Positions 1-60,226 of a stretch of 60,226 nucleotides of DNA are shown here, in pieces. Origin of the DNA: Candidatus Methanomethylophilaceae archaeon (GTDB lineage: Archaea; Thermoplasmatota; Thermoplasmata; Methanomassiliicoccales; Methanomethylophilaceae); the NCBI GenBank assembly GCA_944321985.1, contig CALUNK010000002.1, forward strand, positions 1-60,226. The letters are read 5' to 3'. The notes beneath the pieces were generated by a model. It worked only from the letters and a program-made list of their open reading frames with translations, had not been told where the DNA came from and made no database searches. Every line of letters begins with the position of its first letter. The stretch's first letter is position 1. The translations under genes and the position numbers were made by a program.

Positions 1-264
1 CTTCCCGCGGACCGACCGCGAGAATCCTGCCGGGGGTGCCCACCCAGCCAACGCCCCCCCCCCCGGTTTTCGGGTCGATCCGGAACCGCTACTCGGATGC
101 CGTGAGTCCGGCCGGTGGTGGAGCCATGCAAGAAAAGACGAAGGTGCTTCCAGCTGTAGGCATCCGCATCCACTTCGCGCATCCGAGTGAACCAAAGTGC
201 CGAAAACCTCGTGAATGGCCGTCCGGGCGGTTCCAGACGTCGGGCGAGTACCGGCCCGCGGTCG
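1..264. other. Window edge, no gene recognised
   Basis: I see no convincing coding region, tRNA or promoter here. The stretch is GC-rich and holds an uninterrupted run of 11 C at 54-64. It lies downstream of the minus-strand gene that ends at 265. Short frames on both strands cross it, but none has a plausible start or a familiar protein pattern. Confidence 0.4.
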
Positions 265-1110
265 TCACGACAACCCTCGGGGCGAAGTGTCCGGTATCCA
301 CCCGCCCTCGTAAGTCTCGGCATCGGACACGGTCAGTTCATCCCCCACATCCAGCGTCATGAGGTCGTGCCCGGCAATCGTCTTCACGCCAGTCGCTGCC
401 TCGACGGAAGCGGCTTCGGAGTCCGGGCCGCGGCGGATGATCACCACGCCCAGGTGTATGAATATCGCCAGTTCTGGCTTCACCCGCTCGACGAAGGTGA
501 TGGCGTCGTCTGTGCAGAGATGGTACCTGATCCTATTTCCTGTCGGAGTGGTAACTGGCAGCAAAAGGACCCTCGAACCGATGTACTGGTCGGCTATCTC
601 GTCCCTGTACTCGGTGTCGCTCACATAGGAAACAATGCCGTGGTCCGTGTGGAACCTGAACCCCACGTTGGTCGGGTCGCTGTGGATCGCCTTGCAGATG
701 TCCACCTTCAGGCCGTCCACATCCAGGACGTCGCCGGGTCTGAACACTGTGCAGTCCTCCACGATGCCCTTGTGATAGTTGGATATGCACGGGCCGAGCC
801 TGTCGTTTCCGTTGATGACAGTCTCGGAGCCGTACAGGTGGCCGCGTTTGACCCATCCGCCCCTGGACATGCCCTCCAGGACGCATTCAGCGTCCGAGTA
901 GTGGTCCGGATGGCAATGGGAGATTATCAGCGACTCGGTGCGGGTGAGGTCGTACCTTATCCTGTGCATCTGCGTCAGCGCGCCCGGTCCCGGGTCCACG
1001 TGGAGGAACCTCCCGTCGTGGTCAATGAGCATGCCGCCAGTCGAACGGACCTGATACATCGTGGTGTGACGCCCACCCCCGGTTCCGAGAAACGTGATGC
1101 GGAAGCTCAT
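265..1110 (-). CDS. MBL-fold metallo-hydrolase (RNase Z-like)
   Basis: A 281-residue protein of the metallo-beta-lactamase fold. The N-terminus (ITFLGTGGGRHTT) is the first strand and glycine turn typical of the RNase Z/PhnP branch. SHCHPDHYSD near residue 64 is the HxHxDH zinc motif, and further metal ligands are likely in IHSDPTN, SDTE and IHLG. Such enzymes are usually phosphodiesterases or nucleases; the substrate here cannot be told. The long RNase Z exosite arm is not evident, so I do not call it tRNase Z. It is transcribed away from the deaminase at 1228, with about 115 bp shared between the two starts. Confidence 0.8.
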   Translation of the reverse strand: MSFRITFLGTGGGRHTTMYQVRSTGGMLIDHDGRFLHVDPGPGALTQMHRIRYDLTRTESLIISHCHPDHYSDAECVLEGMSRGGWVKRGHLYGSETVINGNDRLGPCISNYHKGIVEDCTVFRPGDVLDVDGLKVDICKAIHSDPTNVGFRFHTDHGIVSYVSDTEYRDEIADQYIGSRVLLLPVTTPTGNRIRYHLCTDDAITFVERVKPELAIFIHLGVVIIRRGPDSEAASVEAATGVKTIAGHDLMTLDVGDELTVSDAETYEGGWIPDTSPRGLS

Positions 1111-1227
1111 GGTGGTTAGGAAATGCCCGATGACTATTTCCAGCTTTCATTCCAACGTCCATGATGTTCGTCTCCGATCTTCGTCGACGTGACAAGGGTT
1201 AATATGGAAACTATCAATCGCATCCTC

Positions 1228-2517
1228 ATGATTACAGCGATCCGCAACGCATGGATCGTCATACAGGACGAGTCCAGACGCATTCTCAGAGGTGACGTGG
1301 TTGTCGACGGGGAGAGGATTGTCTCCGTGGGTCCCGCCTATAACGGCACGGCCGACAGGGAGATCGACGCCACCGGCGACATAGTGATGCCCGGTATGAT
1401 CAACACCCACACCCATGTTGCCATGTCCGTCATGAAGGGGGTCGTCGACGACCTGACCTTCCCCGACTTCCTGGACAAGGTCTTCAAGATCGACTCCGAC
1501 AGGACAGACGAGGATCTGGCCTTGGGGACGAAGCTGGGATGCATGGAGATGATGCGTGGCGGAACGACCACGTTCATGGACCTGTACTACTCCGAGGACG
1601 TCATCGCAAAGGCGACTCAGGAGGCGGGGATCAGAGGGGTGCTGTGCTGGTGCGTCCTCGACCAGGAGTGCACGACGCAGAAAGGAAATCCACTTCAGAA
1701 CTGCAAGGACTTCTATCACAAATTCAAGGACGAACGCAAGATCGTCCCCGGTGTCGGGCTCCAGGGGGTGTACGTGTGCAACGAGGAGACCTGTGTCGGT
1801 GCGAAGGAGTTCTCGGACGAGGTGGGGGCTCCAATGAACTTCCACCTCTCAGAGACCAGGGGGGAGGTCAATGACCACAAGAAGAAGACCGGCATGCGTC
1901 CCGCGGAATGGCTGTCCAACATCGGCGTCCTCGGTCCGAGGGGAGTGGCGGCCCACTCCGCCTGGCTGACCCTGAGGGAGGTCAGGCTGATGGGCGAGGC
2001 GGGCATGTCGATATCGTCGTGTCCGGTGTCCAACATGAAGCTGGCCACGGGAGGGGTCGCGCCCGTGCCCGAGTTCCAGAAGTATGGTGTCAACGTGTCC
2101 ATCGGCACTGATGGAAACACGACCAACAACACCTTGGACATGTTCGCGGAGATGAAGGCCCTGGGTCTCCTTCAGAAGTCCAGCAGGTGGGACCCCGTCG
2201 TGGCCAACGCCCAGGAGCTCCTCGACTTCGCAACCATCAACGGGGCAAAGGCGGTGGGCATGCAGGACCTCATCGGATCCATCGAGCCCGGCAAGTATGC
2301 TGATCTGGTCATCCTGGACGGAAAGGCACCCAACCTGAGGCCACTCGTACCGGAGAACATCATCGCCAACATCGTCTACTCGGGGAACAGCCTCAACGTG
2401 AAGACCGTGCTATGCCAGGGCGACGTCGTCGTCGAGGATGGGAGGATCGTCACGCTGGACACAGAGGATGTGTTGGCGGGGTCGGAGGATGCCTGGAGGG
2501 CCCTCTGTCTGAGATGA
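1228..2517 (+). CDS. Amidohydrolase, MTA/SAH (5'-deoxyadenosine) deaminase family
   Basis: A 429-residue amidohydrolase of the SsnA/MtaD/DadD group, which in methanogens deaminates 5'-deoxyadenosine, S-adenosylhomocysteine and methylthioadenosine. Visible signatures are the metal site NTHTHVAMS, the ligands in NFHLSET and AAHSAWLT, and the late Asp in IGTDGNTTNNTLDM. The C-terminal SIEPGKYADLVILD strand is the usual composite beta domain. The start at 1228 (MITAIRN) matches the normal N-terminus of the family; an ATG at 1204 would add eight residues and has a weak AAGGG ahead of it. The PHP gene follows after one base, so the two are probably cotranscribed. Confidence 0.85.
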   Translation: MITAIRNAWIVIQDESRRILRGDVVVDGERIVSVGPAYNGTADREIDATGDIVMPGMINTHTHVAMSVMKGVVDDLTFPDFLDKVFKIDSDRTDEDLALGTKLGCMEMMRGGTTTFMDLYYSEDVIAKATQEAGIRGVLCWCVLDQECTTQKGNPLQNCKDFYHKFKDERKIVPGVGLQGVYVCNEETCVGAKEFSDEVGAPMNFHLSETRGEVNDHKKKTGMRPAEWLSNIGVLGPRGVAAHSAWLTLREVRLMGEAGMSISSCPVSNMKLATGGVAPVPEFQKYGVNVSIGTDGNTTNNTLDMFAEMKALGLLQKSSRWDPVVANAQELLDFATINGAKAVGMQDLIGSIEPGKYADLVILDGKAPNLRPLVPENIIANIVYSGNSLNVKTVLCQGDVVVEDGRIVTLDTEDVLAGSEDAWRALCLR

Positions 2518-2518
2518 C

Positions 2519-3451
2519 ATGTCGGTAAGTTTCGAAAGACCAGACTGGGAAGCCATCCGCGAAAGCGGAGTGGTGGCCGTGGACATGCACTTCCACACGA
2601 ACTGCTCCGACTCGTTCACGGACGTTAGATCCGCCGTAAGGCTGGCCGCCGAGAGGGGGGTGGGGGTGGCGATCACGGACCACAACCTCATCGAATCCCT
2701 GGTGAAGCTCAGGAACGAGAACGTCTCGGTCCCCGTGATCCCGGGGATGGAGATAAGCACGTCGGACGGCCCCCACATCCTGGTCTACTTCTATGAACTC
2801 CCGGATCTGGAGAGGTTCTGGTTCCACTCCATACGTCCGCGTCTTCAGGAATGCCCATGGCTGGCTCTCAGGGACTGTCCGACGGAGAGGCTCCTGGACT
2901 TACTGGAACGGGAGAACTGCGTGGTTTCAGCCGCGCATCCCATGGGGTACTTCATGACCAACAAGGGTGTGGAGGTATGCATACGCAAGGGCTATCTCGC
3001 AGAGGAGGTCGCAACGCGTCTGGACGCGTACGAGGTCATCTGCAGCGGGATGACCCACGAGTCCAACCTCCAGGCCCTGTCTTCCGCCAAGAGGTACGGC
3101 ATAGGTTTCACGGGAGGGACTGACGGTCACACGTTGGGGGAGATTGGGAACGTGGTGACGATCTCCGATTCTACTACGGTCGATGGGTTCCTAGACGATG
3201 TCCTGAGGAGGCGCGTCGACGTGGTGGGCGTCGAGAAGACAGTCCCGAAGAAGCTCCAGATGGCCTCCGCATCCCTGGGGAAGTTCGCGATGCACTCTCC
3301 CTCCGCCCTCATGGTCCAGACCAACCAGGCCGTGAAGTCCGCTGACCGCGGGGCGAGGAAGGCGGCGGTTGCCGTCAAAGAGATCACCTCCGAATTCATC
3401 GAGTCAGCATCCGAACTTGAGACCCGCATACGCGAGATCAGGAAGCGCTGA
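2519..3451 (+). CDS. PHP-domain phosphoesterase
   Basis: A 310-residue PHP-family protein. DMHFHTNCSDS (about residues 22-32) is the first metal motif, followed by ITDHN, PGMEIST and TGGTDGH, which together form the trinuclear metal site seen in histidinol phosphatase-like and nucleoside-phosphate phosphoesterases. The last 70 residues are a charged helical tail without a recognised domain. It lies one base behind the deaminase gene, which hints at a shared nucleoside or phosphate salvage role, but that is inference. The substrate is unknown. Confidence 0.75.
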   Translation: MSVSFERPDWEAIRESGVVAVDMHFHTNCSDSFTDVRSAVRLAAERGVGVAITDHNLIESLVKLRNENVSVPVIPGMEISTSDGPHILVYFYELPDLERFWFHSIRPRLQECPWLALRDCPTERLLDLLERENCVVSAAHPMGYFMTNKGVEVCIRKGYLAEEVATRLDAYEVICSGMTHESNLQALSSAKRYGIGFTGGTDGHTLGEIGNVVTISDSTTVDGFLDDVLRRRVDVVGVEKTVPKKLQMASASLGKFAMHSPSALMVQTNQAVKSADRGARKAAVAVKEITSEFIESASELETRIREIRKR

Positions 3452-3453
3452 CA

Positions 3454-5244
3454 TCAGAACTCACCCTTGTCGCCGTCTTCGTCGTATGTCTCGGGGACGT
3501 CTCCCGATCTGTTCTTGTCCTCCATCCTCTTTTTGAAGTAAAACGCGAACAGCACAATCACCGCGATGGCGAGCATGACCAGGTGCAGCCACAGTCCGAC
3601 GGAGTTGGGTGTCACTATGATTATCAGAACATCGATGAGGATGACCATAAGGTATGTGTTGACCTCGAGAATGCGATGGTAGATCACACCCGGCTCATCG
3701 TCAGTCCCCTCCCTCGAGGCTATGTGGCGTGCACCGCTTATCACCACCTCGTCCAGGAACTTGACGTTGTTGACGAGATGGTATACCGGCACCGTTAGTA
3801 TGGCGAAGTTGACGAACAGCATCGCTATGCTCCAGACGGTGGCGTTCCCTCCGAAGCTCATCATCATCCAATCCACAGCGAGTGGCGTGACGAAGTGGAA
3901 CACAATCTGTACCGCGACTATCACCAGGATGTTGATGTAGGTGTGGGTCATGCTGCGGTAGATCGTCTTCTTGGACTTCTTTGAGGAAGCGTACATGCGA
4001 TCGTAGAATTTGTCTCTGGATGCGTTGATGTTGCAGCAAGCGGCATAGACCGGTTTTGGGCACGTCTCCACCGACGTATCCCAGATCTTGGCGGCGTACT
4101 TCGTCAGGAACGGCAGTGCGATCATGGACACCAGCGCCGCTCCGACTACCGAGGTGTAGAATGAGTTGTCCACCACGCCGAAGTCGAGGGCCTCCGAGGC
4201 TATGATGAACGCGAACTCGCCCATCGCGACCAGTCCCGTTGCTGATAGGAATCCGTTACGGCACGTCTCTCCGCCGATCCAATATGCAAGGAACACGGTG
4301 GATGTCTTGAGGATGGCGAACAGCAGGTAGATGATGACGATCGTCGAGATGTTGTCGACAATGGAGGAGACGGAGATCTCCATTCCTATCGATATGAAGA
4401 ACACTGCCATGAAAAGGTCGCGCATGGGCTCTATCTTGTGGTTGATGTCCTTGCTTTTTCTACTTGCCGCTATCATCATGCCCATCAGGAACGCCCCGAT
4501 CGCCATGGAGAGCCCTATGTAGATGGAGAGAAGGGCCATTCCGAAGGCCAGTCCGACTGAAAGCACAGTAAGGATCTCGTCAGAGACGTTGTCCGAGACC
4601 CAGTTGATCATCCTGGGTATGAGCCGCAGTCCGATAAGCAGGCTGACGACCATGAAAACTATGATGCTGACTATCATCACGATCAGGCTGTTGACGTCCA
4701 CGGACGGATCGTTGCTCGCCATGATGGGGGTGATCATAGACAGGATGATGACCTGCCCGATGTCCTCCATGATTGTAATGAGGACGAGCATCTCGATGTG
4801 TTCCTTGTCCAAGCGGTTCTGGGACTTTAGCACTGCCATGACCACGGCCGTGCTCGAACCGGATATGATCGCGCCAAGACAGATGCATTGGACCATGTCG
4901 AATCCCATGAAGGCACCCGCTATCACTCCTCCCAAGACCATCAGGGGAAGTTGTATGATGGCCACTTCAATGGCGAATATCCCCTGTTTTCTGATCTTCT
5001 TCAGATTGATCTCCAGGCCGATGCAGAACATCAGCATGACCAGGCCTATGTCCGACAGGATTTCGACTATCAGCTCTCCCTCGGCGGTCACCACCCATAC
5101 ATTGGCGATGATGATTCCCGCTACGATGTAACCGATGAGTGGAGGGAGTTTGATTTTGTTGAAGACTATCGAACAGGCGGCCGCGAGAAGTGTGAACATT
5201 GCCAAACTAGTCAAAAGCGCCGTCTCTTCCACATCTACACCCAT
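3454..5244 (-). CDS. CPA2-family cation/proton antiporter
   Basis: A 596-residue integral membrane protein of the monovalent cation:proton antiporter-2 family. The first 390 residues show the KefB/NapA pattern, including IKLPPLIGYIVAGI, FCIGLEINLKKIRKQG, CLGAIISGSSTAVVMAVL and AMGEFAFIIASEA. Instead of a cytoplasmic RCK/TrkA domain, the C-terminal 200 residues carry a basic linker and about four more membrane segments before an acidic tail. It probably exchanges Na+ or K+ for protons. It is a close paralogue of the next gene at 5357-7144, with 112 bp between them and the same orientation. Confidence 0.85.
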   Translation of the reverse strand: MGVDVEETALLTSLAMFTLLAAACSIVFNKIKLPPLIGYIVAGIIIANVWVVTAEGELIVEILSDIGLVMLMFCIGLEINLKKIRKQGIFAIEVAIIQLPLMVLGGVIAGAFMGFDMVQCICLGAIISGSSTAVVMAVLKSQNRLDKEHIEMLVLITIMEDIGQVIILSMITPIMASNDPSVDVNSLIVMIVSIIVFMVVSLLIGLRLIPRMINWVSDNVSDEILTVLSVGLAFGMALLSIYIGLSMAIGAFLMGMMIAASRKSKDINHKIEPMRDLFMAVFFISIGMEISVSSIVDNISTIVIIYLLFAILKTSTVFLAYWIGGETCRNGFLSATGLVAMGEFAFIIASEALDFGVVDNSFYTSVVGAALVSMIALPFLTKYAAKIWDTSVETCPKPVYAACCNINASRDKFYDRMYASSKKSKKTIYRSMTHTYINILVIVAVQIVFHFVTPLAVDWMMMSFGGNATVWSIAMLFVNFAILTVPVYHLVNNVKFLDEVVISGARHIASREGTDDEPGVIYHRILEVNTYLMVILIDVLIIIVTPNSVGLWLHLVMLAIAVIVLFAFYFKKRMEDKNRSGDVPETYDEDGDKGEF

Positions 5245-5356
5245 AGATAGTATGCAGAGGAGACTATATTATCCAATGTGAACACGATTCGGAATGGAAG
5301 ATGTCTAAGTTCCGACAGCAACAAAGTCGGTTTTTCGGTGTCGGTATACGGACAGT

Positions 5357-7144
5357 TCAGAGATCGTCTCCCAGGTCGTCGTCCGATTCTTCGGTCGGCC
5401 GCGGTTCAGTTGGCGCGGGCTTCCTCCTGTCGTCCAGGAGTCTCTTGAAGTAGAACGCGACGAGGACCATGACCGACAGTCCGAGGACGACGAGGTGATG
5501 CCACAGGCTGGCCGAGTTGGGACAGAGTATGACGATTATCGCGACTATGACGAGGACCATGATGTACGTGTTGATCTCAAGGAACCTCTGATATATTGCG
5601 CCGGGCTCGGTGAGGTTGCCCTCTCTTTTAGCGATGCGACGTGCGCCTCCGATTATCATCTCGTCCAGGAACTTGACGTTGTTCACGAGGTGGTACACAG
5701 GCATGGTCAGAACGACGAAGTTGATCATCAGCATCATGATGCTCCACAGGTCGCTAGTCCCTCCGAAGTTCTCGGTCAGCCAGTCCACGCACACCGGGAT
5801 GAGGAAGTAGAACGCAATCTCCACCGCGGCTATGGCCAGGATGTTGATGTACGAGTGGGTCATGCTTCTGTACATCGCCTTACGGGATTTCTTCGAAGTC
5901 GCGTACACCCTGCTGTACGTCCTCTCCCTGGCGTCGTTAAACCTGCAGCAGGCCGCGTAGATGGGACGTGGGCATTTCTCCACGGATTTGTCCCATATGC
6001 GAGGGGAGTACTTGCTGAGGAATGGGAGTATCACCATGGACATCAGTGCCGCGCCGACGACAGACGTGTAGAACGACGAATCCACAGCGCCGAATCCCAG
6101 GGCCTCCGAGGCTATGATGAACGCGAACTCGCCCATCGTGGCCAGACTCACCGCGGAAAGGAAGCCCGTACGACACGGCTCGTTTCCGAACCAGTATGCG
6201 ATGAACACCGAGGAGATGATCAGGGTGACGAATATGAGGTACAGGATGATGATCGTGTCTATGTTCTCGATCAGCGAGGACACGGTAATCTCCATACCGA
6301 TCGATATGAAGAATATGGCCATGAACAGGTCGCGCATGGGCTCTATCCTGTGGTTGATCTCCCTGCTCTTCCTGCTCCCTGCGATCATCATGCCCATCAG
6401 GAACGCCCCGATGGCCATGGAGAGCCCGATGTAGATGGAGAGGAGGGCCATTCCGAATGCTAAACCTACAGAGAATACGGTCAGAATCTCGTCTGAGACG
6501 TTGTCCGAGACCCAGTTGATTGCTCTCGGTATCAGTTTCAGACCTATGGTGATGCTGATGACCATGAACACTATGATGCTGACAATCATCACGATGAGGC
6601 TGTCGATGTCCACAGACGGGTCGTTGCTAGCCATGATCGGGGTGATCATCGACAGAATGATGACCTGCCCTATATCCTCCATAATCAGTACCAGGACCAG
6701 AGTCTCCTTGTGGTCGCTGTCCAGCTCTTTCTGGGACTTCAGGACTGCTAGAACTACGGCTGTGCTCGAACCGGATATGATCGCGCCAAGACAGATGCAT
6801 TGAACCATGGCGTAGCCAAGGAGCATTCCTGCGACAATGCCGCCGATCATCATCAGTGGTAACTGGATGATCACCACGCCCATGGCGAATATGCCCTGTT
6901 TACGAATCTTCCGCAGGTTGATCTCCAGGCCGATGCAGAACATCAGCATGACCAGACCTATGTCCGAAAGTATGCTGACTACCTGTTCGCTGTCCTCTGT
7001 GATGGTCCATACGTTCGCGACGATGATTCCCGCAACTATGTATCCGATGAGCGGAGGGAGCTTGATCTTGTTGAAAATGATCGAGCAAGCGGCGGCGAGT
7101 AGCGTGAATACCGCCAAGCTGGTCAGTAACGCAAGCTCCTCCAA
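5357..7144 (-). CDS. CPA2-family cation/proton antiporter, second copy
   Basis: A 595-residue paralogue of the downstream antiporter with the same architecture. It has the conserved core KLPPLIGYIVAGIIVANVW, FCIGLEINLRKIRKQG and SGSSTAVVLAVLKSQ, the basic linker (ATSKKSRKAMYRSMTH), and the extra C-terminal membrane segments. Long blocks are nearly identical between the copies and differences cluster in loops and the acidic tail, which suggests duplication followed by specialisation. Separate control is possible because about 112 bp lie between the copies. Ion specificity cannot be judged from sequence alone. Confidence 0.85.
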   Translation of the reverse strand: MEELALLTSLAVFTLLAAACSIIFNKIKLPPLIGYIVAGIIVANVWTITEDSEQVVSILSDIGLVMLMFCIGLEINLRKIRKQGIFAMGVVIIQLPLMMIGGIVAGMLLGYAMVQCICLGAIISGSSTAVVLAVLKSQKELDSDHKETLVLVLIMEDIGQVIILSMITPIMASNDPSVDIDSLIVMIVSIIVFMVISITIGLKLIPRAINWVSDNVSDEILTVFSVGLAFGMALLSIYIGLSMAIGAFLMGMMIAGSRKSREINHRIEPMRDLFMAIFFISIGMEITVSSLIENIDTIIILYLIFVTLIISSVFIAYWFGNEPCRTGFLSAVSLATMGEFAFIIASEALGFGAVDSSFYTSVVGAALMSMVILPFLSKYSPRIWDKSVEKCPRPIYAACCRFNDARERTYSRVYATSKKSRKAMYRSMTHSYINILAIAAVEIAFYFLIPVCVDWLTENFGGTSDLWSIMMLMINFVVLTMPVYHLVNNVKFLDEMIIGGARRIAKREGNLTEPGAIYQRFLEINTYIMVLVIVAIIVILCPNSASLWHHLVVLGLSVMVLVAFYFKRLLDDRRKPAPTEPRPTEESDDDLGDDL

Positions 7145-7274
7145 ACACCCACCCTTGAATGATGTTAGTTTTTCGTCCTATATATCATTCGTGACCGATG
7201 GCGGCAACCGCGGTCAACGGGACCGTCGATCCACCTTGGCGGTCGGGAAAAGATCACGATTCACAATGTCTGGC

Positions 7275-7496
7275 TCATTCGGTCCCTTCATCGTCCTCGG
7301 TGTACTCCAGGATATCTCCCGGTTGACAGTCCAGGGCCTTGCATATGCCGTTCAGAGTGGAGAACCTGATTGCGGATATCTTGCCGGTCTTGATGTTGGA
7401 TAGGTTGACGTTCGAGATCCCCACGCGGCGCGCCAACTCATTCAGTGACATCTTCCTGTCAGCCATGACCCGGTCAAGCCTCAGTATTATCGCCAT
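7275..7496 (-). CDS. XRE-family transcription regulator (YozG-like)
   Basis: A 73-residue Cro/C1-type helix-turn-helix protein. The HTH is LNELARRVGISNVNLSNIK (about 18-36), followed by the family's characteristic NGICKALDCQPGDILEY. Proteins of this size and type are regularly encoded directly after DUF2975 membrane proteins, as here: the DUF2975 gene ends 10 bases upstream, and AGGAG precedes this start. It probably binds the 29-bp element at 8063-8091 and its near-copy at 12355-12383, which would link it to the second DUF2975 gene and the ABC exporter there. Confidence 0.85.
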   Translation of the reverse strand: MAIILRLDRVMADRKMSLNELARRVGISNVNLSNIKTGKISAIRFSTLNGICKALDCQPGDILEYTEDDEGTE

Positions 7497-7506
7497 GTTC
7501 TCCTCG

Positions 7507-8007
7507 TCAGAGAGTTTCGTCTGACTCTTTCTGCAACCAGCAGCCGTAGCGGAACACCAGTGACAGGCAGTAGAATATCGCCGCCATCAGCACCGACGAG
7601 AAGCTGAGGAGGATGATCTCCAGGGCAGTGAGCTCGCCCAGCACCGCGTAAATCATCGGGGATATCACCACGGGCAATAGCAGATAGGTCAGCGCAATGA
7701 CTTCCAGACGTTTTACGTTTTTGATTGTGAAGGGCGAGTACTCCCTGTATATGGCGCTGGCTATGTTCATCAACATGACAAGGACGACCAGGCTCACCAC
7801 CATGACGACGATGCCGAACCCGACGACGGCGATGAACTCCTCCCCCGACAATCCAGCCTCGCCGGACACCGTCCCAGGGCTGTCGATCTCTATGAACGCT
7901 CCGGAAACGAGCAGGCAGATACCCATCGCTATTATGACGGTGAGTAGAAGGAGCACGAAAAACAGCCCTCTGCAAAGGGCCTTCAGTCTGCCCAGGTCGT
8001 TATCCAT
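7507..8007 (-). CDS. DUF2975 family membrane protein
   Basis: A 166-residue four-helix membrane protein of the DUF2975 family. The helices lie roughly at residues 12-38, 58-84, 102-124 and 130-152. The family hallmark is the SPFTIKNVKRLEVIA loop after helix 2, and the tail ends RYGCWLQKESDETL. I chose the ATG at 8007 because GGAGATCTGATC precedes it; an ATG at 8025 has no ribosome site. The XRE gene follows immediately. Its C-terminus (LVFRYGC, LQKESDETL) is almost identical to that of the protein at 11783, so the two are recent paralogues. Function unknown; a sensory partner of the XRE regulator is the usual guess. Confidence 0.8.
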   Translation of the reverse strand: MDNDLGRLKALCRGLFFVLLLLTVIIAMGICLLVSGAFIEIDSPGTVSGEAGLSGEEFIAVVGFGIVVMVVSLVVLVMLMNIASAIYREYSPFTIKNVKRLEVIALTYLLLPVVISPMIYAVLGELTALEIILLSFSSVLMAAIFYCLSLVFRYGCWLQKESDETL

Positions 8008-8062
8008 GATCAGATCTCCAAACATCCCAAGTGTTCTTCGTATTTATCGATGTGCATCTATC

Positions 8063-8091
8063 ATTTATTGATAAACATTAAATAATTAATG
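8063..8091. promoter_or_regulatory. Shared 29-bp operator-like element, copy A
   Basis: An AT-rich imperfect inverted repeat (ATTTATTG, 5-base spacer, CATTAAAT, then AATTAATG). It matches the element at 12355-12383 at 25 of 29 positions. Both copies lie 55-60 bases upstream of a DUF2975 start. It overlaps the likely TATA region of the minus-strand operon, so a bound repressor would block the promoter. The adjacent XRE protein is the natural candidate. Confidence 0.55.
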
Positions 8092-8237
8092 ATATATGTT
8101 TCAAAAGGTCGAAGTAGGCGGTAGAATCCCAGCCCACCTGGTCTACCGTCTTCACGACCTTAGAGGTGAGCGCGTGGGAGAATCGAAGACCGTCAACCTG
8201 CCGGCAGGCGTCTTCGTCATGCCGTTTCTGACGGACG

Positions 8238-9458
8238 TCAGATGTAGTCCGATATGTACGGAATCTGATGAATGACGACCTCATCGAGGATCTGCACGGC
8301 TTCTTGCGAGCCCTCGATCCTCTCCAGCTTGTACAGCTGGTTGGCCGTCATGTACCCGAGCAGCAGTGTTGACAGGGTCCCTATCGACATCCTGACCGTG
8401 TAGCGCGGCTCCCTGTCGGTCACGGTCGCCTTTCCGTTGTGGAAGTATACGTTGAAACCACTGTTGTTCCATTCGAGGAAGCTGTCCTCTATGTCGAACC
8501 TGAAGCAGACGTCCTCCTCGGTCGGGTCGCAGCGGTATCTCATGAAGAAGGCCTCGACATCCACTATCCTGCCCATGATGTACGGTCTGATGGTTTCTGT
8601 GATGTTTCCGTCCTCGAGGTAGAACGCCAGCAGCTCGTTCTGGTAGGTGTTGCCACGGACCTCGTCGATCATCGAGTAATGGGCGCTGATGTAGTCCCAC
8701 AGCCCCTTCTGCGCCTCCCTGTTGAGGTATATCATCTCCTTGATGTACATCACATCCTCCTTGATCAGATACACCATGTATCCCAGGGGCTTGTCCTCCT
8801 CGCTGTAGTACACTGCCACCGTGGTGTCGTCGGAGTCCCATCTCCAGTACTCCTCCCAGGCAGACGAGTTCCTCAGGAGGCATCCATGGGTGCGGAGGGC
8901 GAACCTGGTGTGGAGGTTCATGAAGTCCGGGTTGGTCCAGTCGACCCTCCTCACGTATCCGTTGGTCGCCCTCTTCCTGCTGGGGACGATCTGGTTGTCC
9001 TTGATCTTGTAGGAGATCTTGTTGGAGACGATCTCCCATCCGAACCTCCTGTACAGGGGTATCGAGTACGGGAAGAGAAGTGCCAGAGACTGGCCCTTCT
9101 CGCGCATCCTCACCAGGCTCTTGTACATGAGCCTGCGCATTATCCCTCTTCCCGAGTATTCGGGATAGGTGGTGACGCTCGTGATGTAGCCCACCGGGTA
9201 GATCTCGTCGTGGATGTTCATCTGCAGGGGATACACGGCGAACTGGGAGACGAGGAAGTCCCCATCGTAGCAGCCGAGGACGTCCGCCCTCTCCAGGATG
9301 GGGAACTTGGACTGTTCGATGTCGTCGTCCCTCCATCCGGCCTCCATGAGCTGTTTCTCCGTAACCTGGAAGGCGTAACGTAGCAGGGCGTTGTACTGAT
9401 CCAGATCGTCGGTGGTCAGGTCGCGTATCTGATAAGGGAAGCCTTCATCGTCACCCAT
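8238..9458 (-). CDS. Eis-like GNAT N-acetyltransferase
   Basis: A 406-residue protein with the three-part layout of the Eis family. It has an N-terminal GNAT domain (VGYITSVTTYPEYSGRGIMRRLM is the acetyl-CoA loop region, with RRLMYKSL after it), a second degenerate GNAT domain, and a C-terminal sterol-carrier-like domain (YTVRMSIGTLSTLLLGYMTA). Eis-type enzymes acetylate amines on aminoglycosides, peptides or proteins; the substrate here is unknown. The start at 9458 is favoured because GGAGGACTCGAG precedes it. The gene stands apart from its neighbours, with 72 bp to the next gene upstream. Confidence 0.85.
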   Translation of the reverse strand: MGDDEGFPYQIRDLTTDDLDQYNALLRYAFQVTEKQLMEAGWRDDDIEQSKFPILERADVLGCYDGDFLVSQFAVYPLQMNIHDEIYPVGYITSVTTYPEYSGRGIMRRLMYKSLVRMREKGQSLALLFPYSIPLYRRFGWEIVSNKISYKIKDNQIVPSRKRATNGYVRRVDWTNPDFMNLHTRFALRTHGCLLRNSSAWEEYWRWDSDDTTVAVYYSEEDKPLGYMVYLIKEDVMYIKEMIYLNREAQKGLWDYISAHYSMIDEVRGNTYQNELLAFYLEDGNITETIRPYIMGRIVDVEAFFMRYRCDPTEEDVCFRFDIEDSFLEWNNSGFNVYFHNGKATVTDREPRYTVRMSIGTLSTLLLGYMTANQLYKLERIEGSQEAVQILDEVVIHQIPYISDYI

Positions 9459-9530
9459 CTCGAGTCCTCCGGTGTTTCGAGTGGGTGACAACCGATATAA
9501 ATGATGCGGAGACCCCGGGATTCCCGGATC

Positions 9531-10199
9531 TCACATCCTGGCGACCGAGTTTATCGCCATGAGGACGGACTGGAAGTTGTACGGGTGGTAGACGTTCCCC
9601 TTGTAGGAGATGCATCCGCCGTCCCTGGTGTATATGTCAAGGATCCAGCGCGCCCTGCTCTTGGAACCAGGCATCATGTACCTCCCGCCCCAGCAGAAAA
9701 CGTAGTTGTTGAGGAGGCTGTTTATGAGGATCGCCCTGGTGCTCCCTGCGACAGGGATGGTCTCCATGTTGAACGGGCCGTAGCCTGACGCCTTCGCGAG
9801 GAATCCGGCCGGCTCGAGGACGAAGTCGTACCCGTAGGATTTCCCGTCCTCGCCTCTTTCGGCGAACACGATCCTGACGGCGCTGTATATGTCGCCGGCA
9901 ACACTGCAGAGCTTCCCGTACTCCTCGGACGGGGAGTAACGTTCGCCCCTGGACTTCAGCTCGCTGATGGCCGCGTCCAACTTCTGGTCCCACATCGTCT
10001 GGTTGTTCGTCCTGGACATGATCTTGAACTTGTACGATTTGTCCTGGTCCAGGGACTCCGGAGCGTTGTCGAGGGCGTACAGCTCCCCTGCCACCCTTAC
10101 AAGGTTGTCCTCGAGCTTGGCGATTTCGTCGCGGATCGTCGCCGAGTCCATCTGCACGAGTTTCTGCCTGTATCTGTCGAGGGACACTTCGTTTGCCAT
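9531..10199 (-). CDS. Hypothetical protein, 222 residues
   Basis: I do not recognise this protein. The first 50 residues are a charged helix, probably a coiled coil (LDRYRQKLVQMDSATIRDEI and onward). The rest looks like a compact alpha/beta domain with aromatic patches (YGYDFVLEPAGFLAKASGYG, NNYVFCWGGRYMMPGSKSR). There is no signal peptide or membrane segment. It ends with a repeat-free basic segment. Codon use resembles the neighbours, so it looks like a resident gene. No operon partner is obvious: it is 72 bp from the Eis-like gene and 88 bp from the AGCS symporter. Confidence 0.6.
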   Translation of the reverse strand: MANEVSLDRYRQKLVQMDSATIRDEIAKLEDNLVRVAGELYALDNAPESLDQDKSYKFKIMSRTNNQTMWDQKLDAAISELKSRGERYSPSEEYGKLCSVAGDIYSAVRIVFAERGEDGKSYGYDFVLEPAGFLAKASGYGPFNMETIPVAGSTRAILINSLLNNYVFCWGGRYMMPGSKSRARWILDIYTRDGGCISYKGNVYHPYNFQSVLMAINSVARM

Positions 10200-10287
10200 C
10201 GTCCGGGAAACGTCGATGCCGTTTAAAGCATCATCGGGAACAACATCGTGGGAAGGGGTTTGTGAAGAGGTTTAGGGGCAGGCCGGT

Positions 10288-11682
10288 TCAATCCCACTCC
10301 GTGATCCCGGAGTCATCCGAGAGGCAGTCCTTGTGGAACACGGGTTCCTCCACACCCTCCCTCTTCTGCCTGCGGTAGTCCTGGAAAGCCTCTATGCCGC
10401 GCCGTGCCAGTTTGATCATGATGAACGTGTTGAAGAACGCGCATACGGCGAGCAGAACGTCCATGATGACCACCAAGGCATCCGAGGCGTAGAAGCTGGA
10501 CAGGAACACGACCGCGAGCAAAAGGATCCACATGCCGTATTTGGCGATCCTGCTCTCCTTGATCAGCATCAGGTTGCCTTCTCCTATGACGATGTCCGAC
10601 ATCAGGCACGTGAACGCGAAGACGAACATGAAGATCATGACGACGTAAGGGGCGACGGAGCCCAGAGTGTCCGTGAATATGTGCTGGAGCAGCGGGATGG
10701 ACTCGAGTCCCGACCCCACGAGGGCGTCGATGTCGGCGAAGGACAGGACGACCAGCGCCGTTATCGTGCTCACGAGGGTGTCGATGAGGACGCCGATGGC
10801 CTGGGTGTATCCCTGGGAGACCGGGTGCTTGACATCCGCCATACTGGAGAGGTTGGTGATCGTACCGATTCCAGCCTCGTTTGACCAAACGCCTCTCTGC
10901 ATGCCGGTGATGATGACAGCACCGACCGAACCTCCGATGACGGAGGGGATGTTGAAGGCGTATTCGAAAATGGACGAGAATCCGTTGATGATCCCCTCGG
11001 GACCGAGGGCGATGGTCACGATGCAGACGGCGAACCAGGCGATGGCCATCAGCGGGACGACCTTGACCGACAGGTTGGCGATCTTGTACACTCCTCCGAT
11101 GAGGAGGACCGCGGTGGCGATGGTCAGCAGGGTTGCGAATAATATGTTGATCCCGTCGAAGTCGAAGGCATAGTGCACCGCCTCGGACATGCTGATGACC
11201 TCGCTCGAGATGAATCCGACCAGGTACATCAGAATCATGACGAAGGCGGCCATCATGCCAAGACGTTTCATGCCCAAACCGTGGAACAGGGTGTACGCCG
11301 GGCCTCCGCGGTATCCTCCGTTCTCCTTTGGCACCTTGTATATCTGGGCGATGGTGGTCTCCAGGAAGCTGGTGGCCATACCGATGAGGGCGAATATCCA
11401 CATCCACAGGATGGCTCCGGGCCCTCCGACGAGGATGGCCAGGATGGGGCCGGTGATGTTCCCGACTCCGATACGGGAACCCATGCTCATGCAGAAGACC
11501 TGGAACGAGGATAGCTTCCCCTCCTTGTGGTCTCCCCTGTTCAGGAACGTGACCTTGACCATCTCCTTGAAACCGGCGACCTGGATCCCCCCGAGGCGGA
11601 TCGTCGCGTATAGGCCAACACAGATAATCAGGACGAACGCCACGTACCAGATGTACGTGTCGATGAAGTCTAGTATGTCCAT
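10288..11682 (-). CDS. AGCS-family sodium:amino acid symporter
   Basis: A 464-residue alanine/glycine:cation symporter. The family pattern is clear: CMSMGSRIGVGNITGPILAI, then GGPGAILWMWIFALIGMATS and FLETTIAQIYKVPKENGGY, with the WSNEAGIGT block in the middle of the protein. About eleven membrane helices can be outlined. It should import small neutral amino acids with Na+. The ATG at 11682 is preferred over a TTG three codons upstream, though neither has a strong ribosome site. No genes are tightly linked to it. Confidence 0.9.
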   Translation of the reverse strand: MDILDFIDTYIWYVAFVLIICVGLYATIRLGGIQVAGFKEMVKVTFLNRGDHKEGKLSSFQVFCMSMGSRIGVGNITGPILAILVGGPGAILWMWIFALIGMATSFLETTIAQIYKVPKENGGYRGGPAYTLFHGLGMKRLGMMAAFVMILMYLVGFISSEVISMSEAVHYAFDFDGINILFATLLTIATAVLLIGGVYKIANLSVKVVPLMAIAWFAVCIVTIALGPEGIINGFSSIFEYAFNIPSVIGGSVGAVIITGMQRGVWSNEAGIGTITNLSSMADVKHPVSQGYTQAIGVLIDTLVSTITALVVLSFADIDALVGSGLESIPLLQHIFTDTLGSVAPYVVMIFMFVFAFTCLMSDIVIGEGNLMLIKESRIAKYGMWILLLAVVFLSSFYASDALVVIMDVLLAVCAFFNTFIMIKLARRGIEAFQDYRRQKREGVEEPVFHKDCLSDDSGITEWD

Positions 11683-11782
11683 GAAGCTCAATCAATCACT
11701 GTAAACTCGGAGTGAGTGTGGGTATATGGTAGCTACGTCGTCTTCGGGGGTGCGCGCACCCTGCCGTATCCGACCATGCTGC

Positions 11783-12295
11783 TCAGAGGGTCTCGTCAGA
11801 TTCCTTCTGTAGACAGCACCCGTATCTGAACACCAGCGCCAATGTGTACAGGAGAGCCGCAACGAACAGTGACGGCAGGAAGATGGCCGCAGCGACGATG
11901 GCAATGAGCGCGCAATTCGATTCGCCGACGCATGCAGACACGGTCAGAACCACGGGCATAACGACATAGATCGCAGAGAGGATCGTGATCATCCTCACGT
12001 TGTCTTCAACGAACGGGCTGTGGCCCCTGGAGATGTTGAGCATCATCCTGAAGATTATGGCGAACGTGGCCGTGACAAGGACGAGGGCGGCGACCAGAGC
12101 GATCCCGAACAGGGCGGACTGGCCCCAGGTCATTCCGAAGTCCTCCTCCAATCCAGACGGGTCCGCGAGAATCCAGCCGACGCCGATCGCGATGACGACT
12201 GTCAGTGCGACCATGACGGCGGTGATCACCAGAAGCAGCGCTGACGATCCCCTGCTGAATACCTTGAGTCTCCTCAGATCCCTCTCGGCTTCCAA
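11783..12295 (-). CDS. DUF2975 family membrane protein, second copy
   Basis: A four-helix DUF2975 protein of about 170 residues, paralogous to 7507-8007. It has the same SPFVEDNVRMI loop and the same ending (VFRYGCCLQKESDETL). The likely start is a TTG at 12295, which follows a GGAGGAGGGG stretch and aligns with the start of the paralogue; an ATG inside that stretch is out of frame. Unlike the first copy, it has no XRE gene behind it. It is divergent from the ABC exporter gene at 12407, and the shared 29-bp element lies between the two starts. Confidence 0.7.
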   Translation of the reverse strand: MEAERDLRRLKVFSRGSSALLLVITAVMVALTVVIAIGVGWILADPSGLEEDFGMTWGQSALFGIALVAALVLVTATFAIIFRMMLNISRGHSPFVEDNVRMITILSAIYVVMPVVLTVSACVGESNCALIAIVAAAIFLPSLFVAALLYTLALVFRYGCCLQKESDETL

Positions 12296-12354
12296 GTCCC
12301 ATCCCCTCCTCCAACGGTAGTGTGTTTTTACATATTTAATGCAACTCATGTATG

Positions 12355-12383
12355 ATTTAATGTTAATCATTAAATAATTCATG
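12355..12383. promoter_or_regulatory. Shared 29-bp operator-like element, copy B
   Basis: This contains an exact inverted repeat, ATTTAATG and CATTAAAT separated by 5 bases, followed by AATTCATG. It matches 8063-8091 at 25 of 29 positions. It lies 60 bases upstream of the DUF2975 start at 12295 and 24 bases upstream of the ABC ATPase start at 12407. One protein bound here could control both directions. Confidence 0.55.
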
Positions 12384-12406
12384 GGAAATGACAAGCTGAG
12401 GATAAC

Positions 12407-13336
12407 ATGGACAAGAATCCCATCGAACTCGTGTCCCTTCGCAAGGAGTATGGACGGTTCACAGCCGTGGATGGTCTGTCCCTGGGCATAAGGCGCAACA
12501 GTTTCACAGGACTCCTGGGACCCAACGGCGCGGGGAAGAGCACCACACTGAAGATGATGACCAACCTGATCCGTCCCACGTCCGGGCAGGTCTTCATACA
12601 CGGGTACAATGTGACGGAGGAACCGAAGGAGGCCCTAGCAGGGGTCGGGACGGTTATAGAGACCCCGGAATTCTACGGATACATGACTCCGCGCGAGAAC
12701 CTCCGCTACATAGGCGAAATCATAGGCATGACCCCGGAGTCGATTTCAGCCCAATCCGACGAGATCCTGGAGAAGGTCAGAATGACGGGGTGGGCGGACA
12801 AGAGGATGTCGACGTTCTCGAAGGGCATGCGCCAGAGGATAGCATTCGGGCAGGCGTTGCTTGGCGACCCCGAGATCATAATTCTGGACGAGCCCACGTC
12901 CGGTCTGGACCCCCGCGGGATGGCCGAGATGAGATCGATCATGAAGGAGTTCCGCGGGAACTCCAAAGAGCTTACGGTTATGATGTCGTCCCACATCCTG
13001 CACGAGGTGCAGGATCTATGCGACCGTGTCGCCATGGTCAACTGCGGCAAGCTCGTGTTCAACGACGACATCTCGGCCGTCAATTCGATGGCGGGGCTGC
13101 AGACGATGGTGCTCAAGACCGAGGATGTGTCGGAGGAGTTCGTACGCGACAGGCTGAGGTCCCTGTCGAACGTCGTCACCGTGGATTCCGACGGAACGGA
13201 CACGCTCGTACGCTTCCGCGGAAGCCGTTCAAAGTTGTTCACCGACATAGCGGGGCTTGGAATAGGCGCCTACAGTCTTTCAGAGGGGGATAGTCTGGAG
13301 ACGAAGTACCTCGAGATAATCAAGGAGTCGAGATGA
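12407..13336 (+). CDS. ABC transporter ATP-binding protein (ABC-2 exporter type)
   Basis: A 309-residue ATPase of the CcmA/bacitracin-exporter group. Walker A is GPNGAGKST (about residues 45-53). The signature is the degenerate FSKGMRQRIAFGQAL, Walker B is IIILDEPTSGLD and the switch is SSHILHEV. A C-terminal regulatory segment of about 90 residues follows. It pairs with the permease that begins where this gene stops. The shared operator at 12355-12383 immediately upstream suggests control by the XRE regulator. The substrate could be a peptide, lipid or drug. Confidence 0.85.
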   Translation: MDKNPIELVSLRKEYGRFTAVDGLSLGIRRNSFTGLLGPNGAGKSTTLKMMTNLIRPTSGQVFIHGYNVTEEPKEALAGVGTVIETPEFYGYMTPRENLRYIGEIIGMTPESISAQSDEILEKVRMTGWADKRMSTFSKGMRQRIAFGQALLGDPEIIILDEPTSGLDPRGMAEMRSIMKEFRGNSKELTVMMSSHILHEVQDLCDRVAMVNCGKLVFNDDISAVNSMAGLQTMVLKTEDVSEEFVRDRLRSLSNVVTVDSDGTDTLVRFRGSRSKLFTDIAGLGIGAYSLSEGDSLETKYLEIIKESR

Positions 13337-13368
13337 TGTTCAAGCTATCGGACATGAGAGGAGACGCG

Positions 13369-14172
13369 ATGCAGACCGTCATCGTCGCCAGGAACGAGAT
13401 CCTCAAGTTCCTTCGTTCCAAGAAGTTCCTGATGTTCGGCGTGCTGGTGGCCGTCCTGCTGGTGCTCACCACATTCCTTCCCTATGCGCTCGGAGACAGC
13501 ATCTCCGGGTCAGCAGGGAACGTGTTCTCAAGGTACATAGGGTACGCATCCCTCCTCGTCCTCCTCGGCGCCACCCTGTTCGCATCCTACACCATCGTCT
13601 CCGAGTTCGAGGAAAGGACAGCCCTCATACTGTTCACAAGACCCATCAGAAGGTCCACGGTATTCCTGGGGAAGTTCGCAGCATGCTTCGCGCTGACAGC
13701 CGTCGTGATGGTCGTGTATTACCTCGTGGCTGTCGCGGTAGCCTTCGCAGTGTCGGGAAGTTTCGTCTCGTCGTCCCTATCATCGTTGTCGATGTGCCTG
13801 GCATACGTGTTTGCGACAACGGGGGTGGCGATGTTGATCAGCTCCCTCATGAGAAAGGGGGGCTCATCCGCAGTGCTGACGTTCATCACGATCCTTCTGC
13901 TGGTGTCGGTGGTCTCCGCGGTACTCTCGATGGCCGGTACGGACACATGGTTCATGCTGGATTCGGCGTCGAACGCGATATCGAACTCCGTTCCGGAGTA
14001 TGTGTCCGGCATGAACGACATGGTGGGCGAGATGGGCACGAGCCTCGGTGTGTCGGTCGAAGGGGCGCTGGTCGAGACCGCGGACTGTGTGAGGTCTGGA
14101 GGCGTCATGATGGCATGGGGTGCGGCGACGCTCGCACTCTCCTACCTGGTGTTCTCCAGAAGGGAGTTCTGA
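13369..14172 (+). CDS. ABC-2 type permease
   Basis: The membrane partner of the preceding ATPase, with six predicted helices. It begins with a cytoplasmic NEILKFLRSKKF segment, a pattern common to ABC-2 exporters of the NosY/CcmB kind. ASYTIVSEFEERTALILFTR is the typical coupling region after helix 2. An ATG at 13333 overlaps the ATPase stop, but AGGAG just ahead of 13369 makes the latter the likelier start. The last 31 bases overlap the 3' end of the convergent dus gene. Confidence 0.8.
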   Translation: MQTVIVARNEILKFLRSKKFLMFGVLVAVLLVLTTFLPYALGDSISGSAGNVFSRYIGYASLLVLLGATLFASYTIVSEFEERTALILFTRPIRRSTVFLGKFAACFALTAVVMVVYYLVAVAVAFAVSGSFVSSSLSSLSMCLAYVFATTGVAMLISSLMRKGGSSAVLTFITILLLVSVVSAVLSMAGTDTWFMLDSASNAISNSVPEYVSGMNDMVGEMGTSLGVSVEGALVETADCVRSGGVMMAWGAATLALSYLVFSRREF

Positions 14173-15203
14173 GCCGGTCGGAGGTCATCCTCGGGTACGG
14201 AAGTCCGGTACCCGAGGGTGCGGACCGTCTTGCCCCCAAGGCGTCCGCGGACCTCCTCCATGATGCGGTCCAGGTCCTCGCGGGTGTCGATCTCCGTGGC
14301 CAGCCTGTATCTGAACTCGCGGCTCCTCCTGCATCCGACGACGAACTTGGGGGCCATGCTGCGCATCTTCTTGGATGCGACCTCGTCCCCCTTCTCAGCG
14401 TACAGCAGGTCCGCCAGTTCCAGGCACCAGTCCACCTGCTGGGACACCGTGGGGTTGGAAAGTCTGATTCCTTCGCGGAACCAGCGGTCGATCTGTGTCA
14501 CCAGGTACGGGTTGCCTATCCCTCCGCGGGCGACCATTACCGCATCGGCCCCCGTGATCCCCGTGTACCCTATCGCGTCGTCCAGCGAGAATATGTTGCC
14601 GGACACGATCAACGGAACGCACATCTCCTTCCGGAGGTCCCTCATGAGGTCGTAGCGCGGCATGCCGGCGTAACGCTGCTTCCTGGTGCGGGCATGGACC
14701 GTGATGGCGTCAATCCCAGATGATTCCAGCTCGGCGACGACCTCCCTGAAGTTCAAGGAGTCCTCCCCCTGTCCGAGACGGATCTTGGCCGTGACGGGCA
14801 GACCGGTGCACCTCTTGATCGTCCTCACGATTCTGCCGCATTTCTCGGGGTCGGTCATCAGGGCGGAACCCGCTCCCCTGCGGACGACCTTCTCCACGGG
14901 GCAGCCCATGTTAACGTCGAACAGGTCCACATTGGGGTTGCGTCTGACGCATTCCGCCGCTGCGTCGCCCATCCTTTCTGGATCGCTTCCGAAAAGCTGG
15001 ATCCCGGTGAGCGGGCACCTGTCGAACATGAGGTACTCATCGCTGCGTCTGTTGTGCATCATGGCACTGTCGGAGACCATCTCGGTGTAGGCCAGGGACA
15101 CGCCGAAAGGCTTCATGAACCTCCTGTATGCCTCCGAGGTGTAGCCCGACATCGGCCCAAGGACCACGCGCCCGTCCACCTCCAGGTCTCCGATTCTCCA
15201 CAT
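14142..15203 (-). CDS. tRNA-dihydrouridine synthase
   Basis: A 353-residue FMN enzyme of the Dus family, which reduces uridines in the tRNA D-loop with NAD(P)H. The TIM-barrel start VVLGPMSGYTS is typical. FDVNMGCPVEKVVRRGAGSA contains the catalytic Cys, TAKIRLG and ITVHARTRKQRY are FMN and tRNA-contact strands, and GADAVMVARGGIGNP is the phosphate-binding loop. Length is normal. Its 3' end overlaps the convergent ABC permease by 31 bases. Confidence 0.92.
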   Translation of the reverse strand: MWRIGDLEVDGRVVLGPMSGYTSEAYRRFMKPFGVSLAYTEMVSDSAMMHNRRSDEYLMFDRCPLTGIQLFGSDPERMGDAAAECVRRNPNVDLFDVNMGCPVEKVVRRGAGSALMTDPEKCGRIVRTIKRCTGLPVTAKIRLGQGEDSLNFREVVAELESSGIDAITVHARTRKQRYAGMPRYDLMRDLRKEMCVPLIVSGNIFSLDDAIGYTGITGADAVMVARGGIGNPYLVTQIDRWFREGIRLSNPTVSQQVDWCLELADLLYAEKGDEVASKKMRSMAPKFVVGCRRSREFRYRLATEIDTREDLDRIMEEVRGRLGGKTVRTLGYRTSVPEDDLRPAQNSLLENTR

Positions 15204-15254
15204 GCCACGGCCGATGGGCTTCTCGGATATGACAGTTGTCAGCGGAACTCCGTC

Positions 15255-15935
15255 TCATTGGGTGGCCGGCTGACCTGACGAATCTCCCGCCAGCATCCAG
15301 CTTCTGATCCTCTGCAGGTGCTTCGTCATCCATTTGATCTCGGTTCCAACGAGGAGGGCGGCCACGACTGTCCCTATCCCCACGCTTCCCAGTGAACCTA
15401 TCATGACGAGGCAGACCGCCAGTGAAATCAGGACCATGCTAACGTCGCTTATGATCTTGACGACGGAGAACTTCTTCCCTGAGACGGTGGATGCCGCAAG
15501 GATCAGCCCTTCGGGAGCGAGCGGTACGAAGTTCGCCGGTACGTAAAGGAACACCCCCAGTGCGACCAGAACGGTGCTCGCCAGCATCATCAGGAACTGG
15601 AAGAGGAAATTGTCCGGACTCGGGACGGGGGCCATCAGATTGCCGCACAATGTGAGGAACGCTCCGAACACGATACCTACCGGGATTTGAAGCAGGTTTA
15701 TCGGTCTGTAGTCGCGCCTGAGGATGAGTATCTGGAGTATGACTACCGCGATGGAGAAGATGATCGTCGCCAGGCCGAGATCCATACCGGCCACGACTGT
15801 CATGGTGTACGGGATGGAGCTAATGGGTGTGACCCCCAGATTCGATTTAACGGACACCACAACTCCGAAAGTCATTATGAAGAGGCCGCCGAAATAGAAC
15901 AGCAGCCTTCTTCCCAGAGTCTTTTCCTGCGTCAT
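15255..15935 (-). CDS. YczE/YitT-like membrane protein
   Basis: A 226-residue protein with five or six hydrophobic helices. The pattern RLLFYFGGLFIMTFGVVVSV, then SNLGVTPISSIPYT and later the second half-repeat with PEGLILAAS, fits the YczE-like family of uncharacterised membrane proteins. It overlaps the TetR gene by four bases (ATGA), so it is very likely coupled to and controlled by that regulator. An exporter role is plausible from this context but not shown by any motif. Confidence 0.7.
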   Translation of the reverse strand: MTQEKTLGRRLLFYFGGLFIMTFGVVVSVKSNLGVTPISSIPYTMTVVAGMDLGLATIIFSIAVVILQILILRRDYRPINLLQIPVGIVFGAFLTLCGNLMAPVPSPDNFLFQFLMMLASTVLVALGVFLYVPANFVPLAPEGLILAASTVSGKKFSVVKIISDVSMVLISLAVCLVMIGSLGSVGIGTVVAALLVGTEIKWMTKHLQRIRSWMLAGDSSGQPATQ

Positions 15936-16540
15936 TCGCGCACCCCCGTGGATGCGGGCAGACCGGACCTGTCGATCTCGTCATGAAGCCCGTCAAGGAA
16001 ACAGCGTATGGCGATCCTCCTGCTGTCCTCCACGTCCGCGTCTCCATAGTGGTAGAAGTAGCCGAGGTACTCCTGTGAAACGAAGCCGTGCAGTAACGCA
16101 CGGAATACGCGTTGCCAATGAGCGACGGAAGTGCGGTCCATCCCGTACTCGGAGAGGACGGATACGGCGAGCTCTAGAAGGGGCAGGGCTATTCTGTTGC
16201 CGTTCTCATCGTTGTTCGAAGGTATGGACATGACGAGTGTGTACAGCCCCCTGTTCCTAATCGCGAAGTCGTGATACGCTTCCGCAAATGCGACGATCGC
16301 CTCATCCCTCGTCTTGTCGGCTATGGACTCCCTCAGCTCCATCACGAATTTCTCGATGGAGTACTGGTAGATGGCATACTGCAGCTCCTTGGTGTTCCTG
16401 AAGTGGTTGTAGAGGGACGGGGCCTTGACTCCGAGCCTGCGTGAAATCTCGCGAATGGCTATCTCCGGACTTCCAGTTTCGGAAATGTATGCCACGGCCT
16501 CCTCGATGATGATCTGTTTGGTCAATTTCTTCGACGGCAT
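15932..16540 (-). CDS. TetR-family repressor
   Basis: A 202-residue TetR protein. The N-terminal HTH is IAIREISRRLGVKAPSLYNH (about residues 27-46), ending in the classic SLYNHFRNTKEL. The C-terminal ligand domain resembles the WHG-type domain (FAEAYHDFAIRNRGLYTLVM). A perfect 17-bp palindrome lies 14 bases upstream of the start and should be its own operator. The downstream YczE-like gene overlaps by four bases, so the pair forms an autoregulated operon. Confidence 0.9.
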   Translation of the reverse strand: MPSKKLTKQIIIEEAVAYISETGSPEIAIREISRRLGVKAPSLYNHFRNTKELQYAIYQYSIEKFVMELRESIADKTRDEAIVAFAEAYHDFAIRNRGLYTLVMSIPSNNDENGNRIALPLLELAVSVLSEYGMDRTSVAHWQRVFRALLHGFVSQEYLGYFYHYGDADVEDSRRIAIRCFLDGLHDEIDRSGLPASTGVRE

Positions 16541-16553
16541 GAGTTCATTCCTA

Positions 16554-16570
16554 AACTAACACTGTTAGTT
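16554..16570. promoter_or_regulatory. TetR operator palindrome
   Basis: A perfect palindrome (AACTAACA, central C, TGTTAGTT) 14-30 bases before the TetR start. Its place between promoter and start fits steric repression and autoregulation. Length and symmetry are normal for TetR sites. Confidence 0.7.
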
Positions 16571-16696
16571 ATAGATGCAACATGGTTCCGATATATAAAG
16601 GCAGGGTAAACGGAGAAGAACGAACGGTGGGGATGAAGTGTTTCGGTGAACCGGTTCGGGGCCGGGAAGCGCGGGACCCATGCCAGCTTCGGGAGC

Positions 16697-17149
16697 TCAC
16701 TTGTTAGAAGCGCCGCTGCCGTGGCTCCTGTAGTAAAGGTCTATGCGGGTGTCTATTTTGTTGTAGAACATCTCCATCAGTTCTATCTCGTCATCGGTGA
16801 AATCGGAGAACAGGTATTCAAGGCACTCCTCAGCGTATCCGGTGACGGTCGCCCTCATGTTCTCTCCTTTCGGCGTGAGGCGTATTCCGCAACTCCTCCC
16901 GCGAGGTTTGTTCTCGACCAGCCCCATCTCCTGCAATTGCCTGGTGACTCTCGTGGACAGCGCCATGGTGACACCCGCCTTTTCCGCCAACTCCTTGTTG
17001 GTGAGAACCAGTCCCGGATTCAGTTCTATAAGGAATATCGCTGTGGACGCGGTCAAACCCGTTCCCTTTAGTTTCTCGTTCATCAAGGTATCGATGAACT
17101 TCTTCACCTCAGTGGGTTTCTTGTAGTTGCGGAAATCCACGGCCCTCAT
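16697..17149 (-). CDS. MarR-family regulator
   Basis: A 150-residue winged-helix protein. ELAEKAGVTMALSTRVTRQL (about residues 54-73) is the recognition segment, and LVENKPRGRSCGIRLTPKGE is the beta wing of MarR proteins. Dimerisation helices lie at both ends. It is the second gene after the DHA2 MFS exporter, 68 bp behind it, the usual arrangement of a drug-responsive repressor with its pump. The two identical palindromes at 18770-18813 are its probable operators. Confidence 0.88.
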   Translation of the reverse strand: MRAVDFRNYKKPTEVKKFIDTLMNEKLKGTGLTASTAIFLIELNPGLVLTNKELAEKAGVTMALSTRVTRQLQEMGLVENKPRGRSCGIRLTPKGENMRATVTGYAEECLEYLFSDFTDDEIELMEMFYNKIDTRIDLYYRSHGSGASNK

Positions 17150-17217
17150 GTTATCGTCGAATCGTCAAAGGGCGGATAAATGGTTTGCCCGTCACCCGAA
17201 GGCGACGGGCGATAGGT

Positions 17218-18702
17218 TCAGCAGTCTGCATCGGACGATTCGTCGGTCCCGACCTTGAACCTGGCTCCTATGATGATCAGAAGCAGAAGGAGCACCCCGC
17301 AGATGAGGAACGCGGTGTCCACGCTGTTCGCGAACGCCTCCAGAATGTCTCCCACATAGGGTGCGATGGTCTCGTACCCGGGAGTGCCTGCCTCTATCGC
17401 CGCCACGATGTCAAGGATTCCGGTGTCATGGGGCACGATGTCGAATATTTCGGCAGGGAGGGAGGTCTCCAGATGTGTCGTCATCGCCGCGGTGATGACC
17501 ATCGAGAATAACGCGGTCCCCATGGTGGCTCCGATGGACCTGATCAGATTGACGGACGATGTGGTCATGCCCATTTCCCTCGGTCTGGAGCTGTTCTGGA
17601 CGGCTGTCATGATAACCGACATGAAGCATCCCAGACCCAGGCCGAACAGGAATGTGCTGCCACAGTAGTATGATATGGGTGTGCCCAGGCCCATCTTGGA
17701 CATCAGCAGCAGACCAACGAAGCACAGAATCGGCCCTACGGTGAGCCATGCCCTGTATCCGGTCCTGTTCACCAGCATCCCGCTGGATACCGAAGTCGTG
17801 AGCATCCCGCAGACCATGGCCAGGGAGTATACCCCTGCCTCGAGGGTGGTCAGGCCGAACACATAGATCGCGAACATGGAGGCGTAGGTCATCACGCCCA
17901 TCATGCCTATGCCGTAAATCAGCATGAACATCATCGATTTGACGATGGTACGATTCCTCATCAGATGAGGTGCCAGAAGAGGCTCACGAGCTCTTTTCTC
18001 GACCCTGATGAAAAGGCAAAGCAGAATCACCGCGACGATGACCATCATGATACTGGTGGTGCTGACCCACTCGAACTCCTTGCCGCCCAGTTCTATCAGA
18101 AGCAGAACGTCGAGAAGAAGCAGAGACAGCAGGGCGATTCCGTATGCGTCAATCAAATGTTTGACGTTCTCATCGGGCTGTGGGAACTTCTTCATGGTCA
18201 GGATGATGCTGACGACAGCCAACGGGATGTTGATGTAGAATATCCAATGCCAGGATATGTACTCGGTTATGTACCCGCCTATGAGCGGACCCACTCCGCT
18301 TCCGATACCGAAGAACGCCCCGAGTATCCCCTGCATCCTGCCTCTGTCCTTAGGGGCGTAGAAATCCGCAACGGCCGCGGTGGCGACCGGGATCAGGATT
18401 CCTCCGCCGAACCCTTGTACAGCGCGGCAGACGATCAGCGTCTCCATGTTGGTGGACAACCCAGCCATGATCGATCCGACTATGAAGAGTCCGAGCCCTG
18501 TGAGGAAGAGTGGCTTTCTTCCGAAAATGTCGGACAGTTTCCCTGCAACTGGTATCATTATCGTCTCACAGAGCATGTACGCCGTGACCATCCAGGAATA
18601 GAGGTCGGTCCCATTCAGGTCAGCGGCAATGACGGGTCCGCAAGTTCCGACGATCGTCCCGTCGAAGCAGGCGATCAACATCGCCAGGAAGATGCCAATC
18701 AT
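17218..18702 (-). CDS. MFS drug exporter, DHA2 (EmrB/QacA) family
   Basis: A 494-residue, 14-helix major facilitator. ACFDGTIVGTCGPVIAADL is the motif D1 region of helix 1, GKLSDIFGRKPLFLTGLGLF is motif A, and IGSGVGPLIGGYI is motif C, which marks exporters. It probably expels toxic amphiphiles with proton antiport. The start at 18702 leaves almost no cytoplasmic N-terminus, so a non-ATG start a few codons upstream is possible. An eight-codon frame begins at an ATG behind GGAG and ends at the ATGA of this start. Promoter and operators lie at 18770-18813. Confidence 0.9.
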   Translation of the reverse strand: MIGIFLAMLIACFDGTIVGTCGPVIAADLNGTDLYSWMVTAYMLCETIMIPVAGKLSDIFGRKPLFLTGLGLFIVGSIMAGLSTNMETLIVCRAVQGFGGGILIPVATAAVADFYAPKDRGRMQGILGAFFGIGSGVGPLIGGYITEYISWHWIFYINIPLAVVSIILTMKKFPQPDENVKHLIDAYGIALLSLLLLDVLLLIELGGKEFEWVSTTSIMMVIVAVILLCLFIRVEKRAREPLLAPHLMRNRTIVKSMMFMLIYGIGMMGVMTYASMFAIYVFGLTTLEAGVYSLAMVCGMLTTSVSSGMLVNRTGYRAWLTVGPILCFVGLLLMSKMGLGTPISYYCGSTFLFGLGLGCFMSVIMTAVQNSSRPREMGMTTSSVNLIRSIGATMGTALFSMVITAAMTTHLETSLPAEIFDIVPHDTGILDIVAAIEAGTPGYETIAPYVGDILEAFANSVDTAFLICGVLLLLLIIIGARFKVGTDESSDADC

Positions 18703-19070
18703 CGTGACCGTGCGAGTCCTGGCATCTATGTTTCTCCAGGTAATCTGTTCACTCGTTTGTAATCACCATTTTTACATGTAAAATTATATCTATATAAGAT
18801 TTTACATGTAAAACAAGTGTGGCAACAGGTACGGATCCATGGTCGTCACCGATTTCCACGAGTGCGATGTTCTCAACCTACCGTTTTTAGAAGATACGTA
18901 GAGCCAATGGAAGGGATCCAGGCAGAGCAACGTCTGTGTTAAGATGAGGGGACGCCCTTGTAGTTAAAGTTATTAGCTCTTAAAATCATAATAATACAGG
19001 CGCTGTGGCGAATCGCACCGATCGCCATCGCTGTCCACTTAGACAAGACGGATCCGAGGAGGTGACAGTC
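18703..19070. other. Divergent intergenic region, MFS pump and surface protein
   Basis: This 368-bp stretch holds the doubled palindrome and TATA of the minus-strand MFS operon on its left side. On its right it holds an AT-rich stretch near 18970-18990 that is the likely promoter of the surface protein gene. That gene has a near-perfect AGGAGGTGA ribosome site just before its ATG at 19071. I see no further gene between about 18815 and 18960. Confidence 0.5.
18770..18813 (-). promoter_or_regulatory. Doubled MarR-type operator around a TATA box
   Basis: The 14-bp perfect palindrome TTTTACATGTAAAA occurs twice, at 18770-18783 and 18800-18813. The centres are 30 bp apart, so both sites face the same side of the helix. 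An AT-rich TATA-like sequence (CTTATATAGATATAA on the minus strand) lies exactly between them. The layout implies cooperative repression of the MFS/MarR operon. Confidence 0.75.
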
Positions 19071-19835
19071 ATGAAGAAGGAATCGTTGATCGCAGTACTC
19101 GCCGTCCTGGCGGTGGCGCTCTCGTGCGCCGTCGTGATGGCAGAGGATGCGGAAGTCGAGACATCGGAGAAAGCCGTAGCAGACGGGGGGCTCACATATG
19201 CCCTCGGAACAAACGTAACGAATGACGTGGTAATAGAAGATGGAGACTGGTTCTACTCCTATGGAGACACGGGAACATACTACAGGACGGATCTCAAACC
19301 CTCAATCCAAAAGGCATTCGTGCAGGACGAAAACGGTAACTGGGTCGTCGTCGCGACATACACAGGAGTATACTTCACAGTGGATCTGTCGGACTACAGC
19401 CTGGTCAAGATCACCAGGTCCTGGCCCGGGCTAGCAACAGATGTCGCATACATCGTCCCCCTGCATCTGTCACAGTCGGGTGATTCCGACGGAAGGTACG
19501 TGGTGACGTTCTACGACCGTGACACCGTGGTCGGGACGCCGTACGTGGACAACACCACCATGGTGTTGAAAGGGGACCCCCATATCGTCGTTCCGGATGA
19601 CCCCGTCCGCGAGGGATACGAGTTCGGCGGATGGTTCACCGACCAGAGCTTCGAGGAGCAGTACCGCTTCGACCCCACCCAGCCCATACCTGGTGACATG
19701 AGCGTCTACGCCAAGTGGGATGATTCCGGAGGTTCCGGGTTCCCCTGGTGGATCCTGATAGTCGTGGCGATAATCGTGGCGGCTATCGTGTATTACACGT
19801 ACAAGAAGAGGAAGGCCGAAGAGCCAGATTCGTAA
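19071..19835 (+). CDS. Membrane-anchored surface protein with InlB-type repeat
   Basis: A 254-residue secreted protein. A cleavable signal peptide covers about residues 1-25 (KKE, then LIAVLAVLAVALSCAVVMA). The extracellular part ends in a Listeria-Bacteroides (InlB B) repeat, recognisable as DPVREGYEFGGWFTDQSFEE with a closing SVYAKW. A Gly/Ser linker, one membrane helix (WWILIVVAIIVAAIVYYTY) and a basic tail follow. Such repeats are common in gut Methanomassiliicoccales adhesin-like proteins. The start is set by AGGAGGTGA, and a hairpin terminator follows. It is probably a host- or cell-contact protein; the ligand is unknown. Confidence 0.8.
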   Translation: MKKESLIAVLAVLAVALSCAVVMAEDAEVETSEKAVADGGLTYALGTNVTNDVVIEDGDWFYSYGDTGTYYRTDLKPSIQKAFVQDENGNWVVVATYTGVYFTVDLSDYSLVKITRSWPGLATDVAYIVPLHLSQSGDSDGRYVVTFYDRDTVVGTPYVDNTTMVLKGDPHIVVPDDPVREGYEFGGWFTDQSFEEQYRFDPTQPIPGDMSVYAKWDDSGGSGFPWWILIVVAIIVAAIVYYTYKKRKAEEPDS

Positions 19836-19845
19836 ACCATTAGAA

Positions 19846-19880
19846 GGTCGGCGGCAGGTCCGCCGACCGTAAACGTTTTT
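19846..19880 (+). terminator. Hairpin terminator after the surface protein
   Basis: A perfect 9-bp stem (GGTCGGCGG and CCGCCGACC) with a 5-base loop, followed after six bases by a run of T. It begins 10 bases behind the TAA of the surface protein gene. Confidence 0.7.
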
Positions 19881-20192
19881 GTGCCGTCATGGAAGGTCGC
19901 TCCAGACAGAACGTGTAGTGTAGGTTCACCTTGTAGGCCATAGGCATGTGGAAGAACATATGCCCATCTTGTAGAATTCGATCAAAACTCCACTCGATAC
20001 AGCCTAGTATGGTCTCATGAAGCCCATCCCCCAGCAGGTCTTCTAGGGACAGTCCGACGATGGGAGCTAAAACTCTTCAAGATAGTGCAAGTCAAATTTT
20101 CACTTTAACTCGGCAAAGTCGGAAACTGATACTCAATGTTGTCGAGTTAGAGTTTATAACTTAAATACATTACCCAAATTGGATTGAAGAAG
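19881..20192. other. Intergenic region ahead of the MarR-like gene
   Basis: About 310 bases without a gene. The left two thirds show no convincing frame or tRNA. The right third carries an inverted repeat and TATA box, annotated separately. Confidence 0.4.
20107..20160 (+). promoter_or_regulatory. Inverted repeat and TATA box of the MarR-like gene
   Basis: AACTCGGCAA (20107-20116) and TTGTCGAGTT (20139-20148) form a 10-bp inverted repeat with one mismatch. The second arm runs into AGAGTTTATAAC, which supplies a TATA box about 35 bases before the start at 20193. A related sequence lies at 25018-25065, where TTGCCGAGTTAGAGTTT is nearly the same and the inner GTATCAGTTTC is found in opposite orientation. 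This is probably a binding site of the regulator itself, overlapping its promoter. Confidence 0.55.
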
Positions 20193-20825
20193 ATGGCTAA
20201 CATGGAGAAAACAGCTCATGCCGAGAAACAGGCACCATACCTTCCAGCAGAGGAGATTCTATATGGAACTGACGACGAGCAGAACGCATACTGGAACTCG
20301 TTCTTGCCTATCTTCTTCGACCGTATGAACACCATCATGAGGCGCGAGATGTTGGAGGCACTCTCCGAGTACGATTTGACAGCGTCGCATGCATACTATC
20401 TGATTGCTATGAACCTGGAAGGTCCCCAGACCCTTATGGAGCTGTCAAAGTTTCTGGACATGGACTTGTCCACGTCCAACCGCCTGTTCAAGGCCCTCAA
20501 GGAGAAGGGTCTTGTCACGGATGACAGAATCACTGCGACATCGAAGAAGTTCCATGTGATTCTCACTGAAGAGGGCAAAGAGGTTTCGAACTACATCATG
20601 ATCAGGGCTCAGGACAGTGCGAACGCCCTTTTCAGGAACATCTCCAACGACGACCTGCATGTAGTTCGTTCGGTCCTCATTCGTGCGCTGGTGGAGTCCG
20701 ACCCGGACTTCCTCAGCTATATCAAGTCCCCGTACACCAATCCGTTCTATACCTATCTGGGAACCCATCCAAAGAACGAGTCTATCGCTGTGCCCCTCAT
20801 GTCGAAGGATAAGAAAAAGAAGTAA
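20193..20825 (+). CDS. MarR-like winged-helix regulator beside the dimethylamine operon
   Basis: A protein of 210 residues with a MarR-type core. ALSEYDLTASHAYYLIAMNL is helix 1-2, LMELSKFLDMDLSTSNRLFK (about residues 86-105) is the HTH, and TSKKFHVILTEEGKEVSNYI is the wing. It has a 35-residue N-terminal extension and a 50-residue C-terminal extension beyond normal MarR length, ending in a basic KDKKKK. The ATG at 20193 is chosen; a TTG at 20184 would add three residues. It faces the mtb operon tail to tail across a shared hairpin. Control of methylamine genes is the obvious hypothesis, but only position supports it. Confidence 0.75.
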   Translation: MANMEKTAHAEKQAPYLPAEEILYGTDDEQNAYWNSFLPIFFDRMNTIMRREMLEALSEYDLTASHAYYLIAMNLEGPQTLMELSKFLDMDLSTSNRLFKALKEKGLVTDDRITATSKKFHVILTEEGKEVSNYIMIRAQDSANALFRNISNDDLHVVRSVLIRALVESDPDFLSYIKSPYTNPFYTYLGTHPKNESIAVPLMSKDKKKK

Positions 20826-20835
20826 GGCGTTTAGA

Positions 20836-20867
20836 CCGAGACGGGGAGGAAAAGAGGACCGTCTCGG
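20836..20867. terminator. Bidirectional hairpin between convergent units
   Basis: A perfect 9-bp inverted repeat (CCGAGACGG and CCGTCTCGG) with a 14-base loop, centred between the MarR-like stop (20825) and the end of the mtb operon (20881). It is placed to terminate both transcripts. Confidence 0.55.
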
Positions 20868-20880
20868 GAGGTGTTGGCTC

Positions 20881-21003
20881 TTAGATCTTCTTGAAGAAGT
20901 TCCTGGAGATGTACAGAGTCACGGCGTCCATGATTATGATTAGGATGCAGAAGACGATGTCTCCGCCTTCGAACGCGAACAGATTCTCGATTTCTCCGAA
21001 CAT
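20881..21003 (-). CDS. 40-residue single-helix membrane protein
   Basis: A very small gene that closes the mtb operon. The 40-residue product starts MFGEIENLFAFEGGD, continues as one hydrophobic helix (IVFCILIIIMDAVTLYI, about residues 16-32) and ends in a basic SRNFFKKI. GGAGTGATAGC directly precedes the ATG, and the upstream gene stops four bases before it, so translation is well supported. It may be a small subunit or stabiliser of the permease in the same operon; no family is recognised. Confidence 0.65.
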   Translation of the reverse strand: MFGEIENLFAFEGGDIVFCILIIIMDAVTLYISRNFFKKI

Positions 21004-21007
21004 GCTA

Positions 21008-21295
21008 TCACTCCAGCATGGTTTCGATCTTGTACCGCCCGTAGTCTGTTAGGCTGTAGCGGGTGAGAGAGTGGCTCTCTCCGAACATCCCGGAGTCGTC
21101 CAGCTTCTGCTCCATGGGCGACAGGAGACCGTTGGTGGAGAGCTCCATTAGGTAGAACCTGCAGGTCCAGGTCCAGTAGTTGTTACCGACTTTTCCATCG
21201 CGCTCAAGCACCTTCGAGATGCAGTCATTTTCCCACATCTCGGGTTGATCCTTGAAGTAGTAGAGCATCTGGCTCTTTATCGACAGCTCGACCAT
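21008..21295 (-). CDS. Small winged-helix-like protein in the mtb operon
   Basis: About 95 residues, soluble. The order of helices and the final segment (SLTRYSLTDYGRYKIETML) resemble a winged helix of the PadR or MarR kind, with LTDYGR as the usual strand after the wing. An aromatic stretch NNYWTWTCRFYLMEL sits in the middle. The start at 21295 lies one base behind the permease stop and follows AGGTGATTGAG. It could be an operon-specific regulator or an adaptor; the family is not certain. Confidence 0.6.
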   Translation of the reverse strand: MVELSIKSQMLYYFKDQPEMWENDCISKVLERDGKVGNNYWTWTCRFYLMELSTNGLLSPMEQKLDDSGMFGESHSLTRYSLTDYGRYKIETMLE

Positions 21296-21296
21296 C

Positions 21297-22349
21297 TCAA
21301 TCACCTCTCGTGGAATCGGCCAGCGAGTCGGACTCCCAGTACATCACAAACACTCCTGCGACTGCGATGATGGTTCCGATGACCATCAGCAGTCCCAGGT
21401 CCGCGCCCATGAATATGAACAGGGCGACCAAGGAGATAGGTACGTACAGGGAGTTGAGCGACAGCGTTCTTCCGACCCCGATGAGCGGGAACGCCTTGTA
21501 TTGCGCGGCGTAGCAAAATCCTAGCGACAGCACCAGTATGAACATCCAGTAGACGAACGGGATGCTGGTGAGGCTGTCCGTGATGGCCCCTCCCATGGTG
21601 TCGACCCCGACGAAGCACGTCGTAATGGGCAGCAGAATCAGAATCCACACCAGCCCCTCCAGTGCGAAGCGCACGGGCAGGCTGACGTCGGCATCGGTCA
21701 CATCCAGGGTGCGGACGGCAATGTTGCCCTCGAATCCCCAGCCGATCATCGACATGAGAGCGCCGATGTATCCCCAGATCATTCCGTCGGTGGACGGGTT
21801 AGTGATGTCGGCGATCATCTGGGACGGGTCTACGATGAGGATTCCGCCGACTAAGATGACGACGATACCTACTATCGCCTTAATCGACAGCTTCTCGCGG
21901 TTCATAACCCTGCCCACAAGGGCACCCACAGCCGTGCAGAGCAGAGCGGTGCCGGCCGCGAACCCGGCTCCGATGTAGCCTGTCGCTAGCATGTTTCCCA
22001 TGATGGCGCAAGGGCCGCCGAACAAGGCGCCTATCAGCAACCACTTGACGGCTTTTTTGTTGAGGATTACGCGCTTGAACTCGTTAAGTTTCCCGGAGAC
22101 CCCTGACCATATGAGAGTCAGGAACACTCCGAAGAATATGATCTGGAACGCTGTGAGCATGATCGATGCGAAGATGTACCCGGTCGATCCCTCTATTCCG
22201 TACTGGCTGCCAATGGGGTCGAATCCCCAGAACAAGTTGAGGGGCACGTATCCGAGGCCCCAGAACAACGCGCAGACGAGGGCCCAGATGAACCCCCACC
22301 TGACCTTGTTCTTCTTCTCGGTTGCCAGCACTTGATTGATGTCAGACAT
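21297..22349 (-). CDS. DMT/EamA-like permease, putative methylamine transporter
   Basis: A 350-residue membrane protein with ten predicted helices. The start WGFIWALVCALFWGLGYVPL and the two-fold repeat fit the drug/metabolite transporter superfamily, close to RhaT/EamA-type permeases. It lies 61 bp behind mtbB in the same orientation, so uptake of dimethylamine or related amines is the likely role. Methanosarcina mostly uses a different permease family for this, so the assignment is inference from context. AGGTGATA precedes the two adjacent ATG codons; I chose the second. Confidence 0.75.
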   Translation of the reverse strand: MSDINQVLATEKKNKVRWGFIWALVCALFWGLGYVPLNLFWGFDPIGSQYGIEGSTGYIFASIMLTAFQIIFFGVFLTLIWSGVSGKLNEFKRVILNKKAVKWLLIGALFGGPCAIMGNMLATGYIGAGFAAGTALLCTAVGALVGRVMNREKLSIKAIVGIVVILVGGILIVDPSQMIADITNPSTDGMIWGYIGALMSMIGWGFEGNIAVRTLDVTDADVSLPVRFALEGLVWILILLPITTCFVGVDTMGGAITDSLTSIPFVYWMFILVLSLGFCYAAQYKAFPLIGVGRTLSLNSLYVPISLVALFIFMGADLGLLMVIGTIIAVAGVFVMYWESDSLADSTRGD

Positions 22350-22410
22350 CATTATCACCTAGACAAGTGTGGCGGGTGCACGGGAATTCTCAGTGCGCCC
22401 GTCATGTCTT

Positions 22411-23820
22411 TCATCTGTGGAGCCCAGTCACCTCTCTGAAGCGGCAGCAGCAGGCTATTTCCATGTCGAGGATCTCTTCGATGTTGAGCTTGGCCTCGAT
22501 GCCGTAGGGTGCCCCTCCGATGGTCGTGACGGTGCCGAGGCCGTGCTCCTCACGGAACGTCCTCATGAAGCACTCGTCGTTGAGCTCGCTCTCCCCGATT
22601 CCAAGCTTGTCCATGACATACTTCTTGGAGTCGGCAATCTTGGTCTTCTTCCTCAGCTGAACCCTTCCGACGAGGTCGCCGGTTGTGCGGATGCCTCCGA
22701 GACCGGAGCTTGTGTAGTGGGTTACAAGACCCATGGGGTCTCCCACTCCAACCTACAAACCATCCACGTGAGCGATCTCGATCATGCACTTGTCCGCACG
22801 AGTGATGGCATCGATGGGAGGTGTCTCGCACATAGGTGTTCCTCCCACGCCCATGCCCATGTTGACCTGGAGTGGGATGTTGCTGACCTTGGAGCACTCT
22901 TTTACCATGCAGACGGCACGCGCGACGTTGTACGCTGTAGATTTGCTGGTGTTGGTGTTGACTACGGGTCCGAAGGCACTGACTCCAGCCATCTCGGCGA
23001 GCTTGACCTGCTGGTGGGGGTAGAGGCCAGCGGCGACTGTTCCCTTGTACTCCACCATTCCGTGGATTCCGAGAACGTTCTCGGCAGACATCCCCATCTG
23101 GATGTCGGCGTCGGGATAACTCTCGCGGAGCGTCTCTACGGCCCTCAAGGAAGCCACGAAGTCTAGGTCACCCGCGGAGGCGGTGGTGTCGAAGTCCATG
23201 CCGTCGATTCCGGTGGAGAGGATCTTCTCTCCGATGTATACGATGTCTTTGTACATTTCATCGGCGGCTTTCTCGCCTTCGGACATGGCCTTCTCAATCT
23301 TGAAATCCCTCATGAGATCAGGAGGATTGCCGTACATCCCGGTCGGCTGGTAGTAGAGGCCGAGGTTGGGCATGAACATATACAGCATGGGGATAACGGT
23401 GTTGGCCATTACATTTTGGCAATGGGCCATCTCGAGTCCGATGACGGGCTTGATTTGCTTCGTGCTCGGGTCGAAGTAGGCGATCTCAAAGGTGTCCATC
23501 CCGAGAGCACGCTCGTGGACCTGGATACCCTCCAAGCGGTTCAGCTCCAGGGCGGGGCTGCTGGACCCGTTGTCCATCAGGAGCTTTTGCTCCCCGCCGT
23601 CCTGGGTGAGGATGACTTCCTCGCCGGGCTCGACGGAGACCGTGCGACCCTTCTCGCACATGATGTCGACGATGCGGGTCATGTCGTCATCGGTGAGGGA
23701 CGGAACCTCCGCTGCATCCACAGCGGCATAGTTGCCCGCCTCGACCTCGGCGCGAATCTCTTCCCTGCTCATCCACACGCGGCTTCCGTCGCCCATGCGA
23801 GTCATGTGGTCCTTGGTCAT
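22411..23820 (-). CDS. mtbB: Dimethylamine:corrinoid methyltransferase with pyrrolysine
   Basis: A protein of 469 residues if the TAG at 22753-22755 is read as pyrrolysine (residue 356); without read-through the gene would be split in two. MtbB moves one methyl group from dimethylamine to the Co(I) corrinoid of MtbC, the first step of methanogenesis from dimethylamine. The context EIAHVDGL-Pyl-VGVGDPMG is the known MtbB active-site segment. Upstream blocks such as GMDFDTTASAGDLDF and MSAENVLGIHGMVEYKG also fit. The ATG overlaps the mtbC stop (ATGA), so the pair is translationally coupled. pyl genes are not in this window and must lie elsewhere. Confidence 0.95.
22753..22755 (-). other. In-frame amber codon read as pyrrolysine
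   Basis: TAG at codon 356 of mtbB. The reading frame stays open for 113 further codons after it, and the protein similarity to MtbB continues on both sides. The following stop is TGA at 22411. A gene finder with the standard code would report two fragments. Confidence 0.93.
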
Positions 23821-24470
23821 TGGACCACCCCGTCGGCGATGTCCTTGGCTTTCCTGGTGGTCTCGGAGGCGGACTCCCCGTAGACATCTGCACCGATTTT
23901 CTCGCAGTAGGCCTGGGTTATGGGGGCACCTCCGACCATGACGGTGCATCTTTCGCGGAGTCCGGCCTCCTTTAGCATCTCGATGATATCCTTCATAACT
24001 GTCATGGTAGTGGTCATCAGCGCGGACATACCACAGTAGCAGCAGCCGTCCTGCACTTCCCTGATGAACTCGGGCTTGGGGACGTCCCTTCCGAGGTCGT
24101 GGACCTCGAACCCAGCACACTGCAGCATTGTGGAGCATATCGATTTGCCAATGTCGTGGACATCTCCCTCGACGGTTCCCATGACGACTTTGCCCTTGGA
24201 AGCCCCCTCGTTTCCAGATGCCATGAGTTCTGGGCCGAGGATTTCCATGGCCTTCTTCATCCCGTTCGCGGCACTAAGCACATGGGGCAGGAAGAGCTTT
24301 CCTCTCTCGAAAAGGATCCCGACCTCCGACATGGAGTTCCCGAACTCGTCGATAATCTCGTTAGCACTCATGCCGGCTGCCTTTGCCGTGTTTACGGATT
24401 CAACGATGTCGGGAACCTTGCAAGATACCAGTGCGTCGTGTAGCAACTTCTGTTCGTTCTCGAACGACAT
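23817..24470 (-). CDS. mtbC: Dimethylamine corrinoid protein
   Basis: A 217-residue cobalamin-binding protein of the methanogen MtbC/MttC/MtmC group. The N-terminal helical cap domain covers about residues 1-90. The B12 domain begins with GTVEGDVHDIGKSICSTML, whose DxHxxG motif gives the lower-axial His. MTTTMTVMKDIIEML and VMVGGAPIT complete the Rossmann-like fold. It accepts a methyl group from MtbB and passes it to MtbA/coenzyme M. AGGAGG stands six bases ahead of the ATG. It is the first gene of the operon. Confidence 0.95.
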   Translation of the reverse strand: MSFENEQKLLHDALVSCKVPDIVESVNTAKAAGMSANEIIDEFGNSMSEVGILFERGKLFLPHVLSAANGMKKAMEILGPELMASGNEGASKGKVVMGTVEGDVHDIGKSICSTMLQCAGFEVHDLGRDVPKPEFIREVQDGCCYCGMSALMTTTMTVMKDIIEMLKEAGLRERCTVMVGGAPITQAYCEKIGADVYGESASETTRKAKDIADGVVQ

Positions 24471-24521
24471 ATTATCCTCCTCTAAGGCGTCTTTTCAACG
24501 TCTGAGAAAAAATCGTGCGGA

Positions 24522-24566
24522 CACATATTTAATTATGCCTATGCACGATTAATCATGTTCATGCAC
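24522..24566 (-). promoter_or_regulatory. mtbC promoter with 20-bp-spaced direct repeats
   Basis: On the minus strand, TTAAATAT at 24525-24532 is a good TATA box and predicts a start about 30 bases before the mtbC ATG. Directly upstream, the hexamer GTGCAT occurs at 24561-24566 and again at 24541-24546, exactly 20 bp apart, which puts both on the same helix face. GTGC near 24516 may be a third, weaker half-site. These look like activator or repressor half-sites. Confidence 0.5.
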
Positions 24567-25017
24567 ATATTGTGATTTTTGTCGGGAAGATAATGATGCA
24601 GATACACGAAAATTACGAAGTGTGACGATAGATGGATATATTTAAGAAAAATATTTATAGGAGTGGTGATAAAAGAGCTAAAATCCTGCTGGAAATATGA
24701 AACGGTCCGTCGAAAAGCACTCTGCACAGGTTGACCTAAACTCGATTTCCATGCATACACACATATTATAGAATGAATGCCGGACCGACAGGCACAGATT
24801 CGAAGAACAAAGGAGGCGATTCTCCGATTCGTGATCGCGGGCTGAAACAGTCTGATGTGCGTTTTAAGAAATACTGTGTATTACACGAAGCTTAGAGCCA
24901 TTCTTGTTATAGACACCTTGTTGCCACATGTTATTGCAATGGCGCCAGGGGGGATTGCTATGAAAAGGTCCACCAGTTGGATTACGACACGGTTACAATC
25001 AAAGACTCTAAATCATT

Positions 25018-25065
25018 AGCGTTGGGTATCAGTTTCTAGCGTTGCCGAGTTAGAGTTTTAAATTT
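25018..25065 (+). promoter_or_regulatory. Promoter-like motif related to the MarR-like gene promoter
   Basis: GTATCAGTTTC, six bases, then TTGCCGAGTTAGAGTTT (from 25042) and the TATA-like TTTTAAATTTT. The second block matches 20139-20155 with one difference. The minus strand of 20107-20138 matches 25018-25051 at about 26 of 32 positions. The same regulator could act at both places, and the motif would drive rightward transcription from about 25085. Confidence 0.5.
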
Positions 25066-25084
25066 TTTCAAGTTAAATTTACGT

Positions 25085-25345
25085 ATACACTATCAAGTCT
25101 GATAGATCCTCGCTTTGCTACGGCCCATGGCACTCGCTTTGCTCGTGCCTGCACGTGCGGCACCTTGTCTTTGGTAGCGGGGCGTATGCACGCTGTGGTC
25201 GTTGCTTCGCAGCGACTTGAGACGGCACCACCTGGATGGGAGGACGGGACGAAGCCAGGTGGTGTGTAGAAAGGGATGGGCAGGAAGCCTCAGCCGAGAG
25301 GCGGTCTCTTACCGGAGAGGGTTTTTAGAAATTGGAGAAGGGAGA
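25085..25345 (+). ncRNA. Putative structured RNA, family unknown
   Basis: This GC-rich segment stands out from its AT-rich surroundings and is full of hairpins. Examples are CTATCA-AGTC-TGATAG (25089-25104), a stem of about 8 bp around GTCGTTGC-TTC-GCAGCGAC (25199-25217), CACCTGG paired with CCAGGTG (25229-25262), and GCCTC-AGCCGA-GAGGC (25287-25302). It ends near GGTTTTTAG at 25320. A promoter motif lies just upstream. It does not match RNase P, SRP RNA or tRNA. The CAGGAAGCCTC-hairpin piece vaguely recalls 3' ends of IS200/IS605 tnpB transcripts, but no tnpB is present. Confidence 0.35.
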
Positions 25346-25545
25346 ACGTTGTTTCCGGGGATGGAACGCCCCCAGGATGTACGGCGGTCTGCTTCTAATC
25401 TTTTTTTTTCAAAAAAATCTTTCAGATAATCGCGGATGGACCTTGAGATCAATCTTGTGATTCGCAGTACAAAGCAAAAGAGGATGCGGGACATCCTCAG
25501 GAAGATTTCAGGAACCACACGGTGAACCTGAGAATGGGATGGCGG

Positions 25546-25712
25546 TCACGAGTCATCTCCACCCGTCGGTTCATCCGGAAGATGACCGGGGAGCCTGCGT
25601 GGTCTTTTGGATCTGAGGAACTCCTCCCTGTTCACGGAGTCTATGTAGATCCAGTCCGACTTTACAGGTTCACCGTTCTCGTCCAGCACGACCTCCTTCC
25701 TCTTCGGGGGAG
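25546..25712 (-). pseudogene. Out-of-frame C-terminal part of the Rep-like gene
   Basis: This frame reads KRKEVVLDENGEPVKSDW, then YIDSVNREEFLRSKRP and a TGA at 25546. It looks like normal protein sequence, while the in-frame ending of the Rep gene (after GLSPEEEG) does not. The switch occurs at a run of five C near 25705-25712. It is either a real frameshift mutation, a sequencing error in the run, or programmed shifting. Confidence 0.45.
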
Positions 25713-26311
25713 AGGCCGATGCGGTTCCTGAAGCACTTGTTGCAGTAGTGGGTGTAGAGGGCGGTCCTGAGCTTGGGGCCCTCGACGTCGTCGATGCAAT
25801 CAATGTTCGAGGCGGAGAACGCGTCATCCCTCGTCAAGCATTTGGTGAGGTACTTAAAGGGATAGCTGATGACGTTGCGGCGTCCCCTGAACCTCGACTC
25901 CGAGACGACGCCCTCGAAGTCGATGAACCCGTTCTTCCAGTTCGGGTTGGCGTCAATCCCCGTGCTGTAGTCCCTCTCGCACAAGGCCCTGGACTCGGGG
26001 CTCTTGCCTATGCGGCGGAGTATGCTCTCGTCGACGGGGGCCCACTTCACGCCCCTCTTCCCATTGATCATCCTGACCTGCACCGGCTCGTCGAGGACGA
26101 GGATCATGTGCGGAGCCGGATAGCCGCTGGACTGGGCCTCCTTGCACAGCAGCTTCCCGTGGGGGCCGAAGATCCTAGGGAGGTTGGCGTCGAGGCGGTT
26201 GATCTCCCCGTACAGGTGATGCCTCTCGCGGGAGCCCGTGGACTTGATGGAGGCCCAAGCCTCATCCTGCGTGAATCTTTTGGGGTCGAACGTGACGGTG
26301 ACGAAGAACAT
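25670..26311 (-). CDS. Rolling-circle-type replication initiator (HUH-like), frameshifted
   Basis: 213 residues as read, about 255 if the frameshift is repaired. FVTVTFDP at residues 3-10 fits Rep motif 1, APHMILVLDEPV (about 66-77) fits the His-containing motif 2 although the second His is missing, and ISYPFKYLTK (about 148-157) gives the two tyrosines of motif 3 (YxxKY). YCNKCFRNRIGLS near residue 189 resembles the late W/R-rich block of archaeal plasmid Reps. It would nick plasmid or viral DNA to start replication. GGTGAACGAGG precedes the start. The lost His and the frameshift suggest decay of an integrated element next to tRNA-Tyr. Confidence 0.5.
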   Translation of the reverse strand: MFFVTVTFDPKRFTQDEAWASIKSTGSRERHHLYGEINRLDANLPRIFGPHGKLLCKEAQSSGYPAPHMILVLDEPVQVRMINGKRGVKWAPVDESILRRIGKSPESRALCERDYSTGIDANPNWKNGFIDFEGVVSESRFRGRRNVISYPFKYLTKCLTRDDAFSASNIDCIDDVEGPKLRTALYTHYCNKCFRNRIGLSPEEEGGRAGRER

Positions 26312-26317
26312 CCTCGT

Positions 26318-26578
26318 TCACCTGAGGGCGGGGTTGTCGGGATCCGGCCAGTCGAACACCTTGTCCGAAATCGCCCTGATCATCTCGTTGCGGCGGGAGG
26401 CCTTGTTCATGACGTAGGCCATGTTGCCCCTCTTCGGAACCGGGATGTAGATCATCTCCGCGGTCCTCATGTTGTAGAACTTGCTGAGCTCCTCCTTCCT
26501 CACCCATCTGATGAAGGACCTCTGCAGATGGCGGTCCTCAGACGGAACTCCCCCGACAGGAGGGAGTCGATCAGCCAT
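26318..26578 (-). CDS. Hypothetical protein upstream of the Rep-like gene
   Basis: 86 codons. The part after residue 17 (HLQRSFIRWVRKEELSKFYN, then IYIPVPKRGNMAYVM) looks like true coding sequence, while the first residues look like an out-of-frame reading of the overlapping frame at 26500-26682. The two frames together may be one gene of about 120 residues broken by a frameshift around 26525-26540. It ends seven bases before the Rep start, so it is in the same transcription unit. No family is recognised. Confidence 0.4.
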   Translation of the reverse strand: MADRLPPVGGVPSEDRHLQRSFIRWVRKEELSKFYNMRTAEMIYIPVPKRGNMAYVMNKASRRNEMIRAISDKVFDWPDPDNPALR

Positions 26579-26682
26579 CTGGGGTCGTACCAGTCGCCGG
26601 ACTCCGACGGCTCGTCACAGACAGGTTCGGGCGGTCCGAACTCCTCCAGTGTTGGCCTGCTGACGTAGCCGATGGAGGTCAT
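26500..26682 (-). CDS. Hypothetical N-terminal fragment, possible frameshifted partner
   Basis: 60 codons: GYVSRPTLEEFGPPEPVCDE followed by WYDPRWLIDSLLSGEFRLRT. The amino-acid pattern is convincing up to about residue 50, after which it overlaps the frame at 26318-26578. GGAGGTCTC gives a good ribosome site before the ATG, but both are buried in a perfect 12-bp hairpin (26669-26696). It is probably the 5' part of an accessory-element gene. No family is recognised. Confidence 0.35.
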   Translation of the reverse strand: MTSIGYVSRPTLEEFGPPEPVCDEPSESGDWYDPRWLIDSLLSGEFRLRTAICRGPSSDG

Positions 26683-26696
26683 GAGACCTCCATCGG
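26669..26696. repeat. Perfect 12-bp inverted repeat over a start codon
   Basis: CCGATGGAGGTC, loop ATGA, GACCTCCATCGG. On the minus strand the ribosome site GGAGG and the ATG of the frame ending at 26500 fall within the stem and loop. As RNA it would hide the start; as DNA it could be a cruciform such as a replication-nick or attachment site of the element. Confidence 0.55.
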
Positions 26697-26937
26697 ACGG
26701 CGTGTCCCGACCGGGATGCCGTCATGGGGGGAGGGCTGTTTGACATGAAGGAGGACGGGAATCTTCCGGACAGAATTTACCGGTTTGTGGACAGTCCCCC
26801 GACCCTTCTGACGGCGGGTGAGGGAGGGTGTCCGGAGACCTGTACGGAGGGGTGCATAATGTGCCCTCAGAAGTGGTACAAGTCAAACTTCCAAGAAAAA
26901 TTTTAACCGACGGTTCGCCGGATGATCTGGATAGGGG

Positions 26938-27051
26938 TGGTCCCCACTCCCTGATTTGAACAGGGGACCTGCTGATTTCAGCGGCTGTATCGGATTTTCT
27001 TCCGAAAACACTCTACAGTCAGCCGCTCTGGCCAGTCTGAGCTAAGTGGGG
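26938..27051 (-). tRNA. tRNA-Tyr (GUA) with intron, CCA encoded
   Basis: The acceptor stem CCCCACT pairs with AGTGGGG, the discriminator is A, and CCA is encoded. The D-arm GCTC/GAGC and T-arm CCCTG-TTCAAAT-CAGGG are canonical. The anticodon stem GCTGA/TCAGC encloses CUGUAG, giving anticodon GUA at 27014-27016. The C1-G72 pair is the archaeal tRNA-Tyr identity element. An intron of about 36 bases (roughly 26977-27012) follows the anticodon; CTGT and ACAG can form the central helix, but the bulges are not textbook, so the exact splice points are open. An AT-rich TATA lies at about 27075-27088. Confidence 0.92.
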
Positions 27052-27222
27052 ATTGAAAAATGGGATAGCGATGATTTATTTAAAATTAACCTAGGGTTCG
27101 TTCTCCGATTTCAGGATGTGGGCAGCCGCTCTGCTACCTGCTGGCGGAGGGTCGTTTCTGATCGGCCTCTAAAAATAACATTTAATTTACTATACAAGGG
27201 GTAATGTCTTCGAGGTATGCAG

Positions 27223-28125
27223 ATGATTCAGGGATTATATCTGGTGGACAGGAGGCACGAGAACGTCGATGAGGAGGTCAGGCTCTTCCGCCAGACCATG
27301 GGTGTCGACGTCAGACCGCTCAATTTCGAGGACGTGGTCCCGATCGTCGGTCCCGGGGACGAGGACGGAGTGCTTCTTACAAACGGAGAGAGGCTCCCAC
27401 GTCCGGACTTCGTGTTCACGAGGGCATTCAGGCTTTCAGAAACCGAGTCTTACCAACTGAAGGCGGTGCTGAGGATGATGGAGGGGATGGGGGTGCTTTG
27501 CATCAATCCCGCGGACTGCAAGGACATCACCTCCGACAAGCTGAGGACGTTCCAGATCGCCAGGAGGGTGATCCCTGAGATACCCATACCAAAAACCATG
27601 CTGATCGTTCCCGGAACGGAAGCCGGACAGGTTGCCGACTACATAGGCTATCCCGTGGTCCTCAAGGTCCTCCATGGAGAAGGAGGGGCCGGGGTGGTCC
27701 TGGTCGAATCGGAGGGTGAGCTCAAGAGGATGCTGTCGATGGTCTCGGCATGCAAACCAGGGGACCAGATCATAGCCCAGCAGGCGATCATGACGTCCAA
27801 GGGCAGGGACCTGCGCGTCATGGTCCTGGGTGACGGAGTCATGGGGTCACTCGTCAGGATAAACCCTGGGAACTTCACGTCAAACGTCCATCAGGGCGGA
27901 TACGCGGCGGCGTTCGACGCTCCTGAGAACATTAAGGAGGCCGCCGTCCGTCTTGCGAAGGCCATCGGCATCAAGATGGGCAGCGTGGACTTCCTGTTCG
28001 GCAAGAACGAGGGCGAGTTCTACCTGTGCGAGGCGAACTCGTCGATAGGGTTCAATTCCGTGCCGGGGGTCGATCAGAACCGCATGATGGAACTGGCGAC
28101 CGGCCTGCTGGGGGATTTGAGGTGA
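27223..28125 (+). CDS. RimK-like ATP-grasp ligase 1
   Basis: A 300-residue ATP-grasp enzyme of the RimK/LysX kind, which joins an acyl phosphate to an amine. The N-terminal domain ends in ESYQLKAVLRMMEGMGVLCI. The ATP-grasp core shows SDKLRTFQIARR, YPVVLKVLHGEGGAGVVLV (glycine-rich loop), IIAQQAIMTSKGRDLRVMVL, and the metal site GSVDFLFG to FYLCEANSSIGF. GAGGT six bases ahead supports the ATG at 27223. It is the first gene of an eight-gene operon and is paralogous to 29830-30762. The substrate is unknown; amino acid ligation to a carrier or peptide is the family norm. Confidence 0.82.
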   Translation: MIQGLYLVDRRHENVDEEVRLFRQTMGVDVRPLNFEDVVPIVGPGDEDGVLLTNGERLPRPDFVFTRAFRLSETESYQLKAVLRMMEGMGVLCINPADCKDITSDKLRTFQIARRVIPEIPIPKTMLIVPGTEAGQVADYIGYPVVLKVLHGEGGAGVVLVESEGELKRMLSMVSACKPGDQIIAQQAIMTSKGRDLRVMVLGDGVMGSLVRINPGNFTSNVHQGGYAAAFDAPENIKEAAVRLAKAIGIKMGSVDFLFGKNEGEFYLCEANSSIGFNSVPGVDQNRMMELATGLLGDLR

Positions 28126-29825
28126 GGCCATACCTGAAGGTGACGGGGGAACCGCGCGAGGCGGCAGCCTCCTGGGCTGCGATGTGTGCCGACTGCAGGG
28201 GCACCCAGGAAGCGACCCTCATGTCGATAGTGGAGGCAGCGGCGGATAGCGAATACGGGAGGGAACACGGTTTCCACGACATCCGCGATGTGGATGATTT
28301 CCGCAGGTCTGTGCCTGTCAACGATTACGCTGACTTCGAGGGCTACGTCGAACGCATGGCAGCCGGTGAACCCGATGTGCTGTTCGACGGTCCAACGGAG
28401 TACTTCATATCCACGTCCGGCACGACCGGGAAGTCCAAGCTGATCCCCGAGTCTGCGGCGGGAAGGGAGGCCAAGGAGGCCGTCAACAAGGTCAGGAACG
28501 CCGTCATGACGAGGGCGGTTTCAGGTGCGTTGTCCCGTTCTCCGGCAATCCTCGAGGCGCTGAGGTCCAAGGGCCTGGATCCGGTCACGGTGAAGCCGTC
28601 GGACCTGATAGGGGCCTTCCACTTCTACTCAGTGACCTCGGCAATAGCAGGCAGGAGGACCGAGGGAGGGATCGAGGTCGGATTCGCATCCGGGAAGACG
28701 TTCGACAGCTCCGAATACGGGGGGATGCTGGCATACCCCAAGGAGCTCATGGGTCTCGCCGATGGGGAGGCGACGATGTACCTCACGATGCTGTTCGCGC
28801 TGAGGTACGACGACATCGCCATAGTGACGTCCAACAACGCCGCCAGGCTCTATGCCAGGATCAGGTACGCCCAGGAGCACGCCGAGGACATCATAAACGA
28901 CATGCGTCACGGTACCGTACGGTCTGAGCTGAACCTTACAGACGAGGAGAGGCGTATGGCGGAGGGGTACATGACGCCGAATCCAGACCGGGCGGACAGG
29001 CTGCAGGAGATACTGGACTCTGGCAGGGAGAACTTCATCCCGCGTTTCTACTGGCCGTATCTGATGGCGGCAAGGTTCTGGCTGTCCGGATCGGTGGGGG
29101 TCAACGTACCACGCGTCAGGCCCCTCCTTCCCGAAGGCACCGTGTATTTCGACATAGGCTACGGGGCCAGCGAGGCCAAGATCAACATACCAGGGAGACC
29201 GGACGAGGGCAGCGGGACGCTGGCTACGTTCTCCGCATTCTACGAGTTCGTGCCGGTCGGAGGCGGGGACCCGCTCACGGCCGACATGTTGGAGGATGGT
29301 GGCCAGTACGAGCTTCTGGTCACAAACTACTCGGGGTTGTACCGTTACAACCTCAACGACATCGTGGCGGTTCGCGGATTCGACGGGGACACCCCCGTCA
29401 TAGAGTTCGTCACGAAGTCCAGGGAGATCCTGAACATAGCGCAGGAGAAGGTTCCGGCACCCGGGGTGCTGGACTGCGTAAACAAGATGGCGGACATGTA
29501 CGGGTTCTCCGTCCGTCAGGCCCAGGTCCGCGAGGATCCCGAATCACAGTCGTACGAGGTCTACGTGGAGCCCGAGTCGCCCATCGATGTTCCGGCGGGG
29601 GAGATGGCGGACGATCTCGACCGCATCCTGTCGGAGACGTTCGAGCTGTACGGGAGGAACCGCATGCTCGGGTCACTGAACAGGTTGAATGTGACAATCA
29701 TGAGGGACGGATGGCAGGAGAGCCTGTTCAGGGCACGTGAGGCCCAGGGCTCACCCAGGTCCCAGATAAAGCTGGATGCGAGGGCGATTGCGCCGCCCGA
29801 AGAGCGCTGGGTGCTTAGGAGATGA
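28122..29825 (+). CDS. GH3-family acyl-acid amide synthetase 1
   Basis: A 567-residue member of the GH3 branch of adenylate-forming enzymes, known in plants for joining amino acids to hormones. EYFISTSGTTGKSKLIPES is the ATP-binding P-loop-like motif. FDIGYGASEAKI matches the second ATP motif, and LVTNYSGLYRYNLNDIVAV is the highly conserved GH3 segment with the acid Asp. The start is a GTG at 28122 that overlaps the previous stop (GTGA), so expression is coupled to the ATP-grasp gene. It probably activates a carboxylic acid as its adenylate for amide formation within this operon's pathway. Confidence 0.85.
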   Translation: MRPYLKVTGEPREAAASWAAMCADCRGTQEATLMSIVEAAADSEYGREHGFHDIRDVDDFRRSVPVNDYADFEGYVERMAAGEPDVLFDGPTEYFISTSGTTGKSKLIPESAAGREAKEAVNKVRNAVMTRAVSGALSRSPAILEALRSKGLDPVTVKPSDLIGAFHFYSVTSAIAGRRTEGGIEVGFASGKTFDSSEYGGMLAYPKELMGLADGEATMYLTMLFALRYDDIAIVTSNNAARLYARIRYAQEHAEDIINDMRHGTVRSELNLTDEERRMAEGYMTPNPDRADRLQEILDSGRENFIPRFYWPYLMAARFWLSGSVGVNVPRVRPLLPEGTVYFDIGYGASEAKINIPGRPDEGSGTLATFSAFYEFVPVGGGDPLTADMLEDGGQYELLVTNYSGLYRYNLNDIVAVRGFDGDTPVIEFVTKSREILNIAQEKVPAPGVLDCVNKMADMYGFSVRQAQVREDPESQSYEVYVEPESPIDVPAGEMADDLDRILSETFELYGRNRMLGSLNRLNVTIMRDGWQESLFRAREAQGSPRSQIKLDARAIAPPEERWVLRR

Positions 29826-29829
29826 GACC

Positions 29830-30762
29830 ATGGGTAAACTGAAGGGTATGATGCTCATCGGCGATCACTCGGATTTCGAGAGGGAGTTCGCCGTGGCGAA
29901 GGGGCTTTTCACCGATGACTGGGTGGACATGAGCTACGTGTGCTTGGACGACGTGGAGGTCGTCGCAGTCGACTCGGTAGACGGCAAGGTCCGTGCTGCA
30001 GGCGAGACGTACGATCTTCCAGACTTCGTCTTGGTCATGACGGTCGAGGAGAGGTCGCAGTACCAGCTGAAGGCGGTGCTCCGTATGTTCGAGACCCTTG
30101 GTGTCGTGTGCGTGAACACGTACGACTCCATCGAGGCGGCGGGGGACAAGCTGTACTCGTTCCAGATCGCCAAGATGGCGGTTCCGGAGATCAGCATCCC
30201 GGACACGGTTCTGGTCACGGAGAGGACCGAGCCGGAGCGCCTGGCGGAGATGCTCGGTCTCCCCTTAGTGCTGAAGGTCATGCACGGGTTCCAGGGGCGC
30301 GGGGTCTGTCTGGTCAGGGACCTCCAGGAGCTGAAGTCGATGATAGGCATGCTCACGGCCGCCGAGTACGGGGACCAGGTGATAGCGCAGAAGGCGGTCA
30401 TGTCGTCCAAGGGCAGGGACCTGAGGGTCGTAGTGGCCGCAGGAGAGGTGGTGACGTCCTTCGTCAGGCACAACGAGAAGGATTTCAAGTCCAACCTGCA
30501 CCAGGGAGGCTCGATAGAACCGTTCTCCCTCCCCGAGGATCTGGCCGAGCGGTCCGTGAGGCTAGCCGAGGCCTTCGGTCTCAAGATGGGGAGCATAGAC
30601 TACCTGTTCGGTGAGAACGAGGGCGAATTCCTCCTGTGCGAGGTGAACTCCATCCCCGGGATATCGTATCTGTTCAGGGCACAGGCCCAGGGGGACGCGG
30701 CACTGGTGTCCAGGTTCATGGAGATGCCCAAGGCAATTCTGAGGAGGGAGGGGCTCCTATGA
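29830..30762 (+). CDS. RimK-like ATP-grasp ligase 2
   Basis: A 310-residue paralogue of the ligase at 27223. The same blocks are present: SQYQLKAVLRMFETLGVVCV, GDKLYSFQIAKMAVPEI, LPLVLKVMHGFQGRGVCLV, VIAQKAVMSSKGRDLRVVV, and GSIDYLFGENEGEFLLCEVN with the metal-binding Glu and Asn. The N-terminal preATP-grasp domain differs more, which suggests a different acceptor. It begins four bases after the GH3 stop. Two ligases in one operon imply at least two sequential amide bonds, or two alternative substrates. Confidence 0.82.
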   Translation: MGKLKGMMLIGDHSDFEREFAVAKGLFTDDWVDMSYVCLDDVEVVAVDSVDGKVRAAGETYDLPDFVLVMTVEERSQYQLKAVLRMFETLGVVCVNTYDSIEAAGDKLYSFQIAKMAVPEISIPDTVLVTERTEPERLAEMLGLPLVLKVMHGFQGRGVCLVRDLQELKSMIGMLTAAEYGDQVIAQKAVMSSKGRDLRVVVAAGEVVTSFVRHNEKDFKSNLHQGGSIEPFSLPEDLAERSVRLAEAFGLKMGSIDYLFGENEGEFLLCEVNSIPGISYLFRAQAQGDAALVSRFMEMPKAILRREGLL

Positions 30763-30786
30763 CATCCTCCGCGAGTCGGTGATGAA

Positions 30787-32514
30787 GTGAAGCTGTTTCT
30801 CAAGGACTACGTTCTCCCGTATTGGAAGCACATCCTGCTGCTGGCGATGTTCATCGTCCTGCAGGTGTTCCTGCAGATGCAGGTGCTCAACGAGACCCAC
30901 GCCGTCCTGAACTCCGGGGTGGCCGCCCAGGACATGGATTTCATCGCCGCCGCCGGGATCAAGATGCTGGCACTCACTCTGGTCTACGGATTGGCGATAG
31001 TCATCGTGTCGTATCTCAGTGCCTACCTCAGTGCCAGCGTCACCTGCGACGTCCGCAGGGACCTGTTCAAGCACATCATGTCCTTCTCGCAGAAGGACTT
31101 CTCGAGGTTCGGCGGCTCAACCCTGATGACCCGTCTGACCGCGGACACCACGCGCATCCAGATCTTTATGCTGAACGCGCTAAGGAACGCCCTACTCGTC
31201 CCAGTGGTGATCGTGGCAATCGTGATCGCGACAGCGATGATCAACGTCACCCTCTGTGCGATCCTGGTGGTCGCCTTCGCCGTGACAATAACATTCATGG
31301 TGGTCAGGAGTCGCCAGAGCATGCCGATGTTCAACGAGGTCCAGCAGGAGCTGGACACTCTCAACACCCTGGTCAAGGAGAAGGCCGAGGGCGCCCGCAC
31401 GATAAGGGCGTTCGGCAGGCAGAGGTATGAGACGGAGAGGTTCGCGGAGCTGAACGAGGAATACCGCATCGACTCCCAGAACGCTGCCCTGAAGATCTGC
31501 TACCTGACCCCGCTGGCTCTGATCATCATGAACCTGGCGGTTCTGCTGATCTACTACGTCGGATCGGTGGAGTTGCAGGAGCGCATCATAAGCATATCTG
31601 ACATGATCCTCTTCTTCCAGTACGTCACATACTTCATCAGCTGTCTCGCCATAGTTCCGTTCATAGTGACCACCCTTCCGAAGACGATCGTCTCCACAGC
31701 GAGGCTGGAGGAGGTCCTGTACTGCGAGCCATCGGTCACGAACGATCCAAAGGGCGTGATGCCGGAGGCGGAGGGCGATGCCGACATCGTCTTCGAGAAC
31801 GTGTCCTTCGGATACGAGGGCGCAGCCAAGGATGCAGTGTCCGATGTGACGGTGAGGATGGGACGCGGGAAGACGACCGCAATCATAGGCGCCACGGGCT
31901 CGGGCAAGAGCACACTGGTGCAGATGATCCCGAGGTTCTTCGACCCGAAGTCGGGCAGGGTGACCTTCCACGGGGCGGACCTCAGGGACCTGGATGTGGG
32001 CGATCTGAGGGACAGGGTCTCATACGCTAGCCAGAGGACGATGATCCTGGAGGACACCGTTTACGCGAATGTCTCGATGGGCTCGGGAGTCAGCCGTGAG
32101 CAGGCCGAGGAGGCCTGCAGGCTCACGATGTTCTCGGAGGCACTGGATGTGATGCCAGACGGCCTGGACACCGTCATGGCCCGCGGAGGGATGAACGTCT
32201 CCGGAGGACAGAAGCAGAGGCTCTCTCTGGCGCGGGCAATCTGCAAGGATGCGGACGTCTACGTCTTCGACGACTGCTTCTCAGCACTGGACGCCAAGAC
32301 GGAGAGGGCAGTGAGGGCGAACATCCGCGAGCGTCTCAAGGGGAAGACCGTCGTCATGGTCGCACAGAAGATCAACACCATCCGCGATGCCGACAGCATC
32401 GTGGTCATGGACAAGGGCCGGGTCGTGATGCAGGGCACCCACGACGAGCTCATGGAGTCGTGCCAGATCTACCGCGAGATATACGCGACGCAGTCGTACT
32501 CGGAGGGGGAGTGA
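30787..32514 (+). CDS. ABC exporter half, degenerate ATP site
   Basis: 575 residues: six membrane helices (about 1-310) and a nucleotide-binding domain. Walker A is GATGSGKST and the signature is NVSGGQKQRLSLARAI. Walker B ends YVFDDCFSALD, with Asp where the catalytic Glu is expected, and the switch reads VAQKINTI with Gln for His. Such losses mark the non-catalytic partner of heterodimeric exporters like BmrC or TM287. It starts with a GTG at 30787 preceded by GGTGAT. It pairs with the next gene, one base away, and presumably exports the product of the upstream ligases. Confidence 0.88.
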   Translation: MKLFLKDYVLPYWKHILLLAMFIVLQVFLQMQVLNETHAVLNSGVAAQDMDFIAAAGIKMLALTLVYGLAIVIVSYLSAYLSASVTCDVRRDLFKHIMSFSQKDFSRFGGSTLMTRLTADTTRIQIFMLNALRNALLVPVVIVAIVIATAMINVTLCAILVVAFAVTITFMVVRSRQSMPMFNEVQQELDTLNTLVKEKAEGARTIRAFGRQRYETERFAELNEEYRIDSQNAALKICYLTPLALIIMNLAVLLIYYVGSVELQERIISISDMILFFQYVTYFISCLAIVPFIVTTLPKTIVSTARLEEVLYCEPSVTNDPKGVMPEAEGDADIVFENVSFGYEGAAKDAVSDVTVRMGRGKTTAIIGATGSGKSTLVQMIPRFFDPKSGRVTFHGADLRDLDVGDLRDRVSYASQRTMILEDTVYANVSMGSGVSREQAEEACRLTMFSEALDVMPDGLDTVMARGGMNVSGGQKQRLSLARAICKDADVYVFDDCFSALDAKTERAVRANIRERLKGKTVVMVAQKINTIRDADSIVVMDKGRVVMQGTHDELMESCQIYREIYATQSYSEGE

Positions 32515-32515
32515 G

Positions 32516-34288
32516 ATGTCGGAGGAGAGATCTCGTTCGACATGGGCGGTCCTCAGGAGGCTCGGCGGCTACATCAGCAAGGACAAGTACCGCACGATCG
32601 CGTCGGTGGTCGCCCTCGTGGCCGGGAGCTTCGCGCTTGCGTTCGCACCCACTCTGGCGGGAGACGCCATAGACATGCTCACGGAGTACGTGTACTCGGG
32701 GTACCAGGGTCTGGACGCAGGGGCCTTCGTCGGTCTTCTGCTCGTCATCGCCGCGCTGTACGTGTTCGGCAACGGCGCCAACATGTTCTCCAGCAGGAAC
32801 ATGATCATCGTCTCCAGGAACGCGGCCCTGAAGATGAGGCGCAACCTCCACAACAAGCTCAACAGGGTGCCGATCAGCTACCTGGACACGCACTCCTCTG
32901 GGGACATATCGTCCCGTCTTACCAATGACCTGACGACGGCGGAGTCGCTCCTGGAGAGCGACCTCCTGAACCTCGTAGTGCAGATCCTGCTGATCGTCCT
33001 GATACTGATAATGATGCTGCTGGTCAATCCGCTGCTGGCGGTGATATACATCATCCTGATGCCGGTGTCGTTCCTCCTGATAAGGTTCATAACCTCCAAG
33101 ACGAAGCGCGGGTTCAAGCTCCAGCAGAGTACGGTCGGGGAGCTCAACGGGTACATGGGGGACATCCTGAGCAATCACACCCTCGTCAAGTCCTACAACA
33201 TGGAGGGGGTGTCGGAGGAGAGGTTCGAGGAGATCAACCGCAGGTTCCACAGGGCGTACGTGAAGTCCAAGTTCGCGTCCGGGTTCATCATGCCCATGAC
33301 CCTGATGGTCAACAACATCGGGTACATCTGTGTCTCCATATTCGGTGCGTACATGATAATAGACGGGAGCCTGACTCTCGGAGGGTTCACCGCCTTCCTT
33401 CTGTACGGGCAGATGCTCAGCAGCCCGTTGCAGTCGGCGTCCTCGTCCATGAACCAGGTGCAGTCCGGGTTCGCCGCGGTGGAGAGGCTGTTCGACATCC
33501 TCGACGCGGAAGAGGAGCCGGACGAGAGCGGCCTGGCCAGGCTGGACGTGTCCGGGGTCCGCGGCGAAGTGTCCTTCGACGACGTCACCTTCGGGTACAC
33601 GCCTGACAGGATGCTGTTCCAGCACGTGTCGTTCGATGTGGAGCCCGGGACGGTCACTGCGATCGTCGGCCCCTCGGGTGCGGGGAAGACCACGGTCATC
33701 AACCTGCTTATGAGGTTCTACGAGATCAACGGCGGGAAGATCCATGTCGATGGGGAGGACACCCGTGCCATCAATCGCGACGAGCTCAGGAGGGCGTTCG
33801 GGATGGTCCTGCAGGACTCGTGGGTCTTCGATGGGACGGTGGCCGACAACATAGCCTACGGCAAGGAGGGCGCGACCCGCGAGGACGTGGTCCGCGCCGC
33901 GGAGGCCGTCGGATGCGACTCGTTCATCGATGTCATGCCGGACGGGTACGACACATACATCAGCGAGGAGAATTCACAGCTCTCCGTGGGGGAGAAGCAG
34001 CTGCTGGTCCTGGCCAGGGCCGTGCTCGCGGACCCCAGGATTCTGATACTGGACGAGGCCACGTCCAACATGGACACCAGGACGGAGGCTCTGGTCACGC
34101 GCGCGATGGAGAGGATGATGGAAGGGAGGACGACGTTCATCATCGCCCACAGGCTCTTCACCATTCGCAACGCGGACAAAATCATCTTCATGAAGGACGG
34201 AGACATAAAGGAGGTCGGCTCTCACGAGGAGCTGATGGCCCTTGACGGACTCTATGCCGAGATGTACCGCAGCATGTCCTCGACTTGA
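32516..34288 (+). CDS. ABC exporter half, canonical ATP site
   Basis: 590 residues with six membrane helices and a complete nucleotide-binding domain: Walker A GPSGAGKTT, signature LSVGEKQLLVLARAV, Walker B ILILDEATSNMD with the catalytic Glu, and switch IIAHRLFTI. It is the catalytic partner of the preceding half-exporter. HSSGDISSRLTNDLTTAESL and the helix that follows are the usual type IV exporter coupling features. The STAS gene follows after 30 bases in the same orientation. Confidence 0.9.
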   Translation: MSEERSRSTWAVLRRLGGYISKDKYRTIASVVALVAGSFALAFAPTLAGDAIDMLTEYVYSGYQGLDAGAFVGLLLVIAALYVFGNGANMFSSRNMIIVSRNAALKMRRNLHNKLNRVPISYLDTHSSGDISSRLTNDLTTAESLLESDLLNLVVQILLIVLILIMMLLVNPLLAVIYIILMPVSFLLIRFITSKTKRGFKLQQSTVGELNGYMGDILSNHTLVKSYNMEGVSEERFEEINRRFHRAYVKSKFASGFIMPMTLMVNNIGYICVSIFGAYMIIDGSLTLGGFTAFLLYGQMLSSPLQSASSSMNQVQSGFAAVERLFDILDAEEEPDESGLARLDVSGVRGEVSFDDVTFGYTPDRMLFQHVSFDVEPGTVTAIVGPSGAGKTTVINLLMRFYEINGGKIHVDGEDTRAINRDELRRAFGMVLQDSWVFDGTVADNIAYGKEGATREDVVRAAEAVGCDSFIDVMPDGYDTYISEENSQLSVGEKQLLVLARAVLADPRILILDEATSNMDTRTEALVTRAMERMMEGRTTFIIAHRLFTIRNADKIIFMKDGDIKEVGSHEELMALDGLYAEMYRSMSST

Positions 34289-34318
34289 GATTAAACCGAT
34301 TTGGAAGGAGGGAAAACT

Positions 34319-34615
34319 ATGGAGATAAAGGATACCGAAGAGGAAGGAAAGACCGTCGTGTACTTGTCCGGAAGGTTGGATACCAAGACCGCCCCCGAGT
34401 TGGAAGCCCACATCAAGGCAGGAGGCATCGGCGACAACGGGCTCATACTGGACCTGTCCGACCTCGAGTACGTGTCCAGCGCAGGTCTGAGGGTCATACT
34501 GGCCACCCACAAGATGATGGTCAACCGCGGCGGGTTTATTTTGAGGAACGCCCAGGACACGGTCATGGAGGTTCTCAACGCCACCGGGTTCGCTGACGTC
34601 CTCAACATCCAGTGA
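34319..34615 (+). CDS. STAS-domain anti-sigma-antagonist-like protein 1
   Basis: A 98-residue protein made only of a STAS domain, like RsbV or SpoIIAA. VVYLSGRLDTKTAPELEAHI is the family start. LDLSDLEYVSSAGLRVIL carries the conserved Ser pair at about residues 58-59, one of which is phosphorylated by RsbW-type kinases. AAGGAGGGAAAACT precedes the ATG. It sits between the exporter and the second GH3 gene, with the kinase as the last gene of the operon, so it should be the switch partner of 36320-36748. Confidence 0.9.
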   Translation: MEIKDTEEEGKTVVYLSGRLDTKTAPELEAHIKAGGIGDNGLILDLSDLEYVSSAGLRVILATHKMMVNRGGFILRNAQDTVMEVLNATGFADVLNIQ

Positions 34616-34625
34616 GGTGCTCGGC

Positions 34626-36323
34626 ATGGACGTATCAAAGCTCTCGCCCATGGGTCAGTTCAACATGAAGCTGTATTCGGAGGGAAAGGTCGCTTACGCC
34701 CATTTCATGGAGATGACCAAGGACCCGATGAAGTACAACACCGAGCTCCTCATGAGAATCCTGCAGGACAACAAGGACACGGAGTACGGGAGGAAGTACG
34801 GGTTCGCCGACATCTACAGCATCGAGGAGTATCAGGCGAAGGTCCCGATAACGATGTTCGACGACTATGCCGGGTACATCTACAAGATGACCGAGGAGGG
34901 AGCCACCGGTCTGATCACATCCTACAGGGTGGAGCACTATGCAAAGTCCTCGGGGACCATGGGGAACCCCAAGAGGATCCCCGTCACTGACAGGGCGATG
35001 GAGGTGCTGGATAGGTACAACCAGCAGGTCCGTCTCGCAATACTGTGCGACGGCTTGGGGTTCGGATGGATAGAGTCGCCTGCGATCAACCTGATAGAGG
35101 CCCCGATGACCAAGCTGAAGTGCGGAGCCACATACGGGGCGATCTCCGGGAGGATGGTCCTGTCCCTGGGGGAGTACCTTCCGTTCTTCATGACGTCTCC
35201 GAGTGAGGCCCTGGTCCCGGACATAAGGACGAACACCAGGTACCTGCACGCCAGATTCGCTCTGGCGAGCAAGACCGTGACGATGGCCGCCTGCAGTTAC
35301 ATCAGCCTCATCCTGGAGATGATGCAGTACATCGAGAGGGACTGGGAGATGCTGGTATACGACATCGAGCACGGGACCATCGACGAGAGTGTGAAGATGC
35401 CGCCGGAGGTGAGGCAGTCCATCCTCGGCAAGATAAGGCCCATGCCCGAGAGGGCGGCGGAGCTGAGGGGGATCTTCGAGGAGGGCTTCGGGCCCACGGT
35501 CATGAAGAGGATCTGGCCCGACCTGCAGGTCTTCTACGGCATATCCACAGGAGGGTTCGCGGACTACCTCAGGAGGCTGAGGGAGAAGTACGCAGGTGAC
35601 GACATACCCGCGATGTACGTCGGAGTCACCGCTTCAGAGGGTCTTTTTACCACCCCGTACGAGATAGACAACAACCAGACGGTGCTGATCCCAGACAGCA
35701 TGTTCTATGAGTTCTGGCCAGTGGACTCCGACGATCCCGCCGACATCGTCACCATGGACAATCTGGAGGTCGGAAGGGTCTACGAGATCGTCTGCACCAA
35801 CCTCTCCGGGTTCTATCGCTACCGCATGAGGGATGCGCTCAAGGTCGTGGGGATGCTCAACAACACCCCGCTCATGGACTTCCAGTACAGGATCGACCAA
35901 TCCCTGAACATGACGGGAGAGAAGACCACCGAGGTGGCGCTGAGGGCCGCCCTGGAGAAGATGGGCGAGGGAATCGGAGTCGAAGTGGTGGATTTCTCCG
36001 TGTATGCGGACACCGACAGCGATCCGATGAGGTACGTCTACCTGATGGAGTTGGACGGCATGCCCGAAGGGCTGACAATGGACAGGATGGAGGAGGTCCT
36101 GGATGCCTGCCTCCGCGAGGCCAACCCTGTCTACGGGTACAAGGTAGAGAAGGGTCTGCTGGGGAGGTTGACCATAAAGCTGCTTCAGCCCGAGACCTAT
36201 CTGCTGTACAGGGACCTGATGATATCCAAGGGTGCGGCATCAGCCCAGCTAAAGCCCCCGCACATACTGACGAGCGAGTTGCAGAAGAGGTTCTTCCTGG
36301 CTCTTCTGGAAGAGGGGCAATGA
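34626..36323 (+). CDS. GH3-family acyl-acid amide synthetase 2
   Basis: A 565-residue second GH3 enzyme, clearly divergent from the first. HYAKSSGTMGNPKRIPV is the first ATP motif, YVGVTASEGLFTTPY the second, and VCTNLSGFYRYRMRDALKVV the conserved adenylation segment. TEVALRAALEKM belongs to the mobile C-terminal domain. GAGGTG precedes the ATG at 34626. The kinase gene overlaps its end by four bases (ATGA). Two different GH3 enzymes suggest two acids are activated, or an acid is activated and then extended. Confidence 0.85.
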   Translation: MDVSKLSPMGQFNMKLYSEGKVAYAHFMEMTKDPMKYNTELLMRILQDNKDTEYGRKYGFADIYSIEEYQAKVPITMFDDYAGYIYKMTEEGATGLITSYRVEHYAKSSGTMGNPKRIPVTDRAMEVLDRYNQQVRLAILCDGLGFGWIESPAINLIEAPMTKLKCGATYGAISGRMVLSLGEYLPFFMTSPSEALVPDIRTNTRYLHARFALASKTVTMAACSYISLILEMMQYIERDWEMLVYDIEHGTIDESVKMPPEVRQSILGKIRPMPERAAELRGIFEEGFGPTVMKRIWPDLQVFYGISTGGFADYLRRLREKYAGDDIPAMYVGVTASEGLFTTPYEIDNNQTVLIPDSMFYEFWPVDSDDPADIVTMDNLEVGRVYEIVCTNLSGFYRYRMRDALKVVGMLNNTPLMDFQYRIDQSLNMTGEKTTEVALRAALEKMGEGIGVEVVDFSVYADTDSDPMRYVYLMELDGMPEGLTMDRMEEVLDACLREANPVYGYKVEKGLLGRLTIKLLQPETYLLYRDLMISKGAASAQLKPPHILTSELQKRFFLALLEEGQ

Positions 36324-36748
36324 CCCGAAGGATCGAGGTAAACTCCACGGCGGACGCCCTCGACGATGTCATGGCGTTCGTCGACGGTTCCCTGAAGGGG
36401 ATGGACGCGTCAAGGAAGTCTGTACTGCAGCTGGAGCTGGCTGTGGAGGAGATATTCGTCAACATCGCCAATTACGCGTACCATACGGAGGGCGGCAAGG
36501 TCTGGATATCCTGCGATGTGGACGCCGAGGACAGGTCAGTCGCGATAACGTTCATGGACACGGGACCCGAGTTCGACCCGCTCGCGGCTCCGGATCCGGA
36601 TGTCACCCTCCCTGCCGATCAGAGGAGGATCGGCGGGTTGGGGATATTCCTTGTGAAGACGAATGTGGACAACATGAGCTACAAGCGTATCGACGGGTAC
36701 AATGTCCTCACGATCGAGAAGAACCTTGCCCGATATACTCAACGATGA
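36320..36748 (+). CDS. RsbW-like HATPase serine kinase 1
   Basis: A 142-residue GHKL ATPase of the anti-sigma factor kind. The N-box is LELAVEEIFVNIANYAY, the G1 box is FMDTGPEFDPL and the G2 box is RIGGLGIFLVKTNVD. There is no membrane segment. It overlaps GH3-2 by four bases, so it belongs to the same operon as STAS protein 1, its probable phosphorylation target. Its 3' end overlaps the convergent phosphatase gene by 41 bases. With no sigma factors in archaea, its bound target must be something else. Confidence 0.9.
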   Translation: MTRRIEVNSTADALDDVMAFVDGSLKGMDASRKSVLQLELAVEEIFVNIANYAYHTEGGKVWISCDVDAEDRSVAITFMDTGPEFDPLAAPDPDVTLPADQRRIGGLGIFLVKTNVDNMSYKRIDGYNVLTIEKNLARYTQR

Positions 36749-38678
36749 ACAGCGTGACGTCGTCGAACTGTTCGGCGTCGCCGGTGAAGGCGATGACGTC
36801 TTCGACGATGGATGAAACCTCTTCGCTGATGCTCTTCCCAGCGTCTGCGGTCGCCTTCTCGGCCAGTCTTCCCTCTCCGTAGAACCCATGGTAATCGCTG
36901 TTGGCCTCAGTCACCCCATCGGTGTAGAGCACCAACCTGTCTCCCGGGTGCAGCTCGGTCGTCTCCCTTCTGTACTTAACGCCGTCCATCCCTCCCAGGG
37001 CCATGCACGGGCGTGTGCGCAGGAACTCCACCTCGCCCTCCGTTCTGACGACCAGCGGGGCGCCGTGGCCGGCGTTACAGAACTCCATCCGGCCGGTGAC
37101 GGTGTCGATTATCCCGAACCAGCATGTGACGAACATGCTCTCGTCGTTGTTGCGGCAGATGTCCGTGTTCACCCTGCTCAGGACCTCTTCCGGGCCGGAT
37201 CCGGGGCGGGCGCACTCCTCCAGGAGTGCCTTCGTCACCGCCATGAACATCGCGGCGGGCACACCCTTGCCGGAGACGTCCGCCACAACCACGGCGAGAT
37301 GACTGTCATCGATCATGAAGAAGTCGTAAAGGTCCCCTCCAACGTACTTGGCGGGGATCATTGCCCCGTGCAGGTTGACTCCTTTCCCAGACACTCTGTC
37401 GAAGTCCCTGGGGATGAGGGAGGTCTGAATCGTGGCGGCGACAGACATTTCGGCGAGGTACATCTGCTCTCTGTTGTTCAGGTTGCGGATGTCCTCGGTG
37501 TAGGCCTCGATGTCCCGGGTCATGTCGGTCAGCGACCTGGCCAGTACCCCTATCTCGGAGTCGTAATCGGTGTATCTGCCGTACTCCTCCAGGGTCTCCT
37601 TGCTGCTCATGGTCTGGTGGCTCCCGTCCACGAAGTTGCGTGCGGCCTCGGAGATGCCTCCCAGGGGGTTCGATATGCGTGTCTCGACGTACTTCAGGAA
37701 CAGCAGGGCTATCATGAAGAACGCCAGGGATGTGGCGCCCATGTAGAAGACCGTTGACAGTCTCCTTCCATGGTCGAACAGGTCAGAAAGGACCCCGTTG
37801 TATGCCGCATAGCCGGAGATCAGGCTGAACCCCAGTCCGATCACCACGAATATGACGATTATGCGCTCGATCAGACTGCCGTTGAACGTGTACTTCCCGA
37901 TATGCTGCCTGGAGTCGTCGGCCGCCATGGCGGTGATGGGCTTCAGAAGGACGATGAACATCAGGGCGTAGGTCACGGCCGTCAGCGGATAGAGGATGGC
38001 GGACTGCGGATAGGTGACGAGAATCGCGGGAGCCAGAACAACGGCCACGAAGAGCGTAAGGTCGAACGCCCATCCGGGCACGGAGTCCCTGGAATCGTGC
38101 TTCTTGAAGTGGTCGTGTGGCACGTAGAACGCGATGCCCATGTACCTGAATATGACGATGAGTCCCATTCCGAATATGATCGAGAACGATATCACGCTCA
38201 TCAGTATGACCAGGTCGTCATAGGCCAGCTCGAATGTGCCGTAGAGCATCCCGTATGTGAGGTTGTACAGGACGGTGTAGACCACTGATGATGCTACCAT
38301 TATCGCCATGAACTTGGCGACGTCGCGAACCGTGGTAAGTGACGGCGGGGACGAGGTGTCGCATCCGAGACTTGTGCTGTACCACATCCTGTAGGGGAAG
38401 TAGGCTATCGTGAACACGGTCACAAGGTCGAGCGCACAGAATTCCGGCGGTACATCGTTGATGACGTTGGTGATAAGACTCACTATGTTCACGCCGAGGC
38501 AAGCAAAGGGTCCGAAAACCAGCCCCAGGACGATGCTGACTGCCAGATGCGGCCTCAGGTCCACGGGTAGCGACTCGGCCACGACCGTGACCGCAGCTGA
38601 TATCACCATAGCGGTGAGGATGATCCTCAGTCCGCGCTGAAGGTACGCCCTTCTGTCGAACGCCGTCGTCGTCTCCAT
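36708..38678 (-). CDS. Membrane SpoIIE-type PP2C phosphatase 1
   Basis: A 656-residue sensor phosphatase. Eight hydrophobic helices fill about residues 1-340. A HAMP-like linker and coiled coil follow (ISNPLGGISEAARNF, SLTDMTRDIEAYTEDIRNL). The SpoIIE/RsbU catalytic domain has VVADVSGKGVPAAMFMAVT, NAGHGAPLVV, LVLYTDGVTEA and DDVTLFIVEY, with all metal Asp residues. It should dephosphorylate a STAS protein in response to a signal sensed in the membrane. The start at 38678 is an ATG without a strong ribosome site. STAS protein 2 lies directly upstream in the same unit. Confidence 0.88.
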   Translation of the reverse strand: METTTAFDRRAYLQRGLRIILTAMVISAAVTVVAESLPVDLRPHLAVSIVLGLVFGPFACLGVNIVSLITNVINDVPPEFCALDLVTVFTIAYFPYRMWYSTSLGCDTSSPPSLTTVRDVAKFMAIMVASSVVYTVLYNLTYGMLYGTFELAYDDLVILMSVISFSIIFGMGLIVIFRYMGIAFYVPHDHFKKHDSRDSVPGWAFDLTLFVAVVLAPAILVTYPQSAILYPLTAVTYALMFIVLLKPITAMAADDSRQHIGKYTFNGSLIERIIVIFVVIGLGFSLISGYAAYNGVLSDLFDHGRRLSTVFYMGATSLAFFMIALLFLKYVETRISNPLGGISEAARNFVDGSHQTMSSKETLEEYGRYTDYDSEIGVLARSLTDMTRDIEAYTEDIRNLNNREQMYLAEMSVAATIQTSLIPRDFDRVSGKGVNLHGAMIPAKYVGGDLYDFFMIDDSHLAVVVADVSGKGVPAAMFMAVTKALLEECARPGSGPEEVLSRVNTDICRNNDESMFVTCWFGIIDTVTGRMEFCNAGHGAPLVVRTEGEVEFLRTRPCMALGGMDGVKYRRETTELHPGDRLVLYTDGVTEANSDYHGFYGEGRLAEKATADAGKSISEEVSSIVEDVIAFTGDAEQFDDVTLFIVEYIGQGSSRS

Positions 38679-38719
38679 TGCAGATGCGGAGTGAGTCGAC
38701 GATAATAAGAGTCGCGGTC

Positions 38720-39040
38720 TCAGATGAACTCGCTGAATCCAGACATGTCCAGGACGTCCTTGACGGAATCCTTGGCGTTGATCACGGTCAGTTTGTTCCC
38801 CTTGCCGACTGCCTTGTCCAGAGTCAGAATCGCCCTTAGTCCGGCGCTTGAGAGGTATGTGACCATCTCCAGGTCGAGTGTCGTGTTCCTGCCCCTGCAC
38901 TTGGGCAGCGCCTCGGACTGGAAATCGTTGGAGGACACAGAGTCCAGCCTGCCGCTGAGTTTGATGACGATGGTACCATCGTCGCTCTCCGCATAGGTTG
39001 CCGTAAGCGTGTCGTCCTTCGACTTCTTCTTACCGAACAC
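38720..39040 (-). CDS. STAS-domain anti-sigma-antagonist-like protein 2
   Basis: A STAS protein of about 106 residues. IVIKLSGRLDSVSSNDFQSE is the first half. DLEMVTYLSSAGLRAIL has the phosphorylatable Ser pair, and VLDMSGFSEF is the usual end. The N-terminus has a short basic FGKKKSKDD. No ATG fits: a GTG at 39040 is the likely start, with another GTG nine bases earlier as alternative. It precedes phosphatase 1 by 41 bases and is divergent from kinase 2, with about 190 bp of shared promoter region. Confidence 0.82.
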   Translation of the reverse strand: MFGKKKSKDDTLTATYAESDDGTIVIKLSGRLDSVSSNDFQSEALPKCRGRNTTLDLEMVTYLSSAGLRAILTLDKAVGKGNKLTVINAKDSVKDVLDMSGFSEFI

Positions 39041-39231
39041 ATCGACCACATCCTCTGTGTGTGGTATAACGCCTTGTTTCGTATTTAGTATTATTATTAG
39101 GTATCTGGCACAAACGTCTGATTCCAGCACGGTCCGTGTACGTCGGAATATCGTATCCACCACTCGACACAGTTTAATATGGTGCTCACAGATTCAATCC
39201 CCATGTGCGGCGACGCGGAGGTGGCGGTCGT

Positions 39232-39645
39232 ATGAAAACCATCACCGTTCCGTCCGACAAGGGCAGGCTGTACGACGTGCAGGAGTTTGTCAAGGACTGC
39301 CTATCGGGATGCGGGGCTTCCGAGAAGACGATCCAGCAGTTGGAACTTATTGTAGAGGAGATATTCGTCAACATCGTCAGCTATGCGTACAATCATCCGT
39401 CCGAGGGGGACATCAGCATATCCTGTTCCGTGGAGGAGCACCTCATGAGGGTCACTCTGACGTTCACGGATGCCGGTCCGGAGTTCGACCCCTTGTCGAT
39501 CGAGGATCCCGATGTCAAGATGAAGATGGAGGACCGTTCCGTAGGCGGTTTGGGGTTATTCCTGGTCAAGAAGAACGTTGACGGCATCACGTATAGGCGT
39601 GACAACGGGAGGAACGTCCTCCTTATCGAGAAGAGACTCTCCTGA
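39232..39645 (+). CDS. RsbW-like HATPase serine kinase 2
   Basis: A 137-residue GHKL kinase paralogous to 36320-36748. The N-box is LELIVEEIFVNIVSYAYN, G1 is FTDAGPEFDPL and G2 is SVGGLGLFLVKKNVD. GGAGGTG stands before the ATG at 39232. It is divergent from STAS protein 2 and converges on phosphatase 2, whose coding region it overlaps by 90 bases at the 3' end, an unusually long overlap. Each kinase is thus physically paired with one phosphatase. Confidence 0.9.
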   Translation: MKTITVPSDKGRLYDVQEFVKDCLSGCGASEKTIQQLELIVEEIFVNIVSYAYNHPSEGDISISCSVEEHLMRVTLTFTDAGPEFDPLSIEDPDVKMKMEDRSVGGLGLFLVKKNVDGITYRRDNGRNVLLIEKRLS

Positions 39646-41610
39646 CTTGGGCACACCGTCGTACCTGAGCAATAACATCGTTATGTCGTCGAACTGCGTG
39701 GCATGCCTGGTGAACTCGGCGATGTCGTCCGTCACCATCCTGATCTGATCGTTCAGTTGGGCTTCGGCGCTCCTGTCCATGACAGCCATGAGTCTCTCGA
39801 TGCCGTAGAATCCGTTGAAGTGGTCGTTGGCCTCAGTGACGCCGTCGGTGTACAGGAGAATCCTGTCGCCCGGCTCCATCGTAAGTTCTGCGGTCCTGTA
39901 TTTCACGCCTTCCCTGGCTCCTAGTATCAGGGACCTTGGTCCGACCATCAGCTCAGGTTTCTGGCCGACGCGTGCGATGATAGGGGGATTGTGGCCCGCG
40001 TTGCAGTAGGTGAGCTTGCCTGTGGTTAGTTCGAGGATCCCTATCCACGAGGTGACGAACATGTTCTGTTCGTTGTTCCTGCAAAGACCGATGTTGACCT
40101 TGCTGAAGATCTCGTCGGGAGAGAATCCAGGGCGGGACTGTCCCTCGATCAGGTACTTTGTGACCGCCATGAACAGTGCTGCAGGAACTCCCTTCCCGGA
40201 CACGTCGCCTATGGAGATGGCGAGATGGTCGGTGTCGATCATGAAGAAGTCGTAGAAGTCGCCTCCCACATACTTCGCTGCGTCCATGACGGCAGCGATG
40301 GATGCCCCCGAGCCGTCGACGACGGAGAAGTTCGTGGGTACGAAGGATTCCTGGATGCTCTTGGCGACGTTGAGCTCTGCCCTGTACATCTCCTGTTGGC
40401 TGTTCAGCTTTCTCAGATCCTCGACGTATTCCTCCATGTCGCTGGTCATCTTCGTCAGGGACCTGGCGAGTTCGCCGATTTCTGAGTCATCGTTGACGAG
40501 GTCTCTGCAGCTGTACTCGAACTCCTCGCTGGAGAACTCGTGGTCGTTGCTGATGAAGTTCCTGGATGCCTCGGACAGTTCTCCTATCGGATCGGTGATG
40601 TACTTCTCAAGATACCACAGGAAGACCAGGGCCGGAACGAAGAACACCAGGAGTCCAGTGCTCATGTAGAACAGGACCGTGACGTCGTATCCCCATCCGA
40701 ACACATCGTCCAGTATTCCCATGGATGCTGCCGCGCCGAATACGAGGCAGATCATCAAGCCGTACAGGATGAAGATGACGATCATGCGTTCGATCAGGCT
40801 CCTGTTGAACTTGTTGATCTCCAACCCTTTGATCCTCACTGTGAGCTCGTCCATCCTAGCGGATTCTATCGGTTTTAGCAGGAAGGCGAAGAGCATCACG
40901 TAGGTCAGCAGGGCCATCGCGGGTATTGCGGGGCCCTTGGGGGACAGGTTGAGAACGAGCAGTGGCAGCAGTATTCCAAGGCCGAGTATCAAATCGTAGA
41001 ACCTGGGGTCGACAGTGCGCCTGAAGTCATCCGGCGTCCCGCCGAACTTCGGGCTGTAGAACCTTATGCCAAGGTATCTGAGGAGGAGGATCGCGGCCAG
41101 TCCGAACAGGAACGAGAACGAAAGCACGTTGATGAAGCGAACTATGTCTTCGAAGTTCAGGACGAACTGCCCGTCCATGAGGCCGTATGTGATGTTGTAC
41201 AGCACTGTGTAGACGAGGCTGGAGACTATCATCATCACGATGAACTTCGCGATGTTGCGGACCGAGTCCAGAACCGGGGGGCGGTCATCCCTGTCCATGC
41301 CCACGCTGTACCAGAGCCTGTAGGGTATGTACGAGGTCAGGAAAACGGTGAAGAAGTCCAAACAGCAGAACTGTATCGGAACCCCAGTTACCACGTTGTT
41401 CACGAAGTTCACCAGGTTCACACCCAAGGATGCGAACGGGCCGAAAAGGAGTCCTATTACGGGACACAGTGCCAGGTTCGGCATTATGTTGACGGGTAAC
41501 TGGTCGCTGATGCTAGTGATGATCTGGGTGATTATGGCGGCGCCTATGAACAGAATGATTTCGCGGTTGCCAACGAAATCCTTGACGCGCTTGCCATTCA
41601 AAAGCTTCAC
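39556..41610 (-). CDS. Membrane SpoIIE-type PP2C phosphatase 2
   Basis: A 684-residue paralogue of 36708-38678 with the same architecture. Multiple N-terminal helices include NIMPNLALCPVIGLLFGPFA. A HAMP-like segment follows (ITDPIGELSEASRNFISND), and the catalytic domain has IGDVSGKGVPAALFMAVTK, CNAGHNPPII, RILLYTDGVTEAND and DDITMLLLRYDG. The last 30 residues are a variable tail that is read antisense to kinase 2. It should reset a STAS protein after membrane signalling. It is a single-gene unit with about 60 bp to the next gene. Confidence 0.88.
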   Translation of the reverse strand: MKLLNGKRVKDFVGNREIILFIGAAIITQIITSISDQLPVNIMPNLALCPVIGLLFGPFASLGVNLVNFVNNVVTGVPIQFCCLDFFTVFLTSYIPYRLWYSVGMDRDDRPPVLDSVRNIAKFIVMMIVSSLVYTVLYNITYGLMDGQFVLNFEDIVRFINVLSFSFLFGLAAILLLRYLGIRFYSPKFGGTPDDFRRTVDPRFYDLILGLGILLPLLVLNLSPKGPAIPAMALLTYVMLFAFLLKPIESARMDELTVRIKGLEINKFNRSLIERMIVIFILYGLMICLVFGAAASMGILDDVFGWGYDVTVLFYMSTGLLVFFVPALVFLWYLEKYITDPIGELSEASRNFISNDHEFSSEEFEYSCRDLVNDDSEIGELARSLTKMTSDMEEYVEDLRKLNSQQEMYRAELNVAKSIQESFVPTNFSVVDGSGASIAAVMDAAKYVGGDFYDFFMIDTDHLAISIGDVSGKGVPAALFMAVTKYLIEGQSRPGFSPDEIFSKVNIGLCRNNEQNMFVTSWIGILELTTGKLTYCNAGHNPPIIARVGQKPELMVGPRSLILGAREGVKYRTAELTMEPGDRILLYTDGVTEANDHFNGFYGIERLMAVMDRSAEAQLNDQIRMVTDDIAEFTRHATQFDDITMLLLRYDGVPKSGESLLDKEDVPPVVTPIRDAVNVLLDQE

Positions 41611-41669
41611 AGCCGACCCCCGTTATCAAAACGGAATCGACTAACGAACTAAAATGTTTTGAGTTCGAT

Positions 41670-42416
41670 TCAACGAATGTACACAAGGTCCTCTTCTTTC
41701 TCGTCGTTCTGAGATTCAGAGGCGAGCATCGTGCTCGCTGTGTCCATCTGGTCGATCTGGTCCTGATAGGAGGAGGTGTCGACATGGACTCCGAGGTAAT
41801 TGCACAGGGCGTCGAGGACGTTCCTGGCACTCCTGTAGTCTACTATGTACCCCGATGTCTCGCCCATGATGCAGACCGACGGTATGCCGTATGCCGCTCC
41901 GAAACCGAGGAACATCGCCGCGGCTCCGACAATGCCTCCTTGGGGTTCGGAGGGATAGAATCCCACACCGGCCTTCTCGAGGCCCGGCTTCATGTCTGGT
42001 TCCGACACAGCCCCGAGGACGCGGGGTGCGGGCACCAGTTCCCCCGTGCCGTATCCGCCGAGGGTGACTATGAGCGACGGGTCGTAACCCAGGAACATCC
42101 TGAACGTCTCCTCCGTCAGGATGTACTGGCCGATGGGGGTGGTCGCTTGGTAGTCGCCCAGGATGAAGATGGCGTCCCTGTCCCCTATGCTCGCGAACCA
42201 TACCTCGCAGCAGGCCGTCTCAGTGAGACAGTCGTCGTTAACGATGACCAGCGGCGGGAGTTCGGGAGAGTAGATGCGCATCATGCGCTTCGCACCCAGT
42301 TGCTCGGCCATGAGGTCGGCCGCGAGCTTACCGATGTTGCCGACGCCGGGAAGGCCCTCGATGATGACAGGGCGTCTGAGCTCCGGTCTGCAGTCATAAC
42401 TGACGAAGCTTTCCAT
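41670..42416 (-). CDS. PAC2-family proteasome assembly chaperone
   Basis: A protein of 248 residues with the PAC2 fold. VIIEGLPGVGNIGKLAADLM at the start, TETACCEVWFASIGDRDAIF in the middle, and the long GFGAAYGIPSVCIMGETSGY segment are typical. Archaeal members assist assembly of the 20S proteasome. The acidic tail (SQNDEKEEDLVYI) ends the protein. It overlaps nop10 and closes the translation operon, an arrangement conserved across archaea. An ATG at 42425 is an alternative start. Confidence 0.88.
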   Translation of the reverse strand: MESFVSYDCRPELRRPVIIEGLPGVGNIGKLAADLMAEQLGAKRMMRIYSPELPPLVIVNDDCLTETACCEVWFASIGDRDAIFILGDYQATTPIGQYILTEETFRMFLGYDPSLIVTLGGYGTGELVPAPRVLGAVSEPDMKPGLEKAGVGFYPSEPQGGIVGAAAMFLGFGAAYGIPSVCIMGETSGYIVDYRSARNVLDALCNYLGVHVDTSSYQDQIDQMDTASTMLASESQNDEKEEDLVYIR

Positions 42417-42582
42417 TCTCCCCATACTCCTCTAGAATAGATCTTCTGCGGTACTCGCCCATACGGTCCTCGGGGGAGTACCTGGGCGGTACTGGACAGT
42501 AGGTGGTGGCGCCACAGAACTTGCAAGCATCCAGGAGGGTGTACTTCCCGCAGGAGGGACACTTCCTGAGCTGGGACCTCAT
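42394..42582 (-). CDS. nop10: H/ACA ribonucleoprotein subunit Nop10
   Basis: A 62-residue protein: RKCPSCGKYTLLDACKFCG is the N-terminal zinc ribbon with four Cys, followed by PPRYSPEDRMGEYRR, the Cbf5-binding linker. Nop10 supports pseudouridine formation by H/ACA guide RNPs. The ATG at 42582 lies one base from the aIF2-alpha stop, and the frame overlaps the PAC2 gene at its end. Confidence 0.93.
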   Translation of the reverse strand: MRSQLRKCPSCGKYTLLDACKFCGATTYCPVPPRYSPEDRMGEYRRRSILEEYGENGKLRQL

Positions 42583-42583
42583 G

Positions 42584-43366
42584 TCACTTGCTCTCGCGTT
42601 TGAGGCTGGCCGTTCCGCCGTTCGAGATGAGGTCGTTGACGGCGGCCGAGGAGACACTTCTCATGACCTCCTCCGCCTCCTTGTACTCGCTGGCGTTGAC
42701 GACAACCCTGTACTTGGGGCATCCGACGCAGGTGATCTCGACGTCTGCTCCGTCGGCGGCAGCGAGCCCGGCCAGGAGGGCGTGCTTGACGAGCTCCATG
42801 CCGTCGGGCGCGGAGGATGTCATCTCCAGTATTCCGTCGATCTGGACGGAAGGCGGGACGACGTTCTCCTTCGCGACCTCTATGAATGTTTCCGTCCAGT
42901 CGCCGGAGAATTCCGAAAGGAAGTCCTCCGGGTCGGCGACGACGGCTTCGAACGCACCGTAGAGTGTCTCATACGTCTCCAGCAGTTCGTTTCCGAACTC
43001 GTCGTAGGCGCTGTCGACGGAGATCTCCATCCTCTCGGCGATGATCTCCACCAGCTTCTCCGCCTTCTTCTCGTTCTTCCACTGCTGAATTTTCTCTCTC
43101 TTCTGGTGCTCGTTTACTGATTTCAGGGAAAGGTCGATGTGACCTTTTGAAGAATCTACGCCCAGGACCTTGCAGACTATCTTCTGCCCTTCCCTGATGT
43201 AGTCTCTGATGTACTTGACCCAGCCAGTGGCGACATCCCTGACGTGGACGAACCCTTCCTTGTCGTCGTACTCGTCGAGTGTGACGAACGCACCGAAGTT
43301 CTTGACGTTCTTTACGGTGCAGACGACGAGTTCGCCGTGCTCGGGAAAGCCCCTGACTCTCGACAT
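42584..43366 (-). CDS. eif2a: Translation initiation factor aIF2 alpha subunit
   Basis: A 260-residue three-domain factor. The S1 domain is visible as ELVVCTVKNVKNFGAFVTLD and GFVHVRDVATGWVKYIRDYI, ending at GHIDLSLKSVNEHQKREKIQ. A helical domain and a C-terminal alpha/beta domain (ITCVGCPKYRVVVNASEYKE) follow. It forms the aIF2 trimer with beta and gamma to bring Met-tRNAi to the ribosome. Its ATG overlaps the S27e stop (ATGA). Confidence 0.95.
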   Translation of the reverse strand: MSRVRGFPEHGELVVCTVKNVKNFGAFVTLDEYDDKEGFVHVRDVATGWVKYIRDYIREGQKIVCKVLGVDSSKGHIDLSLKSVNEHQKREKIQQWKNEKKAEKLVEIIAERMEISVDSAYDEFGNELLETYETLYGAFEAVVADPEDFLSEFSGDWTETFIEVAKENVVPPSVQIDGILEMTSSAPDGMELVKHALLAGLAAADGADVEITCVGCPKYRVVVNASEYKEAEEVMRSVSSAAVNDLISNGGTASLKRESK

Positions 43367-43533
43367 CAGCCGACGACCTCGAGGATCTCGCCTTTGATGT
43401 CACCGACACCGCCCTTGGGGACGATGAGCGTGGCTCCGCAGACGTGGCAGGTGACCCTGGTGGCTGCTTTCTTGAAAGCGATCTGCTCGTTGGCGCAGTC
43501 GGGGCACTTAATCTTGATGAAATCTCCGGTCAT
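43366..43533 (-). CDS. rps27e: Ribosomal protein S27e
   Basis: A 55-residue small-subunit protein, easily missed because of its size. FIKIKCPDCANEQIAFKKAA and TRVTCHVCGATLIVPKGGVG give the four-Cys zinc ribbon. It ends GEILEVVG. It lies four bases after L44e and overlaps aIF2-alpha by three bases, the normal archaeal gene order. Confidence 0.95.
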   Translation of the reverse strand: MTGDFIKIKCPDCANEQIAFKKAATRVTCHVCGATLIVPKGGVGDIKGEILEVVG

Positions 43534-43537
43534 GTAA

Positions 43538-43816
43538 TCACTCCGTGAGCTCGAATTTCTTCGCGCGGATGCAGGGGGATATGTTAGCCTTCTTGCACTG
43601 GGTGCATCTGTACCTGAGGTTGATCCTCTTGGTGGGCTTCTCCCTTCCCTCGGGCTTAGGCCTGGGGAAACCTCCGTAACCTGCGGTTACCTTTCTGAAT
43701 CTCCTCTGACCCCATTTGAGCTCGCTGGCTTTCTTCTTCTTGACCCTCTCCACTTCCTGCTCGGTGTGGGCCTTGCAGTAGGGACAGTATCTCTTGACGG
43801 TCCTGGGCATCTTCAT
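43538..43816 (-). CDS. rpl44e: Ribosomal protein L44e (eL42)
   Basis: A 92-residue large-subunit protein. RYCPYCKAHTEQEVERVKKK and later YRCTQCKKANISPCIRAKKF hold the four zinc Cys, and GGFPRPKPEGREKPTKRINL is the E-site loop. MKMPRT fits the usual start. It is the first gene of the operon with S27e, aIF2-alpha, Nop10 and PAC2; a clear TATA box lies upstream. Confidence 0.95.
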   Translation of the reverse strand: MKMPRTVKRYCPYCKAHTEQEVERVKKKKASELKWGQRRFRKVTAGYGGFPRPKPEGREKPTKRINLRYRCTQCKKANISPCIRAKKFELTE

Positions 43817-43864
43817 GATTAATCAACCCTGATGAATTGAATCAAGAACGTGCTAATATCGGGG

Positions 43865-43874
43865 TTATATAAAA
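43865..43874 (-). promoter_or_regulatory. TATA box of the ribosomal protein operon
   Basis: TTTTATATAA on the minus strand, about 50 bases before the L44e ATG. It predicts a transcript start near 43840 and a 5' leader of about 25 bases. Confidence 0.6.
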
Positions 43875-43908
43875 TGGTATGCCCCCTCTTACGGGTGTTT
43901 AAGGGGCA

Positions 43909-44604
43909 TCAGACCTGCTCGCCAGACATCCTGCTGACGGTGCCGTCCTGTCTGGACACCAGCACGTCGAACGCCGTGTTCAGGAAAAGCCCGTTCTCCA
44001 CGACACCCGGTATGACGTCGATCCTCGATTCCAGGAAGAACGGGTTGGCGATGCCCTCGGGGAACCTGCAGTCGTAGATGTAGTTGCCCCCATCGGTGAC
44101 GAACGGACTGCCATCCTTCATTCTGAGCTCGGGGGTGCACCCCTGCCTCTCCAGGGCGTACCTGGTGTGCTCGTGACCGAACCTTAGCACCTCTACCGGG
44201 AGGGGGGCCTTGGTTCCGAGCCTCTCCACGAGTTTGGATTCATCGACGATGATGACCTCCCTCACCGTTGCGGCGGCGACGATCTTCTCCCTCAGGAGGG
44301 CGCCTCCGAGCCCCTTGACCAATTGCATCTTCGGATCCACCTCGTCCGCGCCGTCGATGGTCACGTCGAGCTTGTCCACCTCGTCGAGGTCGACGACTTT
44401 TATGCCGCTCTCCCTTGCAAGGTTCTCACTCTGCACAGATGTGGCGACGCAGGTCAGGTCGAATCCGTCCGCGACCAGCTGCCCTATCCTCTTGATGGCG
44501 AAGTACGCTGTGGACCCGGTTCCGAGTCCGACGTTCATGCCGTCCTTCACGAAGGTGTCAACTGCTTTCTCTGCGACGATCTTCTTCATCTCTGCGGCGT
44601 CCAT
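43909..44604 (-). CDS. rpiA: Ribose-5-phosphate isomerase A
   Basis: A 231-residue RpiA, which interconverts ribose-5-phosphate and ribulose-5-phosphate. GMNVGLGTGSTAYFAIKRIG is the phosphate loop, DVTIDGADEVDP holds the catalytic Asp pair, and KGLGGALLREKIVA carries the conserved Lys and Glu. GNYIYDCRFPEGIANP and GVVENGLF complete the pattern. The ATG at 44604 follows a GGTGG; one at 44637 is possible but lacks a ribosome site. It is divergent from dph6. Confidence 0.93.
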   Translation of the reverse strand: MDAAEMKKIVAEKAVDTFVKDGMNVGLGTGSTAYFAIKRIGQLVADGFDLTCVATSVQSENLARESGIKVVDLDEVDKLDVTIDGADEVDPKMQLVKGLGGALLREKIVAAATVREVIIVDESKLVERLGTKAPLPVEVLRFGHEHTRYALERQGCTPELRMKDGSPFVTDGGNYIYDCRFPEGIANPFFLESRIDVIPGVVENGLFLNTAFDVLVSRQDGTVSRMSGEQV

Positions 44605-44700
44605 GGTTCCACCATCTGCCTCTCGTACTAAGTCCATCTAATAAATTATTTTATGGGGGCGGGGCCCAGAGATTTAAGCATCCCAGGCATACAGGGCATC

Positions 44701-45381
44701 ATGAGGCTAGCTTCCCTGTACTCCGGCGGAAAGGACTCCGCATTCTCATTGTATCTGGCCGAGCAGATGGGTCACGAGATCCCCTACCTGGTCAACGTTG
44801 TGCCAGATGACGAGGCCTCATGGATATTTCACACTCCGAATCTGGGCGTCGTGCCGCTCATGGCGGAATCGATGGGGAGGGACCTGGTCACAGCCCGCAG
44901 CACCGGAACCGAAGAGGGCGACATGATCGGCCTCAGACATGCGTTGGAGGGGCTCGACGTCGACGGCGTGGTGACAGGGGCGATCTGGTCCGACTACCAG
45001 TGGGACCGTATGAACATGGTCTGCGGCGACCTCGGTCTGAAGGTGCTCACCCCATTGTGGAGGAAGGACCAGGACATGCTGATGGACCAGTTCCTGGCCT
45101 CGGGGATAAAGGCTATCATAGTGGGGTGCTACGCCGAGGGCCTGGACGAGTCATGGCTGGGGAGGCCTATAGACGAGGGGTCCGTGGAGGAGCTCAAGGA
45201 AATCCGCAAAAGGTACGGGATAAGCATAATGGGCGAGGGCGGGGAGTACGAGTCCCTAACCATCGACACGCCTATGCACTCCAGGCCGTTGGGTATAACG
45301 GGCTTCGAGAAGGATTGGAAGAAGGGCGCGGGGACTCTCCGTGTCACGTCGGCCGTTCTTCTCCCAAGGCCTTCGGAGTGA
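44701..45381 (+). CDS. dph6: Diphthine-ammonia ligase (Dph6-like)
   Basis: A 226-residue ATP pyrophosphatase. [18 protein letters not shown] is the PP-loop, and [17 protein letters not shown] is the characteristic late motif of the Dph6/PF01902 family. The enzyme adds the final amide of diphthamide on elongation factor 2. Archaeal members are of this length, without the YjgF domains of the eukaryotic form. The last 38 bases overlap the convergent copA gene. Confidence 0.88.
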
Positions 45382-47557
45382 ACCTCCTCAGTCTCAGCGC
45401 GTTGGTGACAACAGAAACCGAGGAGCAGGACATCGCCAGGGCGGAGATTATAGGCATCTGGTCCACGAGGCCGTCGTATCCCAGCAGTACCGGGAGCCCG
45501 GCCGCTATGGGTATGCACACCACGTTGTAGCAGAACGCGAAAAACAGGTTCTCCTTGATATTCTTCAGCGTCGCTCTGCCGATCTCCAACGCTGCAGGGA
45601 CGCTGCGGAGGTCGTCGTTCATCATTACGATGTCCGCGGACTCCATGGCGATGTCCGTTCCGGATCCGACGGCTATGCCCACGTCCGCCTGGGTAAGCGC
45701 CGGGGCGTCGTTTATGCCGTCTCCGACCATGGCCACACGGGCCTGGGACACCTGGAGGTCCCTGACAATCCCTAGTTTGTCACCAGGTCTGGTCTCGGCG
45801 TGGACCTCGTCGATGCGAAGTTCGGAGGCAATGTGCTCGGCGGTCTCTCTCCTGTCGCCGGTGACCATCAGCACCCTCAGTCCGTCCCCGCGGAGGGAGT
45901 CTATGGCGGACATGCTCTCATCGCGGATCGGATCGGAAATGGCTATCGTGGTCGCATACCGTCCGTCTATGGCGGCAAGGATGCAGGTCATGCCCGACGA
46001 GGCGAGTCCTTCCGCCCCATCCGGAACGTCCACGCCCTCCTCGGTGAGGAACCTGCCGCTCCCGACGAGAACCTTCCTGCCGTCTACATCGCACCTCACG
46101 CCTCCGCCGGTGACGCTCTCGAAGCCAGAGTGCGGCGGGATGTCGATGTCCCTCGCCCTCGCGTACCTGACTATGGCCTCCGCCAGGGGATGCTCCGAGT
46201 CGGACTCCGCGGCGGCGACGATCCCTATGACGGATTCATCGGACACGGAGTTCACCGCGGGATGGCCAACGGTGCATGTGCCGGTCTTGTCCAGGACGAC
46301 GGTGTCTATCCTGGCGGCGGACTCGAGTGAGGACGCAGTCTTGAACAGGATGCCGTACTGAGAACCGCGACCGGTCCCCACGACTATGGCTATCGGGGTG
46401 GCGAGTCCCAGGGCGCACGGGCACGCGATGACGAGGATCGATACGGCTATGGTCAGGCTGAACTGGACGTCGTGTCTTGCCAGCATCCATCCGATGAACA
46501 CGATGGCCGCCACGGCCATCACGGTTGGGACGAACACCGCCGCCACCCTGTCGGCTATGTCGGCCACGGGGGCTTTCGTGCCCCTGGCCATCTCCATCAT
46601 GCGTGCAATCTGGAAAAGAACGATGTCTTCACCGGTCTTCTCGATCCTGGCACGAAGGCTGCCAGATCCGTTGACGGTTGCTCCGTACAGTGTGTCTCCG
46701 GCTTTTTTGTCCACCGGGATGCTCTCTCCGGTTAGCATGGACTCGTTGACCGAGGACTCCCCGGACACGACCGTGGCATCCGCGGGGACCTTCTCCCCGG
46801 GTCTGATGAGCACCGTGTCCCCGACGACGAGCTCCGATGCGGGGATGACGAGCTCTTCGTCTCCTCTAACCACAGTCGCCTGGGCCGGTGCCATGGAGAT
46901 GAGCTTCCTCAGGGAGTCGTTGGTGCGCATCTTGGACCTGGCTTCCAGGTACTTGCCGATGCTGACCAGCGCTATTATCATGCCCACCGAGTCGTAGCTC
47001 AGGGAGTGCATAGCTCCGATGTCGCCTGCGTATACGAGATATGTGTTGTAGAGTCCCATGCAGAGGGATGCCAGTGTGCCCAATGACACCAAAGAGTCCA
47101 TGGTGGGGTTCTTCGTGAACAGTGCCGGTATTCCCTTCTTGTAGAATCTCCTCCCGCCGTACATGATCGGTATGCAGAGCACCAGTTGGATCAGGCAGAA
47201 CGGCAGGGGGTCCAGAGGGACATCCAGGCCGAACATGTGGCCCATGGCGATGATGCTCAGCACTACTGCGAAGAAGAGCGATATGCACAGGTCGCGACGG
47301 CGGACCTCCAGGTCGCGCTGTTCCTGCTCGGCCGCCTCCTCGCGGTTCTCGCTAATAACCTGGTAGCCGGCGGCGACGATGGCGGCCGCCAGTTCTTTCT
47401 CCGATACCCTCGATTCGTCGAAGACGACAGTGGCGGTGTCGTTTCCGATGTTGGCGACCGCCGATTGAACCCCTTCGACAGCATTGAGGGCCCCTTCGAC
47501 GCGACCCACACACGCGGCGCAGGTCATTCCGCCGACACGTATGATTTTGATCCTCAT
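45344..47557 (-). CDS. copA: Copper-exporting P1B-type ATPase
   Basis: A 737-residue P-type ATPase. One N-terminal heavy-metal domain has [16 protein letters not shown]. The actuator has [13 protein letters not shown], helix 6 has [16 protein letters not shown] (the CPC copper site), the phosphorylation site is [10 protein letters not shown], and [10 protein letters not shown] and [18 protein letters not shown] complete it. It pumps Cu+ out of the cell. Its start overlaps copZ by four bases (ATGA), and its end overlaps dph6 by 38 bases. Confidence 0.94.
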
Positions 47558-47775
47558 GAGAAAAGGCCGTGCTTGACCGATGCTCTGAACCCGGCGTCGA
47601 CGACCGCCCTGATCAGAGCCTCGTCCGAAGTTCCGTCGTGCTCTACGACGGCAGTGCCCTTCTTCAGGTTGACATCCACGGAGGTGACCCCGTCGGTCTT
47701 CTCCAGGGATTCCCTCACGGTTTTCACGCATCCCTCGCACATCATTCCTTCGATTTTCAGAGTTGTCTTGGTCAT
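47554..47775 (-). CDS. copZ: Copper chaperone CopZ
   Basis: A 73-residue heavy-metal-associated domain. [20 protein letters not shown] has the GMxCxxC copper motif; Glu-Gly between the Cys is a little unusual. [16 protein letters not shown] is the second half of the ferredoxin-like fold. It delivers Cu+ to CopA and is coupled to it by an ATGA overlap. Confidence 0.92.
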
Positions 47776-47873
47776 TCTATCGCTCCGAAGTCGTCGGCGG
47801 GCAAACGGTCCGCCAACGATCTCCCTCCCTCCTTATTATGAGGGAGGGTTAAAAAGTTTTAGATAAACCTAAA

Positions 47874-48377
47874 TTAAGCGTATCTGACGAATTCGTCCAT
47901 GGGGATGCGGACCCCGTGGTTCTTGGAAGTGGTGTCGTCCTTGTAGCCGACTACCAGAATGTTGATCGGGATCATATCGTCGTCAAGGCCGAAGTTCTTC
48001 CTAATGACATCCGGCTTGAACATGCAGACCCAGAGTGTCCCCAGACCCATGTCCGTGGCCTCGTACATCATGTGGGTGGTTACGATGGAGGCGTCGATGT
48101 CGGTGGTCTTCATGCCGTCATAGCTGCGGGTCCAGGTCTTGTTTCTGTCGGAGCAGACGATGAAAGCCAGCGGGGCGTCGTAAATGTGTCCAGCCTCCTC
48201 CAACTTAGCTAGGCCCTCCTTGGATCTGACCGCGATGACGCGGACCGGCTGGTCGTTTCTCGCAGTGGGTGCGAGGCGTCCGGCCTCCAGTATCGAGCGG
48301 ATCTTGTCCTCCTCGACCGGATCGGGCTTGTAAGAGCGGGAGGAGTATCTTCTTCTCACGAGTTCGTTGAAATCCAT
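47874..48377 (-). CDS. Nitroreductase-family flavoprotein
   Basis: A 167-residue FMN-dependent nitroreductase. RRRYSSRSYKPDPVEEDKIR is the phosphate-binding start and LEAGRLAPTARNDQPVRVI the FMN loop. DIDASIVTTHMMYEATDMGL and GTLWVC close the fold. AGGTGATATCG sets the ATG at 48377. The HxlR regulator at 48716 is divergent, a common pair that responds to electrophiles or redox stress. The physiological substrate is unknown. Confidence 0.88.
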   Translation of the reverse strand: MDFNELVRRRYSSRSYKPDPVEEDKIRSILEAGRLAPTARNDQPVRVIAVRSKEGLAKLEEAGHIYDAPLAFIVCSDRNKTWTRSYDGMKTTDIDASIVTTHMMYEATDMGLGTLWVCMFKPDVIRKNFGLDDDMIPINILVVGYKDDTTSKNHGVRIPMDEFVRYA

Positions 48378-48715
48378 CGATATCACCTATTAAGGTCTGT
48401 TACGTAACTGTCGTATATCAATGTGGGTCGAAGTGCGGAGGCATTTCATGCCCGTTCAATGTTGTTTGAGAGACCTATGGAAGGGTATCGTCAAATGCTT
48501 ACAACGGCATACGGTGCACATCCGGTACGCGATGGTAAAACCACGACATGGGCAGGAAAGGCCGGAGTCCAGCCGGAAGTCCGACTGCTTTGGGCTCGGA
48601 GTGCCGTCCATGCGGGTCGCGAGGGCGGTGATGCCGTCTACTGGGTGGACGGCTCCGGTAGCGATCCTCGGGAGGGGTGGACGATTCCCGTGGCAGGTTG
48701 TGTGAGGATGTGACT
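48378..48715. other. Divergent region between nitroreductase and HxlR genes
   Basis: About 340 bases. GTTACGTAAC, a perfect 10-bp palindrome at 48399-48408, lies just upstream of the nitroreductase and has the TAC/GTA half-sites expected for HxlR proteins. A GTG-started frame of 96 codons covers 48423-48713, but its sequence resembles no family and it lacks a ribosome site, so I do not call a gene. Confidence 0.4.
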
Positions 48716-49081
48716 ATGGCAGGCAGGATTCTTGAGGAATCGCCGATAAGCACCACACTGGAGCTGATCGGCGGCAAGTACAGAGTACACATAATATGGG
48801 CGCTCATGAACGGTCCGCTGAGGTTCGGGCAGCTCCACTCGTCCTTCTTTCTGGATGTCAACGCCAACGTCCTGAGTCGTCAGCTGAAGGAGCTTGAGGC
48901 AGACGGCCTGATTGCACGCAGGGTGGTCAGCGACAACCCGCCGTGGGTGGAGTATTCGCTCACGACAACAGGGCAGACGCTGATACCGCTGCTGGAGGCC
49001 ATGTCCGAGTGGGGTTCCCTGTACCAGGACATGGAGCGCGAGAAGGCCAGGCTCAGTGGTTCTTCTCGATGGCCTGTATGA
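48716..49081 (+). CDS. HxlR-family regulator
   Basis: A 121-residue winged-helix protein. STTLELIGGKYRVHIIWALM is the family start, LRFGQLHSSFFLDVNANVLSR the HTH, and VEYSLTTTGQTLIPLLEAM the end of the wing and helix 5. It is divergent from the nitroreductase and probably controls it. The ATG at 48716 is chosen because the homology begins directly after it. The last 29 bases overlap the convergent helicase gene. Confidence 0.9.
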   Translation: MAGRILEESPISTTLELIGGKYRVHIIWALMNGPLRFGQLHSSFFLDVNANVLSRQLKELEADGLIARRVVSDNPPWVEYSLTTTGQTLIPLLEAMSEWGSLYQDMEREKARLSGSSRWPV

Positions 49082-52000
49082 TCCTGGCGATCTCCTTCTC
49101 GGGGTCCTTCCACATCCCTGGGGTCCAGACCCTGTGGATCTTCCATCCCCTGGACTCGAGGTACTTCTGTCTGTGGTAGTCCCTCTCCCTGGTGGAGGAC
49201 GACATCTCGTAGAGGCGGCTGTCGCACTCTATCCCGAGGATGTATCTGTCGTTCTGCTTGACGGCCAGATCTATCTGGTATCCTCCGATTCCCACGTTGC
49301 GCTCCACCGTGTAGCCCTTGCGTATGAGTGCGTTGTACACGCGGTCCGCAATCCTGCCGGAGTCGAAGTCCTCGGGCACGTCCCAGCGGTCGTCCACGAA
49401 AGAGTGCAGGATGGAGTCGGCGTACTCGCGGTTCCCGCTGCTGATCGCATTGGCGTACTGGAGGTACTTCTTGAGGATCCTCGGACCCTCGTTTTTGGTC
49501 TCGTCCACCTGGAGGTCCTCAGGTTCGAAGGAAGACACGATGAAGATCTTCTTCTTGGCTCTCGATATGGCGACGTTCAGGCGGTTCTCGCCGCCACGGT
49601 TGTTCAGCCATCCGAACCTCTGCATGAGCTTGCCCTCGGAGTTCTTCGCGTAGCCGATGGAGAACATGATGACGTCCCTCTCGTCACCCTGGACGCTCTC
49701 GATGTTCTTGATGAACAGTCCGACGTCCTCCCCGTTGTCGAACCTCTTCATCTCGTCGGCGACGAGCTTTCCGAATCCGGGGTCGTTGGCGCATTCCTCG
49801 TCCAGGACATCGTTTATGAGGTCCCTCTGGGACGCGTTGAAGGTGATGATCCCGACTGTTTCGTTGTTCTTCCTCGAGCCGAAGAACTCCTTCAGCAGCT
49901 GGACTATCTTGTCGGCCTCCGCCCTGTTGGACTTGTCCTCCCAGAGACCGCTGACCTTGAACACCTCGATGGGAGGCTTGTCGGGGGTCTCCACGTTGGG
50001 GGAGACGTACAGCCTCCCGCCGTAGAACGCGTAGTTCGAGAACGCGATGAGCTCCTCGTACTTGGAGCGGTAGTGGAAGTTGAGGAGGATGGAATCGTAC
50101 TTCGCCCTTGCCAGGTCCAGGAGGCTCTCCTCTTCCAGCGCCGCCGACACGACGTCGTCCAGGTCATCCTCGTCGCTCTCGTAGTCTATCCTCCCGACTC
50201 CAAGTGACGAAGGGCGGAGCTGCTTGTGGTCGCCCGCCACCACGACCTTCTTGGCGCGGTAGATCGAAGGGACGCCCTTCTCGACGTACATCTGGGAGGC
50301 CTCGTCGAAGATCAGCATGTCGAATATGCCCATCTCCAGCGGAAGGATCTCGGAGACGACCTCGGGGGTCAGCAGCCAGACGCGGATGCCCTTGAACAGC
50401 TCGTATCCGTACCTGTTGATGAACTTGTTGAGGTTCCACTTCCTCTTGGATTCGATGATCCTGTTGATGTCGCCGCGCCTCTTGGACTCGGTGATGTACT
50501 TCAGGTTCTGCTGGAAGACCTCCTCGACCTTGTCCTTGGACAGCTCCCTCTTGGACTCTATCTTGCGGTCCATGTCCGCTATTATGCTGTCGAAGTCCCA
50601 GATCTCCTGCATGATGTCCTTGTGGGCGGCATCGAATTTCTGGAGGTGGTCGTTGAGGATCCATTCGAAGATCCTGTCGTTGCTCTCCCCGTACGGCATC
50701 TTGGACACGGAGGAGACGTTCAGAACGTCCGCGCCGTAGGTCCTCTCGTCCTTGGTGAGCCTGTCGTACACCGTCGCCCTGGCGGAATAAGTCCCGTAGC
50801 CGTCCAGCGCGTCGAACATCTTTCTGGGGTCCTCCATGACCTTCTGTACGGTGTGCTCGTTGTAGTTGGTGAAGTACTTCCCGGTCATGGCGGTGGCCTC
50901 GCGGGTCACCTTCCCCTTGTTGAAGAGCCTGCCCATGAAGCCCTTGGAGTTGAGGGTCTTTATCTGCTGTTCCAGGTCGAGCAGGTCCGCCTTCATCTCC
51001 CCGATGTTGTATTCGGAGAGGTCCGCCTTCATCTGCGTCATCCAGGGGTACTTCTCGGTCAGCTCCCTGTACTCGTTGAAGTTCTTCATGAGGACGGGGT
51101 CGGTGAATTTCCTGTGGAGTTCGGTGACCGACGGGTACTTGAGGGAGAGCAGCGAAGTGTCGATGTTGTCCTTCAGCATCTTGTACTCCTCGAACTGGCG
51201 CCTGTCGTTGAGGTCCAGCCACCTGTCCATCGAGTAGAGCTTGTAGGGTTCGATGCCGAAGTCGCACGGCTTGTACATCACGTTGGCGATGTTGTCCAGG
51301 AGGGCGACGTCCCTGTCGATCGCGTCGGAGACCGTGTCCAGGTCGACTCCGGTCTTCGGGGTGTCACTGTCGAGCATTCTGCCGAGCTGCCTGTAGAACA
51401 GCTCCTTGTTACCCACGTCGTCTATGAGCAGGCAGTACTTGGAGAGAATCCCAAGGCGGGAGTAGACCACGTCCAGGGCGGTCTTCTTCTCCGATACCAT
51501 CAGGACGGTCTTGCCTTTGATGACCGCCGAAGTGATCAGCCCCGTGATCACCTGAGACTTCCCGGTGCCCGGAGGTCCCTGAACGACGATCTCGTCGCCA
51601 CGCTCCATCGCCGTCAGGATGTTCTCCTGGGAACTGTTGAGGGAGTTGATGTACACGAGGTCTCTCTCCGACGCCTCCATCCCCTTGTCGCGCATCTCGT
51701 CCTCAGAGAGGGGCAGAGGGAGATCAGACAGGAAGTCCGTTTTGTTCAGGTCGACGATGAGGTCGTTGAGGATGCCGTTGATCTCCCTGCCGGCGAGCAT
51801 GCCGTCGAAATCCTTCTGGATCGAGCTGGAGTACGTGGGGTACTTCCCGAGCATGATGTTCGGCACCATCTCCATGTCGCCCGCCAGGTATTTCGGGAAC
51901 TCCCCCGCCTTGTAGTCGATGAAAGGCGTGGGCAGGCTGTAGTTGACGGACATCCTGATGCCGTTGTCCTCGTAGAAGCTGACGAGGTTGGTGAGGAACG

Positions 52001-52796
52001 TCTCGCCGCTGTAGTCCTCCAGGATGTTGTCCGGGAGGGGGCGGTTCTGGCCGCTCGACTTGATGAAACCCAGGATGAGGGTGTTGTTGTAGATGACATC
52101 CCTGGAGTTGTCGAGGGTGAGCGTAATCGTGCGGGAGTCCTTGTCCAGGATGACTGGGAAGAGGGCGAGCGGAGCGCGCACGTCTATGTCGCCGTCCGGC
52201 ATTTTGCCCTGCACGAACGGGTATCCGATGTAGAGGTCGTACTGACCCTTCTCCCTCTGCTCCCTGTTGACCTCACGGATGATCTCGTTCAGATGCCTGT
52301 ACACCTTGGCGTCCTCGGTGCTCTTGGCGGAGTCGCAGAGCTTCAGGATCCTCTTCCTGCCGAAGAGGAGGCCCATGACGTCCACGTCGGGGAGGGTCAT
52401 GAGGTCGAAGGTGTTCTTCCTGGAGATCTTGGGTTGGAACAGCAGGCGGTTGCTCTTGCTGATGTTGATGAGCTTCTTCTCGAGCTCTCTGAGGGTCTGA
52501 GCGGCCTCCGCATCGATGTTGGAGCCGTTTGCGGCCGTTATGGCATACTTGCGGGTGATGTTCAGGAAGTCCTCGCCGTACTGTTCCACGAACCTCTGGC
52601 CGACGCCGACGATCGCCGAGAAATCCTCGACCTTGGTCGGCACGCGCTGGGCCATCTCCCTCAGCGCCTCGTCGGAGCACACATTCGGTATGCGCCCGTT
52701 GGACATCCTGCGCTCCTGCCTGAGGTTCTCCCTCAGCTCGTAGAGCTCGTTGTAGAGGTCATCTTCCAATCCCATGCCGACACCATAGTCATTCAA
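49053..52796 (-). CDS. HRDC-DUF4011-SF1 helicase-REase multidomain protein
   Basis: 1247 residues, the largest protein here. An HRDC-like helical domain (about 10-80) is followed by a DUF4011-like segment (about 95-380; LINISKSNRLLFQPKI). The SF1 helicase has GPPGTGKSQVITGLI (about 405-419), LIFDEASQMYVEKG (about 830), AGDHKQLRPSS, IESVQGDERDVIMFSIGY and LNVAISRAKKKIFIVSS. The C-terminus (about 1150-1245; GYQIDLAVKQNDRYILGIEC, then RDYHRQKYLESRGWKIHRVW) is a Vsr/MTES_1575-type nuclease. Such DUF4011-helicase-nuclease proteins include single-gene phage-defence systems of the Hhe kind. A start at 52775 is also possible. Confidence 0.85.
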   Translation of the reverse strand: MNDYGVGMGLEDDLYNELYELRENLRQERRMSNGRIPNVCSDEALREMAQRVPTKVEDFSAIVGVGQRFVEQYGEDFLNITRKYAITAANGSNIDAEAAQTLRELEKKLINISKSNRLLFQPKISRKNTFDLMTLPDVDVMGLLFGRKRILKLCDSAKSTEDAKVYRHLNEIIREVNREQREKGQYDLYIGYPFVQGKMPDGDIDVRAPLALFPVILDKDSRTITLTLDNSRDVIYNNTLILGFIKSSGQNRPLPDNILEDYSGETFLTNLVSFYEDNGIRMSVNYSLPTPFIDYKAGEFPKYLAGDMEMVPNIMLGKYPTYSSSIQKDFDGMLAGREINGILNDLIVDLNKTDFLSDLPLPLSEDEMRDKGMEASERDLVYINSLNSSQENILTAMERGDEIVVQGPPGTGKSQVITGLITSAVIKGKTVLMVSEKKTALDVVYSRLGILSKYCLLIDDVGNKELFYRQLGRMLDSDTPKTGVDLDTVSDAIDRDVALLDNIANVMYKPCDFGIEPYKLYSMDRWLDLNDRRQFEEYKMLKDNIDTSLLSLKYPSVTELHRKFTDPVLMKNFNEYRELTEKYPWMTQMKADLSEYNIGEMKADLLDLEQQIKTLNSKGFMGRLFNKGKVTREATAMTGKYFTNYNEHTVQKVMEDPRKMFDALDGYGTYSARATVYDRLTKDERTYGADVLNVSSVSKMPYGESNDRIFEWILNDHLQKFDAAHKDIMQEIWDFDSIIADMDRKIESKRELSKDKVEEVFQQNLKYITESKRRGDINRIIESKRKWNLNKFINRYGYELFKGIRVWLLTPEVVSEILPLEMGIFDMLIFDEASQMYVEKGVPSIYRAKKVVVAGDHKQLRPSSLGVGRIDYESDEDDLDDVVSAALEEESLLDLARAKYDSILLNFHYRSKYEELIAFSNYAFYGGRLYVSPNVETPDKPPIEVFKVSGLWEDKSNRAEADKIVQLLKEFFGSRKNNETVGIITFNASQRDLINDVLDEECANDPGFGKLVADEMKRFDNGEDVGLFIKNIESVQGDERDVIMFSIGYAKNSEGKLMQRFGWLNNRGGENRLNVAISRAKKKIFIVSSFEPEDLQVDETKNEGPRILKKYLQYANAISSGNREYADSILHSFVDDRWDVPEDFDSGRIADRVYNALIRKGYTVERNVGIGGYQIDLAVKQNDRYILGIECDSRLYEMSSSTRERDYHRQKYLESRGWKIHRVWTPGMWKDPEKEIARIIQAIEKNH

Positions 52797-52831
52797 TTTC
52801 TTAATATGTCGGAAGCACCCATACGGCCCTC

Positions 52832-53218
52832 ATGCTCGACACGGGAATCAGAGGAGAGAAGACCGTGAAGGTCACCCCGGAGAACACTGCCGAAGCGCTA
52901 GGAAGCGGCACCCTGCCGGTCTTCGCCACGCCAGCGATGATAGCTCTCATAGAAGCAACCGCCAGCGAGAGCGTTGCGCCGTTCCTGGAGGAGGGGAGTA
53001 GCACGGTGGGGACGCATCTCGACATAGCGCATTCTGCCGCCACCCCTGTCGGGATGAGCGCAACCTGCGTCACGGAGCTTGTCGAGATCGACAGGAGGAG
53101 GCTCGTCTTCAGGGTCACGGTCACGGACGGCAGGGACGAGATAGGCTCCGGCATCCACGAGAGGTTCGTCGTGGACAACGCCAAGTTCATGTCCAAGGCC
53201 AGTTCGAAGCTCATGTGA
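52832..53218 (+). CDS. FlK-like acyl-CoA thioesterase (hotdog fold)
   Basis: A 128-residue hotdog-fold protein close to fluoroacetyl-CoA thioesterase. LPVFATPAMIALIEATASES and STVGTHLDIAHSAATPVGMS contain the Thr, Glu and His expected at the active site. GIHERFVVDNAKF is the usual end. It probably clears a small acyl-CoA. It is divergent from the helicase gene with only 35 bp between the starts, so at least one promoter must be very compact. Confidence 0.8.
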   Translation: MLDTGIRGEKTVKVTPENTAEALGSGTLPVFATPAMIALIEATASESVAPFLEEGSSTVGTHLDIAHSAATPVGMSATCVTELVEIDRRRLVFRVTVTDGRDEIGSGIHERFVVDNAKFMSKASSKLM

Positions 53219-53260
53219 TGGTCCCGCGAGAACCCCACACAAACCACTCCGGCAGTCTTT

Positions 53261-54535
53261 TCAAGCAAGACCCAGGCGGAACAGGAGAACGGGGACTATC
53301 AGGCATCCGCAAAGGATCACCCTCCCGGTTCCGAACATCCCCGGAATCAGGCCGACAGCAGTGGAGCACAGCAGCACCACCATGCCGTAAGGTCCGCTCA
53401 GGAGAAGGGTCAGAGCAATCAGCAGGATGATGACGGCCCTGTTCATCCTATCGGGCCTGATTCTTGAGACGATCCTCAGCATCATTCTTCCGGAGGCTAT
53501 CATAAGCCAGTAGCCGAGCAGGGAGGCCACTGCCGACGACAGCAGGAGGAGCATGAACGTCGGGGACATGAATCCCGACAGGGAGTCGCCCGCCACCTCC
53601 CCTATGGCGATCGCAGTCCCGGACCTCCCGTTACCTGACACAGACAAGGTCACCAGATCCAGGACGGATGTGACCGTCCCCACGGAGGCCACGCACGAGA
53701 TGAACCTGGAGGGCGAGCGTTCCGGTAGCAGGACAGACATCACGGATGCCCCAACTGTAGACGTGATCCCGGAGAACCATCCTGCCACCGCACCCATGGC
53801 CACGCCCTTCAGTCCCGGGATGGCGCCTACGGGGTCCTTCACCCTGTCCTCCTGTCTGGGTATGCGGCCATGGCCGGACGCCTCGAGCAGCACGGGTATT
53901 CCGAAAAGTCCGGTGAGCAGAGGCATCATCACGCTCCCGCTCCCGAGGGCGCCGTCGAAGGATGCGGGCGCGGTCATGCACATAAGACCCAGTAGGCCCG
54001 AGGCGCAGAATGTGATCGGGCCCCAGATCCCGGACCCCCTCCTGTGTTCGGAGAACAGGAGTAGCCCCGACACGAGTATGAGGACAATCGGGGTCAGGGA
54101 GTCCAGTGCCTCCCCGGAGGGGCCCGAAAGCCCGTACTGGAGGGGGATGGCCAGGATGAGGGCGGCGAAGGCGCCGACCAGGCTTCCTATCGCAGCCGCC
54201 CTGACGGTCTCCATGCCCTTGCCCATCAGGAGCAAACGGTGCCCCGGCAGGACGGACACAGCATCCTCGCCGTCGGGGGCTCCGATGAAGACGGAAGGCA
54301 CGAAGTCGACGAAGGAATGAACCACCGAGGCCGACATGATGCAGCAGCATACGGCCGTCGCCACGCCATCGGCATCCAGGTGGTCGGAGACCGCCACGGA
54401 GATCGCCGAGTGGGAAGCCAGCATCAGAGAAGCGAGGGTGTTGACGTGGATCCCGGGAGCCAGACCGCTAAACAGGCCCAGGCCCGCTCCCGCAAGCGTC
54501 ATTGCCAGGCAGAATCCGACCAGGGTGGGGTCCAT
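53261..54535 (-). CDS. TctA/DUF112-family membrane protein
   Basis: A 424-residue membrane protein with about eleven helices. GLFSGLAPGIHVNTLASLML near the start and the second half-repeat GAVAGWFSGITSTVGASVMS fit the tripartite tricarboxylate transporter TctA family in its archaeal DUF112 form. No TctB or periplasmic TctC gene is nearby, which is normal for archaeal members. The transported compound is unknown. It stands alone between the thioesterase and hpt genes. Confidence 0.78.
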   Translation of the reverse strand: MDPTLVGFCLAMTLAGAGLGLFSGLAPGIHVNTLASLMLASHSAISVAVSDHLDADGVATAVCCCIMSASVVHSFVDFVPSVFIGAPDGEDAVSVLPGHRLLLMGKGMETVRAAAIGSLVGAFAALILAIPLQYGLSGPSGEALDSLTPIVLILVSGLLLFSEHRRGSGIWGPITFCASGLLGLMCMTAPASFDGALGSGSVMMPLLTGLFGIPVLLEASGHGRIPRQEDRVKDPVGAIPGLKGVAMGAVAGWFSGITSTVGASVMSVLLPERSPSRFISCVASVGTVTSVLDLVTLSVSGNGRSGTAIAIGEVAGDSLSGFMSPTFMLLLLSSAVASLLGYWLMIASGRMMLRIVSRIRPDRMNRAVIILLIALTLLLSGPYGMVVLLCSTAVGLIPGMFGTGRVILCGCLIVPVLLFRLGLA

Positions 54536-54589
54536 GGCTCCGGCTCTGCCGGAGAGAAGATAAAACGAACCGTGTGGCTCAACGTTGAT

Positions 54590-55153
54590 TCACAGCAGCG
54601 CCGGTTTCCCGCCGAGAGAACTCACCGCGAGCAGGTAGTGCACGGGGACCCCGAGTTCCTCGGACAGAGCGGACACGTCCTTTTGCTTGCTGTACACGGC
54701 GACGACCGCCGTTACCACTGCGCCTGCCTCTCCGAGTGCCCTGACGATTGCTCTGAGCGTCCCTCCTGTGCTGATCACGTCATCCACTATGACGATCCTC
54801 TCCCCGGGGTGCACCCCGTTGATGTACATGGGGGATTTGGAGTAGCCGGTGCGCTGGTCCAGAGTTATCTCACCAGGCAGGCCGTAGCGCCTCTTCCTGA
54901 TGACCGAGTATGGTATCCCCGTCTTCAGGGTGACGCATGCCGCCAGCGGTATGCCCATGGCCTCCGGGGCCAGTATGACGTCGCAGTCCAGGTCGCACTC
55001 CGAGATTATGCCGTCGGTGACCTCGTTCAGGAGGGCGGCGTCCATCGAGGGTATGCCGTCGCTGACAGGATTCACGAAGTAGGGGTAGCCGTTCCTGTCG
55101 ACGACCGGGCCGGACAGGAACGATTCGGTCAGCAGAGGGTACTCTGAAGGCAT
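54590..55153 (-). CDS. hpt: Archaeal hypoxanthine/guanine phosphoribosyltransferase
   Basis: A 187-residue type I PRTase. RIVIVDDVISTGGTLRAIV is the PRPP loop, APEAMGIPLAACVTL and VIRKRRYGLPGEI are the neighbouring active-site strands, and FVNPVSDGIPSMD is typical of the archaeal HPT/APT-like group. It salvages purine bases. I set the ATG at 55153, where the homology begins. It is divergent from tyrS with about 58 bp between. Confidence 0.85.
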   Translation of the reverse strand: MPSEYPLLTESFLSGPVVDRNGYPYFVNPVSDGIPSMDAALLNEVTDGIISECDLDCDVILAPEAMGIPLAACVTLKTGIPYSVIRKRRYGLPGEITLDQRTGYSKSPMYINGVHPGERIVIVDDVISTGGTLRAIVRALGEAGAVVTAVVAVYSKQKDVSALSEELGVPVHYLLAVSSLGGKPALL

Positions 55154-55211
55154 GCACCCACCCAAACAACATCTCTTTTTATAGGGTTTACCTACACCCC
55201 AAACGATCAAC

Positions 55212-56279
55212 ATGGATGTCGAACAGAGGCTGGCCCTCATTATGAGGAACACCGAGGAAGTTGTGACAGAGGAGGAGCTCCGCACGCTCCTCACCGAGAA
55301 AGAGGAGCCCACCGCATACATCGGGTTCGAACCCTCCGGACTTGTGCACCTGGGATGGGTCCTGGTCGCTCAGAAGATCAGAGACCTGACAGAAGCAGGC
55401 TTCAGGGTGACCATCTTCTGGGCCGACTGGCACGCCTACATCAACGACAAGCTCGGCGGAGACCTCGACAACATACGCGTCTGTGCCAGGTACATGCAGG
55501 ACTGTTTCATCGCCCTCGGAGTTCCAGAGGACAAGGTCGAGTTCAAGTATGCCAGCGAGATCCTCGACGACATCGAGTATTGGGAGAAGGCGATCAAGGT
55601 GGCCAAGGTCACCTCGCTCTCCAGAGTGAAGAGGGCCATGACCATAATGGGAAGGTCCGAGGACGAGGCCGAGGTGGACACGTCCAAGGTGTTCTACCCC
55701 ATCCTCCAAGCAACGGACATCTTCTGCATGGGGCTGGACGTCGCGTACGCCGGACTCGATCAGAGGAGGGCGCACATGCTCGCCAGGGATGCCGCTGACA
55801 AGCTCGGATGGAAGAAACCCATCGCGCTCCATACCCCGTTGCTACCCGGCCTGAAGGGAGGCAACAGGATGGACCCCGTGGAGTCCAAGATGTCCAAGAG
55901 CGACCCCAACGGAAGTGTGAAGATCCACGACACCAGGGACGAGATCGCCACCAAGATGAAGAAGGCATACTGCCCGCCGGAGAGGGAGCATGAGAGCGAG
56001 AACCCCGTTCTCATGCTGTGCAGGTACATCCTCTTCCCCAGGAACGGGACCATGCACATCGAGAGGCCGGAGAAGTACGGAGGATCCGTGGACTACTCGA
56101 GCTACGAGGAACTCGCCGAAGCTTACTTCAACGGTTCGCTGTCCCCTGTGGACCTAAAGGCAGGCGTCACGGACGGACTCGACAAGACCCTCCAGCCCGT
56201 CAGGGACTACTTCGCCGCGAAGCCGGAGAACTACGAGGCCATACTCAGGGTCGTCGAGAGCATCAAGAAGTTCAGATGA
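55212..56279 (+). CDS. tyrS: Tyrosyl-tRNA synthetase
   Basis: A 355-residue archaeal/eukaryotic-type TyrRS. TAYIGFEPSGLVHLGWVLVA carries the HIGH-like motif and VESKMSKSDPNGS the KMSKS motif. FYPILQATDIFCMGLDVAYA and GLDQRRAHMLARD are tyrosine-pocket segments. The length fits the short archaeal form. A TATA-like TTTTTATAGG about 35 bases before the start, and little leader, suggest a short-leader transcript. The cognate tRNA-Tyr lies at 26938-27051. Confidence 0.95.
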   Translation: MDVEQRLALIMRNTEEVVTEEELRTLLTEKEEPTAYIGFEPSGLVHLGWVLVAQKIRDLTEAGFRVTIFWADWHAYINDKLGGDLDNIRVCARYMQDCFIALGVPEDKVEFKYASEILDDIEYWEKAIKVAKVTSLSRVKRAMTIMGRSEDEAEVDTSKVFYPILQATDIFCMGLDVAYAGLDQRRAHMLARDAADKLGWKKPIALHTPLLPGLKGGNRMDPVESKMSKSDPNGSVKIHDTRDEIATKMKKAYCPPEREHESENPVLMLCRYILFPRNGTMHIERPEKYGGSVDYSSYEELAEAYFNGSLSPVDLKAGVTDGLDKTLQPVRDYFAAKPENYEAILRVVESIKKFR

Positions 56280-56321
56280 AACCTTTGCGGAGGGGAGACC
56301 CTCCGCGCATTCTTATCGTAT

Positions 56322-57338
56322 TCACTGCAGGGCGGCCTGTTGGGCAATCTCGCGCTCCATCGATTCGCGCTTCTTAATCTCCCTGAAGACGTCCATCGTC
56401 CTGCTCATGCAGATGTTCAGCATGGCCTCCGTGTCGCCTATGCCGGTCAGCCCCGCGGCACCGCCGTGACCCCCTCCGTCTGACATCGTTTCCTTCCCGA
56501 TGCCCGACATGATCTCCCCCAGGTGTATGCCCTTCCTGACAGCCTCCTGGGTAGCACGGGCGCTGAGGCGGAAGTTCTCATCCCTCTGCGAACCCACGAA
56601 CACCACGTCTGCACCGGCTGCCATGATCGCCCTGCATGACGAGGCCTCGAAGCTTCCCCCGAACGAGATGGCAACTATCATGTCGCCCACGCGGTCGAAC
56701 CTGGTGCGTTCGATGGCCTTCATCATCGCGATCTTCTCGGACATGCTGACGGGGGCCTGGGTCAGATCCATGGCCTCGTCCATGTCGATGCCGCATCTCT
56801 GCATTATGTCCGCGAACGCGGGGAGCATGGAGGGTCTGGCGAACTGGAAGTGGCCGCTGTCTGTCAGCATCCCGCCGAGGAGCATCAACCCCATGTCCCT
56901 GGTGATGGTCACTCCAGCGGCGTCGATGAGCTCCTTGATTATCTCGCAGCAGGACGTCCTGGTGTCGTCGCAGTAGAACGTGTCCACGAAGTCCCATCTG
57001 CCGGTGGGCTTGTGATGGTCGATGACCATGGCCTTCTTGGGGATCTCGGCGACGCTCTCGAGCTGCTCCGGAGAGGACGTGTCCACCACCACGACCTTGT
57101 CGTAGTCCGACAGGTCGCACTTTTCCAGTATCGCCACGTCCATCTTCTCGGACACCATCTTGGTGACGCGGTCCAGTCCGTTGGGGGCGAAGATGTCCGC
57201 ATCCGGGAAGGCCCTCGACAGTGCGTAGGCGGATCCGAGTGCGTCCATGTCGGCGTTTCCGTGGACGAGTACTACCTTGGTGCCCTGTCTGAGTTCCTCT
57301 GCGATGCGGTTGAGCATATCCGCTGGAAAGCGGAACAT
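56322..57338 (-). CDS. DHH-DHHA1 phosphoesterase (NrnA-like)
   Basis: A 338-residue DHH-family protein. VVLVHGNADMDALGSAYAL, VVVDTSSPEQL and MVIDHHKPTGRWDF are the N-terminal metal motifs. MSDGGGHGGAAGLTGIG is the DHHA1 substrate motif. Relatives degrade nanoRNA or cyclic dinucleotides, or act on pAp; archaeal members may act as single-strand exonucleases. No membrane or CBS domain is present. It stands alone. Confidence 0.88.
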   Translation of the reverse strand: MFRFPADMLNRIAEELRQGTKVVLVHGNADMDALGSAYALSRAFPDADIFAPNGLDRVTKMVSEKMDVAILEKCDLSDYDKVVVVDTSSPEQLESVAEIPKKAMVIDHHKPTGRWDFVDTFYCDDTRTSCCEIIKELIDAAGVTITRDMGLMLLGGMLTDSGHFQFARPSMLPAFADIMQRCGIDMDEAMDLTQAPVSMSEKIAMMKAIERTRFDRVGDMIVAISFGGSFEASSCRAIMAAGADVVFVGSQRDENFRLSARATQEAVRKGIHLGEIMSGIGKETMSDGGGHGGAAGLTGIGDTEAMLNICMSRTMDVFREIKKRESMEREIAQQAALQ

Positions 57339-57378
57339 AGATAAAAAGGTAAAAGAGGCGCCAGAGGCGCCGTTTGGT

Positions 57379-58719
57379 TCACTTCCTGCCAGTCAGGGTC
57401 TGGACGTACTTGTTCTGCCCGAGCCCGGTGATCAGGATGTCCGAGTTGTAGAGTCTCACCGTGATCAGAATCGATACGACGGCGAATGCCGCCATGTACG
57501 CAATCCCACCGAGCACGAGGGTCATGTCCCCGTACATCAGGGCCTGCATGGCCATCATCGGGTGCGAGAACGGGATGGCGAACGTTATGACCTGCAACAC
57601 TCCGCCGGATCCGTACCATCCTGTGAACATGATGATGAACATCGGGATCATGGCGAGGATGCTGAGGGGCATGGTCATGGTCTGGGCCGACTTGTAGTTC
57701 TTGGCGAACGCCCCCAGTATCATGCAGATGCCCAGGGCGCAGACTATAGACAGGAACATGGAGACCATCACGAGAGTCCAGTCGAGGATGTCGAGGGACA
57801 TGCCGAGCTCCTCCAGGTTGACGCTCGAGGTTCCGGCGATCGTGCCAGTCATGGCACCCATGTAGATGCTCATGCCGACCATGTACGCAAGTCCGTAGAC
57901 GAGTCCGACTATGGCCGCGGCGACGATCTTTCCGCTCACGATGGATGTCCTCTTCACGGGCATGGTTAGCAGGGTCTCCAAGGTCTTGTTCTCCTTCTCC
58001 GAACCCATGGAGCTGATGACGATGCTCCCGACCATCATGATGATTATCATGATGACTATGGGGATCATCAGCGTCTGAGAGGTGATTTCGTTGGAGATGT
58101 CGGAGGGAGTAATCCCCGTGTGTATCTCGCCGTCGACTATGGTGCTGACGTTGTCTCCTCCGGACACTATGGGGTTCATGATGAATGCGTAGTCCAGTTG
58201 CGTCCCTGAGGAGGATATGATTTTCTGGGAGAGGCTGGAGTTCAGGATGGACACCACCGATGAAAGTACGCTCGACGAGACCGTGCCGAAGATGCCCGTG
58301 GGCTCGTACAGGTAGTACTGCTCCATCGTGACCTGAGTGCCGTTGCGTATGGATTCGTTGAACGTCTGCGCGTCCGGCAGCGCCAAGACGCTGGATATGC
58401 CCTTCGCCTCCATCTCCGCGATAATCTCGGAAGGGTCAGCGTCGTACGGACTGTCCATTATGATGATCTTGGAATCGGCCTCCGAGCCGTAGTTGGTCTC
58501 GTTGCAGAGGATGTCGTAGGGGTTCCATCCGTCGTAGTAGTCCCCGTCCTCGTCGACTATGAACCCGAACGATGGCAGCTCCGCGGCGCTGTCGACCTCT
58601 CCGCCGATAAGTCCTCCCAGTCCGGCGAAGAGGACGACCATCACGAGAACGGAGATGACAGATCCCGGGGTCAGGAGCTCTCTGACCTCCTTTCTTATGA
58701 TGCTGGTCATGTGGGTCAT
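57379..58719 (-). CDS. ABC-2 permease (NatB-like)
   Basis: A 446-residue permease. It has one N-terminal helix (SVISVLVMVVLFAGLGGLIG), a large extracellular domain of about 180 residues, and five C-terminal helices with ENKTLETLLTMPVKRTSIVSG as the coupling region. This is the NatB/YhaP layout of exporters for Na+, lipids or peptides. It overlaps the ATPase gene by four bases (ATGA). Confidence 0.85.
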   Translation of the reverse strand: MTHMTSIIRKEVRELLTPGSVISVLVMVVLFAGLGGLIGGEVDSAAELPSFGFIVDEDGDYYDGWNPYDILCNETNYGSEADSKIIIMDSPYDADPSEIIAEMEAKGISSVLALPDAQTFNESIRNGTQVTMEQYYLYEPTGIFGTVSSSVLSSVVSILNSSLSQKIISSSGTQLDYAFIMNPIVSGGDNVSTIVDGEIHTGITPSDISNEITSQTLMIPIVIMIIIMMVGSIVISSMGSEKENKTLETLLTMPVKRTSIVSGKIVAAAIVGLVYGLAYMVGMSIYMGAMTGTIAGTSSVNLEELGMSLDILDWTLVMVSMFLSIVCALGICMILGAFAKNYKSAQTMTMPLSILAMIPMFIIMFTGWYGSGGVLQVITFAIPFSHPMMAMQALMYGDMTLVLGGIAYMAAFAVVSILITVRLYNSDILITGLGQNKYVQTLTGRK

Positions 58720-59435
58720 CCTTTCACCGCCTTGACGAACACTTCCTCCAGGGTGTCCACACCGAACTCCCTCTTCAGGTCGGAGGGGCTTCCCAGCAGT
58801 ATAAGGTTGCCCTGGTCGATCATCCCGACCCGGTCACACAGCATGTCGACCTCGAACATGTTGTGCGAGGACATCACGACCGTGACGCCGCTTTTCGCGA
58901 TGCCTCTGATGACGTCCCTGATCTCGTAGGAGTTGATGACGTCCAGTCCGGAAGTCACCTCGTCCATGATGGCAAGTTTGGGCGACGGCATTATCGCCCT
59001 GGCGATGAGCAGCCTGCGCATCATGCCTTTGCTGTAGGTGTCGATCTTGGAGTCTATCCTTTCGCCCAGGTCGGCGAGTTCGATTCCCTTCTGGACCATC
59101 GCCTCCTTCTCGGAGCCGGATGCGAAGAAGCTGGCCATGAACTCGAGGTACGCTCTGCCGGTCAGGTCCTTGTAGGCGCCCGCGTCTTCGGGAAGATAGC
59201 TGATGATCTTTCTCACCTCGTCGGGTTCGGTGGCTACGTCGTGTCCGTACACCGATATGCTGCCGGAGGTGATGCTGAGCAGTGTGGAGATCATGCGCAG
59301 GGTGGTGGTTTTCCCGGCCCCGTTGTGTCCTATGAGCCCGAAGACCTCGCCCTCTTTGACGGTGAGCGAGATCCCGTGGACAGCCTCCCTGTTTCCGTAT
59401 GATTTCCGCACGTCGTTCAGTACGAGTGCGTCCAT
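58716..59435 (-). CDS. ABC transporter ATP-binding protein (NatA-like)
   Basis: A 239-residue ATPase. GHNGAGKTTTLRMI is Walker A, YSKGMMRRLLIARAI the signature with KG in place of GG, and LAIMDEVTSGLDV Walker B. SSHNMFEVDMLCDR is the switch. It forms an exporter with the overlapping NatB-like permease. An uninterrupted run of 11 G lies at 59466-59476, just upstream of the start, within the probable promoter region. Confidence 0.88.
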   Translation of the reverse strand: MDALVLNDVRKSYGNREAVHGISLTVKEGEVFGLIGHNGAGKTTTLRMISTLLSITSGSISVYGHDVATEPDEVRKIISYLPEDAGAYKDLTGRAYLEFMASFFASGSEKEAMVQKGIELADLGERIDSKIDTYSKGMMRRLLIARAIMPSPKLAIMDEVTSGLDVINSYEIRDVIRGIAKSGVTVVMSSHNMFEVDMLCDRVGMIDQGNLILLGSPSDLKREFGVDTLEEVFVKAVKG

Positions 59436-59559
59436 GTCTCCGCGAACGACGATACCCTATATAATGGGGGGGGGGGTTCGACAGTCGTAGTGTAGAATGC
59501 GAGGAATATGGTAAAATGTCGGCGCACGCCGAATCCCGTATTGGGGGAAGGGGTTTTCC

Positions 59560-59910
59560 TCACTGCGAGGGCCTGTTGCCCATTGCGGTGTTGATGGTCT
59601 CTTGGAGGACGGTGTACCTCTCCTTGAGGCTGTTCTCCTGGCGCTCAAGTGAGTTGATCCTGACGTCCATCATCTCGATGGACTCCTCGATCTCTCCCAC
59701 GAGGGCGTTCTTGTCCTCGACCTTGATCAGGAGTGATCCGGAGGACTTGTAGACCGCACCGGTGCTGGTCTTGAGCTCCTCGAGCGTCCTGCTGAGCTCG
59801 CGCTTCTGGGCGTCATACTGCATCTTCTGGGTGGTGACGGCCTGGAGCTGCTGTTGGACCTGCTGGAACTGTGTGATCTGGTTCTGGAGCTGGGGGCTGA
59901 TTCCGTTCAT
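59560..59910 (-). CDS. pfdB: Prefoldin beta subunit
   Basis: A 116-residue beta prefoldin: two long coiled-coil helices with a beta hairpin between them (TGAVYKSSGSLLIKVED). LQNQITQFQQVQQQLQAVTT begins helix 1. Six such subunits with two alpha subunits hold unfolded proteins for the thermosome. It overlaps pcc1 by four bases (ATGA), the conserved archaeal order rpoP, pcc1, pfdB. Confidence 0.93.
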   Translation of the reverse strand: MNGISPQLQNQITQFQQVQQQLQAVTTQKMQYDAQKRELSRTLEELKTSTGAVYKSSGSLLIKVEDKNALVGEIEESIEMMDVRINSLERQENSLKERYTVLQETINTAMGNRPSQ

Positions 59911-60146
59911 GGTTTCATCTCTGTCAGGTCTTCGATGTCCTCAATTATCCTGATGCATTCAAGATGGGAGTTGAGAGCCGCCCTCATGGCGGAGGTGTCG
60001 GCCGCAGTGACCTCTATGGTCACAGTGCCGTTCTTCTCCGTCATGCGGGTCTCTGTCCGGGGGAGCTCTCTCCCAGTCTCAGGGCCCATTGCGGGCATGG
60101 CCACCTTGGCGGCCGAGCCGTCGATGGTGAGCCTGGCGCTGAGCAT
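59907..60146 (-). CDS. pcc1: KEOPS complex subunit Pcc1
   Basis: A 79-residue protein. VTIEVTAADTSAMRAALNSH is the Pcc1 strand and helix that form the KEOPS dimer contact. KEOPS makes the t6A base of ANN-decoding tRNAs. It lies between rpoP and prefoldin beta, four bases after the former and overlapping the latter. Confidence 0.85.
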   Translation of the reverse strand: MLSARLTIDGSAAKVAMPAMGPETGRELPRTETRMTEKNGTVTIEVTAADTSAMRAALNSHLECIRIIEDIEDLTEMKP

Positions 60147-60149
60147 GTC

Positions 60150-60226
60150 TCAGTCGGACTTCAGGACCTTCTTCACGTTGGGTCTGTCCTTGAAGAAGAT
60201 CTTGGATCCGCACTTCTCGCACTGGA
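60150..60226 (-). CDS. rpoP: RNA polymerase subunit P (partial, 5' end outside window)
   Basis: Only the last 24 or so codons are inside the window: CEKCGSKIFFKDRPNVKKVL ending KSD and TGA. The CxxC and the basic tail match the C-terminal half of archaeal RpoP (Rpb12). The position ahead of pcc1 and prefoldin beta is the usual one, which supports the call. The start lies beyond 60226. Confidence 0.85.
   Translation of the reverse strand, partial: QCEKCGSKIFFKDRPNVKKVLKSD

Follow-up and report, generated by a model that had tools for sequence, protein, structure and literature searches.

The window that we analysed (60,226 nucleotides) corresponds to contig C2 of an archaeal MAG with a total size of 1.78 Mb (genome G000, 86% complete). 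All eight genes that an earlier note had read in this DNA are present in the order given there (ATP-grasp 1, GH3-1, ATP-grasp 2, ABC-A, ABC-B, STAS, GH3-2 and RsbW), all on the forward strand between positions 27223 and 36748, and each domain is found by Pfam (Table 1). The genes are also as tightly packed as described: the junctions measure -4 bp (ATP-grasp 1/GH3-1), +4 (GH3-1/ATP-grasp 2), +24 (ATP-grasp 2/ABC-A), +1 (ABC-A/ABC-B), +30 (ABC-B/STAS), +1 (STAS/GH3-2) and -4 bp (GH3-2/RsbW), giving a maximum gap of 30 bp and two overlaps of 4 bp. The start of ATP-grasp 1 at 27223 (MIQGLYLV) agrees with those of its orthologues (MLRGIYLV, MVKGIYLV). For GH3-1, the GTG at 28122 is most likely the start codon, which creates the 4-bp overlap with the stop of ATP-grasp 1 (GTGA); the same overlap is found in the orthologues of three species.

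The operon is flanked by an intron-containing tRNA-Tyr, which is overlooked by the default tRNA scan and was found once introns were allowed. It gives a single match per genome in eight of the nine genomes searched. At the other end, the SpoIIE-type phosphatase SpoIIE 1 is convergent with gene 8. SpoIIE 1 and a second STAS/RsbW/SpoIIE set (38720-41610) lie outside the interval covered by the earlier note, yet they are part of the story.

Table 1 Features of the operon and of the adjoining switch locus in the window
Feature	Position	Strand	Evidence and remarks
tRNA-Tyr (GTA), intron-containing	26938..27051	-	ARAGORN, introns allowed; landmark of the operon insertion site
Gene 1: RimK-like ATP-grasp ligase 1	27223..28125	+	Pfam RimK E 2.5e-28; NCBIfam rimK_fam above cut-off
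Gene 2: GH3-1, acyl-acid amido synthetase family	28122..29825	+	Pfam GH3 6.8e-61; motifs STSGTTGKSK, GASE, YRYNLND
Gene 3: RimK-like ATP-grasp ligase 2	29830..30762	+	Pfam RimK 1.4e-27
Gene 4: ABC exporter half A (ABC-A), degenerate catalytic site	30787..32514	+	Walker B FDD, H-loop Q
Gene 5: ABC exporter half B (ABC-B)	32516..34288	+	Walker B LDE and H-loop His intact; signature LSVGE non-canonical
Gene 6: STAS, phosphoacceptor Ser conserved (YVSSAGLR)	34319..34615	+	Pfam STAS 1.3e-14; NCBIfam ant_ant_sig above cut-off; alignment
Gene 7: GH3-2	34617..36323	+	Pfam GH3, GH3_M, GH3_C; motifs SSGTMGNPK, TASE, YRYRMRD
Gene 8: RsbW-like HATPase kinase	36320..36748	+	Pfam HATPase_c_2 2.1e-20
SpoIIE-type PP2C phosphatase 1 (SpoIIE 1), N-terminal membrane region	36708..38696	-	Pfam SpoIIE 1.9e-53; start codon approximate
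STAS2, genus-wide switch locus	38720..39163	-	Orthologues in G076, G098, G100; start codon approximate
RsbW2 kinase, genus-wide switch locus	39232..39645	+	
SpoIIE phosphatase 2 (SpoIIE 2), genus-wide switch locus	39556..41610	-	Pfam SpoIIE 1.2e-50; 82% identity in G076

Both GH3 proteins score above the Pfam GH3 cut-off and retain the three nucleotide-binding motifs (SSGT/STSGTTG, ASE and YRYxxxD) with intact active-site residues, which places them in the family with a predicted activity. The AlphaFold model of GH3-1 (pLDDT 71) adopts the fold of plant-type GH3 amido synthetases (best Foldseek E 4e-29). For GH3-2, the resemblance to plant GH3 is seen at the sequence level (phmmer 2e-45). Fold and motifs are shared with the plant and bacterial enzymes JAR1, GH3.5, GH3.12 and OlsH. 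Unlike these, the operon GH3s, which are about 20-25% identical to them, are archaeal, paired and found alongside ATP-grasp and ABC genes.

The two ATP-grasp ligases score 147.7 and 146.7 bits against the RimK family model TIGR00768 (cut-off 143.4), and their active-site residues are intact: the E-x-N metal ligands are present and conserved, as is the FxSNxHQGG motif. The equivalog cut-offs for RimK, LysX, MptN and CofF are all missed (64-108 bits compared to 275-350); the match to these enzymes is at the level of the family. The operon ligases form a subfamily of their own, which is confined to the four genomes carrying the operon at an identity of at least 42%; the next relatives outside it are found at E ~1e-30 or weaker.

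The ABC halves bear out the heterodimeric exporter proposed in the earlier note. In all four species ABC-A has FDD and AQK while ABC-B has LDE, AHR and LSVGE, motifs that predict a heterodimeric type IV exporter with one degenerate and one intact ATP site. This asymmetry is the pattern of TM287/288-type heterodimeric exporters, and TM288 is among the matches of our exporter search.

Among the 147 genomes of the order, most of those compared being MAGs and some of them fragmented, six carry GH3 (PF03321) above the cut-off. Four of these six (G000, G074, G098 and G100, all of one genus) have the seven genes from ATP-grasp 1 to GH3-2 in identical order. The operon proteins are 57-82% identical to their counterparts in the other three genomes (57-61% for ATP-grasp 1), with dN/dS of about 0.08-0.21 between G098 and G100 and 0.16-0.45 between G000 and G074. 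This recurring order under purifying selection demonstrates that the seven-gene operon is a real unit and not a product of chance. Synteny in relatives was among the checks named in the earlier note; the order is kept in four species and its loss was not found.

The location of the operon differs between these species. In G000 and G074 it stands between tRNA-Tyr and the switch locus. The seven-gene operon of G098 and G100 is at another site, beside genes reading as HMG-CoA reductase and PheT, and in these two genomes tRNA-Tyr is followed directly by STAS2 and the SpoIIE/RsbW locus, as is also the case in G076, which lacks the operon. The presence of the operon at two unrelated chromosomal sites indicates that it travels as a unit and that RsbW belongs with the switch locus. 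RsbW and SpoIIE adjoin the operon in G000 (two RsbW/SpoIIE sets) and in G074 (one set at that site, without STAS2) and are found at other positions in G098 and G100. RsbW (gene 8) is therefore outside the conserved core of the operon and belongs to the switch locus that is found next to tRNA-Tyr across the genus. Thus the switch described earlier as encoded within the operon is there in part: each of the four species has STAS in the core, and RsbW adjoins the operon in two.

The GC3 of the operon (0.77-0.89) is that of the neighbouring genes (0.77-0.90), with no compositional sign of recent foreign DNA. Inspection of the neighbouring genes revealed no tRNA-targeting integrase; the operon is on the 5′ side of tRNA-Tyr. 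We found no close relatives of the operon among viral contigs, and the sole match in one scan of genome contigs is a UBA71 MAG. Two further families of the phylum (L050 and L051) have weak or partial GH3 matches, whose neighbourhoods contain none of the remaining operon parts.

The switch proteins have conserved catalytic residues: the phosphoacceptor region of STAS (SSAGLR in the operon proteins), the N and G boxes of HATPase and the Asp residues of the PP2C metal site. Foldseek matches the phosphatase domain of SpoIIE 2 to structures of RsbU, RssB, SiaA and SpoIIE; the matches to the AlphaFold model (overall pTM 0.48) are restricted to this domain, the sensor region being without a match. 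Accordingly, the locus has all three protein types and the catalytic residues in common with RsbU/RsbV/RsbW, SpoIIE/SpoIIAA/SpoIIAB, SiaABC and Hsb. It differs from these bacterial partner switches by its archaeal host and by switch genes that are found beside enzymes and exporters and, in relatives, fused to a MATE exporter. Partner switches are textbook regulators of sigma factors, which to our knowledge are not expected in archaea. The SpoIIE tree was left out of the fine orthology because it has G100 on a very long branch, probably due to an imprecise start.

The gene content of G074 (99% complete) suggests which proteins work together. This genome has just two STAS genes, one in the operon and one in a LuxC cluster that supplies kinase and phosphatase domains itself. 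This leaves the operon STAS of G074, by elimination, as the likely partner of the adjacent RsbW/SpoIIE.

Next to other SpoIIE loci we also found biosynthetic clusters. In a census of 37 genomes of the order, such loci fall with five cluster types. The first is an NRPS of C-A-T-reductase architecture with the switch, found in 14 genomes (in some of which short contigs leave only the synthetase end visible) and often with a phosphopantetheinyl transferase. The second combines LuxE, LuxC/AMP-binding and a MATE exporter fused to HATPase (6 genomes); switch genes accompany all six strong LuxC fusions. Reciprocal searches with LuxC and NRPS were used for counts only. The third has NHLM-type ABC pairs in G077 and G088, one of them with a radical SAM/SPASM gene, and G078 probably carries such a switch-linked cluster as well. 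The fourth, GH3-STAS-MATE::HATPase-SpoIIE::HATPase, is found in G043 and, over two contigs, in G042; its GH3s are relatives of GH3-2 from another genus, and its fusions indicate that exporter and switch are physically tied. The GH3/ATP-grasp-ABC operon of the window is the fifth. Fusion of a MATE exporter to a kinase domain thereby occurs in two cluster types.

Within the family, a biosynthesis/export cluster adjoins around 24 of the 32 inspected SpoIIE loci (P ~2e-27 at an assumed, generous background of 4% and with genomes treated as unrelated). Since the genomes are related, the five distinct cluster types are a safer measure than this P value.

Taken with the operon itself, this linkage leads us to think it rather probable that in this Methanomassiliicoccales archaeon the operon serves to make and export a small molecule under the control of a sigma-independent partner switch. 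Our inferred scheme of catalysis, transport and switching, including which way the switch acts and on what, would run as follows. Going by their family, the GH3 enzymes would adenylate a carboxylic acid and pass the acyl group to an amine, usually an amino acid, and the two RimK-like ATP-grasp ligases would attach more amino acids, activating a carboxylate as its acyl phosphate. ABC-A and ABC-B would form one exporter that pumps out the amide conjugate. STAS would be the on/off element, phosphorylated on its conserved Ser by the RsbW-like kinase and stripped of this phosphate by the membrane-anchored SpoIIE phosphatase upon its signal. Dephosphorylated STAS may then bind the synthesis/export machinery directly, or it may free a factor held by the kinase.

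The earlier note had likewise read the operon as one of amide synthesis and secretion. The intact GH3 and ATP-grasp active sites, the ABC asymmetry and the synteny all agree with this, while the product and its secretion are what we infer from them. Some observations count against a switched biosynthesis-and-export operon: the GH3-1 gene of G074 contains an in-frame TAG; the exporter is of a generic type IV (MsbA/TM287-288-like) and could carry other cargo; and in G098 and G100, where RsbW and SpoIIE are apart from the operon, kinase and STAS would have to pair without adjacency.

The same enzymes might instead make and flip an amino-lipid: the GH3s would join a fatty or isoprenoid acid to the amino group of an amino acid, the ATP-grasps extend the headgroup, the MsbA-like pair flip the product to the outer leaflet and the switch tune membrane composition. 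We give this a fairly low chance. Lyso-ornithine lipid is the product of a bacterial GH3-like enzyme, OlsH (PMC12493201), and MsbA-type models give the highest scores for both ABC halves. The two GH3s match the OlsH model NF052613 weakly (57 and 73 bits) and fall far under its curated cut-off of 620, which leaves them outside that group. Moreover, the operon is without an acyltransferase gene, and its patchy spread over four species is more in keeping with a dispensable product than with a membrane lipid.

It is also conceivable, if improbable, that STAS and the neighbouring kinase and phosphatase are functionally separate from the operon, which would merely have been inserted by an older switch locus at tRNA-Tyr. 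The STAS2 switch locus is indeed at tRNA-Tyr without the operon there in G076, G098 and G100. Nonetheless, all four species, even the two with the operon elsewhere, have STAS inside the conserved core, flanked by ABC-B and GH3-2, and the linkage of STAS, HATPase and SpoIIE recurs in several other cluster types.

Graspetides typically have RimK-like ATP-grasp pairs and ABC exporters. That this combination makes and exports such an omega-ester peptide here is very improbable, even though in a related genus member a radical SAM enzyme and an NHLM-type peptide exporter are linked to the switch: the MvdC and MvdD models score 38 and 24 bits (cut-offs 425 and 475), no conserved small ORF was found upstream of the operon in the four species, the gaps within it are too short for a precursor gene, GH3 enzymes have no known graspetide role and Pfam finds no C39 peptidase domain in the ABC halves.

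For a biosynthesis-and-export operon under a partner switch, the nearest precedent is found in another gut methanogen. The NRPS clusters of Methanobrevibacter ruminantium M1 carry a serine phosphatase, an anti-sigma-factor antagonist and MatE (PMC2812497): mru0066-0071 and mru0512-0516, reported in 2010, combine an amide-forming synthetase, MatE, STAS and a SpoIIE-type phosphatase (PMC2812497). Synthetase, exporter, STAS and SpoIIE are in one neighbourhood in the window and in G074, SpoIIE being non-adjacent in G098 and G100. In contrast to the NRPS and MATE of M. ruminantium, the operon has two GH3s, two ATP-grasp ligases and a heterodimeric ABC exporter and no NRPS; an NRPS condensation domain has no match anywhere in G000 (86% complete).

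According to the earlier note, no archaeal pathway of such composition had been described. For the chemistry this stands: our literature searches found no archaeal pathway with GH3 acyl acid amido synthetases or with GH3 and ATP-grasp, and no paper combining GH3, ATP-grasp and a biosynthetic cluster. The layout of synthetase, exporter and partner switch, on the other hand, recurs across the order and was reported for the M. ruminantium NRPS clusters (PMC2812497). Within the literature searched, the GH3/ATP-grasp chemistry and the recurrence of the switch across chemistries look new, and the switch-linked archaeal biosynthesis/export cluster is already known. The GH3s found on plasmids are only ~23-29% identical. 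Of the two inspected, one is in a Bacteroides housekeeping context and the other in a Streptomyces polyketide cluster; the latter, beside a polyketide synthase, indicates that GH3 within natural-product clusters is already known.

More tentatively, partner switching in gut methanogens of the family may be a general post-translational on/off control of secreted small molecules, spanning several unrelated chemistries (NRPS, LuxC/LuxE reductases, NHLM-exported peptides, GH3-MATE and GH3/ATP-grasp-ABC), with synthesis/export proteins rather than a sigma factor as the target, and the GH3/ATP-grasp operon may lead to a new archaeal amide class. Gut archaea have so far yielded very few known small-molecule pathways, and the operon offers one with clear enzymes, two GH3s and two ATP-grasp ligases. 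Switch proteins beside clusters of differing chemistry provide a search handle for further archaeal metabolites, and kinase domains fused to exporters make a partner-switch target without a sigma factor directly testable. Outside the family, four switch loci adjoin a large protein, which is a metallo-beta-lactamase in the two tested.

The MATE::HATPase fusions found in three loci from related genomes physically join exporter and partner switch in a direct way. Within the order, the switch genes adjoin several kinds of cluster (see table). For the synthetase of one NRPS locus (L056), the top-scoring model was the aureusimine synthetase AusA, at 653 bits, below the cut-off of 2500. One of the two loci with an NHLM-type exporter (L064) additionally carries a radical SAM/SPASM gene, and this locus has the look of an archaeal RiPP cluster. 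The LuxE/LuxC clusters possibly encode an aldehyde-forming pathway. In other families of the order (L066 and L069), a metallo-beta-lactamase-fold protein replaces the biosynthetic cluster as switch neighbour.

Features in the window and in loci from related genomes (L numbers, own coordinates)
Feature	Position	Strand	Remark
Membrane-protein gene, 596 aa	3454-5244	-	neighbouring genes
Membrane-protein gene, 595 aa	5357-7144	-
Probable pyrrolysine methyltransferase gene	22411-24470	-	TAG-interrupted; Rfam PYLIS_2 at 22659-22755
tRNA-Tyr(GTA), 38-base intron	26938-27051	-	overlooked in default tRNA scan
MATE exporter fused to RsbW-like HATPase domain	L021:3917-5653; L053:10131-11855; L054:14693-16402
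NRPS with terminal thioester reductase, adjoining SpoIIE::HATPase and STAS	L056, L061, L062, L073, L077, L081, L083, L084
NHLM-type peptide exporter pair adjoining STAS and SpoIIE::HATPase	L064:5248-11529; L057:5653-12001
LuxE and LuxC::AMP-binding domain fusion with partner switch	L053:4735-10131; L052:3123-9953		gut methanogens
SpoIIE-HATPase-STAS genes beside large metallo-beta-lactamase-fold protein	L066:5626-7251; L069:9812-11593

GH3-1 of the same-genus relative G074 contains a single in-frame TAG (L018:9522-9527) where its orthologues have Glu. Because this lineage reads TAG as pyrrolysine, it may be a Pyl codon; it may also be a mutation or an assembly error. In the window, a corrinoid-type protein gene adjoins the putative pyrrolysine methyltransferase gene. 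Finally, the two membrane proteins have near-identical N-termini, and their genes are apparently a tandem duplication.
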